NCBI GenBank assembly: GCA_026018925.1
Contig: JAKSZU010000013.1
Location: 76,125,791 to 76,189,790 of the forward strand
Length of the DNA: 64,000 bases
Origin: Tupaia tana
Taxonomy: Eukaryota; Chordata; Mammalia; Scandentia; Tupaiidae
Direction of reading: 5' to 3'
Both the position numbers and the translations under genes were made by a program. Below are positions 1 to 64,000 of the stretch, piece by piece (positions within the stretch are counted from its first letter, which is position 1; each line of letters opens with the position of its first letter). Under the pieces are notes generated by a model. That model was not told where the DNA came from, did not search any database, and worked only from the letters and a program-made list of their open reading frames with translations.

Positions 1-205
1 AATTGACTATTGGCTTATTTAAGATGTTCTCATTTACCATCATAATTGACAACCACCTATAATTTACTATTCAAGGTTTTTTTTCTGAATTGTTCTATCA
101 GGTTTATATTACTGTTATAAAACTATTAAGTAATTGTCTATATTTTGTCATTCTCTAGAAAGGAAATTATAATATTGGAAATAGTATATCAAATGTGAAA
201 GTTTA
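1..205. other. AT-rich sequence, nothing recognised
   Basis: No repeat, exon-like or RNA-like signal was seen before the first SINE. Confidence 0.5.
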
Positions 206-455
206 GGACTGGCTGCTGATGTGGGATGTGTAGGGCAGCTAGATCCCACATGACTAACTGAGTAGTTTGAGTCCTGGATCCCGTGAATTGAAAAACACAC
301 TGGATGCATGTATGTACATGCCCAAAACCCTGAGAGGAGAATGTAGGAGAAAAGATTGTAGGTAGATTTCTTACTTTATCTCTATTTCTCGGTCTTTTTT
401 TAGCAAGCACGTGCCCCTGAAGAAACTGAAAGAGAAAAGGAAAAAAAAAAAAGGA
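206..455 (+). repeat. SINE-A, diverged copy
   Basis: The copy starts GGACTGGCTGCTGATGTGG, has a degraded B box (GTTTGAGTCC) and the body motif GAGAGGAGAATG, and ends in AGCAAGCACGTGCCC followed by an A-rich tail. Divergence from the young copies suggests an older insertion. The overlapping open frames on both strands are SINE translations. Confidence 0.7.
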
Positions 456-496
456 AAGTTTAAGCGAATGTGTTACTTGATCCACTTGCTCAGTTT

Positions 497-681
497 TTTT
501 TTTTTAAGAATTATTTTATTTAACTTTATTTATTTATTTACTTTAATTGACCAGAGAGGGATAGAGAGAGAGAGAGAGAGAGAGAGAAAGTGAGAAAGCA
601 AGCTGCCAGGTCCAGGACTCGAACCACGGTCAGCCATGTGGGAGTCCAGCACCCTTAACCAGTGCACCACCTGCCGGCCCC
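497..681 (-). repeat. SINE-B (short tRNA-headed SINE)
   Basis: On the minus strand the order is GGCCGGCAGGTGG head, B box GGTTCGAGTCC, CT-rich tract and TGGTCAATTAAA-type tail. It is flanked by a perfect 15-bp target duplication, CCACTTGCTCAGTTT, at 482-496 and 682-696, so both ends are exact and L1-type target-primed insertion is supported. The SINE-A body between head and CT tract is absent. Confidence 0.9.
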
Positions 682-829
682 CCACTTGCTCAGTTTAGCT
701 CATCATTCTCTTAGTGTATTTTTCTGTATCTCTCATCTATGGTTCTTTTCAGTTAGTATAAATTTTCAATTTAGAAAGGGTTTGTATAAAATCTACAATT
801 TAAAATACTGCATTTTTTGTTTTGCTTTG

Positions 830-1056
830 TTTCTGTTATAGGGCACATGTGCTTGCCTGAGAGAGGCATAGAGAGAAAGAGAACTAACATGAGAAATCCC
901 TCCACAATAGGATGGTCACTCCACATTTCCTTCTCCTTCATTCTCCCCTCAGGATTTTGCTCCCAGCATGATTTTCAAGTCACAGGATCCAGGACTAAAA
1001 CCACAGTGAGCCATGCGGGACCCAGATGCCTTGACATCCATTCTACCTGCTGGTCC
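830..1056 (-). repeat. SINE-A, older copy
   Basis: Read on the minus strand it begins GGACCAGCAGGTAGAATGG and ends at TGCCCTATAACAG. The body carries the GAGGGGAGAATGAAGGAGAAGG motif with substitutions. The 127-aa plus-strand frame through it is not a gene. Confidence 0.75.
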
Positions 1057-1061
1057 AGGAC

Positions 1062-1278
1062 ATTGTATATTTTTAAGTTTATTATTTTTTCCATGAGAGA
1101 GAGCCAGAGAAGCATAACCACCAAGGTGTTTAGGCCATGGCCTCCTTCCAGTTTTAGTCAGCGCAGATCACAGGCATGCAAACAAGTGCCTAGTATATGA
1201 AAGAACAAGCCTTAGGACACAAACTTGGGACCTTCCACGTGGGCCCAACTCTGTTACTGATGTGCTACTATCTGGCCC
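1062..1278 (-). repeat. Possible diverged tRNA-headed SINE
   Basis: The minus strand starts GGGGCCAGATAGTAGCACATC, like a SINE head, and ends in an A/T-rich tract next to CTCTCTCATGG. The middle does not match SINE-A, so this may be another old family or a rearranged copy. Confidence 0.35.
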
Positions 1279-1329
1279 CAATACTTACTCTATTATAAGT
1301 GTTCACCAAAGCAATAGAACCAAGATGGT

Positions 1330-1678
1330 GTGTTAATGTTTATATTTATTTTAAGGAATTGTCACACATGATTATGAGGGTTGGAAAGTCAACAATCTGT
1401 AGGGTAAGCAAGTAGCTGAACACTCATCCAGGATGTTCACGTTATAATATTGAATCAAAATTTCTTCTTCTCTGGGAAACTTCATCATTTTGCTCTTAAG
1501 GCCTTCAACTGATTGGATGAGGCCCATTTACATTACCAAACATAGTTTTCTTTACTTAAAGTCAACTGACTATAGATGTTAAACACATCTATAAAATAAC
1601 TACACAGCAACATTGCAATATGTAGTACACTGTTTGAAACAACAAGACACACCATAGCTTAGCCAAATTGACACAAAA
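1330..1678. repeat. Old mammalian interspersed repeat, family not assigned
   Basis: The stretch includes GGTTGGAAAGTCAAC, GGCCTTCAACTGATTGGATG, and AGCCAAATTGACACA near its end. I recognise this series from a repeat common in placental intergenic DNA but cannot name the family with confidence. Confidence 0.5.
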
Positions 1679-1679
1679 A

Positions 1680-2046
1680 TATTTTTTCTTTATTTTATTT
1701 TATTTTTAAATTTAAATTTATTTATTTACATTCATTCACTACACATCATTACAGCATAAAAAATGAGATTTCCCATCCAGAATGCACTGTATATTGGCTC
1801 AATCAAGCACATCAACATACATGTTATCGTCAACAAATAATTCTCCATTTCTTATTTCCTGTATATTTTGCTTTTTTTTTTTTTTTTTTGCCATCCTTGA
1901 TTCCCTATCTCTCCTCCTCTACCATGTCCCACCCTCCTCCCACACTGTCTCTGGTATCCATGGTTGCTTTCTATGCCTTTCCCCCCACTTGATTGATTCA
2001 CTAATGAACTTAGTTAATCTGAATATTTCCAATAGCAAGCACAGCT
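1680..2046 (-). mobile_element. HAL1-like element, 5'-truncated 3' end
   Basis: The minus strand reads from the AATAGCAAG-type 3'UTR region through TGGTGTTTACAG-like and GTGGGAGGAGGGTGGGAC motifs to a 3' end with TGTATGCTGTGATGATGTGTAG-like sequence and an A/T-rich tail. The same order is seen at 2,210-2,540 (minus) and at 11,200-11,510 (plus). Only the last 370 bp or so are present. Confidence 0.75.
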
Positions 2047-2349
2047 GATATATACATATCCATGAATACAAGTCTGACTTTAGGCATAAACCTCAGTGAG
2101 TAGAGTGAACATACTATAAAGTAGCACCTAGCTGGAGCTATATCTTACTGAAGTCATCAAATATGCATTTGAAAAAATAGTTTCCATGTTCTTTTTTTCC
2201 TACTGAAACTTTTTTTTTAATTAATTAATTTACATTCATCACCTACGTATCGTCACAGCATACAAAATGTGGTTTCCCATCCAGAATATACTGCATAGTG
2301 GCTTAACCATGCATGTTATCATCAATAATTTTCCATTTCTAGTTTTAAA

Positions 2350-2382
<33 letters not shown>

Positions 2383-2888
2383 TTTTTTTCCCTTATGTCT
2401 GACCCTCTGCCCTTTCCCACACTCTTCTCACACTATCTCTGGTGTTTACAGTTGTCTTCCATTCCATTTTCCCCACATTTTATTGATCACACAATTTCTC
2501 AAATAACCTAGCTACTTTCAATAGCAAGTTCATGGGGCGATTTCAAGAAAATCATTTTTGAATTGGTAAGGAAATTTGCTTAAAACTTAAAGCCTGGAAG
2601 CAGGTTAGTATTCTGCTCAAATAGTAGGTATGTGAACCTATTGACAGCTCAAGACAGGACAAAAACTCTTAAAACCGGACAACAAAGCCTAGAAGAAAAG
2701 CGGCAATATTTTAATTAAAAGTCACAGAACACTATTTCACAAGTTCAGTCTCATACTTAATCTATCTTCTGTTGTGGTTCAATCTTCCCGATTGAATTCT
2801 GGGATATAATATTCAACTCCAGTCTTGTCCCTATGATTAAGTTGGTCATTTTCTTAGTTTTTAAACTCTTATTTGTGTGTGTCTGCAT

Positions 2889-4156
2889 TTAATTTTCCTG
2901 ACATAGCACTCCCTTGAGAATTTCTTGGAGATCTGGTCTGGTGCTGGTAAATTCTTTCAGGTTTTGTTTATCTGAGAATGTTCTTGTGTTTTCTTCCCAT
3001 ATGAAGGACAATCCTGCCGGGTACAGTATTCTTGGTTGAAATTGCTTTTCCCAGGTCCAGCAGTTAGCGTAATGGCTATGTCGAAGGACTTCCATGTAGT
3101 CGACCGCAGTTCGAGCCCCAGACCCAGTGGCTTAAACTCACGCCGGGTGCATGTGCGTGTGTGCCCAAGATCCCGAGAGGAGAAGGGACTGTGGCATGGC
3201 CATCCCCTATGGGGGGAAGATTTCTCACTTTCTGTCTCTCTGTCTCTCTCTGTCTTACTGGCGAGTGCATGCGCCCTATAGAAAAAACCTCTAAAAATAT
3301 AAAAAAGAAATTGCTTTTCCCTTAACACTTTGAATATATTTTCCCATTCTTTCCTCACTCGCATTGTTTCCAATGAGAGATCTGCCATTAGTCTGATGGG
3401 ATATCCTTTGTAGGTAACTTGCCATTTCTCTCTTGCCAATCTTGGTATCTTGTCTTTGTCTGTGATTTTGTTCAGTCTGGCTATATTGTATCTTGGAGAA
3501 GATCTTCTTGGGTTAGTTCTATTTGTGGTGCTTTGTATTTCTTAGGATGGGATCTTTGAGTGCCTATCTAGATTTGGAAATTTTTCTTGCAGGATTTCAT
3601 GGAATAGATTATCAATGCCCTTACAAGACTCTTCACCTTCTGGGATGCCAATAATCCAGATGTTCGAATGTTTGATGGTATCTAGTACTTCTTGTATATT
3701 ATTCTCAAATTTTGGGGGCCATTTTCTCAGTCTTCATGGTGGATATTTCTAGGCCAGCAATATTCTCTTCTATGACTGAGATTCTATTTTCTCTATGATT
3801 TGGTCTGCTTTTAATACTTTCAAGGGAGATTTTGACCCCCTGTGTTATAGCCTTCATATCTAACAGTTCCATTTGATTCTTTTGTAAAGTGTGCAATCCT
3901 CTTTTAGATCTTGCAAGAATTTCCTCACCTCCTGGAATTCGTCAGATCCTTTCTCCTTTGTCTTCTGCAGTTCATTGTCTCTCTTCTCTTCCATCTCTGT
4001 TAGCTTCGCCATTATGAATGTTCTAAATTCTTTATCAGACATTTCCATGATTTTCATTGAACTGTCTGTGAATGAAGAGGACTTATTCTTTTCCCTTGGA
4101 GGAGAGTTACTTTCTTGCTTTCCCGTATTTCTTGTGGCCCTGCAGTGATTTCTAGT
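2889..4156 (-). pseudogene. L1/HAL1 ORF1 relict, broken by stops and a SINE
   Basis: The frame opens near 4,156 (MTRNHCRATRN...), runs through a polar, K/E-rich coiled-coil region (MEEKRDNELQ, EVRKFLQDLKE), and later shows the L1 ORF1p C-terminal signature (WQVTYKGYPIRLMADLS, RKEWENIFKVL, ILYPA, PDLQEILKGVLCQEN) before the stop at 2,889. ORF1p of L1 is an RNA-binding trimer (coiled coil, RRM, C-terminal domain). Here the frame is broken early (stop after about 100 residues) and the C-terminal domain is split by a SINE. It cannot be functional. Confidence 0.85.
3053..3306 (+). repeat. SINE-A inserted in HAL1 ORF1
   Basis: Perfect 15-bp target duplication GAAATTGCTTTTCCC at 3,038-3,052 and 3,307-3,321. 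The B box is GTTCGAGCCC. The oligo(A) tail contains AAAAATATAAAAAA. Confidence 0.93.
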
Positions 4157-4759
4157 CATGTGATGGATGGTGTGTTTCTTTCCAAACTTGAAGTTCAATC
4201 TGAGCATCCAGGAGCATGCAGAAAATGAAACAGAGAGAGAGAAACAACAGCAACGAAAACAACCAAAAAACAAACAAACAAACAAACAAACAGAGAAAGA
4301 GAGAATTAAAAAAAAAAAAACCTAAAACTAAAAATCATTTTAAAAAAACGCAAAAATTAGAAAACCGTGCAAATCACTAGTTCTTGGGATCCATGAAGAA
4401 GTCTTCTGAAGGCTTGTTTCCTTGCCTCTCCTGGGTTGGAAGCAGGAGAGGAGATTATTAACAAGATTAAGGGAAAGGAGGGGCTGAAAGCCAAGAAAAT
4501 GCTTTACCTTAAAAAAAAATCTTTAAATGAAAAATTACCAAAAATAATGAGAAGACAGAGACAGAAGTAGAGAGAGACAGAGATGGAGACACAGAGACAG
4601 GGGGCTTGAAAGGCTTCTTACCACTCAAGTTTGTGGGCTGGAGGCTGAATTATCAGTGGAAAATCTTCATTTCTCTATTTCCCTGAAATCACTACTTCTC
4701 AGGAGCCATGAAGGTGAAAGTTAATTTGATGCAACTCTTCTCGAGGACTTTATCTATTA

Positions 4760-5155
4760 GCTTAGCCTAAATTATGCTGTGGTAATTAATAATCTGGCAT
4801 CTCAGAGAGAAAAAAGGCATGTTTACTCTTCACATATCCTACCCATCTTTCTTGGGTTGGCTATAGCTCTGTTTCATATCATCTTTGTTTTAGAACCCAG
4901 GTTGATGCACCAACTTCTGCCTAGAACATTACTGATCTCATAGCAAAAGAAGAAAATAAGTCATGAATTCCAAGTTGGTTGTAAAGTTTTTTTCTTTTGT
5001 AAATTATATTCACAAGACATCATTCATAGCGTATCACTTGGCCAACTCTGCTGTGTATGTGGGGGAGAAGACAAAAGACATATTATGTCTCATCCAGGCA
5101 GAGCATAGCAGGTCATGTGGTCAAAGTTGCCATCAACAGGACCATGGTGAATGAA
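4760..5155. repeat. Old interspersed repeat, DNA-transposon or LTR type, unassigned
   Basis: Segments such as GCTGTGGTAATTAATAATCT, AACCCAGGTTGATGCACCA and ATAGCAGGTCATGTGG resemble an old mammalian repeat I have seen but cannot name. The 63-aa open frame inside it lacks any recognisable domain. Confidence 0.35.
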
Positions 5156-5163
5156 AGGTCGTT

Positions 5164-5275
5164 AAAAAGTTCATAAAAATGTGTATTACAAAAAAAAATT
5201 ATATGAATTTTAATTTGGGGCATTAAAATAAAATTTGTATTTTTATTTCATTTTCTATGAACTTTTTGAAGTGTG
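5164..5275. mobile_element. Miniature inverted-repeat element (mariner/MITE-like)
   Basis: The left end TAAAAAGTTCATAAAAATG and the right end CATTTTCTATGAACTTTTTG are near-perfect inverted copies around an AT-rich centre of about 75 bp. There is no coding sequence. This is the form expected of a small nonautonomous cut-and-paste element; superfamily is inferred only from the end sequence and size. Confidence 0.6.
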
Positions 5276-6110
5276 CTCTTATAATCCACTCACAGAAAGG
5301 GGAAGCAAATAACATGAAGAGTAGTATTGTCCATCAATTTATATCAAAGAGGGTTTTTAAATGTTTATAAAGTTTGAACCTTCTATAAAATTTTTTTCAG
5401 TTAGTATTCATAATGCAAAGAAATATTATGGGAGATAATGTTAACTTTAATGTATTCATAAAAGGACAAAAAATTTTAACCATTCTTTTATTAAGATATC
5501 AACATGGTTAGTAGTTTTAAACAGAATCTCCTACTTAATTGTTTTTATGTTCTGAACAATTCTATAATTAGTAAGTTTATAAATAAGGAATTATAAAATA
5601 TAAACTATTCAATATATAGCTGTCAAATAATTATAGGTGTTGATTTCTTCCTACCTCCTCTCCCACCTTATCCTCATTAATTGTGATAGAAATAAGCATG
5701 GAAGTGTAAAAATAAGGTAATCTCTACATCACTACTAAAAGCTAGCAAAAGTTTCCAAATCCAAGGAAATGTGGAAAATGTTTGCTATATATATAATACA
5801 GACTGGGCCATTTTAGGAAATAATATAGCATACACAGCCTTTTTGCCTTCTAAGAAAGCACCATGACTTCTTTGCTATAGGTAAAGGGGGATCTTATACC
5901 CCATGGGTAATTTCATAATTTGGGAGATAAGACTAGAAAATGAGAAGTATAAAGAATATTTTACTTGAAGACCCTTATGCTAATGTAGAATATAGAATCT
6001 GAGAGTAGCTGAGTTGAATGAAGCAAGAGCTGGGTCCATGTCCTCAAACATAAAGCTTATAATGACAGTTGTGTCATTTTATCCTTAAGGAGCTCCACTG
6101 AGAGTATTAG
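5276..6110. other. AT-rich low-copy DNA
   Basis: No recognised repeat, exon or RNA gene. Confidence 0.5.
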
Positions 6111-6123
6111 AAAAGAAGATAGA

Positions 6124-6274
6124 GGGACCAGCAGGTGGCGTAGTGGTTAAGGCAGTGGATGCCCCCACATGGCCAACCATGGTTAGAGTCCTGTACCTGG
6201 TGGCTTCCTTTCTCACTTTCTGTTTCTCTCTCTGCCTCTCTCTGGTCAAATTAAATAAATAAATAATTAAAAAG
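6124..6274 (+). repeat. SINE-B
   Basis: Starts GGGACCAGCAGGTGGCGTAG and ends TGGTCAAATTAAATAAATAA. Perfect 13-bp target duplication AAAAGAAGATAGA at 6,111-6,123 and 6,275-6,287. Confidence 0.93.
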
Positions 6275-6447
6275 AAAAGAAGATAGAAATAATTTTAGGA
6301 ATTATTTACCTGTTTAGGAAGACTGAATTCTACAAGGCTACATTCAGAACAATGACAGAAGTATGAGAACAGACAGAAGCAAAAGAAAAACGGGGAATAA
6401 ACATTAAACTTTATGACAGGCAAATATCTTTTATATATCTTATTAAA

Positions 6448-6655
6448 GAACATTTATGGAGCCAGTGATAACACAATGCTTTGCAATGCTGGACCTAGTA
6501 CATATCCCAAGGTCTCTCTTTACAAGATAGGTGTGCCCATGATCTTGGCTGGGTGAAGATGGAGTTGGATAGCAGTGTAAAGACCTTGTCACAGGTCTCT
6601 CGCTCCTTTCTCTCTCTCAAAATAAGTAAATAAATAAATAAATAAATTTAAATAA
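6448..6655 (+). repeat. SINE-C (older tRNA-headed family)
   Basis: Head GGAGCCAGTGATAACACAATG, then CCCATGATCTTGGCTGGGTG, GAAGATGGAGTTGGATAGCA, a CTCTCGCTCCTTTCTCTCTCTC tract, and an (AAAT)n tail. It shares the general tRNA-head/CT-tract plan with SINE-A but has a different body. Related copies lie at 23,992, 33,668 and 34,905. Confidence 0.6.
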
Positions 6656-6716
6656 TGTTTATAAATAAAGAAAGAAAATATGGACAACTCAACAGAAAAA
6701 TAGTCTAAAGAAACAT

Positions 6717-6755
<39 letters not shown>
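6717..6755 (+). repeat. (CT)n/(CA)n microsatellite
   Basis: TCTCTCTCTCTC followed by an uninterrupted CA run of about 12 units. Confidence 0.9.
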
Positions 6756-6760
<5 letters not shown>

Positions 6761-7029
6761 ACAAAACACATACACAAGATAGCAGAAAACTTAATAGGAA
6801 ATGGGTTTAGTGATTGCCCTTACCAAAGATAGCTAAATGGTAAATAATTCTTTTTGATCCAGGTTCTCCCATAGATGGAATGAAGAGATTTTGTTTAGAC
6901 CCAGTTTAGGGTAGGTAGCTTGTTTCTGGCATTTGTCCACTTTAACCCAAAAGCATCAGTATTATTTATAGTTCATGGAGATACTGCTATAGAAAGAAAG
7001 TTCATGCTTTTTTCCTGTTTTCTCTTCTT

Positions 7030-7214
7030 TTTTAAAAGGAATTATCTTATTTATCTTTATTTATTTATTTATTTTAATTTGACCAGAGAAAGAAGAGTAA
7101 GAGTGAGAACAAGAGAGAAAGAGAGAGAGAGTAAGCGACCAAGTCAGGAACTTAAACCACAACCAGCCATGTTGGAGTCCAGTACCCTTAACCACAACAC
7201 CAGCTGCTGGCCTC
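7030..7214 (-). repeat. SINE-B
   Basis: The minus strand runs from GGCCAGCAGCTGGTGTTGTGG to TGGTCAAATTAAAATAAATAA. Imperfect flanking repeats CTCTTCTTTTTT and CTCTCCTTTTTT (7,022 and 7,213) look like a decayed target duplication. Confidence 0.85.
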
Positions 7215-7219
7215 TCCTT

Positions 7220-8640
7220 TTTTATTTTATATTGTATATGGGAATTCTCAACGGTTTCAGTTAACTATCTCTACTCCCAGGTACCAGCTTCTTTAACCAA
7301 AAGTCTCAATATTTTTAAATAGATTCAGTTTTTAAGACCTTCTCCCATTTTTTCCCAGAATGTAATTTTTTTCTGCTTATATATCTTTTTACTTTATCTG
7401 GATAGATTTGGAGCTATGTAAAGATGCAGAGTCCACACACACACCCAAAAATAAACAAAAAACAAAAAACTAAGATTTACATTTTAGCAGACTACTCACA
7501 TTTCTTAAAATAAATTATAATGCAAAATATACTTTGAGAGAAGAATGGAAAATGAAATATATCCAACCTTCTAGTTCTGCAATGAAATATATTTAACTAA
7601 GATGACTGAAATATAATATTATGCATGATGATGAGCTATGTCCAACCTAATACAATATTTCCCTCATTAATATTTGATATATGAAAATGTTCTTATTTTC
7701 TCAATGTATCAATCAATGTATCAAAATACTTGTTGGGTCAGTAAGGTTATAACCAGAGTGCAACAAATTTGTTTAAATATATCTTTCATAGTGTACAAAG
7801 ACAGAATATAAAATAGTAAATTTATTGTGTAAATTTTTAAAAATAACATTGAGTTTATGGATAACAAATTATATATATATATTTACAGAGATCATTAGAA
7901 AGAAAGAAAAAGCTACATGCATTCAAGTATCCTTGGCTAGTATACACTATACACTATGGGAATAGGTTTGGCAAAGATAAATCCTGCGTGTTTCCACAAG
8001 TGTTCACTTGTCATCACTAATTGCTCCACATCTAAAGGTCCCAGAACTCTCCCACCAGGGGTTTCTGAGGGTTGATCATACTGGACACTGTTCATGACCT
8101 CCTCTAGATATAGCTATTATAGTTGTGATGCATTTACTTAACACATGGGTCCTTTATTTATTTTCAAAGAAGTAAATTATACCCTAGATCTGATACCTAA
8201 GTTTCCTCTGGAGAGTGCTGACTAAATGTTTTGGGAACTTGTGAATATTCCTCTAACTTAAGGAGTCAGGATTTTAAGAAAAAATAAATCTCAAAACAGT
8301 CTTTTTCTTTGAGGTTTAATCCCCATGTAACTATCATTCTTACTATTTCTTTTCGTAGTGTATTCTTATATGGACCATTCACTTAAAAATTTAAAAATTA
8401 AGAGAGCTTGGTAAGAGATTTGCCACTTAATCTGTCTACATTTAAGTTCAGGAGAAAAGTTTAGAAGGCATTTTCATCCTCAGATCTCAAACTTACAACT
8501 AATTGTTAAATTAGGTAGTTAAAATGTCTGAGCTAAATACTAAAGCATAAATGTTTCCCAATGTTATCTAGCTAGTCAACCTAGTCAACAATTAGAAAGT
8601 TACATTGAAGATGTAAGTAAGGTTGTTAAAAATAACCTTT
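7220..8640. other. Low-copy AT-rich DNA
   Basis: No recognised repeat or gene. A short (AT)n run lies near 7,871. The segment at 7,980-8,280 is less AT-rich but shows no exon signature. Confidence 0.5.
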
Positions 8641-8681
8641 ACAGTGGACTGGCAGTGCAGTGGTTAAAAGATGTGCATAGG

Positions 8682-8928
8682 GACAAGTAGATGGCGTAAT
8701 AGTTACTCAACTGACAACGTGTGAGTCCCAGACCCAGTGACGTGAAACTCATGCCGGGTGCATACATGTCCAAAATTCCAAGGTGAAAATGGAGGAGAAG
8801 AAATTGCAATGCAGCCATCCCCCTGGGGCGTAATTTCTCACTTTCTGTCTCTTTTTCTCTCTCTCTGTCTCTCCAGCAAGCACACGTGCCCTATAGCAAA
8901 AATCTCTACCAAAGAAAAAAACAAATCG
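8682..8928 (+). repeat. SINE-A
   Basis: Begins GACAAGTAGATGGCGTAATAG, has GTGAGTCCCAGACCC in place of the canonical B box, and ends CTATAGCAAAAATCTCTACC plus an A-rich tail. Its tail is the target of the next SINE. Confidence 0.85.
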
Positions 8929-9197
8929 GGGACCAGCAGTTAGCTGGCTATGTTGCTGGACTCCTACGTAGTTGACCGCGGTTTGAGTCCCGGACCTGGT
9001 GGCTTAAACTCACGCCAGGCACGTGTGTGTGCGTGCCCAAGATCCCGAGAGGAGAATGGAGGAGAAGGGATTGCGGCGTGGCCATCCCCCCTGGGGGGTG
9101 ATTTCTTGCTTTCTGTCTCTCTGTCTCTCTCTGTCTGTCTGGCAAGCACACGCACCCTATAGCGGAAAAAAAAACTCTAAAAAAAAAAAAAAAGAAA
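8929..9197 (+). repeat. SINE-A inserted in the tail of the previous SINE
   Basis: Target duplication AAAAAAACAAATCG at 8,915-8,928 and 9,198-9,211. Near-consensus copy (GACCGCGGTTTGAGTCC, CCCCCCTGGGGGG). A 4-bp gap in the A box region (TTAGCTGGCTATG) removes part of the internal promoter. Confidence 0.92.
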
Positions 9198-9418
9198 AAA
9201 AAAACAAATCGTGCCCAGAAGCTCTGATCCCATACAAAAAGTGATAAGTGTTGATGGAGTTGTGGTGAAACAGACACTCTCCTACACTGTTGGTGGGAAT
9301 ATAAATTGGTCCTGCCACTGGAAAACAATATGAAAGTTCCTCAAATATCTACAAACAAAACTACAATTTGATCCAGCAATTCCACTTCTGGGTATCTACC
9401 CAAAGGACAGGAGAATGC

Positions 9419-11510
9419 AGAGTCTGCCATTAGGGCTGAGATCTAGTGCTTTCAGAGATAAGAGCGATGAAGATGTTCTGCTGAGAATTTGCCCAGCCTC
9501 CACCCACTCAGTGTCTAGACAAGTCTAAGTGACAAGTTGCCAAAATCTGAATACCATTTGGGTCCTCATATTCCTCAACTCCCACTGAATCTGTGACACA
9601 AAGGGAGAAAAACGTAATACCAAAGAGTCTGCAGATCACATCCTCCTGTGCACCTCTGATCACTGAGACTGATCGTCTAGAAATTAGGAAGAAACAAATA
9701 ACCGATCAGATCTAGTCATCAGCATAGGGGCACAAGAAATATGCAAAACCAAGAAAATACCTCATCCTCAAGGGAAAAGAATAACTCCACCTCATCCACA
9801 GACAGTACAATGGAACTCATAGAAATGTCTGATAAAGAATTTAGAGTATTCATAGTGACAAAATCAACAGAGATGGAAGAGAAGAGAGACAATGAACATC
9901 AGAAGAAAAAAGTCGACGAGCTCCAGGAGGTAAGAAAGTTCTTGTTAGAGCTGAAAGAGGAAATACACACCATAAAAAAGAGTCAAATGGAACTGTTGGA
10001 GATGAAGTCTATAATACAGGAAGTTAAAACCTTCTTTGAAAGTATTAAAAGCAGACTAGATCATACAGAAAATTGAGTCTCAGATGTAGAAGACAGAATC
10101 ATTGGACTAGTAAAATCCACCACAAAGACTGACAAAATAGCCAAAAAAAGAGAGAATAATATACAAAAAAATACTAGATACCATCTAGTATCCAAACATC
10201 CAGATAATTGGTACCCTAGAAGGTGAAGCATCTAATAAGGGCATTGACAATCTATTCCATGAAATCCTGAAAGAAAATTTCCAAACCCAGAGAGGCACTC
10301 AAAGATCCAAAACCAAGAAATACAAAGGACTCCAAATAGGACCAACCCAAGAAGATCTTCTCCAAGACACATTATAGCCAGATTGACCAAAACCACAAAG
10401 GCAAGATACTCCGACTGACAAGAGAGAAACGGCAAGTTACCTACAAAGGATATCCCAACATGCTAAAAGCAGACATCTCATCAAAAACAATGCAATCAAG
10501 GAAAGAATGGGAAAATATACTCAAAGTGCTGAGTGAAAAACAATTGCAAACAAGAACACTATATCTGGCAAGATTATATTTCATATGGGAAGAGAAGACA
10601 AGAACATTCTCAGATAAACAAAACCTGAAAGAATTTACCATCTCTCCAAGAAGTTCTGAAGGGAGTGCTATCCCAGGAAAACTAAGAAAACAGAAATAAG
10701 AGTTCTAAAACAAGTAAGAAAATGGCCAACTTAATGGTAGGGAAAAGTCCAGAGTAGAACGTTATCTTCCAGAATTTAAATAGAAAGATCAGACAACAAC
10801 AGAAGATAAAGTACATGAGTTTAAATTGGTGAAATAGAATTTTATTATTTTTGACTAAAACATTACTGATCTTTTATGCTTTGTTTTCCAGTGTTAAGAA
10901 GTTTTGTCTTCTTTCAAGTTATAAACAGGTCTATGTACCTACTATTTGAACATAATCTTAACAGGTTTCCTGCTTCAAGTATTAAGCAAAGTTCTCTTAA
11001 CATTTTTTGATGTTGATTTATTAAAGCTAAAACTGCCTTTCTTGAAATTAAAAAATGTATTTAAGAAATACCTATTTAGTAACCACAGTAAGTTATATAG
11101 CCTCAGGTATGTGCTATTTTGTAGTATATTCATTCTACCCACAGAGTTTCATGCTTAAAGTCAACTTTAGTTCACAGATATGTATATATCATTTGAACTT
11201 ACTATTGAAAGTACTTAAATTAATTAAGGTATTTTGTGAATCAATACAATGTGGGAAAAGATAAAGGAGTGGAAAGCAACTGCAGAAACCAGAGACAGGG
11301 TAGGAGGAGGATGGGAAATGGCAGAGGATGAGAAATAGTGAGAAATATATATAAATATATATGTATATAAGAAACAAGAAGTGGAAAATTATTTGTTGAG
11401 GACAACATGTATGATTAAGCCACTTTATGGTGTATTCTGTCTGAAAAATCTTTTTGTATGCTGTGGTGATGTCTAGTAAAAGTATGTAAAATAAATTAAT
11501 TAATTTTACA
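9419..11510 (+). mobile_element. Full-length HAL1-like (ORF1-only) retrotransposon
   Basis: A perfect 17-bp target duplication (AAAGGACAGGAGAATGC at 9,402-9,418 and 11,511-11,527) fixes both ends and gives a 2,092-bp element. Order: about 320-bp 5'UTR starting AGAGTCTGCCATTAGGGCTG, ORF1 relict 9,741-10,699, about 810-bp 3'UTR with a short (AT)n run, and tail AAATAAATTAATTAATTTT. ORF2 is absent. The half-L1 plan is known in mammals. Its 5'UTR is unlike that of the minus-strand copy at 2.2-4.7 kb. It must have been mobilised in trans by L1. Confidence 0.88.
9741..10699 (+). pseudogene. HAL1 ORF1 relict
   Basis: The first 111 codons (9,741-10,076) encode a polar, coiled-coil-like N-terminal part (EMSDKEFRVFI, EVRKFLLELKEE, KSQMELLEMK) and stop just after SRLDHTEN. 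Beyond the stop the frame resumes L1 ORF1-like, including KGIDNLFHEILKENF (RRM side), and shifts into 10,460-10,699 with MQSRKEWENILKVLSEKQL and TFSDKQNLKEF of the C-terminal domain. At least one stop and a frameshift make it noncoding now. Confidence 0.85.
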
Positions 11511-11730
11511 AAAGGACAGGAGAATGCTCAGTCAGAAAAGTGCTTGCACATCTATGTTTATTGCAGCATTATTCATGATTGCTAAGACATGGAACCAGCC
11601 CAAATGTCCACAAACAGATGAATGGATTGAAAAAGTGTGGCACATATACAGCATGGAATACTATTCAGCCATAAACAACAACAAGACCCTGGCATTTAAT
11701 AGAAAGTGGTTGAATAAGGAAAATTTATAG
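11511..11730 (+). pseudogene. L1 ORF2 C-terminus fragment
   Basis: After the HAL1 insertion the frame reads [38 protein letters not shown] and stops, matching the conserved end of mammalian L1 ORF2p, which lies downstream of the reverse transcriptase domain. No catalytic part is present. Confidence 0.85.
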
Positions 11731-12131
11731 CTGAGTGAATCCAGACTATGAAAGAAGGATTTTATGTATACACTTAATATATACCTACTATCCACACTCT
11801 ATGGTATCAACTGAAATATTGGAGGGCGTAAAGGCTTTGAAAATAGTTATGGACACTGAAGACAGTGTGGAATGGGGGTGGGGGAAAAAGGGAAGAGTAT
11901 AGATAAAGATAGCAAGAGAACAAATAGAGAGGCATGACATTTGTGGGACACAGAAATAGTTTATTACCTGTCGATGATAACATGTATAGTATTTTCAACT
12001 GGACTGATCTGGGAAGTATTTGTTAGGTAAATTGTCTTTACAAGCCAAATAATGTATAGAGATTGAATGTTTAAAAAAATAATGAGAATAAAAAATTATA
12101 ATAATAATCTGAAGAAGAAATGAAAAACTAT

Positions 12132-12160
12132 TTGATGATGATGATGATGATGATGATGTA
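12132..12160 (+). repeat. (GAT)n microsatellite
   Basis: Nine or so GAT units inside the L1 3'UTR, at the position where other copies have A-rich or imperfect trinucleotide sequence. Confidence 0.9.
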
Positions 12161-12244
12161 GATGGCAATGTCTGTCTCGACTGATATGCCTGGCTATTGT
12201 GCTGGAAAAGGAAATGCTGTACACTGTAAAGATATATGTGATTA

Positions 12245-12517
12245 GAGGACTAGCAGTTGGCGTAATGGCTATGTTGCTGGACTCCCATGTAGTCGACTGC
12301 GGTTCGAGTTCCAGACCCGGTGACTAAAACTCACTCCAGGCGCATATGTGTGCATACCCAAGATCCCGAAAGGAGAATGGAGAAGAAGAGATCATGGCGT
12401 GGCCATCCCCCTTGGGGGGTGATTTCTCTCTCTCTGTCTCTCTGTCTCTCTCTGTCTTTCTATCGAGCACAAACACCCTGTAGCAAAAACCTCTCCAAAG
12501 AAAAAGAAATAAATAAA
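12245..12517 (+). repeat. SINE-A in an L1 3' terminus
   Basis: Flanked by AAAGATATATGTGATTA at about 12,228-12,244 and 12,518-12,534. Body and CCTCTCCAAAGAAAAAG tail are close to consensus. Confidence 0.93.
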
Positions 12518-12824
12518 AAGATATATGTGATTAAATGTAATATTAAAAATATACGATAAAAAAAAAGAAAGCCTGATCCCACTTGGCCAATTCTGCTTGG
12601 AATGCATGTGTCTGTGCTTGTGTGCCCAAATCCTTATGAGACAGAGAAATGAGAGAAAAAAAGGATTGCAGTGTGACCTCACCCCATTGTGGAGGTCCTC
12701 TCTGTTCTCTCCTCACTCTCTTTGACAAGCACACGTGCCCTCTGGCAATTAAGAAAGAAAAGAACCTTCTTAAACAAGACTCTTTCAGACTTAGGGAATA
12801 TGGGAATTCCTTTGCTGGCTCAAA

Positions 12825-13243
12825 AAAATAAGTGAACAAAATCATTCTTATAATACCACATAGTCTTCCTCACATGGGCAAACTGAAAATAAAAGAGGAC
12901 TTCACAGAAGTAGATGAGGAATGACTACTGGAGACTGGGAAGGAAGAAGGAGGGATGTTCATTAACAGAAATGAAATTAAAGACAGATAAGGCGAATAAC
13001 TTTTATTGTTAGAAAATACAGTAGGGAGAATATTATTAACAGCAACCTCTATCTACCTCAGATTAACTAAAACAGAGGATTTTGAATGTTCTCACCACAA
13101 AGCAATGCCATATAATTGAGATGATGTTATATGAATTGCCTTGATTTAATCATTAGGCATTGTATCCTTGTATGGAAAAATCACCTCATATCCCCTCAAT
13201 GACATACAATTATTATATGTCAATTTAAAAAATTATTCCCCTT
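12825..13243 (+). mobile_element. Old L1 3'UTR fragment
   Basis: Contains GAGACTGGGAAGG, TTTTGAATGTTCTCACCAC, TTGATTTAATCATT and CAATTATTATATGTCAATTT, the ordered landmarks of old L1 3' ends. It is much more diverged than the L1 at 48 kb. Confidence 0.65.
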
Positions 13244-14968
13244 AAACAACAAGGTATATTGGAAAGCACAAGGTTTAGAAGTCAGAAATAGTCATTGTCC
13301 TCCTAAAAGATTAAATGAGATATAACTGAAAAACACTAAACAGATTTTTAATATACTTAACAATTTAAAAAGTAAAATGCCATAGTTTAGTTCCTTAAAA
13401 AAATTCTAATAAGCCTCCTTTTAAGTTTTTCTGTTGGGGAAGAAAGTGTTTGGGAAAAAGAAGGTCAGGTGAGCTTAACTGATATTTCACTTGCTACACA
13501 TTTGCATTACTGACCATAATGTGCTGAAACTGAAGAAGATAAAAGGATACTGCTCTATCAGGTCATGTTCATGTGGTATCTAGCTGTATGATACATTTCA
13601 GAAAAATTTAAGATAACATTTATTTCCTGTAAAATCCAGGGTGTGATTATTTTCCATGCATCTTTCCATGTGTGATATTGCTTCTCTGTGTTCAGGCTGG
13701 TTCTGTGATAAAATAGTGACTATAACTGGAATTCACTGTCAGAGAGAGAAATAACCTATTTGTGAGAGAGTTCTTTGTGAAGAGATTGGTAACCCTATAG
13801 ATACAATATAATACGCTTAGATGAGCCCAGGTATAGCAACTTGCTAGACAGGGTCAAGTACTGTAAGATTCTATCATTTTTCGTCTGAAGTAGCCTTTTT
13901 CAAGAAATTAAAATATATAATATATTTGATTTGCTGTATAGGTTGGAAGCCATAAACCATAAGTTTGATCAAATCTTCAAGTCAAGGACTATCTTGGTAG
14001 GGTCAAAGATAGTATATGATGAAAATGTACACTAAAGTTAATTAGAAAACTATATCTAAATGGAATACTTTTGTATCATTGTATATTACTTCAAATGATT
14101 ATTTTAAATTATTTTCTACCAAAAGGGCAAGATCCCATTGAGCTATAACAGAATAATGTTGAAGTAAGAAAAATAAATAACCATTGTCTGAATATAAATA
14201 TTGAAATAAAATAAGAAATCAGGATAATAGCACTGGAATTAATCTGTAGATAGACTCAGAATAATGAATATTAATTCAATTAAATAAAAAATTCATTAAA
14301 CAACTTATTTTTTAAAGGTTAAGTGTTTTTAAGACACAAAAATAATGATAGCAGAAAAGTTTTATCTTTATGATCATTAGGTTTGGATCTCCTGTTGGCA
14401 TAGAAGTTCAAAACCAAAAAATCATGTAGTTGATGGAAGAAAAAAATGGCTGTGAATCCAGAGATCAAACACCTAAATCAAGACCTATTTTGCCAAAGGA
14501 GCTGGAAACAGATTGACAGAATTAAGAATGCATGATCTGGAAGGAACCCCTAGAGTGTTCCCTCTTTAACTGATTTATTTTTAGTAGGCAACACAGCATA
14601 TGTGTGAAAAGAAATGCTAACATGGCCCAAATTAGGCAATGTTTCCACAATCTCGTGGTTGTGAAATTCAAAGTCATTTAGTGTATTTTAAACATGTTCA
14701 TATGGTTTCATCCAAAACCAAAATAAAATAGAGGTAGATATTTATTGAAATGTGATATGAAGAAAAAGCATGAGAAAAGAAACCTAGTGCTATCAACAGC
14801 CAAATATGATTTAAATAGCAATCTCTGATTGTAGCTGCTTGCAAATCAAATCAATAAAATAAAGTGTATTCTGATAGTATAACTCCACTTAGAGACACAA
14901 AATTAAACTTCTCCCTCTTCATGTATATGCAAAACACAAATTGTAGGAATTTATCAGCATAGAAATTT

Positions 14969-15001
<33 letters not shown>

Positions 15002-15028
15002 TACACACACACACATCTATGTGCATAG

Positions 15029-15064
<36 letters not shown>

Positions 15065-15711
15065 TTCTTTAAAAATAACATTCAGACTGCATCAGATGTC
15101 TTCCTATGCAAATAGCTATTGCATCTTTGAGGAACACAAAGCTTGTTTATTGCTTTCTCAAAGAGCAACTTTTAAATATTTTTGATCCCAAGATATTCAA
15201 GCACAACGCATTCTGTAAATACTGTAGTTTATATTTGGGATTTACAAATCCTTGCTGCCAATGAACAAAATTATCTTATAAAAATTTTATTAAACCGAGA
15301 TTTCCACATATGAAAGGAATGATTTTTGTTTCTTCTCAGGGTCATTATGAAACTCAAATCTTACACATTATTGTCTTTTGATAGCTTTAGTGTTTTTAAA
15401 TGGCAGACACAAAATAAAACTGAACATTCGCTGCTATATGAAATATTAAATAGCATACGATCTGATAATAGAACTTCTGATTACAAGGAAATAATTAGCA
15501 TAGACTGAAAATTTACTATTTGGAATGTGTATCTTACGGTATATAGCATAATGACAATTCAATTTTAAAGTCTGCATAAGGGAATGTTAATTCAAATGTT
15601 TTCAAAAGGAAAGAAGGTAAAATAAATGCACATGGCATCAGAAATAAATGACAATCAAGTAGGATAGTAACCATGGCAAAAGATAGAGTGTTAAACTGCC
15701 CTAAGGCATTT
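13244..15711. other. Low-copy AT-rich DNA
   Basis: No recognised repeat except the microsatellite at 14,971. No exon, RNA gene or CpG island seen. Confidence 0.5.
14971..15062. repeat. (TA)n(CA)n...(TG)n inverted microsatellite
   Basis: TA run, CA runs, then a CATCTATG/CATAGATG stem around TG, then about 12 TG units. The CA and TG arms are complementary, so the block can fold into a long hairpin. Confidence 0.9.
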
Positions 15712-15719
15712 AAAGCATT

Positions 15720-15961
15720 TTTTTTTTAGAGGTTTTAGCTATAAGGCACATGCACTCACCAGAAAGACAGAGAGACAGAGAGACAGAAAGCAAGAAATCA
15801 CTCCCCAGGGGGATGGTCATGCTGTAATCCCTTCTTCACTCTTCTCTTGGGATCTTGGGCATGCACGCACATGCGCCCGGTGTGAGTTTAAGCCACTGGG
15901 TCCAGTGGTCGACTACATGGGAGTCTAGCGACATAGCCATTACACCAACCGCTGGTCCCAA
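15720..15961 (-). repeat. SINE-A
   Basis: The minus strand runs from GGGACCAGCGGTTGGTGTAATGG to GCTAAAACCTC. Short flanking repeat AAAGCATT at 15,712-15,719 and 15,962-15,969. Confidence 0.9.
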
Positions 15962-16205
15962 AAAGCATTGCTTTTAATTAATAATATTTAATAGCAAGTT
16001 AATTCCAAAATAATCTGATGTTATCATTGGCCTCGGTTTACCATCAAAATTCCCAAAATAATTTTACATAAACTATTTTACTTGAACTTCTCAATTTTCC
16101 GATATACTAAGCAGTTGATCCCCATTATCTAATAATAGACTACAAAATTAAGTTCTAGACACATTAATTAACTTTCCAAGAACTCCTATAGAAATTATAT
16201 ACATA

Positions 16206-16477
16206 GGCTGGACCAGCAGTTGGCGTAATGGCAGTGTCGCTGGACTCCCATGTAGTCAACCACGGTTCGAGTCCTAGACACGGTGGCTTAAACTCATGCT
16301 GGGTGCACATGCGTGCGTGCTCAAGATCCCGAGAGGAGAATGGAGGAGAAGGGATTGTGGTGTAGCCATCCACCCTGGGTGGTGATTTCTCACTTTCTGT
16401 CTCTCTGTCTCTCTCTGTCATTCTAGCGAGCGCATGTGCCCTATAGCAAAAATCTCTCCAAAAAAAGAAAAGAAAAA
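16206..16477 (+). repeat. SINE-A
   Basis: Perfect target duplication GAAATTATATACATA at 16,191-16,205 and 16,478-16,492. Good A box (TTGGCGTAATGG) and B box (GGTTCGAGTCC). Confidence 0.94.
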
Positions 16478-16492
16478 GAAATTATATACATA

Positions 16493-17271
16493 TATGTGTA
16501 GGCAATGTAGATATGCTTCTGAGAGAGGCTAGTCAGTACTACCCTGGCAAACTCAACCATCACACCAACAGCCCTCAAGGAATCTTCTCTACTATTGACC
16601 AATATTTTCTCTGGTTGGAAGGGAAGCAGACCTAGTCAAAGAAAGAAAGAAGTAAGGTGACTGGAACTTTCATCTTTCAAAAATTCTGTTTCTAAAACAC
16701 TTAGTGAGAAAACAATCCTGTGGTGTAAAGGAATTCTTTCATATGATTAGGGTAGAGATGGCAACAGAGTTATGCTGTATATGAAGACTGAACTCAGAGT
16801 TCCAGAGTTTTATGATATAACTCCTCTCACATAACTTTTATGGAATTGTGTCAGGTAAAATATACTGCTGTGGAGACATAGGTCACAACAAAGCTGACCT
16901 TACAATGTCTAAAAGAAAACTAAAATGGAAACCTGTGACTCTACTGTCAGTGGGGAGTCTTCCAAAACACAAGGGAACAAGTACCCAAGAGAGGAAATGT
17001 TAAGTCAAGAGTAAGGGGAAAATTCTCACAGAAGTGACTTCCTCATGTGGATTTTCTCCTCATATTTATTTGCAGAGGAATAAAGAAACAAGTTTGTTCA
17101 TCATTTTCAGAAGTTGGAAAGCAATAAAGGTAACTGTGTCAGCAAACCACAGTAAGATAAAAGGCAGGATGCAATGTCCTCTTTGAGATTTTTCCCATGG
17201 GGGACAGCCTTGAGAGAAATAGAAGGAATGTCTGGGGCTATGAAGATAGCAACAATCACACCACGTGGTCT
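16493..17271. other. Low-copy DNA
   Basis: No repeat or gene recognised. Confidence 0.5.
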
Positions 17272-17281
17272 TTGGTCATTT

Positions 17282-17531
17282 TTTTTTTCCAGAGGTTTTT
17301 GCTACAGGGTGCATGCGCTCACCAGAAAGACAGAGAGAGACAGAAAGTGAGAAATCACCCCCAGGGGGGTGGCTGCACCGCAATCCTTTCTCTTCCATTC
17401 TCCTCTTGGGATCTTGGGCACACAATGCACATGCACCCAGAGTGAGTTTAAGCCTCTGGGCTCAGGACTTGAACCGTGGTCGACTACGTGGGAGTCCAGC
17501 GACATAACGATTACGCTAACTGCTGATCCCA
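17282..17531 (-). repeat. SINE-A
   Basis: Target duplication TTGGTCATTT at 17,272-17,281 and 17,536-17,545, extended by one mismatch upstream. Several minus- and plus-strand open frames here are SINE translations. Confidence 0.9.
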
Positions 17532-17916
17532 GTCCTTGGTCATTTGTGAGCCTGGGACAAGAGATTACATTCACTCAAGAGTCCTGCTGTTGTTTACAAG
17601 CAGCAAGCAAAGTAACATTCATTCACTGAAGTTTGCACCTGGTTTTCAGACAACATCAGTCTTGGACCTTTTCTTCCACATTAAACTGGAGTACTTAAAG
17701 GGACATAGCAGAAATCTTTAACTCATGCAGTTTTATGAGTGATAGATGTTTGCTTTTATCCCACAGGAAACCCAGGGGCATAGGATCCCAGTACAAGAAT
17801 AAAAAGCAATACAGAGTCATATGATCCTACTCCATAAGCCATTTGGTACTTTCCAAGAAAATAGTTACATAGTTATATTAAATGAATAGGCTGTATTTCC
17901 CTTTTAGAGGGTATCA

Positions 17917-17917
<1 letters not shown>

Positions 17918-17949
<32 letters not shown>

Positions 17950-17983
17950 GTGTGTGTGTGTGTGTGTACACACACACACATAC
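17918..17983 (+). repeat. (TG)n followed by (AC)n
   Basis: About 24 TG units with one GC interruption, then seven AC units; the switch forms an inverted repeat. Confidence 0.9.
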
Positions 17984-18002
17984 AACATACATATATATAT
18001 TA

Positions 18003-18170
18003 GGGTTTTTGTCATAGGGTGTGTTCACTTGTTGGAGAGAGACACAGAAAGACAGTGAGAGGGAAGTGGGAAATAACCCCAAAAGGGGAATGGTGATGTC
18101 TCCCTGTCTCTCTGTCTGTCTGGCGAGCACACGCACCCTATAGCAAAAACCTCTCCAAAAAAATAAATAC
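18003..18170. repeat. Two SINE-A tails in head-on orientation
   Basis: 18,003-18,092 is the minus-strand tail and body (GGTTTTTGTCATAGGG...GGGGAATGG). 18,093-18,170 is a plus-strand tail (CTGTCTGTCTGGCGAGC...CTATAGCAAAAACCTCTCC plus A-rich). The plus arm is near consensus and the minus arm diverged, so a young truncated copy probably inserted beside an old one. Confidence 0.75.
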
Positions 18171-18249
18171 ATAAATTTTTTAAAAAAGAATACAATACAT
18201 ATTGTACAGTAAACAATACATATGACATACAAAATATTATATATGTTAT

Positions 18250-18365
18250 CAACTATTTGTAAGGCTTTAAGTCAAGATTGGGCTCTTATTAATAATTCTT
18301 TGGGAATTCAAAAGTTATCCACAGATTTTCAACTGTGTGGGGGTAAATGCCCCTACTCCTTTCTT
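18250..18365 (+). mobile_element. Tigger1/MER2-type DNA transposon end fragment
   Basis: CTCTTATTAATAATTCTTTGG, TCAAAAGTTATCCACAGATT, TTCAACTGTGTGGGGGTAAA and GCCCCTA follow the 3' end of Tigger1/MER2 as I remember it. No transposase coding is present. Confidence 0.5.
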
Positions 18366-18429
18366 ATTCATGGATCATTTTGTATAATGAGGTTAATTTT
18401 TCAGGACCTTGGTCAGCAGCCTAGTGTGT

Positions 18430-20090
18430 AAGGACAACCAAGGAGAAAGGATTCTAGAAAATATTTCTTTCTTGCCATTATCTCTTTCTACACACCATCT
18501 GTACTACTTGATCTGTGATTTCACTCTTCCATTTTCAAAGCCAGCAATGTAGCATCTCTCTGGTCCTTATTCCACACTCATATCTCCCTTTTTCTCTACA
18601 GTACTGAAAAATTCTTCACTTTTCAGGATTTATCTAATTATATTGGCCCCTACAGATAATTCATGTCAATCTCCCCATCTCATGGAGCATACTGTTTTCC
18701 AGATCTGGAAAGTCTCATTTGCTATGTAAACTAATACATTCACAGTTTCTGGAGATTGCATGTGGTCATCTTTGGAGGTAGAGGAGTATTAGTCTACCAT
18801 ATCTACTATTTCTCAGTATTTTGTTTTGATTGAACCTCTGATAAATGACTTAAAATGTGGAGATTCTTTTCAAATCTAATCATGAGACTTGTTTTAATGG
18901 ATGTTTCATTTCTTTTACATTTATGAGATGCTAGATCTTATACCTGTCATTTTTTTAGTCTTTTTTTTCATTTTCAAACAAGTTTATAAAGAAAATGATA
19001 ATCTAATAAACTCTCAAGTGTTCAATAAATATACTCTCAAGTGTCCTTTAATTATCAATATTGTAATTGCCATATCCATTTTCTTTCTTTTTCTTTTAAA
19101 TATAAGTAGGATAATTGGATGATATAACAGTATTATATGCCCTAGCATACTGGAATATAAATTTTTGTTATCTTCACATGTGTGCTTAAACATGACAAGT
19201 AATAAATTCTTTTCTCCTCAACACTTGGTATAAATTATTACATTGTATTCTGAGTTCTATTGAAGAAGATATTGAAGAGAACACGTCTAAAACCTGTCTT
19301 ATTTTTTATATTAAGTTTGACAGTTCTTTCACTTAAATGCTTATTTTTTTCTTTCTGCTTAAAATTCAATAATTTTTCCAAAATAAACATACCCTCCATT
19401 GCTTTTCATTGTGCCTGTCACAAATAATTTTATGTGTTGACATTAATCTTTCTTCAGATCTGTTTTCTTTCTTAAATTTTTAAATAGTTTTTTGATGTAT
19501 TTGCTTTCTTTTTATTATACTAATTATTAATATGAGTTGTATATAAATTATACATTATTTCTGATCACTTGTATCTCTTTGTTCTTTTTCTCTGTATTCT
19601 GAAACATTTCTTTCAACTACGATTCACATCAATTATTCTGTTTTCAGAAATTTCAATATTATCTTATACTGCTTCTAATTTAGCTTTAGGTTCTACATTG
19701 ATACTCTCTATTCTCTTAAATTCATACTTTAGCTATGCCAGAATCATTTTTATCTCCATCGATTTTATTATCAGCATATTTTTATCTCCTTGTTTTACAG
19801 AATTTATTCTCTAATTTTCTGAAGAATAACAAATTTCCTGATTATGGTCTATCTCCTGAGATAAATTATCTAACATATGCTCTTTAAGCTACTTTTTGCA
19901 TGTTTGCCAAGATAATATGTATATTATTAATTTATGGTAGATCTGTAACTTGAATTAATATGTGAAATGGTTTGTATTCTTTCATCTACAAGAACCTAAT
20001 ATATCATTGAGAAAAGAGATTCTGGGTTCTAATTACTAGGTTCAAAAGACATACCCAGAGAGGTTGAAAGAAAAAGGAATAGAATATCAT
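18430..20090. other. Very AT-rich low-copy DNA
   Basis: Open frames at 18,901 and 19,569 encode hydrophobic AT-driven peptides without any recognised domain. Possibly an ancient minus-strand L1, but I could not support that. Confidence 0.4.
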
Positions 20091-20094
20091 TTTG

Positions 20095-20302
20095 TTTTTT
20101 AATTTTACCAGAGAGAGAGACATTTGCCAGAGAGACAGAGAGAGAGAGAAAGTATCTCCCAATAGGACATGGTCACTCCACAATCCCTTCTACATTTCTC
20201 CATCTTGTCAGGATTTTTCACACCACCAGGGATGGAATTCAAGCCAGAGAGTTAGGCATGCGAGATCCAGCTCCGTTAACCATTAGGCCATGGGACTGGC
20301 TC
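20095..20302 (-). repeat. SINE-A, old variant
   Basis: The minus strand begins GAGCCAGTCCCATGGCC and ends TGGTAAAATTAAAA. It has a body with GAAATGTAGAAGGGATTG but a SINE-B-like tail, so it may be an ancestral form linking the two subtypes. Confidence 0.6.
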
Positions 20303-20331
20303 AAAATATAACATCTTAAGAACTATATATC

Positions 20332-20455
20332 AGGGCCAGTAGTTGGCATGGTGACTGAGGCACTGGACTCCCACATAGTCGAACACGGTCCGAGCCCCAG
20401 ATCTGGCAACATGCTTTCTCTCCCTATCTATCTCTCTTTCTCTCACTGCTCAAAT

Positions 20456-20493
<38 letters not shown>

Positions 20494-20500
20494 CTAAAAA
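20332..20500 (+). repeat. SINE-B with (AAT)n tail
   Basis: GGGCCAGTAGTTGGCATGG head, CTCTTTCTCTCACTGCTCAAATT, then about 12 ATA units (20,461-20,492). Confidence 0.85.
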
Positions 20501-20523
20501 TTGATTCTTAAAAACAAAATAAA

Positions 20524-20676
20524 AGAAACTCATGCCAGGCAAGTGTGCATGCATGCCCAAAATCCCAGGAGGAGAAGGGATGGCAGCATGGCCATCCACC
20601 CTGACGGGACAATTTCTCACTTTCTCTCTCTCTGTCTCTTTCCAGTAAGCACATGTGCTCTCTGGGGGGGGGGGAA
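20524..20676 (+). repeat. SINE-A, 5'-truncated (headless)
   Basis: Starts at GAAACTCATGCCAGGC, i.e. after the tRNA head, and ends ATGTGCTCTCTGG followed by a G run (20,665-20,675). The A-rich tail of the normal element is missing. Confidence 0.75.
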
Positions 20677-20984
20677 GGAATCAGGTCAATGAAAGGAATA
20701 TTTTTCTCATAGCCATGGAACTAGGTTTCCTCATTCCTCTAAATCAGACTATAATTTAGGAGTTTGCTGGCAAGTCCTCTCATAATTTCCTGCAATACAT
20801 CACAATTTTCTCAAGAAGTAGAATGATGAATTTTCTCATGGTAATTTCCCTTGATTTGACTCAGTCTGAATTATCTAGAGTGTGTGGTTGGCACAATTCC
20901 ATAATTTCTTTAATAGTTTTATTTTTTCTTCTCTTTTTAATTTTTATTTTTTGTTTTTGTTGTTTTAATTAGTTTCTCACATAT

Positions 20985-21620
20985 AATCTATTTCACCTCA
21001 GTCTTTCACGAATTCTCTACTGCAAGATTCTTCACATTTAAAATATTTATATAGCCTACCAGGACAAGTCTGGGAAAATAAGCAGACCTGGAGGAAAGAG
21101 ATTGGCAAGCTGCAGTAGCAACACCATCTGGCAGTAGCAGCCAGCTGGGGCTTATAGTGCTCTGGTAGAGAACACATCAGCACAAACTCCACAAAACTGA
21201 GACCTGAAATGACTTCCCCAGCCCAGACCTTTGGCAGTTTGTCTGAATCCACATGCTACTTTAATGTCCTGATTACTATAAGGCAGAATGTGCTGTCTGA
21301 CCTGAAACAGTTGTACTTACCACATTACCACACAGGAAAACTGCAGGAGCAGAAGATATACCTCGGCTCAGTAAAAAATAAGCTTGGGGATAAGTAGTAA
21401 ACCTTGGGTGAAGTAATTGTAAAGCTGAGGAGGCAACTCAGAGCAATAAAATGGGTTCTCCAATCATTTACCATCCTGATATAATCACCTTTGCAGTGAT
21501 CTTTGATAATAAATCAGCAGAGCTAGCTAAAGCAGCCATTCCTGGGGTAAAACAAGATTAATACTAGAGCTTCACAAGTAAGTGCACTCATTCACAAGAT
21601 GGTAACATCTTTCCACATTT
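20985..21620. other. Moderately GC-balanced segment, unidentified
   Basis: Less AT-rich than its surroundings, with an 84-aa minus frame (20,998-21,252) and a 62-aa plus frame (21,209-21,397) that overlap. I recognise neither. An old L1 5' region or a decayed pseudogene are both possible. Confidence 0.3.
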
Positions 21621-21860
21621 GAAAATAATGAACACTCAAGACATAGGGAGCTATGCAACTCTTGGAGTAAAGTGTCTAGTTAACATTACTTTATAAAACA
21701 AATTTAAAAAGGGAAAAGCATATTTAATTTTTTTATTTACCTTTGTAAGGGGATATGGTATCTTTTTTTTATCTCTGGAAAGAGTGTTTAAAAACTCCAA
21801 AGCAGAACTAAGAAAGTTTAACTTTTCCTGACATCAGATTTTATGCAGCTCTACATATTT

Positions 21861-21904
21861 ATGTGTGTGTGTGTGTGTGTATACATACATACATATATAT
21901 ACAT

Positions 21905-21956
<52 letters not shown>
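21861..21956 (+). repeat. (TG)n(TACA)n(TA)n compound microsatellite
   Basis: TGTG run, then ATACATAC variants, then about 17 uninterrupted AT units. Confidence 0.9.
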
Positions 21957-21959
<3 letters not shown>

Positions 21960-22259
21960 TGACTGCTTTTGCTATAAAATTAGGTACTGCAGTAGACTTT
22001 ACCACATAGGAAGAGAGAGTGCAAAATGGCAAAATGATCTTGGTTTCCTGACTAAAGTTAACTGTAAATTAAATTATGATTGTGGAAGCTTTTTAGCTTA
22101 TTCAGTCGAACTTAGCAAGTAATTTTCTTAATTTATTCATTAAAATTGATAAATATTAAGTATGTACTCTACTCTAAAAACTCTCTGAAGAGTTTAGAAT
22201 ATAGAGTTGAATAAGAAATTGTCACACTAAATGGAGGTAACTGTCATTAACTACTAATT

Positions 22260-22680
22260 GCAATAGAATGGAGTGACTCACTGCCTCGGGCTTTTAAGGG
22301 AGGCCTTGCAGAGATGTCCTATGAGCTGGTGTAGTGAATTCTTACAATTTTGTGTGTTTCAGTAGCCATTTTAAATATGTCAAATTTTTCTACACTGAGG
22401 AGCAGCTCTTATTCACCCCTGACAGTTTCTAATTCTATATCTCCTCCTAGTTCCTTAGTATGGTCCATCCAGACATCTGTTTTATAGAACTACCTTTTGA
22501 TGAGAATCAACTTTATTTGCTCTGCCAATTCCCCTCCACATACACAAATGGACTGTGCAAATATGCCACATTGTGCACCTCTAGGTCACAGTACGAGCTC
22601 CTGGAACTCCTGCCTGATTGCTTTAAATCCAACAATTAAATTCTCTATGGAGTATCCCAGCATCAGTGACACAGGTGGTA
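22260..22680. other. Low-copy DNA
   Basis: No recognised repeat. A 68-aa frame at 22,497-22,703 shows no domain. Confidence 0.4.
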
Positions 22681-22890
22681 GCTGTACTAACTTACAGTGC
22701 TAGAAGCCACATGACCCACCACAGATTCAGACCCTGAGTCAACCTGAAACACGCCAGAAAGAACCACAATCCTGACTAACTAGAAGGCAGAGGGAAGGGA
22801 ATCTTGGTGTAAAAAGACCCTATCAACGTTGCTATCTGTTATGCTTTTCTCTCTTACCCACTCTCTCTTAAAAGAAATAAGATAAAAATT
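22675..22890 (+). repeat. Possible SINE-C relic
   Basis: GTGGTAGCTGTACTAACTT, CTAGAAGCCACATGACC, TTGGTGTAAAAAGACCC and CTCTCTTACCCACTCTCTC followed by AAAGAAATAAGATAAA follow the head, body and CT-tract order of SINE-C, strongly diverged. Confidence 0.4.
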
Positions 22891-22899
22891 TTAAAATTA

Positions 22900-23985
22900 A
22901 TAAATAAGTCTCTGTGGGAAAACTGTCTGGGAAACACAGTGGACCCCGATAAAGACCTTGGCTCATGAATTCCTCTTTCTTTTTCCTCCCTAGCAAAGAT
23001 TGATCTCTACGTGGCCTTTAGGTATGCCCTGTATCCACAGGGCCTATAAATAATACAATCTTTATTTTCATCTATGTCTCTCCTAATCATTGAAGGAGAA
23101 CTCTCCAACTTAGAGATTCTAAATTGCAACAGCTAGATATAGGTTGAAAATCTGGAGTTTATGAGCAAAAGGGCATTTCAGGATTTTGGCCAGAGCAATA
23201 AAATGAACAAGGAAATATTAACAGGTGTATAAAAGAGCTCAGGGAATGGAGGCTCCTTCAATGATGCTGAAGTGTAGAGTACATAAGGATAAGTGCTATG
23301 AAGTTAAAAATGAAAAGAAATTTCATGTCTAATAATGAAATTTTATTAATTTGAGTCATCATGAATTACTCTGTGTATAATACTAAGAAGTGTTAATTTT
23401 TTATAGCGGCAAATGGCAAAAAATGAATGTTTTAAAGGTAAAGACTGTCATGAGAAGATTTTCATTTTATAGCAGGTGAGGGAAAATGAAATAAGGTCAT
23501 ACTAAGTTTTAGGGAAATAAATTGTTCAATTTATATATCTAAATATGTATTAAAGATTTATATCAGTAAAGTCATATTCATTTACATATTTTGTTTGGTT
23601 TTCCAAATTGCAAAAATAGCATTACTTCTTTATATTTAATTATGTAATTTTCAAAGTTAGTTCATCATTGTATACCTAGAGATAAGTCTGAAAGATACAT
23701 TTGGTGAAACATACATTTCACCATTTTCCCATGTTATTACTGATTATTGATTCCTATTGTATCTGAATATTTTAGTTTCCATTTAAGACTAGATATTTTG
23801 CTAAGGAGAGATTGGGCCATCATATAGGAATTCATTTCAATACTGGAATCAAAATTCAGAGAGTTTTCTGCTTTTGAGGTGGTTGGTCAAAATTTGAAAG
23901 ACACCAATGGTCCCATAGATAATGATAATTTTATTAAATAAACTTTCTGAAGACAAATATCTCAAAATATTTTTTAAAAAGTCTA
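22900..23985. other. AT-rich low-copy DNA
   Basis: No recognised feature. Confidence 0.5.
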
Positions 23986-24161
23986 TTTGTGGACGAAATG
24001 GTGCTCCAGCAATAAAACACAACTCTGCAAAGCAGTCCCACATGGGAAGGTTTCTGGTTCAAGTCTGGATATCTTCCTGAGATCCCAGGCAAGAACTTGA
24101 CCATGATCCAGGGCTGGCTGAAGGCTGGAGGTGGAGTGCATCATTAAGATTCTGTTGGGAG

Positions 24162-24412
24162 GGACCAGCAGTTAGCGTAATGGCTATGTCGCTGGACTCC
24201 CACGTAGTCGACCGCGGTTCGAGTCCCGGACCCGGCGGCTTAAACTCACGCCGGGCGCGTGTGCGTGCGTGCCCAAGATCCCAAGAGAAGGGATTGCGGC
24301 GTGGCCATCCCCCCTGGGGGGTGATTTCTCGCTTTCTATCTCTCTGTCTCTCTCTGTCTGTCTGGCAAGCGCACGTGCCCTATAGCAAAAACCTCTCCAA
24401 AAAAAAAAAAAA
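24162..24412 (+). repeat. SINE-A, first of a tandem pair
   Basis: AAGATTCTGTTGGGAG occurs at 24,146-24,161, 24,413-24,428 and 24,708-24,723, bracketing both elements. Head and B box are canonical (GACCGCGGTTCGAGTCCCGG). A short deletion has removed the GAATGGAGG part of the body. Confidence 0.95.
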
Positions 24413-24428
24413 AAGATTCTGTTGGGAG

Positions 24429-24707
24429 GGACCGGCAGTTAGCGTAATGGCTATTTTGCTGGACTCCCACGTAGTCGACCGCGGTTTGCATCCTGGACCC
24501 AGTGGCTTAAACTCACACGGGGCGCATGTGCGTGCGTGCCCAAGATCTCAAGAGGAGAATGGAGGAGAAGGGATTGTGGCGTGGCCATCCCCCCCTGGGG
24601 GGGGGGGGTGATTTCTTGCTTTCTGTCTCTTATCTCTCTCTGTCTGTCTGGTGAGTGCACACGCCCTATAGCAAAAAAAAAAAAAAAAGAAAAAACAACT
24701 CTTCAAA
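24429..24707 (+). repeat. SINE-A, second of a tandem pair
   Basis: Shares the 16-bp target repeat with its neighbour but differs from it at many positions (B box GGTTTGCATCC, extra G run at 24,597-24,609) and retains the body piece the first copy lacks. Two independent insertions are more likely than duplication of one. Confidence 0.93.
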
Positions 24708-25276
24708 AAGATTCTGTTGGGAGTGCAAGCTCTCTCTCTCTCTCTCTCTGTCTCATTCATTGAAGCAAGAAAGAAATAAACTTCAAAATACTGTTTTTGC
24801 AGGTTTGCCATCCCTATCTGTTAATTATCCATTAAGTCTATTTGATTTTCTTTTTTTTTCTCAAAAAAGGAAATAGTTCTCAAACATTTTTTCAAGTTAC
24901 AAGAAATAATACATAGTTATAACAATGCAATCAAGTTACACTAAATAAAAAGGAGTAGTCTTACCATATCCTACCTTTAGATCTAGTCTTTGTAGTAATC
25001 AGTGTTCACAGTTGATATATCCACTCATCATTTTATGTATTTGTATTTTCTCAGAAATATTAACTAAGTGCCAATGTTAAAACAATAGATAGAAATTACC
25101 TTCTTAGAAAAAGAAGAAGGAAGTAGTAGAGAGAGCAGAACAGGAGTAGGAGGAGGAAGAAGAAAAAAATGGAGGAGGGGAGAAAAAGAAATGAGGAAAA
25201 AACATAGAAGCTGTAAAGTAGATCTGGACTCACTAATCTGTACTTTCACTTTACATAAACAAGTTTTAAAAAAGTG

Positions 25277-25735
25277 TTCTGAGGAATGAGTTGCTTTAAG
25301 CTGGGGGAGTCATTACATTCCTCCCTGCCCCTGCCCTTGCAGGAGGGCAGAGAACTGCTTCTTTCCTACTCCACAACAAATAGCAGGAAGGCTCCAAAAG
25401 AGACTGGGGGTTCCTGCAAGAAGGGGACTTGGCCCCACTTCCCCACAAGCTGTGGAAACACAGAAGCCCTTTCTGTTATACCAGAGAGCTCAGTGAAAGT
25501 ACTTTAATGAGCAAGACATGCGTGCTAGAATTTGGAGGCAATCAGTCCCTGAGCGTCACATAGTTGCCTCTTCCCTCTTAGAGAATCCTTCAGGCAAAGT
25601 CTGGCTGAAGCAACTACATCACGGTAGGACAAGCAACGAGGTCCATCCATACTGGAAGCAGCTTGACATTGCAACATCTGGGAATGTACTTGGGCCCAGC
25701 AGCCTCTAAGAAAGGTAACTTGGCTTTCGTTATCT
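25277..25735. other. GC-balanced segment, unidentified
   Basis: Contains CTGCCCCTGCCCTTGCAG and a 73-aa frame (25,286-25,507) and a 63-aa frame (25,518-25,709). No protein family recognised. It could be an old L1 5'UTR or LTR. Confidence 0.3.
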
Positions 25736-25939
25736 TCAGAGCATCCATCCAGGAAGGAGTCTTACTGACAGGAAACACCAGAAACATGAAGCCGAGAATG
25801 TGCCATTAAGCACAGAAGCTGCAGGAAAGTGGTAGGGAACACACAAATGACCAACCAGTGACAGCTTCACCTGTGTCAAAGAACTGCAAAACTTCCAAAG
25901 GAGCAACACATCTGTGCTTAGTGCAAAATCAAGGTCAAG

Positions 25940-26100
25940 TCTCAATAACAAAATATAAGTCAAAAAAGCAGACTCAGAAGACTATATTCACATGAATCCC
26001 TTTTATGAAGTTCAAAATCAAGCAAAACCAAACAATATATTGATTAGCCATGCATATACCTGTGATAACTCTTAAAACAAAAAGAAATGAAAATAATGCC
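25940..26100 (+). repeat. Old interspersed repeat fragment, unassigned
   Basis: CAGACTCAGAAGACTATATT, ATGAATCCCTTTTATGAAG and CAAAATCAAGCAAAACC resemble a mammalian repeat 3' region I cannot name. Confidence 0.3.
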
Positions 26101-26135
26101 AAACCTCTAACCCTTTAAGAGAGAAACAAAAAGGA

Positions 26136-26390
26136 AGGATCAGCAGTTGGTGTAATGGCTATGTTGCTGGACTCCCATGGAGCCGACCATGGTTCGAGTC
26201 CTGAACCTGGTGGCTTAAACTCACACTGGGCACATGTGCGTGCATGCTCAAGATCCTGAGAGGAAAATGGAAGAGGGATTGCAGAATGGCCATCCCCCTG
26301 GGGGGCGATTTCTTGCTTTCTGCCTCTCTTTCTCTCTCTGTCTTTCTGGTGAGCACATGCGCCTGATAGCAAAAAGCTCTAAAAAAAAAA
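26136..26390 (+). repeat. SINE-A
   Basis: 18-bp target duplication AGAGAGAAACAAAAAGGA at 26,118-26,135 with one mismatch in the copy at 26,391-26,408. Confidence 0.93.
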
Positions 26391-26409
26391 AGAGAGAAGC
26401 AAAAAGGAA

Positions 26410-27825
26410 AAATAGAAGGTGAACCCATGGGTAAAACTAACTTAATATTACTATGTTTTTGACATGAGTAATGAGTTGAGAGTACTCATTATAATATTAA
26501 AAGTAAATAAAAAGACATTAGCACAGGTTGGTTATGTTACTATGTCATTAAACCTGGGATTATAATTAATCTATATCTCTTCATCAGACACCTATATTTA
26601 GAAAAAGGGAAGAGTCTCACTGTAATATGTATGTTCTTATTGCAGTTTTAAAAAATTAATAATAATTGCTGATATACTCCAACTGTGTTATAACATTGTT
26701 AATAAAATTTTAAATATACATGACAGGTATAAATTAAGACTATATTGAGATATTCAAGGTTATGTGTTGCTCACCAGCGTCTTGAGTCTGCCTTCACCTT
26801 AGCTCTTGCTGTTCCATGTTTAGGGTTATAAATAGAAAATAATGATTTCATTTGTTCACCTTATATTCATTTTGCACTTGGTGAATCATACGAGTTGAAT
26901 GGTCTTCCTTCAAACTAATTATGCCTTCTCACATCTTTTGGAAAATCCTTCCAAACGTTTCATTGGCTTAGGTGTCTTTACATTATTTTTGACCTGTGAT
27001 TCACGTTTTCAAAGGTGGAGCATGTTGAAACTACAGGCTATAATCACCACATTTATCGCAGAAATCATCTCAATGTGGTTTTATTATTTCTAGCATTTTC
27101 TGTTTTTCATGAAAACTTACATTAATAGATCTAAGAGGTAGTCAATTGTTATTGAATTCTTACCGAAGAAAGGAAGATATTCTATTTCCTTCCTTCCTTT
27201 AGTAAATCTATTTTAAAGAGATTTCTAACTAAAGATACTAAATATTCCCCTGATGTTACTGCCAAAGCCCTGTGAGTTATAGAAGATTAACAGGTATCCA
27301 CTGGGGTCTTCCCCAAGCACAGTGTCGGGGTGAGTAAAGGAAGTAGTGTAGTCAGTCTGCCTTTTTGTTGGCATTCAACTTCAGCCATGGTACTAACATA
27401 TGAGAAAACCTTTCATTTATACTCAGGGCCATCCATCTAGCCGTTTCCTATATGTGGAAAGCATATGCCAGTTATTTTCTTGCCTGACGACTCCTTTCTT
27501 AAATCTTTGCTCCCTTTTTGACTTTCCAATGAAACATACCCTGGCATTCTTATTTAATATCAGAAATAGCCTTCTTATCCCAAGACTACCAGCATCCTTC
27601 AACCTGCTTGAATTTTTCTTTCACCAAAGGACTTAATCATTTTCTGATATACTACATTTTTTTTATTTTTATTTTTACTATTGTCTTCTCATGGTTTTCT
27701 GATTTTTTTTAGGTTTATTACTATTTTACTCCTACAGCTAAATTTTAAGGTTTAAATAGGTAGTAATCTCTGTGTCTAATTCACTGTTCTATCCCAAGCA
27801 CTTTGAGATACGTCTTGTGTAAAGT
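26410..27825. other. Low-copy AT-rich DNA
   Basis: No recognised repeat. Frames at 26,899 and 27,400 encode no recognised domain. Confidence 0.45.
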
Positions 27826-27839
27826 AGAACTTAGTATAT

Positions 27840-27995
27840 TAAAATGAAATGATCACATGTATGATAGTATCTTTAACTGGACTAACATATGATGTGTTCA
27901 TGCTGGGAAAGTTCATTTTATAAGCTATAATGATATACAGTTATTGAATATATACAAATAAATTAGAATGAAATAAATAACTGAAATATGTTACA
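27840..27995 (+). mobile_element. L1-family 3' end fragment, older subfamily
   Basis: ATCACATGTATGATAGTATC, TTTAACTGGACTAACAT and TTATTGAATATATACAAATAA follow the order of the L1 3'UTR at 11,970-12,070 (GATAACATGTATAGTATTTT, CAACTGGACTGATC, GATTGAATGTTTAAA). Confidence 0.45.
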
Positions 27996-29420
27996 TATTT
28001 ATGGCATCCTTCCCAATTTCTAGCAATACTGTTTTTTTTCATTTTACTATTTTAGAGTTAACACTAATTTCAATAGGGCTCTGGAACAGGAAAGTTAGAT
28101 ATTCTTAATAAAAGGTTTTTTTAATCCCATTTTACCAAAGCCTCACAATTTTATCATTTTTAAGCAGAATTAAATAATCTACACAGCAGATAACTGCTTC
28201 TGTTCCCATTAGAAACATGCAAGTGAAGCAAACTTATTACCAAAATACCTCATCTTGTGAGCATGAAAACAGAGAAATAGAAGGAAGTTGGATAACTTTT
28301 AATGTCTATGGCATCAAATAATGTTAGCTTGATGCATCTATCTAACCTTCCTCAAGGAGACAGACACAAATAAACATTAGTGCTCATTCATCAGGGAAAG
28401 TTTTTACAGGCAGAATAACACAGCATACTGTGATCTTCTGCTCTTTGATTTCTGCTTTACAGTTTCTAGCAGACCCTCACATTGAATCACAAAGCATTAC
28501 TTAGTTCGAATGAATTGTAGCCATGCAGTCTAGGATGTACAAGCAGGATATTCTTGATTAAATTTTAGTATTTTCTAAGGTCCTTGATAATATGTAGTTA
28601 CCGGCAGCCTCGTGGATTGTGTCATTTTTGTAGCAGCTTGGTCTTACCCATTGCATTTGCATTCTCAGTAAATTTATTTTTGAAGCAGAATCTTAAACCA
28701 TTTGGTAAAGGTATCCTACCATTGCATTCATATTCTAATGATATTACTTTCATTAAAGGGTCAGTTTGAAAGACAGAGCACATAAGTGGAAATAAGTCTC
28801 CAAAAAAATTATCTAAAAAATAATATGGCATTTTACTTTTTGGCTATTGATACCACACCCAACTACTATGAGAGAAATTTTATATTCACCTAAAAACTGG
28901 TAAATATTTTATGAAGTCTTCATTCATCTGGCCATACCAAATCCCATACCATTTATTTGAGTATCTTTTAGTTAACAAGATAAAATGACAATGTTTATCA
29001 CGTTGAACAAATCATTGAATTTAAAAGATAATAAATGTTTTATAATAAACATGATTTTTATCTTACAATAGTCCATGTATCAGATATCAATTTAGTACTT
29101 TCTTTAGCAAAGAAGTTGACATAATCTGCTCTTAAACTTTTCCTTTTTTAGCCAAATTATTTTAATTCTTAGTTACTAAAAAGAAGTTCAAATAAATCTC
29201 ATTGTATTTTAATATTATTTCACTGTATATTGCTTCCCATTGCACTCATTTTAGCATCAGTTCTCAAATAATCTATGCGATTTATAGTTCAAATGTATAA
29301 ATGACAAAATACAAACTTAATAAAGTTAGGCATAGGGTGCAAGAATAGCCAGTTTCATATATAAATCTATGGATCAGCTTTACATGGGTGATAGAGCTTT
29401 AAAATAATAAATACCTATGG
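27996..29420. other. Low-copy AT-rich DNA
   Basis: No recognised feature; the overlapping short frames at 28,584-28,831 on both strands are uninformative. Confidence 0.45.
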
Positions 29421-29425
29421 TGACA

Positions 29426-29685
29426 GGGACCAGCAGTTAGCGTAATGGCTATGTCACTGAACTCCCATGTAGTTGACCGCGGTTCGAGTCCCAGACCCGC
29501 TGGCTTAAACTCACGCCGGGTGCGTGTGCATGCGTGCCCAGGATCCGAAGAGGAGAATGGAGAAGGGATTGAGGCGTGGCCATCCCCCCGGGGGATGATT
29601 TCTCACTTTCTTTCTCTCTGTCTCTCTCTGTCTTTCTGGCAAGCACACATGCCTTATAGCAAAAACCTCTCTCTCAAAAAAAAAA
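29426..29685 (+). repeat. SINE-A
   Basis: Flanks TATGGTGACA (ending 29,425) and TATGGTTACA (from 29,687) are a decayed target duplication. Body shows CCCCCCGGGGG. Confidence 0.9.
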
Positions 29686-29689
29686 TTAT

Positions 29690-30738
29690 GGTTACAAAAT
29701 GAAGAATTTTGTTCTTGTTTAAGAAACTGAATTTCCTACACCTTTATGAATGAACTAAGGGCATTGAAAGTTTCCCAAATAGTTAAAAAAGTAACTTGAA
29801 AAATCAAGAATCATTTGTGAAGTTGAATTATAAGTTTTTTATCTAAACTGTAGAAATGATAGAAGCACATTATTTTGCCAACTGCAAATATGTGAAAATG
29901 ATCAAAGGTATTTAGCAATTTATTTTTTTCAGTATGAACTGTGCACCTTAATAACAACCTGAGATATAAAATGTGCTATGAGCAATAATATCTGTACCTC
30001 AGTGAATAAGCTGACATCAAAGATGTCTCTAAGGTTTTGATCTCTTACTGAAAGCAGTTAGCTTAGCGATTGTGCTGTTAAGTCTACTGCTTTAGGTCAG
30101 AAAGCCTGAACTTTTTGATTTCAGATTTTTCAGAAGTGTGAAGTCATTAAGAAAAATGTAAAAGTTATTTTCATCATGTTACCTATAAAACCCCATGAGA
30201 AATATTATGCACAAATATAAACGTTTCCTGCCAGTGAAGTAAAGTTGTGAATACAACTTTTTCTATTACCATATATGTGGTTATTATGTGCCTGTGGGGT
30301 AAAGCGTGCATAAAGTGTCAGGAGAGTCTGACCCAAGTTCCAAGAGCTACATAGGACATTAAAACTGAGCACAGCTGAGATAAAGCACTCCCAATTAAAA
30401 AAGATAATAATAATAACTTCCTCCGTTGTATTTCAGATCAATTGAAACCTAGATTTCAATTGAATCTGAATCTCTTATAAATACCTTCTAAAAATTAAAA
30501 ATAATACACAGCACATGAACAGGAAAAACCTGAAAGATGCAGTTGCCTTAATGCAATGTATAGTTGTAAACACATAAAAACAAATAAAATATAATTATGA
30601 ATGAGCAGAGTAAGGATTCATTCAAACTGAAATGTCTTAGTTATAGGCATTGTTATATTTTGTTGTGTAGTTACATAATTAAACTATGTTTCTTGGTTTC
30701 CTTGAACAGATTTCTTTATTTCTACCCTTAAACTTAAG
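29690..30738. other. Low-copy AT-rich DNA
   Basis: No confident repeat; 30,050-30,410 has weak SINE-C-like pieces (GCAGTTAGCTTAGCGATTG, TGGGGTAAAGCGTGC) that I do not call. Confidence 0.4.
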
Positions 30739-30741
30739 GAG

Positions 30742-30975
30742 TGGACGGTCAGTCACTAGCATGGAGGTTAAGGGCATTGATCTCACATGGCCAGCAGTAC
30801 AGTTTGAGTCCCAGACCCAGTAGCTTAAAAATAATGCTGGAAGCACATGTGTGTGTGCTCAAAATCCCAAAGGGAGGGACAAATGGAGGAGAAGGGATTG
30901 TTGTGTGACCAAACCTCATGAGGGGTGCTTTCTCACATACCAATGAGAGTGCACATACCTTCTGTCATATTTTTA
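30742..30975 (+). repeat. SINE-A, older copy
   Basis: Head TGGACGGTCAGTCACTAGCATGG region, B box GTTTGAGTCCC, body GGAGGAGAAGGGATTG, tail CATACCTTCTGTCAT. Confidence 0.8.
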
Positions 30976-31013
30976 TCAAAATAAAAGTAGAAATATATTT
31001 TTCTATTGATAGT

Positions 31014-31276
31014 GGGACCAGCAGTTAGCATAATGACTATGTCGCTGAACTCCCATGTAGCTGACCACTGTTCAAGTCCTGGGCCTGGTGGCTTAAACTC
31101 ACTCCCAGCACGTGTGCATGCGTGCCCAAGATCCCAAGAGGAGAATGGAGGAGAAGGGATTGCGGCATGGCCATCCCCCCTGGGGGATGATTTCTCGCTT
31201 TCTCGCTTTCTGTCTGTCTCTATCTTTCTGGCGAGTGCACGCGCCCTATAGCAAAAACCTCTCGAAAAAAATTATT
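31014..31276 (+). repeat. SINE-A
   Basis: Flanked by ATTTTTCTATTGATAGT (30,997-31,013) and TTTTTTCTATTAATAGT (from about 31,277), a target duplication with a few changes. Confidence 0.92.
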
Positions 31277-31339
31277 TTTTTTCTATTAATAGTAAACTTA
31301 TGTGGAGGAATTAGAAGTCAGACATACTTGAGTCCAGGA

Positions 31340-31600
31340 TTAACTGATGGCATAATGGTTACGTTGCTGGGCTACCATGAAGTCAAGCGTGGCTTGAGAC
31401 CTGGACCTAGCAGCTTAAAACTCACACTAGGTGCATGTGCATGGGTGCTCCAAATCCTGAGTGGAGAATGGAGGAGGTGGGATTGCAGCATGGCCATCCC
31501 CCTGGGGTGTGATTTCTCACATTCTGTCTCTCTGGCAAGCTCACACTCCCTATAGCAAAAAATCTCTCTCTCTTAAAAAATTTTTTTAAAAAAAGATAAA
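31340..31600 (+). repeat. SINE-A
   Basis: Short flanking repeat GAGTCCAGGA at 31,330-31,339 and 31,601-31,610. Head lacks the usual GGACCAGCAG start (TTAACTGATGGCATAATGG). Confidence 0.88.
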
Positions 31601-31610
31601 GAGTCCAGGA

Positions 31611-32800
31611 ATAGAGCATAGATCAAAAATCTTGAGAACTGAATTTAAATTTCATTCCATACAAAAATGAGTTGTTTGAAAACCATTTTATTAAAATGAA
31701 CTTCGCCGATCCCCACATATGTTGAAACATGGTAAAGTGTAAAAACATTATGAAACTCTAAATACATGTTTTTTTAATTCTCCATACTCTTAGCACTGCA
31801 ACACTGAAAAAATTTTTCTAGTTTTTCTCTTATAGACAATACGGGTAAATATAAATTGATATTTAATTCATTAAACATTTTATAATATTTTGTGCATTAT
31901 TTAGGACTACCAAACCAAAAAGTACAACTAATATATGTATTTATGACCATTACAACAGTATATAGTTTTTAAAAATGGTGATAATATTTTTATGCATACA
32001 TGTTTGCATATGTGTACATGAATGCATGCACATGTACATATGTGTGAGTTTTGGGCTACCAGGACTTGGGATTCCAATTGCAGCAGCTATGTATATCAGC
32101 ATTACTGCTGCACAATAGGACTAACCTGAATTTTTTTAAGAAAATTAGTCTTTTGCCCATTCAGTTTTCACCCATTGCCTGTAAGTTGCTCTGGGCGTTT
32201 GGGGTGACTATGAAAAGAACAGGAAAACAGGAAATCCAATGAGATAGATCTAGCAGGAAAAAGGTGGAGGTAAAGCACTCTGCAGAGATTTACGTTTTCT
32301 AAGTTTGAGAGTGAAACTCAAGCTGTTGAAAAGTAAATCCATTTGCCAATACCCTTTGAGGCCTGCTACCTATAGATATGGCAATGAGTCAGACCAGGCA
32401 CATTTTGTGTGGCAGAATATAGGATTAGATAACTATAAACCCTCAGATGTCTGTTACTCAGACCACTCTAAGGCATCAAAGCAGCAGACTTTTATTCCAA
32501 CTTGCACTTTGTGTGCTCAGTAACCCTGCTGGGATCATTGATTTTTTACCAACACTCCTGAGGTCTGCTTTGCAGCTATAGACAGCCCACACTTCCACTT
32601 TCCTTTTCTCTCCATCAGTTTTTCACTTAGCATTCACATTGGCTACTTCCATCATTCTTCTGTCAATTCAGTAATCTTTAAAACTGAACTATTCAGTGTA
32701 GAAAATCTCTCTTAGGCTTGTGACAGAAGACAGTTATTTTGAATTAACTGAAGGGGTTTTTCTGTGGAGCCATTGTATTGAAGCTACAATCTATATAATA
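31611..32800. other. Low-copy DNA
   Basis: No recognised repeat; frames at 32,051 and 32,305 have no recognised domain. Confidence 0.45.
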
Positions 32801-32815
32801 ATATATAATAATTCT

Positions 32816-33075
32816 TGTTTTGGAGAGGTTTTTGCTATAGGGCACATACGCTTGCCAGAGAGACAGAGAGAGACAGAGAGACAGAAAGCGAGAAATCACC
32901 CCTCAGAGAGGATGGCCACGCCGTAATCCCTTCTCCTCCATTCTCCTCTCAGGATCTTGGGCACGCATGCACACGCACCTGGCATGAGTTTAAGCCACGG
33001 GTCCGGGACTTGAACAGCGGTCAATTACATGGGAGTCCAGCGACATAGCCATTACAGTAACTGCTGGCTCCAATG
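32816..33075 (-). repeat. SINE-A
   Basis: Target duplication TATAATAATTCT at 32,804-32,815 and 33,076-33,087. Confidence 0.93.
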
Positions 33076-33667
33076 TATAATAATTCTGAGGGGAGATATC
33101 ACTGCACAATAGAAGGAGTGCATAGAGGGAGTCAAAAACACATGATTGTGTACTAGGGCTGTCTCGCAGTAGTTACTACTTAACTGTCACTCTAGGCATA
33201 TCTTTGAAATGAAGGTATTAATCCAAATAATTTTAAAGACTGAGACCCTAAATTGAGAACAAATGGAAGGTTTTGTAAATGAACATATTGTTTTGAAGTA
33301 CTATTTATTTAATTATGTCTAGTTAATTTTTAAAATGGCCTTTCTTAATTCACTGATATTGCATAACATTATATTCAAATGCATCATCCTTATCCTTAAA
33401 AACTGACAAAAGACATATATTATTTCAAATTATGTAAGGAGATCTTTCTGCATTATACAATTGGTAAAGACAGAACTTGAATCCAGGTCTTTCAAAGTCA
33501 GAATATTTTTCTCCACTTTGAATTTTGTGTTGTTTTACTGGCTGTTTTATATAGATATGAAAGAGAAGGTTAGAGGTCAAAAACCTCCCAGACTCCAGGT
33601 CCAGATCTAGGCCAAACCAGTCAGAAATTCTGGCCTTTTGGAATGAGAAGAATAGAAAATATGATGA

Positions 33668-33895
33668 ACTACAGTGGCACAGCAATAGAGCCAAGTTCTC
33701 TTATGTTGGGGTCACATCGGGAGGTCTGAAATTCACATTCTAAGATCCCTCTATATACATTAGATATGTGTTCATCTACCCATGATCCTGGCTGGCTGAA
33801 ACGGGGTAGAGGTCGATTGTAGTGTGAAGACCTTGTTGAGAGTGCCTCCCTCTCTCTTTCTCTCTCTGAGAAAATAAGTAAACATAAATCAATCA
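33668..33895 (+). repeat. SINE-C
   Basis: Head CTACAGTGGCACAGCAATAG, body CCCATGATCCTGGCTGGCTG and GTGTGAAGACCTTGTTGAG, CT tract, then AAATAAGTAAAC tail. Confidence 0.7.
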
Positions 33896-33899
33896 ATAA

Positions 33900-34900
33900 G
33901 CCTCTATATGTGACAGAAAACTAATACCGTAATCATTAAAATTAGCTGAAAGAAGAACAATCCACCCATGTGGGCTTATAGAAGAAGGGATGACCTTATC
34001 TATGTATCTGAACGAAGTCAGCCCAGCCCACTGACTCCCCAACTGACACAATAGTATTAGTCTTAGCTTTAATTTAGTGGCCTCAGAAGGCAATGTCAAA
34101 GCCTAAAATAAATAAAGTAGTTCCACTTCCATTTATGATATGAAAAGATATGGATCATGTTGCTTCCACCTTAACAACAAGAAAAAAATAGCCTATAAAA
34201 ACACAACTCATCGATAGCTGAGGTCTCAAGAGAACTCAGTGTCCAGCAATCTATAGATAGATTCATCCTTCCAAAGACAGTACTATCTTACTTGCAGAAA
34301 ACAACAAAGAAGAAAGGTCATATGTCAGTCAGCAGATAAGGAGATTTCATCTAAAATAGTTAACAAATGCTAAAGGTCAAATGTTAAGCAGGGCCATTAA
34401 GAAACCCACTCCAGAAACCTAGCCTCCATAGGAAGTGCAAGGAAACCCCAAACCAATTAAGCTGCCACCTAAGGAGTAACTATCATGAAGCAGAAATGGA
34501 AACCTGAAAAATGTTTCTGTAAGAAATTCTTGCTAATATTTCTTGTTTCTAATGAACATGAAATAGTCTTTACAAAAGGAAATAAAAAGTGTGATAGTTA
34601 GAGACTTTTGAAATTCCTTTTATGGGCTCATTAGTGGACTGCACATGGAGCAAGAAAAAAAAATCAGTGAGTAAAAACAATGGTAGAAATAACCAAAACT
34701 GAAACACATGGACAAAAGTTTATTAAAAATAAAAACAAAGAGGGTCCAAGAGCTATAAAACAATATCAGATGGCTTAATACATATCTGCTTGTAATCTGA
34801 GAAGGAAAAAAAAGGGAGAATAAATATTTGAACCTATTAATAAAAGAAATTAAATTACAAATTCAATGATCTCAGAGGACACCAACCAAGGAGCAAGACA
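33900..34900. other. Low-copy DNA
   Basis: No recognised feature. Confidence 0.45.
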
Positions 34901-34904
34901 GTGA

Positions 34905-35115
34905 TAGAGTAGTGAAACATGACTCTCTATAGGGCTGACCACATGGGAGAGTTCCAAGTTCCTATCCAGAGACTTCCCTAAATACTCTGAGAACCTGTGT
35001 GCTCTGGAGAAAGGATTATAGCATCAAGACATGACCTTGCAGAAGTTTCTGTCTCTTTTCTCTGTCGTGCTCACTCATGGGAAAGAATGAATAAATAAAA
35101 ACATAAAAAAAAAAG
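34905..35115 (+). repeat. SINE-C, diverged
   Basis: GATAGAGTAGTGAAACATG head, GGCTGACCACATGGGAG, GACATGACCTTGCAGAAG, CT-rich tract and AATGAATAAATAAAAAC tail. Confidence 0.55.
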
Positions 35116-35605
35116 TAAAACAAGCACTCCCTCAAAAATCACATCTAGATATATTAAAACTGCCAAAAGATGAAGAGAAAATCTTGAAGGCAACCAAAAA
35201 GAGACACATTACATACAGAAGAACAAGAATAAAAATAATTATGTCAAAAACTATAAAGTTAGAAGACAGCAGAATGACATATGTAAAAGTTTTAAAGAAG
35301 AAAGAAATAAAAACTGCTAACCCAGAATTCTATACTCAAATATTATTCAAACATGAAATTGTAATAAGACTTAATTTTAGAAAAGGAAAATAGAACTCAT
35401 TACCAGGAGATCTGCACTGCAATTTATGCTAAAGAAAATTCTGTAGGTAGAAAAAATATAATATTATACAGAAACTAAGCTCTGAAACAAAACAACCTCC
35501 AGAAATTATAAAAATGAAGGTTTTTAAAAGACTTTGTTTTTAAAAATAGACATAATTCTTAAACCTATAATGGAAATAAAACAGAATCCTAAAAATTATT
35601 TCAAT

Positions 35606-35850
35606 GGGCCAGCCCGTGGTCTTTTGGTTAAGGTGACTGGATCCCACATGTCCAACTACATACAGTTGGAGTCCTGGATGCAATGGCTCAAAAAATATCC
35701 TGGGCCTTTGTGTGTGTGTATGCCCAAAATTACCAAAAGAGGAAGAGATAGAGGAGAAGGGAATATGGTGAGCTGCCCCATGGGAGATGTGTTTATTTTC
35801 TTTCCCTTCCTTTATTTCTCTGTGGCCAGTGCATACACTCTCTGGCAAAC
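35606..35850 (+). repeat. SINE-A, older copy
   Basis: GGGCCAGCCCGTGGTCTTTTGG head, GGAGTCCTGGATGC, and GTGGCCAGTGCATACACTC near its 3' end. Lacks the CCCCCCTGGGGGG hairpin (CCCCATGGGAG instead). Confidence 0.75.
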
Positions 35851-35954
35851 TAAACAAACAAAAAACTTAATTAACCCAAAATCCAGCAGAGAAAAAAAAT
35901 AGAAAGAGAGATGAAAAATTAGAAACAGCTAACGAGAAGGTAGGGTATAAAATC

Positions 35955-36068
35955 GGTGTGAGTTTAAGCCACCAGGTCCAGGACTCAAACCGCGGTTGAC
36001 TACATGGGAGTCGCGGTCGACTACATGGAAGTCCAGTGACATAGTCATTATGCTAACTGCTGGTCCCA
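35955..36068 (-). repeat. SINE-A head only, with internal duplication
   Basis: The minus strand starts GGGACCAGCAGTTAGCATAATG and stops after the CTTAAACTCACACC junction; body and tail are absent. Within it a roughly 21-bp block is repeated in tandem (35,988-36,008 and 36,009-36,029), duplicating the part between anticodon-loop equivalent and B box. Confidence 0.85.
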
Positions 36069-37119
36069 ATCTGAACATATAATGTAAATAATCTAAGTAT
36101 ATAAATTAAAAGATAAGAGATTGTCTATATTTCTAACAGTAATGTGTTGTAAAAAAAATCCTCTTTAAATAGAAAGAGATTAATAAGTTAACATTAAAAT
36201 GATGAAATAATATATTCCATGAAATATTAATCAGGGAAAAGCTGATATGGCTATCTAGGTATTAAAGTAATCTTCAGAACAAGAAAAATTACCAGGAAAA
36301 AAGAAAAAAATTGTATAGAAGTAAGAAATCAGTTAAAAATCCCCAGTTGACCTAAAAATCTCAAATGAGAATGCATGGAACAAAAGAGTATCAAGGCATG
36401 TGAGGCAAAATTAACAGAAGTGAAAGAAAAATAGACAAATTGACAATTATAATGAGAGATACCAATATTCCTTTCCATAAATGGTACAAGAAGCAGAGGG
36501 GAAATAAAATCTACGAGGATATGAAAGACCTGAAAAGCATTATCAACAAATTTTACCAAACTGATATCTATAGAATCCTCCACTAAATAAAAGTCACATA
36601 AATATTCAAGTGTACATGAAATACTCATCAGGTTAGACTGTATTCTAGGCCAGGAAACAAGCTTTAATAAGTTTAAAAGAATTTCTTAAATGCAAAGTAC
36701 ATCCTTTTACAAAGATATAATTACGTTAAAAAGCAACGGTAAAATATCTTCATATATTTAGAAATTAGATAGCATATTTACATCAGTAAAAGAGGGCAAA
36801 ATGACACTACAATTTGAATTGAATGCAAATGAAAACACACATATCAATTGATGGGCTGCACCTAAATAGTGCTTAAATGAAAAGTGATAGCATTAAAGGA
36901 AGCTATATCTAAAATCGTGGCTGAAAAAGAGACATGACTAAAATAAATGAGCTTCTGTACTTAGAAACTAGCTTTTAAAAAGCACATTTAAATCCAAACT
37001 GCTAGGTAGGGAGAGGGGAACAAATTTCCTTATATAAATGTATATAACAACTTATCAAATACTTAAGTAAAATTAAGCTAGTAATGGAAAATTAACTTAC
37101 TTCTAATGAAATGTAAATG

Positions 37120-38130
37120 ATAAACCAATCTGCAATGACATGAACTATTTTAAAAAATGAGTTATGTATCAACTGTAAACATGTATAAAATAGAACCATT
37201 AAAATTATCTTAAAAAACCTATAAATGTAATAAATTAAGCTATACAGCATTAGATGTATAAAATATGGGACAAAATCAAAGAATGTTTAGTGCATTTAAA
37301 AATAATATTCAACTAAAATTTAATCCAAAAAAGTGTGGAAAATATAAAAATTGTATGGAAAAAGTTGAAAAGCTCCTCAATGCACCTAACTTAATAATTT
37401 CATACATATGTAAGTTTGGAATGCAAATTTTTTTTGTTAATGGACTATTTAAGAGCAGTTTTGTTTGCAGAAGAAATGAAAATTGTAGGAATTTTTTTTC
37501 TTTTTCTCACTTGTATTTTTCTTGTCTGTTGTAGATCAGTTAGACTTATATTTATATGTTCTCAACCAACATTTTCAGTCCTCCATATTTAACCAAAATC
37601 TTCTCTCAAAATCTTCTCAATACCAAATAAGAGCAAAGAGCTCTGTTTAGACATAAATACTATGTGTATACTCAAGTGTATGTATTTGTGGGTTTTATAT
37701 TAACTGTGGAGTCCTAGGAATTCTATTGGGGAGGGGACCTATCAGAGAAGAAGTGACTTTAAAACTTCTCTCCTCAAATAAAAATGATTCTCTTTTATTA
37801 GATCTATATATTGGTTTTTCAATTTAGATTATAGCTGAAGAAAATGTTATTTTAGAATATTACTATTTTTCACCTTGCAGTTACCAACAAAACAAAAATA
37901 CTTCAAAATATTGTGATCAAGGGTAGTAATGAGACATTTCTTGAGGATATTGGAACTATAGGGAGAGCCCAGTCATGTAGGAAATACACTATTGATCTTG
38001 AAGAGTACAGCTACTTACTTGATGTAATTGGTTATTTGAATGGGCACAAGTTCAAATATATTAATCGATTACAATTACATATTCCAGTATGACTAAATAA
38101 AATAAACACTGAGCCAGCAATTGAGATAAG
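37120..38130. other. AT-rich low-copy DNA
   Basis: Frame at 37,265-37,534 has no recognised domain; no confident repeat. Confidence 0.4.
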
Positions 38131-38136
38131 AAGTCA

Positions 38137-38308
38137 GTATCTGTGTCAGTTGGTGATGTGGTAGTTAAGATGGCTAGATCCAATGTGGCTAACCACATGG
38201 TTTGAATCTAGGCTTTGTGGCTTGAATAACATGCTGGACATGTGAGTGTGCACTCCTGAAGTCCCAAGAGGATAAGGAATTGCAGTGTAACCAACCCAAT
38301 TATGGTTG

Positions 38309-38359
<51 letters not shown>

Positions 38360-38395
38360 GAGCTCACATGCACTCTAGCAAATGAAAGAAAGAAA
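38137..38395 (+). repeat. SINE-A, old, with expanded CT tract
   Basis: Head CAGTTGGTGATGTGGTAG, body CCCAAGAGGATAAGGAATTG, tail GGTGAGCTCACATGCAC. The native pyrimidine tract has grown into about 22 CT units (38,313-38,357). Confidence 0.8.
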
Positions 38396-38401
38396 GAAAG
38401 G

Positions 38402-38454
<53 letters not shown>

Positions 38455-38490
38455 AAGAAAAAAAGAAAGAAAGAAAGAGAGAGAAAAGGA
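38384..38490 (+). repeat. (GAAA)n/(GA)n microsatellite
   Basis: Grown from the A-rich SINE tail: AAAG units, about 22 GA units, then AAAG units. It is complementary to the CT tract 30 bp upstream. Confidence 0.9.
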
Positions 38491-38819
38491 AGGCAGAATC
38501 TAAGAGAGAAGATGGTTTGGTGTAATTTTACCCTTCAAAATAGAAAGGAAGACCTGAAGTCTATTTTAAATTTTCCTGTCCCTATTTAATAACTTAGAAT
38601 ACTGACTATAAACACTGGTAAAATTTCTTAAATTATTATATTGCATCGTTAATTTCTTTAATTTTTTATGCCTATTCTGTCTGCTCAGTAAAACTTTATA
38701 CTAAAAATCTCTGGCAGTCAGCTTTTAGGATATTACATATATAAGGGAATGAACAAGAAATGAAATAGCACTTGGAAAATGTAGCCATGAAGAAAGGGAG
38801 GGAACTTCAAGCTAACCTT

Positions 38820-38973
38820 AACTTGCTCTGAAAAATGTACAAAGTTTGGAAATACTAAGGACCATGCAAATCTCCAACATTGTACCTTCGAAGGATAACT
38901 TGCTCTGAAAAATGTACAAAGTTTGGAAATACTAAGGACCATGCAAATCTCCAACATTGTACCTTCGAAGGAT
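38820..38973. repeat. 77-bp perfect tandem duplication
   Basis: Unit 38,820-38,896 is repeated without change at 38,897-38,973. Each unit has one ATGCAAAT octamer. No known repeat family. Confidence 0.95.
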
Positions 38974-39282
38974 GAGGTACTATTTTCAACTGATGTCAAC
39001 AAAAATAAAACAGCTGCTAGGACAAATTATCAGTAGATATTATTAAAATACTTAAAATATCAGTTTTATTCCACTCTCTCCCTGAAATGATTGAGTCAGC
39101 ATTGAATAGTAATGTGCTGAGGTCAGCAGGTACCCCCTAGATTTTAATAGATTCATTTGCAAGGAAAAAGTGTACAATGGCTGAAATTAGTTTAGTCATT
39201 TCTACTGTGAGTTCCTCAGAAGAAAAGTAAAAAAGGAAATAACTTAGACTTGCTGGTCCTGACTAGATCCAAAACTTTTACG

Positions 39283-39505
39283 TTTTTTTTTTTTTTTTTT
39301 TTGAGAGGTTTTTGCTATGGGCGCATGTGCTTGCCAGAAAGACAGAGAGACAGAAAGCAGATCCCTTCACCTCCATTCTCCTCTCAGGATCTTGGGCAAC
39401 ACACACATGCACCCGGCATCAGTTTAAGCCACCGGGTCCAGGACTTGAACCATGGTTAACTACATGGAATCCAGTGACAAAGCCATTATGCCAACTGCTG
39501 GTCCC
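39283..39505 (-). repeat. SINE-A with 18-nt poly(T) end
   Basis: The minus-strand copy lacks much of the middle body (about 25 bp around the hairpin). Flanks ATCCAAAACTTT and ATCCAAATTTT look like the target duplication. Confidence 0.88.
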
Positions 39506-39594
39506 AATCCAAATTTTAAATAGCTGTTTCCATCACTGTCATACGAAGAGCTACTGGTGAGTGATGTATTTTCTACACCTTTTCTTCTTTTTAT

Positions 39595-40118
39595 TTATTT
39601 CTTTATTTATTTTGGCTAGAGGGCTCATGTACTTGCTGAAGAGGAAAAAAGAGAGATAAAGAGAGAAAGAGACATAAAGAAAGTACCCCCCAAAAGGGAT
39701 AGTTTTGCCACTATTCCTTCCCCTCCATTTCTCTCTCCTTTCAGGATTTTGAGCATACATGATATGTGTCTGGTATGTTGTTGTTGTTTTTAAATTTACT
39801 ATAGGGCACAAGTGTTTGCCAGAGAGAAACAGAGAAAGAGAAAAAAATGAAAAATCACCTCCAGGGCAACGGCCACACCAAAATCCCCTTTTCTCCTTTT
39901 TCCTCAGGATTTTGGGCTTGCATGCACACATGCCAAGAATGTTTTTCAAGCTGCTGGGTATGAATTCAAAACACACAGTAGGCCATGTGAGATCCAGCTG
40001 TCTTAACCTCAATTACACTGGCTGGCCCATGTATCTGACATGTTTTTCAAACTACTGAGTCTGAGCATTGAAATGTGTAGTCGACCATGTGAGATTCAGC
40101 CAGTATACCACTGGCTGA
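39595..40118 (-). repeat. Old SINE-A split by another SINE-A
   Basis: Tail/body at 39,595-39,775 and head at 40,030-40,118 (AGCCAGTGGTATACTGG on the minus strand) flank the inner copy. TGTGTCTGGTATG and TGTATCTGACATG at the junctions are the decayed target duplication. Confidence 0.75.
39788..40029 (-). repeat. SINE-A, inner copy of a nest
   Basis: Minus-strand head GGGCCAGCCAGTGTAATTG, B box region GAATTCATACCC (degraded). Confidence 0.78.
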
Positions 40119-40212
40119 TTTCTCAACATTTTTAGCATTCAAAAACAAAGAGAAAATGGAAATTTGCATGGTAGAAAAGGGTAAGACTATATATAACAAT
40201 TTCCAATCCATT

Positions 40213-40426
40213 TTTTTTTAGAAAGAGATTTTTGCTATACAGTGTGTGTGCTTGTCTGAGAGACAAAGAGACAGAAAGCAAGAAATCTCACCCCAAGGGG
40301 GATGGCCACACTGCAATCCCTTCTCCATTCTCCTTTTGGGATTTTGGTCATGCATGCACACATACCTGGCATGAGGTTTTTTTGTTTTTTTTGTTTTTGT
40401 TTTTTTTGGGGTTTTTTTTGGTTGTT

Positions 40427-40483
<57 letters not shown>

Positions 40484-40826
40484 AGAGGTTTTTGCTATAG
40501 GGCGCGTGCGCTCACCAGAAAGAGAAAGACATAGAGACAGAAAGTGAGAAATCACCCCCCAGGGGGGATGGTCACGCCGCAATCCCTTCTCCTCCATTCT
40601 CCTCTCGGAATCTTGGGCACGCACGCACACGCGCCCGGCGTGAGTTTTAAGCCACCGGGTCCAGGACGCGAACCGTGATCGACTAAGTGGGAGTCCAGCG
40701 ACATAACCATTACGCTAACTGCTGGTTTCCCCTGGCATGAGTTTTAAACCACCAGGTCTGGGACTTGAACCATGGTGACTACATGAAAGTCTAGCTAATA
40801 ACCATTATGCCATCTGCTGGTCTCAG
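40213..40826 (-). repeat. SINE-A split by a young SINE-A
   Basis: Tail/body at 40,213-40,375 and head at 40,742-40,826 flank the inner element, with CCTGGCATGAG repeated at 40,365-40,375 and 40,731-40,741. Confidence 0.85.
40376..40730 (-). repeat. Young SINE-A with very long poly(A)
   Basis: Near-consensus element at 40,483-40,730. On the plus strand its tail is about 105 nt of T with G interruptions, including about 55 uninterrupted T at 40,428-40,482. Long pure tails shrink with time, so this is among the youngest insertions here. Confidence 0.93.
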
Positions 40827-40936
40827 TTTCCATCTTTTAATAAATTGTTTTCAAACTAGAGTTCAGAGTCCAATAGCAGATTGTGAGATTGAATTCAGTG
40901 ACTTGCCACCAAAATTTTTATTTTAATAAAATAGAA

Positions 40937-41185
40937 GTTGGGGGTCAGCAGGTGGCATGGTGGCTAAGGTGTTGGACTCCCACATGGCCAATCACGGTTT
41001 GACTACTGTACTTGGTGGCTTGAAAATTTCATTGAGTGTGTGTGCATGCATATACAAAATCCCAAGAGGAGTATAGAAGAGAAGGGATTGCAGTGTGGAC
41101 AGCCCCTGGAGGGTATTTCTCATTTTCACTCTCTCTTTCCAGTAAGTGAGACACACCATGGGAAAAAATAAATAAATAAGTAAAC
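40937..41185 (+). repeat. SINE-A, older copy
   Basis: Head GGGTCAGCAGGTGGCATGG, body CCCAAGAGGAGTATAG, tail CCAGTAAGTGAGACAC plus (AAAT)n. Confidence 0.82.
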
Positions 41186-41283
41186 TAACAAAAACTAACA
41201 ACCAAAATGAACTAGAATAGAAATACATCCTGGAAAGAATAGGTTGTATTTTCTTAAAACTTTGTTTCAGTTGCAAATATTAA

Positions 41284-41325
41284 TGAGTATTGTGCGTATG
41301 TGTGTGTGTGTGCGTGTGTGTGTGT
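41284..41325 (+). repeat. (TG)n microsatellite
   Basis: Interrupted TG run with ATG and GCG variants. Confidence 0.85.
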
Positions 41326-41394
41326 TGCATCAAAATGTACAAAGTACTGTGGATTATGACTCTAAGTGCTTGAAAAATACTTTTTTAAAGTAAT

Positions 41395-42475
41395 TACCTC
41401 TAAATACCTCCCAAGACAAGCAACAAATGCTAAAATATACATTTGGGATTATATCAAACCAAAAAACTTCCGTTCAGCAAAGGAAATAATCAGCAAAGTG
41501 AACAGACACCACAGAATGGGAGGAAATATATCCATACTATACATATAGCAAGGGATTAATAACCAGGATATTCAAGGAACTCAAAAAACTCAGCCAAAAG
41601 GAACAAATAATCCCATCAGAAAATGAACAAATTACCTGAATAAACAGTTCTCAAAAGACAGAAATAGCCATTAAAATATTAAAATATGTTCTACATCACT
41701 AACCATTGGTAAATACAAATCAAAACAACAAAGCATCTCACCTCCATTAGACTAATTATTATCAAAAACAAAGTAGATAACCAATTTTGCAAAGCATTTG
41801 AAGAAAGGGACAGTCTGTTACACTGTTGGTGAGAAGATAAATAGTGCAACTACTATGGAAAACAGTAGGAAGATTCTTCAAAAAACTAAGAAAAGATATA
41901 TCACATGAACCAGCAATCCCACTACTAGATGTGTATTCAAAGGAGAGAAAAATCAGTGTATCATAAAGATATCCACAACCCAATATATTTGATGCAATAT
42001 TCACAATAGTCAATATATACAAGCAACCTGTGTCCATTGAAAGAAGAATGGATATATAATAATGCAGTATATATACAATGCAGAATGCCATCAAGCCATT
42101 AAGAAGAATGAAATTCTGTCATTAGAGGTTAAATAGGTTATTCCAAAGGACACTATGTTAAGTGAAATAAACCAGGCCCAGGAAAAGAAATATCACATAT
42201 TCTCCTTCAAATGTAGAAATTGAAAAAAAAAAAATGTCTACTAGAGGGTGGAAGAGATGGGAAGATGGTGGAAGGATAGGGAGATGCTAATTAACATAAA
42301 CAAAATTCAAATCAATAAGGAAAGCGATTTTTATAAAATTATGAATACAGTAGGAGAACATAGTGAGTGGAAACTTACTGTGTATTTCAGAATAAGATTA
42401 TAAATCTCTTTGCATCTGTTGAGATTAAAGAATTTTTAGAAAATAACATTGTGACTTTTGTACAAATAAAATGAG
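41395..42475 (+). mobile_element. Old L1, ORF2 3' part and 3'UTR
   Basis: AAACTTCCGTTCAGCAAAGG, GAACTCAAAAAACTCAGCC, CATCTCACCTCCATTAGAC and CCAGCAATCCCACTACTAG are ordered landmarks of the ORF2 3' end. The 3'UTR has GGGAAGATGGTGGAAGG and ends in AAATAAAATGAGTG. All frames are closed by stops. Confidence 0.8.
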
Positions 42476-42620
42476 TGTTAGAAGATTTTCATTAAAATTA
42501 TTAATTAATGAGGGAACCAATAAGACCTGAAAATCAGTTCAAACAAAAATGTAAAAAGTGGACATGAATACAGGCAATCAGGAATGGTAAAGAATATATT
42601 TGAATACATACAAAACTAGA

Positions 42621-42868
42621 GACCAGCAGATGGCATAGTGGACTCCCATGTAGACGACCACAGGTTGAGTCTCAGACTCAGTGGTTTAAAACTCACACTG
42701 GGTGTGTGTGCGTGCATACCCAAAATCTCAAGAGGAGAACAGAGGAATAGGGATTGAGGCATGGCCATTACCCCTTGGGTGTGATTTCTCACTTTCTCCT
42801 TCTTTCTCTCTCTGTCTCTCTGGTGAGCATATGCATCCTACAGAAAAATCTCTCAAAAAAATATAGAT
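42621..42868 (+). repeat. SINE-A
   Basis: Flanks AATACATACAAAACTA and GATACACAAAACTA mark a decayed target duplication. Twelve or so bases of the A-box side are deleted (GATGGCATAGTGGACTCC). Confidence 0.88.
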
Positions 42869-42869
42869 A

Positions 42870-43920
42870 CACAAAACTACTGTCTTCCTTTTAGGGGAGA
42901 AAAATGGTCAATAATACATCCAAATGACTACATTGTATTTGAATTACTTTCAGGTTTTACAATTTAGAGTTGAACTGACATGGGAAACTATCAGAGATGT
43001 AAAATAGCTAAAAGACCATGAAAGACTCAAACTCAGAATCAGGTAATTTGGAAGGGTACAACATACAATGCACAGTTTTCGTTTGAAAAAGACCCCAGTA
43101 TTGGGGGGGGGGGGTTGTAATTCATTTTATAGTGTTTCACTATTTTGTTCTCACAGTCTCCTTTATAGCTTGTGATCATAATAATTTTAAAACTTATTCT
43201 TGATCACAGAAAAAGACCTATCTTAGTTTCCTAATAAGGGCTTTCTAGACATTGGGCTTCAAATGTAAATTACCTTGCTCCCTGAAAGTGGGCCATACTT
43301 GATTAAACAAGCATTGTTCTCAAATGTGACACTCGAGGCAATGCATTAGTTTCACTATAGATTTGTGCACTTATAAGGCTCAAATTTTTCATGGAATTCT
43401 AGAAATGCCTACAATGCTGTGAAATTCTGATTTTGAGGGAAGGGATAGAGTGAGAATTGGATATTATCTAAAAATGTTTCAATTCAGTTTATGGAAACAG
43501 AGTTTATTAAATTGTAATGCACTATAGATTGAGATAAAAGAGATTCCTCATATAGCCAGAAAAACAGTATATTGGTACAACCCCAATTTAACCAAATTTT
43601 TGTTTTTTTCCCAACAACAACAAAAATAAATAAATAAATATAACTGTCTCCTACCTCCGTTTATTCAGTCCTATATAATTATCTGCTATTCCCCTGGATC
43701 TTGACTTATAAGTCTTTTTTTTGAAGCTGCTTCTAGCTTTAAAAAAGTTTTGGAAATTCTGAATCAGTTCACTAGTATGGACTCAAAATTGCCTAAGCAA
43801 TGTAAGATCATTAAACATCCAGTTAAGTATTAATAATTTCAAATACCTGAAACAGTATATTTCCATGAAACTATAAAGATGCCCCTACTTTGTGAAAAAC
43901 ATAAACTGTCCTACAGTTTA
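42870..43920. other. Low-copy AT-rich DNA
   Basis: No recognised repeat; a G run of about 12 lies near 43,102. Confidence 0.45.
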
Positions 43921-43932
43921 TAGAATAAACCA

Positions 43933-44198
43933 GGACCAGCAGTTAGCGTAAAGGTTATGTCGCTGAACTCCCATGTAGTCAACCACGGTTCGAGTCCTGG
44001 ACCCGGTGGCTTAAATTCACGCCGGGTACATGCATGCGTGCCCAAGATCCCGAGAGGAGAATAGAGGAGAAGGGATTGGGACGTGACCATCCCCCCTGGG
44101 GGGGTGATTTCTCGCTTTCCACCTCTCTGTCTCTCTCTGTCTTTCTGGCGAGTGCACTTGCCCTATAGCAAAAACCTCCCCCCAAAAAAGAAAAGAAT
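43933..44198 (+). repeat. SINE-A
   Basis: Short flanking AGAATAAAC at about 43,922 and 44,195. Near-consensus B box (GGTTCGAGTCC). Confidence 0.9.
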
Positions 44199-44491
44199 AA
44201 ACTTATTTAAAAAGTACTAGAATCAAGCAAAAATCTGTAGATTATAGAAATTTAATGACAGATAGTAATTTATTTCTATAACAATAATGTCAGAATATAG
44301 GAAATTAAAATTTTATATTAAGTTACAGTAAAATTCTCTATAAGGTACAGTAAATAAATATTTTATGAGAGGCTTAATGGTTGTTTCTCTGAAAAAAATA
44401 TATGATCAACAGTGAGAAATCTCTAGAAATTTTTCATAACATCAATGATTTTTGAAATATTTACAATAATAAGATTTTAGCAATATTTTTT

Positions 44492-44733
44492 TTGAGAGGT
44501 TTTTGCTTTAGGGCACATGCACTCGCCAGAAAGACAGAGAGAGACAGAGAAACAGAAAGCGAGAAATTACCTCCCAGGGGTATGGCCACGCCACAACCCC
44601 TACTCCTCCATTCTCCTCTCGGGGTCTTGGGCACACACCCACTGTGAGTTTAAGCCACCGGGTTCGGGGCTCAAACCACAGTCAACTACATGGGAGTCCA
44701 GAGACATAGCCATTACACTAACTGCTGGTCCCT
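44492..44733 (-). repeat. SINE-A
   Basis: Flanks AGCAATATTTTTTT and GGCAATACTTTTTT. Minus strand begins GGGACCAGCAGTTAGTGTAATGG. The CGTGTGCGTG part of the body is shortened. Confidence 0.9.
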
Positions 44734-44734
44734 T

Positions 44735-45820
44735 GGCAATACTTTTTTAACCAGTCTGAGAATCTCTTCCAATGCAACTCTATCATAATAATAAAACATA
44801 AAAACATAATTATTTCTAACATCTCTCTTTTTCTAAAGTGAAAAGAGAAAGGTCACTAGTTAACAAATTTACAGAAGCTCTCTGGGAAATTGCAAAGATA
44901 GTTTTGTAGATAATACATATCCAAAAATATTTTTCCTATATATAGGATTTTATTTTAGGAGAAAAACTAAGAAGCCCTTTCACAGATTTGTTCAATTGGT
45001 AAGAGTCTAAGTAACTGAGAAACTATTTGGTTGCTTGTTTAATCAAATTGACAATAAAGCATTTAAAAATGAATATAAAAAGCAACACCATGTTAAAATA
45101 TCATAGCTCTTCCATATGTATCTTAGTTCCTTATGGTTTCTTTGTTCCTTCTTTGCTTAACAAGGACATAATAGCAATGACATAATGCATAGGGAATTAT
45201 TCTAACAACAACATCTCTACAAATTACACAAAAGGTAAAGAACAACTATCCATATTAGAGGCCAAGTCTTCACTTAGTAAACCTTGGCAACCAATCTGTT
45301 AAAATTAAGCAAATGTTGCCAAATTTTAATATATTTTGTGGCTTGTTTGCATACTCAGGCACTCTAAACAAGGCAAATAAAATTTACTTCCAAACTGCTC
45401 TAGGTTATACTCTTTCATCTCCTGGCACAGAGTAGCATTTTACTTCAGAATGGTGATTTTCTCTCAGTGGGTCTGGTAAACCCAATACTATATTCATTAC
45501 AATGCTAGTATATGACTTGCCTTTTTCTCTCCTCTCAGAATAGAAAGTGCCTAGAGTCTACATGGCATACAATGTCACCAAGGATTGCTGCAGAAACAGA
45601 CATAAATATCCATATGCTTCTATCAAGTCAGACATTTAAGAGATTTGCTGAATGTCATTCTAAATATAATATTTTGTTGTTTTGGGAAATAGTTATCTAT
45701 TCACAAAAATGTTAACATTATTAGCATTACATGAATTCATTTTATATTTTCAGATAAATTGATATTTTCGGTAGTATATCAGAATAAGAAACAAAGGTAC
45801 TTCACCTTAAAACTGTAGCT
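44735..45820. other. Low-copy AT-rich DNA
   Basis: No recognised feature. Confidence 0.45.
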
Positions 45821-45824
45821 AATC

Positions 45825-46132
45825 GGGGTCCAACAGATGGCATGGTGGTTAACACTCTGGACTCCCATATGGCCAACTATGTGATTTGAGTTCTAATTCT
45901 TTGGCCTGAAAAACATACCAGGCACATGTGTTTGTGTGGCCAAAATCCCAGGAGGAGAATAGAGGAGGAGGGATTGTGGCATGGCCATTTTCCCATGGGG
46001 TGATTTCTCGCTTTCTTTCTCTCTCTCTGTCTCTCCCTGTCTTCTCTTTCCATTAAGCACATGTGCAAGATACTTAAAAATAATAAAGAAAAAGAAAGAG
46101 AAAAAGAAGAAAAAGAAAAAGGAAAAGAAAAA
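45825..46132 (+). repeat. SINE-A with long A-rich tail
   Basis: Flanks AACTGTAGCTAATC and AACTATTAGTAATC look like a decayed target duplication. The tail is a GAAAAA-rich purine tract of about 60 nt. Confidence 0.87.
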
Positions 46133-46134
46133 AA

Positions 46135-46885
46135 CTATTAGTAATCAATGTTTTGTATTCTACCTCACTTAGAAAATATATAGATATCTGATCTTATTTA
46201 CTGGTGTCTGGGCAGATAAATAAAAAAATAAAGATTTGTTCTGGTAAATCCAATCGATAAAGAAAATGTGAATTCACATGTAAAAAAATCTTTAAGAATA
46301 AATAAAAATTTATTTTTATGATGCTACTGCATGACACTTTCCCCCCAAAATACTAAGAAGCTTGCAAAATGAACAATATTATAGCAAAATGTGAATTACC
46401 ATAATTTGCCAAAAAAAACCCTGAAAAGATGTGATTATGGAAAAAAATAGGAGCTATTCAAACATTCCTTTCAAAATACACAGTATGGTCTAAATTATAT
46501 CCAAGATTTCAATGAACAGGTAATAATTATTTTTAATAGCAGCAAATGATGGAAAAGTTCCCACTTATTTTAAAAGCCACAAAACCCTTCCATCAAAACA
46601 CAGAATGAAGAATGAACTTGTGCACAAACACACAAATAGATCTACAACAATATTACTTATAAATGTAAACAAAAAAACCATAAAAATTAGTAATGCTGAA
46701 TACAACCAAATAAAGAAAGAAACATCCCCTATGACAACACTGTATTTATTGCAGGGAATGTAGGATTATTTAATATTTCATAATAAAGAGTTAGACTCTA
46801 ACTATTTGTTTGACTGGTTGTGCCTTTTGAGCCTCACCATTCTCTCCTCCGCTCTGCTATAAGTGCAGGAAAGCTGATTAAAAAA
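46135..46885. other. Low-copy AT-rich DNA
   Basis: No recognised feature. Confidence 0.45.
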
Positions 46886-46897
46886 AAAGCCAAGATC

Positions 46898-47100
46898 TGG
46901 AGCCCACAGGTGGTGTTATGGTTAAGCTACTAGACTTCCACATGGTCGACTGTAGTTCAAACCCTGGACCTGGTGGTTTGAGAATCACCAGGTGTGTGTG
47001 CATACATGCTCAAATCCCAGGAGGAGAATGAAGGAGAAGCAATTGCAGCTTGGCCATCCTCCCTATAGGGTGATAGCTCAATTTCCCTCTCACTAGCTCG

Positions 47101-47137
<37 letters not shown>

Positions 47138-47188
47138 GCAAACACACATGCACTATAACAAAAACCTTAAAAAATAAACAAACAAAAA
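46898..47188 (+). repeat. SINE-A
   Basis: Flanks AAAAAAGCCAAGATCT and AAAAAGTCAAGGTCTT. CT tract expanded to about 20 units near 47,100. Confidence 0.86.
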
Positions 47189-47361
47189 AAGTCAAGGTCT
47201 TTCTCCTTTGAGGTCTTCAGGAATTTCAAATCACACAACCCCGAACCCACGTACATGCCAATTCTCCCTATATCCACTCTCTGAGTAAAATACAAGCAAA
47301 ATCACCCTCATTCTCCCATTTATTATAGGAAATTTTTATCCCTTTTTCCCCCCTTTTTTAG

Positions 47362-47598
47362 AGAGATTTTTACTATAGGGCACTTGTGCTCGTTGGAGAA
47401 ACAGAGATGGAAAAGGAAAGTGAGAAATCACCCCCCAAAGGGATAGCCACACTGCAATCCCTCTCCATTTTCCTCTTGGGATTTTGGGCTCTCACACACA
47501 CTAGGTATGAGTTTCAAGACACCAGATCTGGGACTCGAGCTGCAATCAGCTATGTGGGGCTCCAGTACCTTAACTACTATGCTATCTGCTGGCCCCTA
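47362..47598 (-). repeat. SINE-A
   Basis: The minus strand runs from GGGGCCAGCAGATAGCATAG to ACTATAGTAAAAATCTCTC; the pyrimidine tract is short. Confidence 0.85.
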
Positions 47599-47921
47599 TT
47601 CTAAGGCATTTCTGAATTTTCTTGAAAGTCTGGCCTCTTTTCCTTAGAGAGCCTCATGTTACAAATAATGAGACTTTTTACTCCCTCTTGGTCCATATTT
47701 GGTGTCATTCATCTCAGTATCAAACCAAATTTAGGGTGAGAAACTACCCTTCCTCTGAGAGTAACCCGAACAATTGGGAAACCTATTAATATATCACATC
47801 AGCATATCAGTCTACCAATGTAATGCATTCATGATGGACATGAGAAAAACATTTGATTAAATTTGACAACTTTTCTTTATAAATGTGTTTTTTAAAACTC
47901 TTGATGGGAAAAGCACTCTTA

Positions 47922-48186
47922 TGGGGCCAGCAGATAGTGTGGTGATTAAGGCACTGGACTCCCACATGAATTACTATGGTTTAAGTCCCAGACCCAGATG
48001 CTTGAGATTCACACCAGGCACATGTACTTCTATGCCCAAAATCTGGAGAGGAAAAAGGAGAAGAGATTGTGGCATGGCTATCTCCCCTGTGGAGTGATTT
48101 CTCATGTTTCCTCTCTCTGTTTTTCTCTGCCTCTCTCCAACAAGCATATATGCACTCTGTAAAAAATCTAAAAGGAAAAAAAAAAT
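47922..48186 (+). repeat. SINE-A
   Basis: GGGGCCAGCAGATAGTGTGG head, GTTTAAGTCCC in place of the B box, tail CACTCTGTAAAAAATCTAAA. Confidence 0.85.
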
Positions 48187-48407
48187 TCTTATTACATAAT
48201 TCCTTCAGAAAACATATTGAATTAAGCTATCAGTCTAGACTCATGAATTTTAATATGAACAGACTGATTGTTTTATGGCTAGATTAACAGATGAATAGAT
48301 ATCTCTATTCATCCATTCTAGATAGATTGATAGATGATAGACATTTCTTCACTCTGTCAAGTAACCATATAAACATCTAGAGCTCTAATTGTGGTTTCTA
48401 AAAACTA

Positions 48408-51400
48408 TTTTTTAAATATTTATTTATTTATTACATTTAATCACATATATCTTTATAGTGTATAACATTTTTTCCAGTATAATTACCATGCATATCAGTC
48501 AAGACAAAGACATTAGTATCCGCATCAGCAGTAGCAAATAGCTTTTCATTTTTTTCAGATTATTATTATTTATTATCATTTTTTTAAACATTCAATCACT
48601 ATATATCATTTGGCTTGTAAAGAGAATTTACCCATCATGAAATACTTCTCAGACTACCCATGTTGAGAATACTATACATTTTATCATCAACAGGTAATAA
48701 ACCATTGCTGTGTGCCGCAAATGTCATGCCTCTCTATATGTTCTCTTGCTATTCGTCTCTATACTCTTCCTTTCTTCCTCCAACCCCTATTACTCCCAGT
48801 CTTCAGCATCCATAACTATTTTCACTGCTTTTATGCCCTCCAATATTTCAATCTTTACCATAGAGTGCAGATAGTCAATATATATTAAGTGGATAGATAC
48901 AATATCTTTCTTTCACAGCCTCACTCAGCAGTGAAACTTCCATATTCATTCATTTTCATAAAATGCCAGAGTTTTGTTGCTTTTTATGACTGAATAGTAT
49001 TCTATAGAGTATATGTGCCACACTTTTTCAATCCATTCGTGTGGTTGTGGACATTTGGGTTGGTTCCATGTCTTAGCAATTGTGAATAACGTCGCAATAA
49101 ACATGGATTTGCAAGCTCATTTCCATTTAAGAATTCTTCTGTCCTTTGGGTAGATACCAAAGAGTGGGATTGTTGGATCATATGGTAGTTCGATTTGTAG
49201 GTCTTCGAAGAATCTCCAAATTGTTCTCCAGAATGGCTGGACCAATTTACATTCCCACCAGCAGTGTAGGAAATTTCCACTTTCACCATACTTCCACCAA
49301 CACTTATCATTTTCTGACTTTTTAAAATCTCAGTCATTCTGACTGGGATTAGGTGGTGTCTCATTGTGGTTTTGATCCGCATTTCCCTTACAATGAGGGA
49401 TGTTGAGTATTTTTTCATATGCCTTTTTGCTATTCGTATGTCTTCCTTAGAGAGTGATTTTTCAACTCATTCTCCCATCTTTTAATAGGGTTAATCATTT
49501 TTCTTCAGGACAGCTGCTTGAGTTCCTTGTGTAATCTGGTTATCAGTCCCTTATCTGATGAATAGTCTACAAAAATATTTTCCCATTCTGAGGGCTGTCA
49601 ATTCAAACTAATTACTGTGTCTTTTGCCATGCAGAAACTTCTTAATCTGAAGTAATCCCACTTGTCTAATTTTGGGATTATTGCCTGTGCTTTGGGGGTC
49701 TGATTTAAGAAGTCTTTGCCCACCCCAAAGTCTCCCAGACTTTCCTCAGCAGTGTTTTCCAGCAGCAGTTTTATAGTTTGAGGTCTTAGGTTTAGATCTT
49801 TGATCCACTTTGAGTTCATTGTTGTCAAAGGTGAGAGGTAGGGGTTCTGATTCATCTTTCTGTAGGTGGATATCCAGTTTTTCCAGCACCATTCGCTAAA
49901 GAGGTTTTCTTTTCCCCACTGGATTGATTAGCACCCTTTGTCAAAAATCAGTTGGATGTATGGCTGGGAGTTTATTTATAGAAACTCTCTTCTGTTCCAT
50001 TCATCCACCTGTCTGGTTCTGTGTCAATACCATGCTTTTTTGATTACCACAGCTTTGTAGTATATTTCTGGGTTAGGGAGTGAGATGCCACCCACCCCCT
50101 CTTCTTGCGCAGGATAGCTTTGGCAATACGAGGTCTTTTATGATTCCAGACAAATTGTATGATTTTTCTAGATCTCTGAAGGATGTCTCTGGCACTTTGA
50201 TTGGGATTGTGTTAAATATGTAGATTAATTTGGGTAGAATTGCCATTTTGATTATATTAATTCTTCCAATCCAGGAACATGGGATGTCCTTCCACTTTTT
50301 TCTGTCATTTTCAATTTCTTTCTTTAGCTTCTCGTAGTTTTCCTTGTGGAGGTCTTTAACTTCTTTGGTTAGATTTATTCCTAAGTATCTTATACTTTTT
50401 ATGGCTATGGTAAATGGAATAACTTTTTTCAGTTCTATCCCAGTCTGCCTGTTGTTCGTATATAAAAATGCTACAGATTTCTTTATGTTGATTTTGTATC
50501 CTGCAACTTTACTGTATTCATGTATTACTTCCAGAAATTTTTCATGGATACCATTGGGTCTTCAATGTATACCATCATGTTATCTGCAAATAGAGATAGT
50601 TTCACCTCTTCTTTTCCTACTTGAATGACTTTTATTTTATTCTCTTTTCTGATTGTGTTGGCAAGGACTTTCAGTACTATACTGAAAAGAAATGGAGAAA
50701 GTGGGCATCCTTGTCTTGTACCAGTTTTTAGTTGAAAAGCTTTCAGTTTTTCTCCATTCAGGATAATGTTAGCTATGGGTTTTCCATAGATAGCTTTCAT
50801 TGTGTTGAGAAATGACACTTCAATGCCAGTTTTTATGAGAGTCTTGATCATGAAGGGATATTGTACTCTATTGAATGCTTTTTCTGCATCAATTGATGTA
50901 ATCATATGGCTTTTATCTTTTTTTTCTGTTAATATGGTGTATTGCATTCATGGTTTTATGTATGTTGAACCAACCTTGCATCCCTATTATAAAGCATACC
51001 TGTTCATGATGTATATACTTTTTTTTATATGTTGTTGGGTACAATTAGCTAGTATCTTGTTGAGAAGGTTTGCATCTATATTCATCAGAAATATTGGTCT
51101 ATAGTTTTCCTTCATTGTCTTGTCCTTATGTTTTGTGGATAAGGGTGATGGAGGCTTCATAGAATGAATTTCAGAGACTTTCGCCCTTTAGGTTCTTTAG
51201 AAATAACTTGAGCAGAATGGGAGTTAACTCTTCTTTAAAAGTTTTGTAGAATTCAGAGGTGAAATCTTCAGGGCTTTTCTTTGTTGGGAGGTCATTACTG
51301 ATTCAATCTTCTGGCTTGTTATGGGCCTATTCAGACTTTCTACATACTCCTGGCTCAATCTTGGTAGATTATATGTGTCCAGGAATTTGTCCATCTTATC

Positions 51401-51568
51401 CAGATTTTCCTGTTTGCTAGCATATAGTTGTTCATAGTATCCTCTAATGATATTTTGTATTTCCATTATGTCTGTTGTTATATTGCCAGCTTCATTGCAA
51501 ATTTGATTTACCTGGTTCCTTTCTCTCTTAATGTCTCACTAGTAGTGTATAGATTTTGTTTATCTTTT
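48408..51568 (-). mobile_element. L1 retrotransposon, 5'-truncated 3.2 kb
   Basis: Reading the minus strand: middle of ORF2 from 51,568, reverse transcriptase region about 50,950-50,500, C-terminal part to about 49,000, 3'UTR, and a 3' terminus with ACACTATAAAGATATATGTG plus (AAAT)n. The 5' end abuts a SINE at 51,571. The 3' terminal 180 bp match the composite element at 62.3 kb and the L1 at 12 kb, so this is the autonomous lineage that likely moved them. Confidence 0.9.
49002..51466 (-). pseudogene. L1 ORF2 relict (reverse transcriptase)
   Basis: Open pieces at 51,466-51,224 ([19 protein letters not shown]), 50,947-50,525 ([37 protein letters not shown]), 49,855-49,598 (MNSKWIKDLNLRP, GKDFLNQTPKA) and 49,418-49,002 (C-terminal region) are in L1 ORF2p order. 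They are separated by frameshifts and stops. The catalytic FADD box reads FADN, so the second metal-binding aspartate is lost. No endonuclease domain remains. Confidence 0.9.
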
Positions 51569-51570
51569 CA

Positions 51571-51825
51571 GCAATTGGCATAATGGTTATCTTGCTGGAC
51601 TCCTATGTAGTCAACTGTGGTTCGAGTCCCAGATCCAACAGCTTAAACTCACACCAGGCTTGTGTGCATGCGTGCCCAAGATCCCGAAAGGAGAAAGGAG
51701 GAGAAGGGATTGTGGCGTGGCCATCCCCTCTGGGGGGGTGATTTCTCACTTTCTGTCTGTCTCTTGTCTTTCTGGCAAGTGCACACGTCCTATAGCAAAA
51801 ACATCTCCAAAAACAAAAAACAAAC
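51571..51825 (+). repeat. SINE-A, slightly 5'-truncated
   Basis: Starts at CAGCAATTGGCATAATGG, missing the first few head bases, directly at the 5' end of the minus-strand L1. Tail AAAAACAAAAAACAAACAAAC. Confidence 0.9.
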
Positions 51826-51829
51826 AAAC

Positions 51830-52575
51830 AAACACAACTTTACCTCAGCTAATACTAAAATCTTCCTATAACATCATCTTTCTTACAATATTATCTGTTA
51901 AGCTCCTTCCTAAATGGCTTTCTGCTATTTCTCAGGAAACAGAGGCATTTTCTCCTAATATGTATCATATACAAATTCCTACCCCCTATATTATCAGTTT
52001 CAACTGTCTGTAGAGGGAAACAAAATCTTCTGGTTTTCTTATAATCATTTTTCCTGATACAGCACAGATTTTACATTTATTTTTCGACCCTCTACTCTGT
52101 GAAAACACTCTGGACTCCAGAGATACAACATTGAAAACAAAACAAAAAAATGAACAAAGACCCTGGCCCCAGGAGTTCACAATATTGTGAGTGATCACAA
52201 AGCTAATCAAACCATCATAACAAAATGTAAACTTGTAATTGTTAAACTTTCTATGGGTAAGAGTCCCACCATGTTTTAATGAGAGAGAGATTGATTTTAG
52301 TCAGGGGTTTAGAGGGCTAGCATGTAAATGACCAACATTTGAAGAGAGGCTTGAGTGTCATGAATTTTTAGGCTTCTCTAACACAGTAGTGCAACTTTAG
52401 TTAAGAACAATATATTACACATTCAGGATATCTAGAAGAGAGGATTTCAAATCCTTCCAATGCAGAGTAACAATAATGTTTGAAGTATGCTAATTACCTT
52501 GATTTGAGCAGTATACATTGTCTTCATGTATCAAAAAAAAAAATCACACACTGTCCAGTGAATATATGCAATTAT
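51830..52575. other. Low-copy DNA
   Basis: 52,130-52,250 (GACCCTGGCCCCAGGAGTTC) resembles an ancient mammalian-wide repeat, not assigned. Frame 51,986-52,210 (minus) is not recognised. Confidence 0.4.
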
Positions 52576-52584
52576 TATGCTTCT

Positions 52585-52848
52585 ATTTATTTTTTTATTT
52601 ATTTATTTGAGAAATTTTTTCCATAGAGCATGTGTACTCACCAGAGAGAAGACAAAAAGCGAGAATTCATGTCCAAGTGGGGATGGCCACACCACAATCC
52701 CTTGACCTCCATTCTCCTCTTGGAATTTTGGGCATGCACATACACGCACCCACTGTGAGTTTCAAGTCACTGGGATCAGGACTCAAATGGTTGGCCATGT
52801 GGTAGTCTTAGTGGCATCTTAATTACTACATCACCTGCTAGCCCTGTG
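52585..52848 (-). repeat. SINE-A
   Basis: Minus strand GGGCTAGCAGGTGATGTAG to CTATGGAAAAAATTTCTC. A T/A-rich (TTTA)n block precedes it on the plus strand. Confidence 0.85.
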
Positions 52849-52849
52849 C

Positions 52850-53910
52850 CAATTAATTTTAAGAGAAAAAATAAATATTTATCTCTGGTATGAAAATGAA
52901 AAGTGTTCTAAATGTATAATCAAATTTCTGTATTATATAACATGATTTTTTGTGTTTGTTTATGTGACTGAAATGGGTAATTTCAGTAAACTAAACATGA
53001 AAACCTGATTAGTCTTATGTAACTATTATTATTTTTTTAATCTTGGTTTTGATTGTCTTGCTTCATTCCCCTTAAACTGATATTCCTTCCTTATTTTATG
53101 AAATTATATTACTATTTATTATCAACTTTTTATAGTAATTTCATCTCTTCACTGTGAATTTGTGAGTGTAACTAATTAATGAACAATCTTAAATAGCTTA
53201 GGTCAGTAAATAGCATGAGAGATTATAAACATCAGGATTGAAAATCCACGACCTTTGAACCAACATGTTTACTTTTCACTTGATATAAATCTTAGTAAAT
53301 AAGAACCCTAAGCTATTTGCACAAGTGACATGCCTTAGAACAAATGGATGACATATGTATGATAAACTGTTTATATGCATAAAAGTTCCTGATATTTACT
53401 GGAATTAGGTAGACCAGATGTTTTATTAACATTTGGCAAGTAAAAGTCGATATGAATGATTAGAGAAAGTAAATTATCTACAGGGTTTTAATAGAATGCA
53501 CATACATGCCAGAGACTTCAGAAAACGATTAACTATAAAAAAATTATATATTGACTTTGTACCTGGTGAATGTATTGAGAATGAATGAGCCAAAGTAACA
53601 ATTAATGATTTATAAAGGTGGACTTTTTCTTTTTTGTACAGCTCAGAAATATGCACTTTAAACAAAAAGATGCAGATCAATCTTCCTTAAGGATCTGTTT
53701 TTAAAATGTAAGTAAATAGGAAGACTAACAATTATAGCAATAACTTTGCTGAATTTTGAATAGAAATATCTATAATACACACACATTTTCTTTCTCTTTA
53801 TCATCACAAAATTTAACACTCACCAAGAGTATACACTCTTCATGTGACTAAAGTTAGCATAAACACTTGAATAACATTAAGGGTAAAATTAGATGAAGAG
53901 AGATAACACA
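52850..53910. other. AT-rich low-copy DNA
   Basis: No recognised feature. Confidence 0.45.
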
Positions 53911-53914
53911 GTAG

Positions 53915-54060
53915 TGGAAAGGATGCAAATTACAGATGAAAGAAGATGGAGACATGTATCCAAATCTCAGCACTACTTGGATACATTTGGACAAAACCTT
54001 TAGATTCCTTGATATTTGCTGTTATAAAATGGCTACCTTATTGGTTTTATTTTAATTTAT
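53915..54060 (+). repeat. Probable MIR
   Basis: TAGTGGAAAGGATGCAAATT, CCAAATCTCAGCACTAC, TTTGGACAAAACCTTTAGA and TGTTATAAAATGGCTACC follow MIR landmarks (CTGG...CAAATC...GGCAAGTTACTTAACC...AAAATGGG) with heavy divergence. Confidence 0.5.
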
Positions 54061-54600
54061 TTTAAACAGTCAAATTACACATATGAGGTTTACTTATGCA
54101 ATTATAGTAGAACTTGTTATTAACGGTGGCCCTAGATATATGTAATTAGGAAGAGAAAACAGAAATAAATTGACCATAGAAGATTATCTTGAGATTTTGG
54201 ATTCCATTCTGTCTTGAGGAGTGGATCCAGTTGTGGGTAAAAGGCATATAAACAGCACCAGCTACCCCCTCCTAAGTGCTGAAGTAGTTACTGTGTATTT
54301 CTCCTCATAGCTATAGCTCCCTTGCCAGAGTTGAAACTGAATGAAGAAAAACAATCCCCTTGGTCCAATACACAGTCCTCTGGCAAGATAAGGGAGTAGC
54401 TAGGTTGAATCAAGGAGCCCTGCTTTAGGAAATGTGACCTAAAAGATGAGAAGTTACTGTGAGGGATAGGAAACTGAAATGCGGAGCAGAAACCTTGTAT
54501 AAATTTCATGTGCCCAGCTTTGTTCAACCATAAGGAAGGTATATAATCAAAAGAACTAAGAAAGAAATTTATAAAAACTAGTTTTAAAAAAGAAAGAATA
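54061..54600. other. Low-copy DNA
   Basis: Frame 54,288-54,527 (minus) has no recognised domain. Confidence 0.4.
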
Positions 54601-54735
54601 GGGGTTGGCTAAGGTGCTGGACTCCCCAAAGGCTGACCACGCTTTGAGTCCTGGACCTGGCAGCTTGCTTTCTCACTTTCCCTTTCTCTCTCTCTCTCTG
54701 GTAAAATTAAAAATACATAATAATAACAATCAAAT
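54601..54735 (+). repeat. SINE-B, 5'-truncated
   Basis: Begins GGGGTTGGCTAAGGTGCTGG so the A box is partly missing. Ends CTCTGGTAAAATTAAAAATAC. Flanks AAAAAAGAAAGAATA and AAAAAAGAAATAAC are similar. Confidence 0.85.
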
Positions 54736-55037
54736 TATTAAAATAAAAAAGAAATAACATACAGAATATGTGAGAGAGAGAAATATCATATATGGCTGGG
54801 AGGAATGTGAAATGATAAACCATTTTGAAAAACTGGTGGTTTACGATACAGTTGAAAATTTGCCTTTACTGTGAACTAGCAATTTCATTCCTGAATTTAC
54901 ATAACACACATCTGGCCACAGAAAGATGTGCAAAGGTGTTCTTAACAGCTTTTTCAAAGTAATTAAGACTAGATACCCATTAAGAAGAGATTGTGGTATA
55001 TTCACACAATGAAATACTGCACACAGATAATAAGAGT

Positions 55038-55357
55038 TAACTATAGTCAGTGTTCCATATCCACAAGCTCTACATTGGCAAATTTAACCAACTCCAGAAT
55101 ATTCATGAAAAAAATTGAATGCATGTATTTAAAATGTAAAGTTATTATTTTCTATACAATATAGTATAATGACTATATAACATTTAGATTGTATTAAGTA
55201 CTATAATTTAGAGATGACTTAAAGTATACAGGAAGATGTGTATAGTTTATATGAAAATACTATGTCATATATAAGGGATTTTAATATTCATAGATTTTAG
55301 TATTTGCCAAGGTCCTGAAACCAATTCCTCCAGCTACTGAATGACAATTGCACTAGT
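55038..55357 (+). mobile_element. Tigger-type nonautonomous DNA transposon
   Basis: CAGTGTTCCATATCCACAAG, AATTTAACCAACTCCAG, AATACTATGTCATATATAAGG and TTTAGTATTTGCCAAGG follow a MER-type Tigger derivative common in placentals. Flanking TA dinucleotides are compatible with the TA target duplication. Exact subfamily not assigned. Confidence 0.6.
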
Positions 55358-55397
55358 ACATACAAAAAGATGGATAAATCTTATAGTTAAAACGCTG

Positions 55398-55429
<32 letters not shown>
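55398..55429 (+). repeat. 32-nt poly(A) run
   Basis: Uninterrupted A within old L1 sequence. An expansion of a shorter A-run in the coding relict is likely, because L1 sequence continues on both sides. Confidence 0.85.
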
Positions 55430-55430
<1 letters not shown>

Positions 55431-55544
55431 AAAGCCAGACACATGTCTCTTCAGCATAATTCCATTTATATTAAGTTGAAAACCAAAATGAAATAATGAT
55501 TATACACAAGGATAGCTACTGAAGTACTAAAACTATTTTTTAAG

Positions 55545-55787
55545 AGAGATTTTTGCTATAGGACTCATGCACTCACCCGAGAGACAGAGAGACAGAAAGT
55601 GAAAAATCACCCCTCAGAGTGGATGGCCATGCCACAATTCCTTCTCCTCCTTTCTCCTCTTGGGATCTCGGGCACACATGCACATGCGCCTGGTGTGAAT
55701 TTTAAGCCACCAGGTCAGGGACTCAAACCGTGGTCAACTACGTGAAAGTCTAGCAATGTAACCACTACAACATCTGCTGGTCCCAAA
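55545..55787 (-). repeat. SINE-A
   Basis: Minus strand GGGACCAGCAGATGTTGTAGTGG to CTATAGCAAAAATCTCTC. Flanks AAAACTATTTTT and AAAAGTATTCTA are similar. Confidence 0.88.
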
Positions 55788-55789
55788 AG

Positions 55790-56335
55790 TATTCTATATA
55801 TAATCTGGAGAAAGGTTACACTGGTATAAATAAATGTTTAAAAAAATCATTATTATTTAAAGTCAAGATTAGTATACTTTATGTGCCAATTCAAATTCTG
55901 TTTGCCATAATGGCAAATAAATAATTAAGCCTAATCTTCCCTTTGATAACAATCAATAAAACTGTGAAAATAATATGAAAGAACACTTATTTGAAAGCAT
56001 GAGAAAGAGGCCAAGATCCAATAATAAAAGGAAAATTAAGACATGTGATTCTACCAATTGGGCTGCTTTCTCATAGACATAGCTGCCTCTTCAGATAGGC
56101 TACTATCTCTGCATAACGTTTACAGAGACAGCTGAAAGCATGAAATACTGCATGAACTTTTGACAGGTTAAGCTGACAAAAATGGAAATTCAAGATTTAG
56201 ATACCAAAGGGATACATTTTAGAAATAGACCACTCTATGAGACTACAGAATTGAAAGCTCCAAAACTAAAAGAGAATCAAAATCTAAAGATGTAATTACC
56301 AAGCCCTCACAAAAATTGACTCAATACAAAAAGCC
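55790..56335. other. AT-rich DNA, possibly old L1
   Basis: No confident match; it precedes an L1 ORF1-like stretch. Confidence 0.35.
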
Positions 56336-56859
56336 ACACTTTCAGAAAGAGGTGTGAAGTAAAAAAGAAAATGTTAACAGCAGCCAGAGTGGCAATGGAA
56401 GCCAGAAGTCATGCGAATGACATCTTTAAGTGCAGAGAAAAAAATAACTGCCAACACAATAGCATATCTTTTTAAAACAAAAGCAAAATAAGACTTTCTT
56501 AAGCAAAGAGAAATTTATTTGTCACAAACAGACTTGCACTAAAGAAAAACTAAAGGACATATGCTAAAGCCAGAAGAATAATGATTTCAAAGGGAAATCT
56601 GAAGATGCAAGAATAATGTAGAGCAGCAATAAAGGTAAACATGGTAAGCATGGTAAAGGTAAATAGAAATAAATATTGAATATTTAAAAGTAGTCAAAAT
56701 ATAGTTATGTTGCTATACATCCATGCTAATGTCATAAATACTTGACAATTTATGATGAACTATGACAACTGTATGTAAGTTTGAAAAGAGTGTTAAAATG
56801 TTCTGAGGTCCTTGCCTTGTTCAGGATAAGTGAAAGTGTTAATATATATTAAATTTTTG

Positions 56860-57105
56860 GCCAGCTGGTGGCATGGGGATTACAGTGAAAGGATCCCACA
56901 TAGTTGACTGCACATTCTGAATCCCCAGACCTGGCATATTGAAAGACATGACAGATGTGTGTATGTGCATGCCTAAAATCACCAGAGGAGAATGGAGAAG
57001 AAGAGATTGCGAAGTGGCCACCCCTCTGGAGGAGAGGGAAGATTTCTCCCTCTCTCTCCAATCTTTGTCTCTCTCTAAATGAAGAGACAAGTCAAAGCAG
57101 CATTT
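56860..57105 (+). repeat. SINE-A, older copy
   Basis: GGCCAGCTGGTGGCATGGGG head, CCAGAGGAGAATGGAG body, shortened CT tract and no typical CCTATAGC end. Confidence 0.8.
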
Positions 57106-57166
57106 GCACAAACTAAAAAAGTAGTAGTTAAGAAGTAAATAACTACCAAGCTAAGCAAGGGTAAAT

Positions 57167-57334
57167 TTTTTTTTTAATTTTTTATTTAATGTTATTTTTT
57201 ATCATTATTAGTATTCTTTTTAATTTGACCAGAGAAAGAGATAGAGAGAATGCAAGCCACCAGATCTGGGACTCGAACTGCAGTCAGCCATTTGGGAGTC
57301 CAACACTTCAACCACCATACCACCTACCGGCCCC
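57167..57334 (-). repeat. SINE-B
   Basis: Perfect 13-bp target duplication AGCAAGGGTAAAT at 57,154-57,166 and 57,335-57,347. Confidence 0.93.
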
Positions 57335-57560
57335 AGCAAGGGTAAATATTAACAATAAATTTTAAATACTTACGTGTGAGTAATTAAGCCATATGTTAAG
57401 TAAAAGATTATAGTAGATAATTTAAAATATTTTGAAATCTATGATAATGAAAATTCTAAAAATAGATCTTATGAGATGTAGCTAAATTTATGCTTACATG
57501 AAAAATGTATAGGGTTGGCCTCCATCAGCTCAGTAGTTAAGGGAGCCTGGTCCTAAATGT

Positions 57561-57847
57561 GTTTTTTGTTTGTTTGTTTGTTTGTTTGTTTGTTTTGGAG
57601 AGATTTTTGCTATAGGGCGCGTGCGCTCGCCAGACAGACAGAGAGAGACATAGAGATAGAAAGCGAGAAATCACCCCCCAGGGGGGATGGTCACACCGCA
57701 ATCCCTTCTCCTCCATTCTCCTCTCAGGATCTTGGGCATGCACGCACACGCGCCCGGCATGAGTTTTAAGCCACCGGGTCCAGGACGCGAACCGCGGTTG
57801 ATTATGTGGGAGTCCAGCGACATAGCCATTACACTAACTGCTGGTTC
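57561..57847 (-). repeat. SINE-A, young
   Basis: CCTAAATGTG repeated at 57,551-57,560 and 57,848-57,857. A (TTTG)n-type tail; near-consensus sequence including CCCCCCAGGGGGG. Confidence 0.93.
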
Positions 57848-57901
57848 CCCTAAATGTGGTTTTAATACCAGTCCTGGTGCCTTAAAAGACACAGAAGAAT
57901 G

Positions 57902-58080
57902 GAGCCAACCTGTGGCGTGGTGGTTAAGGACACTGGACTCTCACATGGCCTACTGCGGCTTGAATTCCAGATCTGGTGGCTTGCTTTCTCACTTTCCCTC
58001 TCTTTCTTTTTCATCTTATCTTTCTCTGGTCAAATAAAATAAATAGATAAAGTTAAATAAAATAATTCTTAAAAAAAAAA
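57902..58080 (+). repeat. SINE-B
   Basis: GGAGCCAACCTGTGGCGTGG head, CTCTGGTCAAATAAAATAAA and a poly(A) tail of about 12. Confidence 0.9.
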
Positions 58081-58249
58081 AATCACACACAGCATTGTGA
58101 GTTTCTGTGTGCCCAAAATTCTGAGAGGGAAAAGGAATAAAAGAAAAACAATTGTGGAGTGAGCAAACTCCATTGAGGGAGTTTCTCTCTTTCTCTCTCT
58201 CTTCATTTGGTGAGTGTATGTGCCCTCTAGCAATTAAAAAATAAGATTT

Positions 58250-58270
58250 AAAAATAAATAAATGGAGAGT
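58250..58270 (+). repeat. Left target-site duplication of the composite element
   Basis: 21 bp ending AAATAAATGGAGAGT, identical to 62,511-62,531. The insertion point lies in a TTTAAAAA context, as expected for L1 endonuclease nicking. Confidence 0.95.
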
Positions 58271-58525
58271 AACTGGGCCTCCAGCATACAAAATCCCACA
58301 TGCCCTTCTTCAAGAGACAGCCTGCTCCATGGCTCCTGAGAGCTAGACATGCTGGGAGAAAGGAAGATGTCCCACTCCTAACTGGGCCTCCAGCATACAA
58401 AATCCCACATGAACAGCCCTTCTTCAAGAGACAGCCTGCTCCATGGCTCCTGAGAGCTAGACATGCTGGGAGAAAGGAAGATGTCCCACTCCTAACTGGG
58501 CCTCCAGCATACAAAATCCCACATG
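58271..58525 (+). repeat. 5' tandem monomers, about 110 bp each
   Basis: Unit starts AACTGGGCCTCCAGCATAC at 58,271, 58,380 and 58,494. The first is 109 bp, the second 114 bp (extra AACAG), the third only its first 32 bp. A further partial unit (CCCTTCTTCAAGAGAAAGCC to GAGAGCTAGACA) lies at 58,744-58,796. The near identity of units suggests recent homogenisation. By analogy with mouse L1 5' monomers they may carry promoter activity. Confidence 0.9.
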
Positions 58526-58594
58526 GTAGGAAAACCCCTTTCATATCTCCTGTCTCTGAATCAATCTTGGTCTCTCTCTACCTCTCACTCCCTC

Positions 58595-58639
58595 TCTCTC
58601 TCTCTCTGTCTGTCTGTCTGTCTGTCTGTCTTTTTTTTT
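58595..58639 (+). repeat. (CT)n(CTGT)n(T)n tract
   Basis: CTCTCT, then about six CTGT units, then a T run, inside the composite's 5' region. The HAL1-like copy has a related CTGTCTCTGTGTCTCC tract. Confidence 0.85.
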
Positions 58640-58800
58640 AATTTTTGCTTTTTAGAATTTTTTAAGGTGAGGCGTCTTACAGGGCCCTTTGGCCCCTCCC
58701 TCCTAGGCCTTTATTTTGTTAATAATCCCCTCTGCTCCTCCCAGAACAGCCCTTCTTCAAGAGAAAGCCTGCTCAATGGCTCCTGAGAGCTAGACATTTT

Positions 58801-58824
58801 GCGCGGCGCGCTAGCGCGCCGCGC
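58801..58824. promoter_or_regulatory. Perfect 24-bp CG palindrome
   Basis: Left half GCGCGGCGCGCT is followed directly by its reverse complement, with no spacer and eight CpG dinucleotides or so, in an otherwise AT-rich 5' region. The HAL1-like relative has only TTGCACGG at this place. Regulatory role is inferred, not shown. Confidence 0.7.
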
Positions 58825-59041
58825 GGTTTTCTAATTTTTGATCTTTATTGAAATTTTTTTAATATCAATTTTTCTTTTTTAGACTTATTCCAAAGCTTTT
58901 CTCTTCCTGTTCTCTGTTTCTTGTCTGTTTTTTTTGTTGCTGTTGTTGGTATTGTTTCCCTCTCGCTGCCTCCTTTTCTGCACACTTCTCAACCCTCATA
59001 CTAAACTTCAAAAATTTGGGAAGAAACCGACCATCCACCAG

Positions 59042-59533
59042 ATGACTAGAAATCGCTGCAGGACCACAAGAAATATGGAGAAGCAGGAAAATGCCTCTCC
59101 TCCAATTGAAACGGATAGCTCCTCTTCATCCACACACAGTTCAAGGGAATTCATGGAAATGTCTGATAAACAATTCAGATCATTCATAATGGCAAAGCTA
59201 ACAGAGATCGAAGAGAAGAGAGACAAGGAACTGCTGAAGGGGAAGAAGAAAGGAGCTGAAGAGTTCTAGGAGGTGAGGTAATACATGCAAGATCTAAAAG
59301 AGGAATTTCACACTTTACAAAAGAATCAGATGGAGCTGTTAGAGATGAAGGCTATAATACAAGAAGTCAAAATCTCCCTTGAAAGGATTAAAAGCAGACT
59401 AGATCATTCAGAAAATGGAATCTCTAATGTAGAAAAGAAAATGGCTGGCCTAGAAAGGTCCACCATAAAGACCGAGAAAATGGCCCAAAACTTTGAGAAT
59501 AATATGCAAGAAGTACTAGATACAATTAAACGT
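59042..59533 (+). pseudogene. L1/HAL1 ORF1 N-terminal (coiled-coil) fragment
   Basis: MTRNRCRTTRN..., EMSDKQFRSFIMAKLTEIEEKRDKEL and, after two in-frame stops (about 59,267 and 59,279), QDLKEEFHTLQKNQMELLEMKAI and ERIKSRLDHSENGIS. The match to ORF1 ends at VLDTIKR, exactly before the part that would begin the RRM, where the GC-rich array starts. RNA-binding and C-terminal domains are missing, so the fragment may act, if at all, at RNA level. Confidence 0.88.
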
Positions 59534-62135
59534 CCAGGGGAGGCAGGCGGGGGCTCCGCTCCACGTGCCAGCGCGCGGGGGTGGGGTGGTGGGCGCGGGG
59601 GCTCCACTCCACGTGCTGGGGCGCGGGGTCAGGGTGCTGGGGCTCCGCTCCACGTGCCCTGTCTGGAGGTCCGGCCCGACTGGGGCTCTGCCCTGCGTGC
59701 CGTGGCCGGGGCTCTGTCCCGCGTGCCGTGGCCGGGGTCTGCCCCGCGTGCCGTGGCCGGGGTCTGCCCCGCGTGCCTTGGCCGGGGTCTGCCCCGCGAG
59801 CCGTGGCCGGGGTCTGCCCCGCGTGCCGTGGCCGGGGTCTGCCCCGCGCGCCGTGGCCGGGGCTCTGTCCCGCGCGCCATGGCCGGGGTCTGCCCCGCGC
59901 GCCGTGACCGGGGTGTGCCCCGCGAGCCTTGGCCGGGGTGTGCCCCGAGAGCCTTGGCCGGGGTCTGCCCTGCGTGCCGCGGCCAGGGTCTGCCCCGCGT
60001 GCCGTGGCCGGGGCTCTGCTCCGCATGCCCTATCCGGAGGTCTGGTCCTACCGGGGCTCTGCCCTGCGTGCCGTGGCCGGGGCTCTGACCCCTCGTGCTG
60101 TGGCCAGGGTCTGCCCCGCGTGCCTTGGCCGGGGCTCTGACCCCGCGTGCCGTGGCCGGGGCTCTGACCCCGCGTGCCGTGGCCGGGGCTCTGACCCCCG
60201 CGTGCCGTGGCCGGGGTCTGCCCCACGTGCCTTGGCCGGGGTCTGCCCCGCGTGCCGTGGCCGGGGTCTGCCCCGCGAGCCTTGGCCGGGGTCTGCCCCG
60301 CGTGCCGTGGCCGGGGTCTGTCCCGCGAGCCTTGGCCGGGGAAACTGCCCCGCGTGCCGTGGCCGGGGTCTGCCCCGCGTGCCGTGGCCGGGGTCTGCCC
60401 CGCGTGCCTTGGCCGGGGTCTGCCCCGCGTGCCGTGGCCGGGGTCTGCCCCGCGTGCCGTGGCCGGGGCTCTGCCCCGCGTGCCTTGGCCGGGGTCTGCC
60501 CCGCGTGCCGTGGCCGGGATCTGCCCCGCGTGCCTTGGCCGGGGTCTGCCCCGCGTGCCGTGGCCGGGGCACTGCCCCCGCGTGCCGTGGCCGGGGTCTG
60601 CCCCGCGTGCCGTGGCCGGGGTCTGCCCCGCGTGCCGTGGCCGGGGTCTGCCCCGCGTGCCTTGGCCGGGGTCTGCCCCGCGTGCCGTGGCCGGGATCTG
60701 CCCCGCGTGCCGTGCCGGGGTCTGCCCCGCGTGCCTGCCGGGGAACTGCCCCCGCGTGCCGTGGCCGGGGTCTGCCCCGCGTGCCGTGGCCGGGGTCTGC
60801 CCCGCGTGCCTTGGCCGGGGTCTGCCCCGCGTGCCGTGGCCGGGGCACTGCCCCCGCGTGCCGTGGCCGGGGATCTGCCCCTCGTGCCGTGGCCGGGGCA
60901 CTGCCCCGCGTGCCTTGGCCGGGGCACTGCCCCCGCGTGCCGTGGCCGGGATCTGCCCCGCGTGCCTTGGCCGGGGTCTGCCCCGCGTGCCGTGGCCGGG
61001 GTCTGCCCCGCGTGCCGTGGCCGGGGTCTGCCCCGCGTGCCGTGGCCGGGGTCTGCCCCGCGTGCCGTGGCCGGGGTTCTGCCCCGCGTGCCTTGGCCGG
61101 GGCACTGCCCCCGCGTGCCGTGGCCGGGATCTGCCCCGCGTGCCGTGGCCGGGGCACTGCCCCCGCGTGCCTTGGCCGGGGGTCTGCCCCCGCGTGCCTT
61201 GGCCGGGGTCTGCCCCGCGTGCCTTGGCCGGGATCTGCCCCGCGTGCCGTGGCCGGGGTCTGCCCCGCGTGCCTTGGCCGGGGGGCACTGCCCCCGCGTG
61301 CCGTGGCCGGGGTCTGCCCCGCGTGCCGTGGCCGGGGCACTGCCGGGGTCCCCCGCGTGCCGTGGCCGGGGTCTGCCCCGCGTGCCGTGGCCGGGGCACT
61401 GCCCCGCGTGCCGTGGCCGGGATCTGCCCCGCGTGCCGTGGCCGGGGTCTGCCCCGCGTGCCTTGGCCGGGGCACTGCCCCCGTGCGTGCCGTGGCCTTG
61501 GCCGGGGTCTGCCCCGCGTGCCTTGGCCGGGGTCTGCCCCGCGTGCCTTGGCCGGGGTCTGCCCCGCGTGCCGTGGCCGGGGTCTGCCCCGCGTGCCTTG
61601 GCCGGGATCTGCCCCGCGTGCCGTGGCCGGGGCACTGCCCCGCGTGCCTTGGCCAGGGCACTGCCGTGGGGCACTGCGTGCCGTGGCCCTGCGTGCCGTG
61701 GCCGGGGTCTGCCCCGCGCCTTGCCGTGGCCGTGGGGGATCTGCCCCGCGTGCCTTGCCTTGTCCGGGGCACTGCCCCCGCGTGCCGTGGCCGGGGTCTG
61801 CCCCGCGTGCCGTGGCCGGGGTCTGCCCCGCGTGCCTTGGCCGGGGCACTGCGCCCGCGTGCCGTGGCCGGGGTCTGCCCCGTGTGCCGTGGCCGGGGTC
61901 TGCCCCGCGTGCCTTGGCCGGGGTCTGCCCCGCGTGCCGTAGCCGGGGTCTGCCCCGCAGGCCGTGGCCGGGTCCACCCTGTGTGCCATGGCCGGGGCTC
62001 TGCTCCATGTGCCCTATCCGGAGGTCCGACCCGACCGGGGCTCTGCCCCGCGTGCCGTGGCCAGGGCTCTGACCCCGCGTGCCCTGGCCAGGGTCTGCCC
62101 CGCGTGCCCTGGCCAGGGTCTACCCCGCGTGCCGC
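59534..62135 (+). repeat. GC/CpG-rich minisatellite, 26-bp unit, about 95-100 copies
   Basis: Consensus unit GTCTGCCCCGCGTGCCGTGG plus CCGGGG. Frequent variants: CCTTGG for CCGTGG, GCACTGCCCCC (27-29 bp units), GCTCTGACCCC. Each unit has four CpGs and a GCGTG core. The first 150 bp or so are irregular G/C-rich sequence. Because neither strand has many T/A-rich codons, all six frames stay open for hundreds of codons (up to 830 aa); these are artefacts. Confidence 0.95.
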
Positions 62136-62510
62136 ATCAGTTGATGGCCATCTCTGCTTTCCTGAGCCGCATTCCTGAAACTGTGTTCCATGGAAATTCA
62201 CCTACATTTGCGGGGCTGCACGAGACCCACCCTTGGTCCAGCCCTGAGTGGAGTCTATGTTCCCTATTGTTGGGAACTTTATGATCTGATAATTGGAAAA
62301 AAAAAATCATGTTTATCATAAAAAATAATTAGAATAATAATAATAATGATTGGGGGAAACATAGGAAAGATATTGAATGTTGAAGCGGGGAGATTAATGT
62401 CTCTGTACTGACATGCATGGCATTCCCTTTTGAAAAAGCAATGTAATACACTGTAAAGTTATATGTAATTCAATGTAATAAAAAAAAAATAAAATAAAAT
62501 AAAAAATTAA
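62136..62510 (+). mobile_element. Composite 3' region with L1 3' terminus
   Basis: 62,136-62,290 (CATCTCTGCTTTCCTGAGCC, GGGCTGCACGAGACCC) is of unknown origin. 62,320-62,510 matches the L1 termini at 12.1-12.55 kb and 48.4-48.6 kb (GATTAATGTCTCTGTACTGA, ACACTGTAAAGTTATATGT) and ends in an AAATAAAAT-rich tail. Confidence 0.85.
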
Positions 62511-62531
62511 AAAAATAAATAAATGGAGAGT
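62511..62531 (+). repeat. Right target-site duplication of the composite element
   Basis: Perfect copy of 58,250-58,270, following the A-rich tail. Confidence 0.95.
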
Positions 62532-62726
62532 TTATATACTTCTATTCAAATAGGAAAGAACAGAGCCTGAAAGTTAATTATCTAGGTATAATTAGAAATT
62601 AGAAAAAGAACAGCAAGTTAAAGAAAGGTGAAAAATTACAAATATAAAAGCAGAAATTATTGAAAAAAACAATAAACAGGATAAAGTTATCCAAAATTTA
62701 TTTTCTTAAAACTGCTTTAAAAAGTA

Positions 62727-62900
62727 GGGACCAGCAGGTGGCATGGTGGTTTAGGTGGTGGACCTCCCATATGGCTGACCATGCTTTGATTCCCTGACCT
62801 GATGGCCTGATGGCTTCCTCTCTCTCTCCTCTGTCTCTCTCTCTCGTGAGCACATGTGCCCTATAGCAAATTAAAAAAATAATGATAAGAGAAATCAAAT
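62727..62900 (+). repeat. SINE, form intermediate between A and B
   Basis: Head GGGACCAGCAGGTGGCATGG and CT tract as in SINE-B, but the 3' end is that of SINE-A (GTGAGCACATGTGCCCTATAGC). Flanks AAAACTGCTTTAAAAAGTA and AAAACTGTTTAAAAAATAG mark a decayed target duplication. Confidence 0.88.
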
Positions 62901-63652
62901 AAATAATTTTTAAAACTGTTTAAAAAATAGAAAACCTCTGAAATTGAGTAAGAGAGAAGAAATAACCAATATCAGTAATAAATATGAGGACATAGCCACA
63001 GATCTAAAACATACTTAAATTAATAGAGCATATTATAAAAACATATGCCATTAAATTTCAAAATTTAAATAAAATACAATCAATTAATAAAATACTAATT
63101 AAAACTGAAACAAAATACTTAGAAAAAATAAATTACCTACATTTATTAGGAAATTGATTTTGAAATTTAAATCACCAAGACCACATGATGTCAAGAGCGA
63201 GTTCTACTAACCTTTTAAAAAAAGTAATAAAGCCAATTTGAAGCAAAATCATACAGAGAACATAAACAAGAGAACTTGTTTTAAGTAGTTTTATAAAGAA
63301 ATCACTTTATACTAAATTATAAAATAAAAATATAAAAGCATTTCAAGCAAAGAAAATTATTAGCCAATTGCTGCCATTAATGTAGAAATAAATTGAACCT
63401 ATCAGTTCATAAAAAGCATAATATATTATGAATAATTTGGATTTATTCCAGGAATATAACATTTACTTAATATGTTTAAAACATGAAATGAAATTTAACC
63501 ACATTAACAGAATAAAGAAAATTTATATAATATAGATGTTGAATGGGCATTTAATAAAATTGAAAACATATTATAATAAAATCTCTCAAGCTACCTATAG
63601 AAAATATGTTTCACATACCCGAAATCCTGACTTAATGGAGAATTGGAGGAAA

Positions 63653-63838
63653 AGCACCTGCTGGCGTGGTGGTTAAGGTGCTGGAAACCCACATGGCTGA
63701 CTGCAGTTCGAGTCCCAGACCTGGATGCTTGCTTTCACAATTTTTCGCTCTCTCCCTATCCCATACTCTGTCCCTCTCTGGTTAAATTAAAATAACTAAC
63801 TAAATGAAGTTAAATAAAATAATTCTTTTAAAAAAAGA
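63653..63838 (+). repeat. SINE-B
   Basis: GCACCTGCTGGCGTGGTGG head, GTTCGAGTCCC B box, CTCTGGTTAAATTAAAATAAC tail. AGAAAATATGT occurs at 63,600 and after the tail; about 43 bp of L1-like sequence lies between the first copy and the head, so that match may be chance. Confidence 0.88.
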
Positions 63839-64000
63839 AAATATGTCTCATAATATAATACATAATATCTAAAAAATTTACAACAACCCCCATCCTTAAT
63901 GGTGAAATAGTGATCAAACATTTTCTCTATGAGATTAGGAATAAATCATGAATGATACTAAGTCTATTTTTATTCAGCATTGTACTGGAAATCCCAGCTA

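Follow-up and report, generated by a model that had tools for sequence, protein, structure and literature searches.

The insertion of 4,240 bp at positions 58,271-62,510 of a 64-kb stretch of the Tupaia tana genome (the window hereafter, that is, the whole stretch of DNA analysed) raises the question of whether it is a solitary LINE-1 (L1) event or a member of a family that arrived, from its own materials, at the layout of the SVA elements of apes. The insertion belongs to a young retrotransposon family present in many copies, and its SVA-like layout seems to have been put together independently, out of a GC-rich minisatellite and parts of two relatives of LINE-1. From 5' to 3' it comprises 114-bp monomers, a CG palindrome, the 5'UTR of HAL1 (half-L1), an N-terminal ORF1 piece, a VNTR, a piece of about 175 bp, the end of an L1 3'UTR and an A-rich tail, with all features on the forward strand except the palindrome, which has none. 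Nearly all of this had been proposed in the initial annotation and was recovered here, HAL1 and L1 parentage being borne out for the two ends (HAL1 at the 5', L1 at the 3'); the exception is part of the supposed L1 terminus. The insertion is preceded by an L1-type site, TTT/AAAA, carries an A-rich tail at 62477-62510 (variable in other copies) and is flanked by a perfect 21-bp target-site duplication (58250-58270, repeated exactly at 62511-62531). This duplication exceeds chance, since it scores 21 while the same 5' flank paired with the tails of 31 other copies scores 15 at most. An Rfam scan of the 64-kb window gave 0 matches at the gathering threshold.

The 5' module begins with short monomers at 58271-58525, probably a promoter array, in which two 110-bp stretches (58302-58411 and 58416-58525) are 100% identical at a spacing of 114 bp. 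They are followed by a long CT-rich monomer (58526-58743) and a terminal partial short monomer of 54 bp (58744-58797), 96% identical to 58411-58464. The same monomer base is the start in 10 of 20 copies with their 5' end inside the monomers (22 entries minus L023 and L024, both of which match the CT repeat only), and this commonest start base maps to AGCCTGCTCC at 58319 and 58433. Five copies (L067, L070, L074, L076 and L009) have an extra G at their 5' end that neither the target nor the monomer accounts for. The long monomer starts with the GT donor of an optional GT-AG intron in the 5'UTR (58526-59014), which is precisely absent from three copies (L059, L064 and L074); in the window copy the acceptor is AA, not AG. 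Within the intron lies the perfect CG palindrome (12+12 bp, 58801-58824), whose modal family form was found, by pattern, in 13 of 33 copies among the matches listed, the rest being varied or shortened.

The N-terminal part of a HAL1 ORF1 occupies 59042-59536, opening with an ATG at 59042 and interrupted after 75 codons by an in-frame TAG (59267-59269), with HAL1 ORF1 homology continuing up to 59536. The piece stops where the RNA-binding domain (PF02994) begins in HAL1, so that the element does not hold the complete ORF1 without ORF2 of a HAL1. Where the ATG can be read, the TAG is shared by 42 of 44 locus records; HAL1 carries CAG at that position. A functional truncated ORF1 protein was rejected because the nonsense codon is shared, and the same sharing points, as far as sequence can tell, to a single founder of the family. 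HAL1 itself is the donor of both the 5'UTR and the N-terminal ORF1 of the composite. In one HAL1 copy (L085) the homologous intron donor appears to be used, but this copy retains the RNA-binding domain of ORF1, has its own 3'UTR and is devoid of a VNTR.

Downstream of ORF1, the GC-rich VNTR with distinct edge units extends over 59537-62135, its initial units being longer and its commonest 25-bp unit being TCTGCCCCGCGTGCCGTGGCCGGGG. TRF delimits the array at 59683-62134 (25-bp unit, 95.8 copies, 84% matches, score 3171), and GC content in 500-bp windows lying inside it is 77-82%. Among 27 complete copies, all picked for having ORF1 and the 3' piece, the VNTR varies in length from 546 to 2598 bp between fixed junctions with non-repeated 5' and 3' modules, and its edge units are conserved in all 27. 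No VNTR donor outside the composite was found: the best 40 candidates of the DNA search were near-identical and all loci retrieved were composites.

The initial annotation had read everything between the VNTR and the tail as an L1 3' terminus. We aligned this part with the L1 and HAL1 3' ends in the window, two young intact L1s and four sites on contig C111 bearing the terminal tag (taken from the listed sites on that contig that have no junction tag nearby and corresponding to L1s or short tails). The reading as one L1 piece failed: only the last ~165 bp are L1, and the L1 attribution stands for about 62310-62476, the 3'UTR terminus of an L1 lineage with 95-96% identity to loci L088 and L091, and falls for the piece from 62136 to about 62309, which had no match in any of the L1 3' ends compared. 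Nor did the searches with the 3' end and the junction turn up, among their best 40 candidates, a donor for 62136-62309 outside the composite. The 3' end did not come from either of the young intact L1s, whose 3'UTR is different.

Searching the 2.95-Gb genome revealed how common this order is. ORF1 runs into the VNTR in 30/30 junction-selected loci and is followed by it in 20/20 5'-selected loci (19 within their own stretch, L008 being completed by the overlapping locus L045), and the VNTR lies directly upstream in 30/30 3'-selected loci, three overlapping sets whose members were picked for resembling the window copy. The exact ORF1-VNTR junction tag occurs 436 times genome-wide, the exact tag joining the VNTR to the 3' piece 383 times and an exact 24-mer of the 3' piece 1,117 times (a copy count only if the piece is confined to composites), with 0 matches for each reversed-pattern control. 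The second of these tags is a broadened version; in the window's own variant it had 18 matches, confined to the youngest subfamily. Pairing of the tags was followed on four contigs: of the 31 exact ORF1-VNTR tags there, 24 are succeeded on their own strand by the 3' tag at 0.3-2.6 kb, and none has a 3' tag within 6 kb that is wrongly ordered or on the opposite strand. The terminal 32-mer, with 4,420 matches, was discarded as a copy count, as most of its matches are not composites (only 25 of 94 terminal tags among the C111 matches listed have the 3' piece upstream). Divergence among copies is 2.5% in ORF1 and 2.1% in the 3' segment, figures biased low because the loci were picked by likeness to the window copy. 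Diagnostic bases to the left and right of the VNTR vary together, defining linked subfamilies.

Both ends could be read in 32 copies; the target duplication scores at least 10 in 24 of them, and 20 of the 32 beat the tails of all 31 other copies used as mismatched control. Eight score below 10, and four more fail to beat all controls (L066, the A-rich L006 and L029, and L076, which is inserted in a common SINE). A TT/AA(A or G)A site was found in 15 of the 24 copies scoring at least 10, A-rich tails vary among copies, and some copies are 5'-truncated inside the VNTR. Duplications, A tail and an L1 endonuclease-type site are those of an L1-mobilised VNTR composite. Together with the 5' truncations, the cap-type extra G and the three precise intron losses, they indicate, at the level of sequence, that L1 mobilised a capped and sometimes spliced RNA. 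We consider it very probable that this is a non-autonomous VNTR-composite family of non-LTR retrotransposons mobilised in trans by the LINE-1 of the host; a candidate driver is provided by the 1290-aa open frame present in 26 of 150 L1 matches scored. Its founder would have joined a portion of HAL1, reaching from the 5'UTR up to the point where the RNA-binding domain of ORF1 begins, with a GC minisatellite, the ~175-bp piece and an L1 3' end, and would already have had the nonsense codon. Transcription by Pol II would start inside the 114-bp monomers derived from the HAL1 5'UTR, giving a capped RNA, sometimes spliced over the 5'UTR intron and terminating in the L1 3'UTR end and A-rich tail. 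An L1 protein, which we infer to act in trans, would nick TT/AAAA-like sites, and target-primed reverse transcription would produce the target duplications and 5' truncations.

Within the window, the locus might have passed for a single insertion of L1/HAL1 sequence in which a VNTR grew afterwards: the full order appears there just once, and its relatives are HAL1 and old L1 matches only, none with a VNTR (among them HAL1 at 3670-4713 on the reverse strand and 9651-10184 on the forward). However, the junctions recur in the 30/30 and 20/20 loci and in hundreds of exact tags, the copies share a nonsense codon, and multiple copies have their own target duplications, which already refutes a single event and leaves it practically no probability; since the order is repeated at so many loci, the case of a lone occurrence fails. 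That the copies multiplied by segmental duplication or by amplification in tandem, and not by retrotransposition, has in its favour that L030, L031 and L033, all 3'-selected, are one insertion on three contigs with shared flanks, and that a long array of 5' monomers exists on contig C496. This mode of spread is nevertheless highly improbable for the family, as copies differ in their flanks, with their own duplications, A tails, 5' truncations, extra G and spliced forms.

It is likewise very unlikely that the family belongs to the hominoid SVA/LAVA/PVA/FVA lineage, in spite of the general likeness in GC-rich VNTR, own 3' module and L1-type insertion. A search with an Alu sequence found no match in 363 kb (overlapping loci containing much element sequence) or, at E up to 1, in the 64-kb window, and this absence from the sequence examined argues against a hominoid host; a search with the 7SL family (RF00017) scored 26 candidates and was uninformative on this point. 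The 25-bp unit is no nearer to the one SVA unit compared than shuffled sequence (188 of 500 shuffles reach the score), so that in this comparison the VNTR did not prove akin to SVA2-type units, and the 5' end is HAL1 instead of a CT-hexamer/Alu-like region. Because Alu is absent from the sequence examined and the VNTR unit is unlike that of SVA, the proposal that an independent lineage had evolved an SVA-like composite is supported, and on its sequence we judge the element to be an independently assembled VNTR composite.

The likeness to SVA of humans and apes, as set out in PMC4432496, lies in a non-autonomous composite with a central GC-rich VNTR of variable length, subfamily-specific VNTR edges and L1-dependent mobilisation. 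The components differ: SVA has a CCCTCT hexamer and an Alu part at the 5' end instead of HAL1 monomers, 5'UTR and ORF1 piece, a VNTR unit of 35-50 bp (PMC5753468) against 25 bp, and a HERV-K-derived SINE-R at the 3' end in place of the ~175-bp piece and L1 3'UTR. Gibbon LAVA (L1-Alu-VNTR-Alu) is also a VNTR composite with L1-derived sequence in its 3' module, but it shares its 5' part and VNTR with SVA and ends in U1-AluSz-U2-L1ME (PMC4432496). Within the literature surveyed, such a layout has been described from apes only.

Less clear is what the VNTR does. L1 needs little more than an A tail on its template, and the VNTR could be a passive passenger of an element spread by a strong monomer promoter and its A tail alone, its length (546-2598 bp) drifting by slippage, a reading to which we give substantial probability, if distinctly below even. 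It has against it that the array with its conserved edge units is kept in all 27 complete copies (selected, as stated, for ORF1 and 3' piece) and that, according to PMC4432496, the VNTR of gibbon LAVA contains key determinants of its mobilisation. In a bolder reading, the VNTR would be important for mobilisation, and mammals would have acquired VNTR composites on two or more occasions. A non-hominoid lineage would have converged on the SVA layout with the 5' end of a HAL1, a GC minisatellite and the 3' end of an L1, since a VNTR with a capped promoter module before it and an A-tailed 3' module behind it would in itself be a functional means of hijacking L1; the promoter monomers would also have grown into a satellite array. 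We advance this tentatively, as falling just short of an even chance.

With a second VNTR family made of unrelated parts, the reason for the VNTR of SVAs becomes a matter for comparison, in which the common features (GC-rich repeats, conserved edge units and L1-type insertion) are candidate requirements and the differing ones are not. The start-site map, the splicing trace and the link to a satellite offer material for tests of how composites originate and come to be tamed. Mouse L1s have a variable number of tandem 5' monomers with transcription starting inside them, a likeness in layout to the T. tana element; here, in contrast, the monomers belong to a non-autonomous composite. The array on C496 also contains the long CT-rich monomer.

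The retrotransposon copy at 58271-62510 belongs to an independently assembled, recently active family of VNTR composite elements. Its coordinates in the initial annotation were correct: the 4,240-bp unit lies between perfect 21-bp target-site duplications (58250-58270 and 62511-62531) and consists, from 5′ to 3′, of short monomers spaced at 114 bp, one long CT-rich and one partial monomer, a perfect CG palindrome (58801-58824), an AT-rich 5′UTR, an ORF1 piece (ATG at 59042, end at 59536), the VNTR (59683-62134; 95.8 copies of a 25-bp unit according to TRF), a 3′ segment, and an A-rich tail. In several other copies, deletions end inside the palindrome, joining it to different points of the monomers; hairpin-guided jumps of the reverse transcriptase are a possible cause.

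The proposed parentage from L1 and HAL1 stands for the 5′/ORF1 part, which is HAL1, and for about 62310-62476, which is L1, but not for the roughly 175 bp at 62136-62309, which have no counterpart in any of the L1 3′ ends compared. A HAL1 copy of the same genome (L085) comprises a short 5′UTR, ORF1, and the HAL1 3′UTR, and no ORF2 was found in it. The composite ORF1 matches this copy at 85% and stops at 59536, where HAL1 continues. In the HAL1 stretch, the RNA-binding domain PF02994 starts at residue 56, the R of RPNIW (E = 1.2e-31), and a domain search of the 84-aa piece of the composite found no PF02994, its only matches being weak and below the cut-offs; therefore, the composite retains only the N-terminal part of ORF1. 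The L1-derived 3′ end is limited to about 62310-62476, with 95-96% identity to the termini of L088, an L1 with ORF2 sequence upstream, and L091 (genome G000, contig C111, 10230750-10231800, minus strand), in which an snRNA sequence that we take to be U6-like is fused to an L1 3′UTR. U6/L1 fusions are a known type of template-switch chimera. Two young L1 3′ ends (L086 and L087, 98.5% alike) have a short 3′UTR different from that of the composite, and L086 adjoins what appears by eye to be an antisense HAL1.

Searching the genome with three parts of the composite gave 1,838, 1,613, and 1,713 first-look candidates, and the best 40 of each were scored. We examined 20 5′-selected, 30 3′-selected, and 30 junction-selected loci, in overlapping sets that all include the window copy; since the three were chosen by similarity, exact sequence tags counted genome-wide provide a less biased check. 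ORF1 and VNTR were seen within the extracted stretch in 19/20 5′-selected loci, the other (L008) stopping inside ORF1 and showing the VNTR once joined with the overlapping locus L045. The VNTR lies directly upstream in all 30 3′-selected loci (of which L024 shows just 52 bp), and ORF1 adjoins it in 30/30 junction-selected loci, the VNTR match of L072 starting 5 bp further on. Three selected loci (L030, L031, and L033) hold a single insertion with identical flanks on three contigs, either a segmental duplication or unmerged haplotypes. The exact tag for the ORF1-VNTR junction occurs 436 times in the genome, that for the junction of the VNTR with the 3′ piece 383 times, and a 24-mer within 62136-62309 1,117 times, while each reversed-pattern control gave 0. 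With the ORF1-VNTR order recurring across the selected loci and in hundreds of tags, the composite is a multicopy family, as had been proposed, and not a single occurrence. On the four contigs with junction tags and complete lists of both tags (C66, C111, C220, and C231), 24 of the 31 junction tags are followed on the same strand by a 3′ tag, 339-2,623 bp away, and none has one upstream or on the opposite strand within 6 kb; among the remaining seven, C231:68319950 is followed by a 3′ tag after 7.7 kb, and C111:5800798 by the terminal 32-mer after 1.6 kb. This 32-mer has 4,420 matches in the genome, a figure that we dropped as a copy count because the 3′ piece lies upstream of only 25 among the 94 matches listed on C111.

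A shared nonsense codon points to one founder of the composite copies. An in-frame TAG in ORF1, mostly 75 codons after the start, is common to 42 of the 44 records in which the ATG can be read, counting overlapping records of the same locus, and the other two have a frameshift before it; in seven more records the ATG string found no match. A stricter TAG pattern found 41, missing L080 for a residue difference before the stop. HAL1 reads CAG at this position. Apart from L066 and L074, variant bases of ORF1 go together with those of the first VNTR unit and, beyond the VNTR, of the 3′ piece, so that inheritance is of whole composites and not of parts. The 41 distinct sequences of the ORF1 piece differ pairwise by 2.5% and the 43 of the 3′ segment by 2.1%, both values being biased low by selection of the loci and slightly high by the merging of identical sequences. 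In a survey of 27 complete VNTR arrays, with two duplicate records dropped, lengths range from 546 to 2,598 bp, with 80% GC and 12.7 CpG per 100 bp; the commonest unit is TCTGCCCCGCGTGCCGTGGCCGGGG, and the first and last units are conserved. These conserved edges and fluid middle resemble descriptions of SVA and LAVA (PMC4432496).

Target-site duplications were scored in 32 copies with both ends readable, using the tails of the 31 other copies as a mismatched control that superseded an earlier, cruder one. The score was at least 10 in 24/32 copies, 15 of which sit at TT/AA(A or G)A, and the copy's own tail outscored every one of the 31 others in 20/32. Copies scoring at least 10 without beating the control were L066, the A-rich L006 and L029, and L076, whose target lies within a common SINE. 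Some copies are 5′ truncated inside the VNTR (e.g., L028, L035, and L040). Twenty-two begin in the monomer query, two of which (L023 and L024) were left out for matching only the CT repeat; 10 of the other 20 share a single start base, position 49 of the query or its equivalent at 163 (49 + 114), and the window copy is not one of the 10. Five of these 10 carry an extra G found in neither target nor monomer, the other five being ambiguous; reverse transcription into the 5′ cap leaves such a G. Three copies (L059, L064, and L074) have lost exactly the stretch CACATG/GT...AG/TTTGGG, with CACGTG instead of CACATG as the exon end in L074. The splice acceptor is lost in the window copy, and the HAL1 L085 was apparently spliced from the homologous donor. 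The common start base, the extra G, and the exact intron losses point to a capped Pol II transcript as the likely mobile form, which would start inside the monomers and sometimes be spliced. Its driver would be the genome's own L1s, in which 1290-aa open frames hold 26 of the 150 scored ORF2 matches, and we infer that L1 protein acts on the composite in trans. One copy (L071) has a short extra segment between 5′UTR and ORF1, perhaps a cryptic exon.

SVA has been described in humans and apes, and LAVA, PVA, and FVA are gibbon sister families sharing the VNTR and Alu-derived parts (PMC5753468). The composite works like SVA but, as judged by the features tested, lies outside its lineage, in agreement with the independence initially suggested: both its 5′ and its 3′ module are different, as is the VNTR unit, no Alu match appeared in 363 kb of locus sequence (including much element sequence and many overlapping records) or in the 64-kb window, and the VNTR unit is no closer than shuffles to an SVA unit. 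We found no description of this composite in listings from searches of the open-access literature. In the sections available, a 2026 survey of L1 chimeras cites SVA as a composite example and does not use the term HAL1 (PMC13174262), and a 2018 review of mammalian elements has one passage on composite origins, citing SVA and LAVA papers (PMC5857283).

The 5′ monomer and a satellite on contig C496 (160,073 bp) share a common origin. This contig carries a tandem array of the composite's 5′ monomers, with matches listed discontinuously between bases 1 and 81,087, and a higher-order unit of about 450-565 bp. Its 7-kb stretch at 12501-19500 (L051) has no ORF1, VNTR, or 3′ matches and is a continuous array, at about 93-95% to element bases 1-527. 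Elsewhere in the window, a 77-bp unit stands in two perfect tandem copies at 38819-38973.
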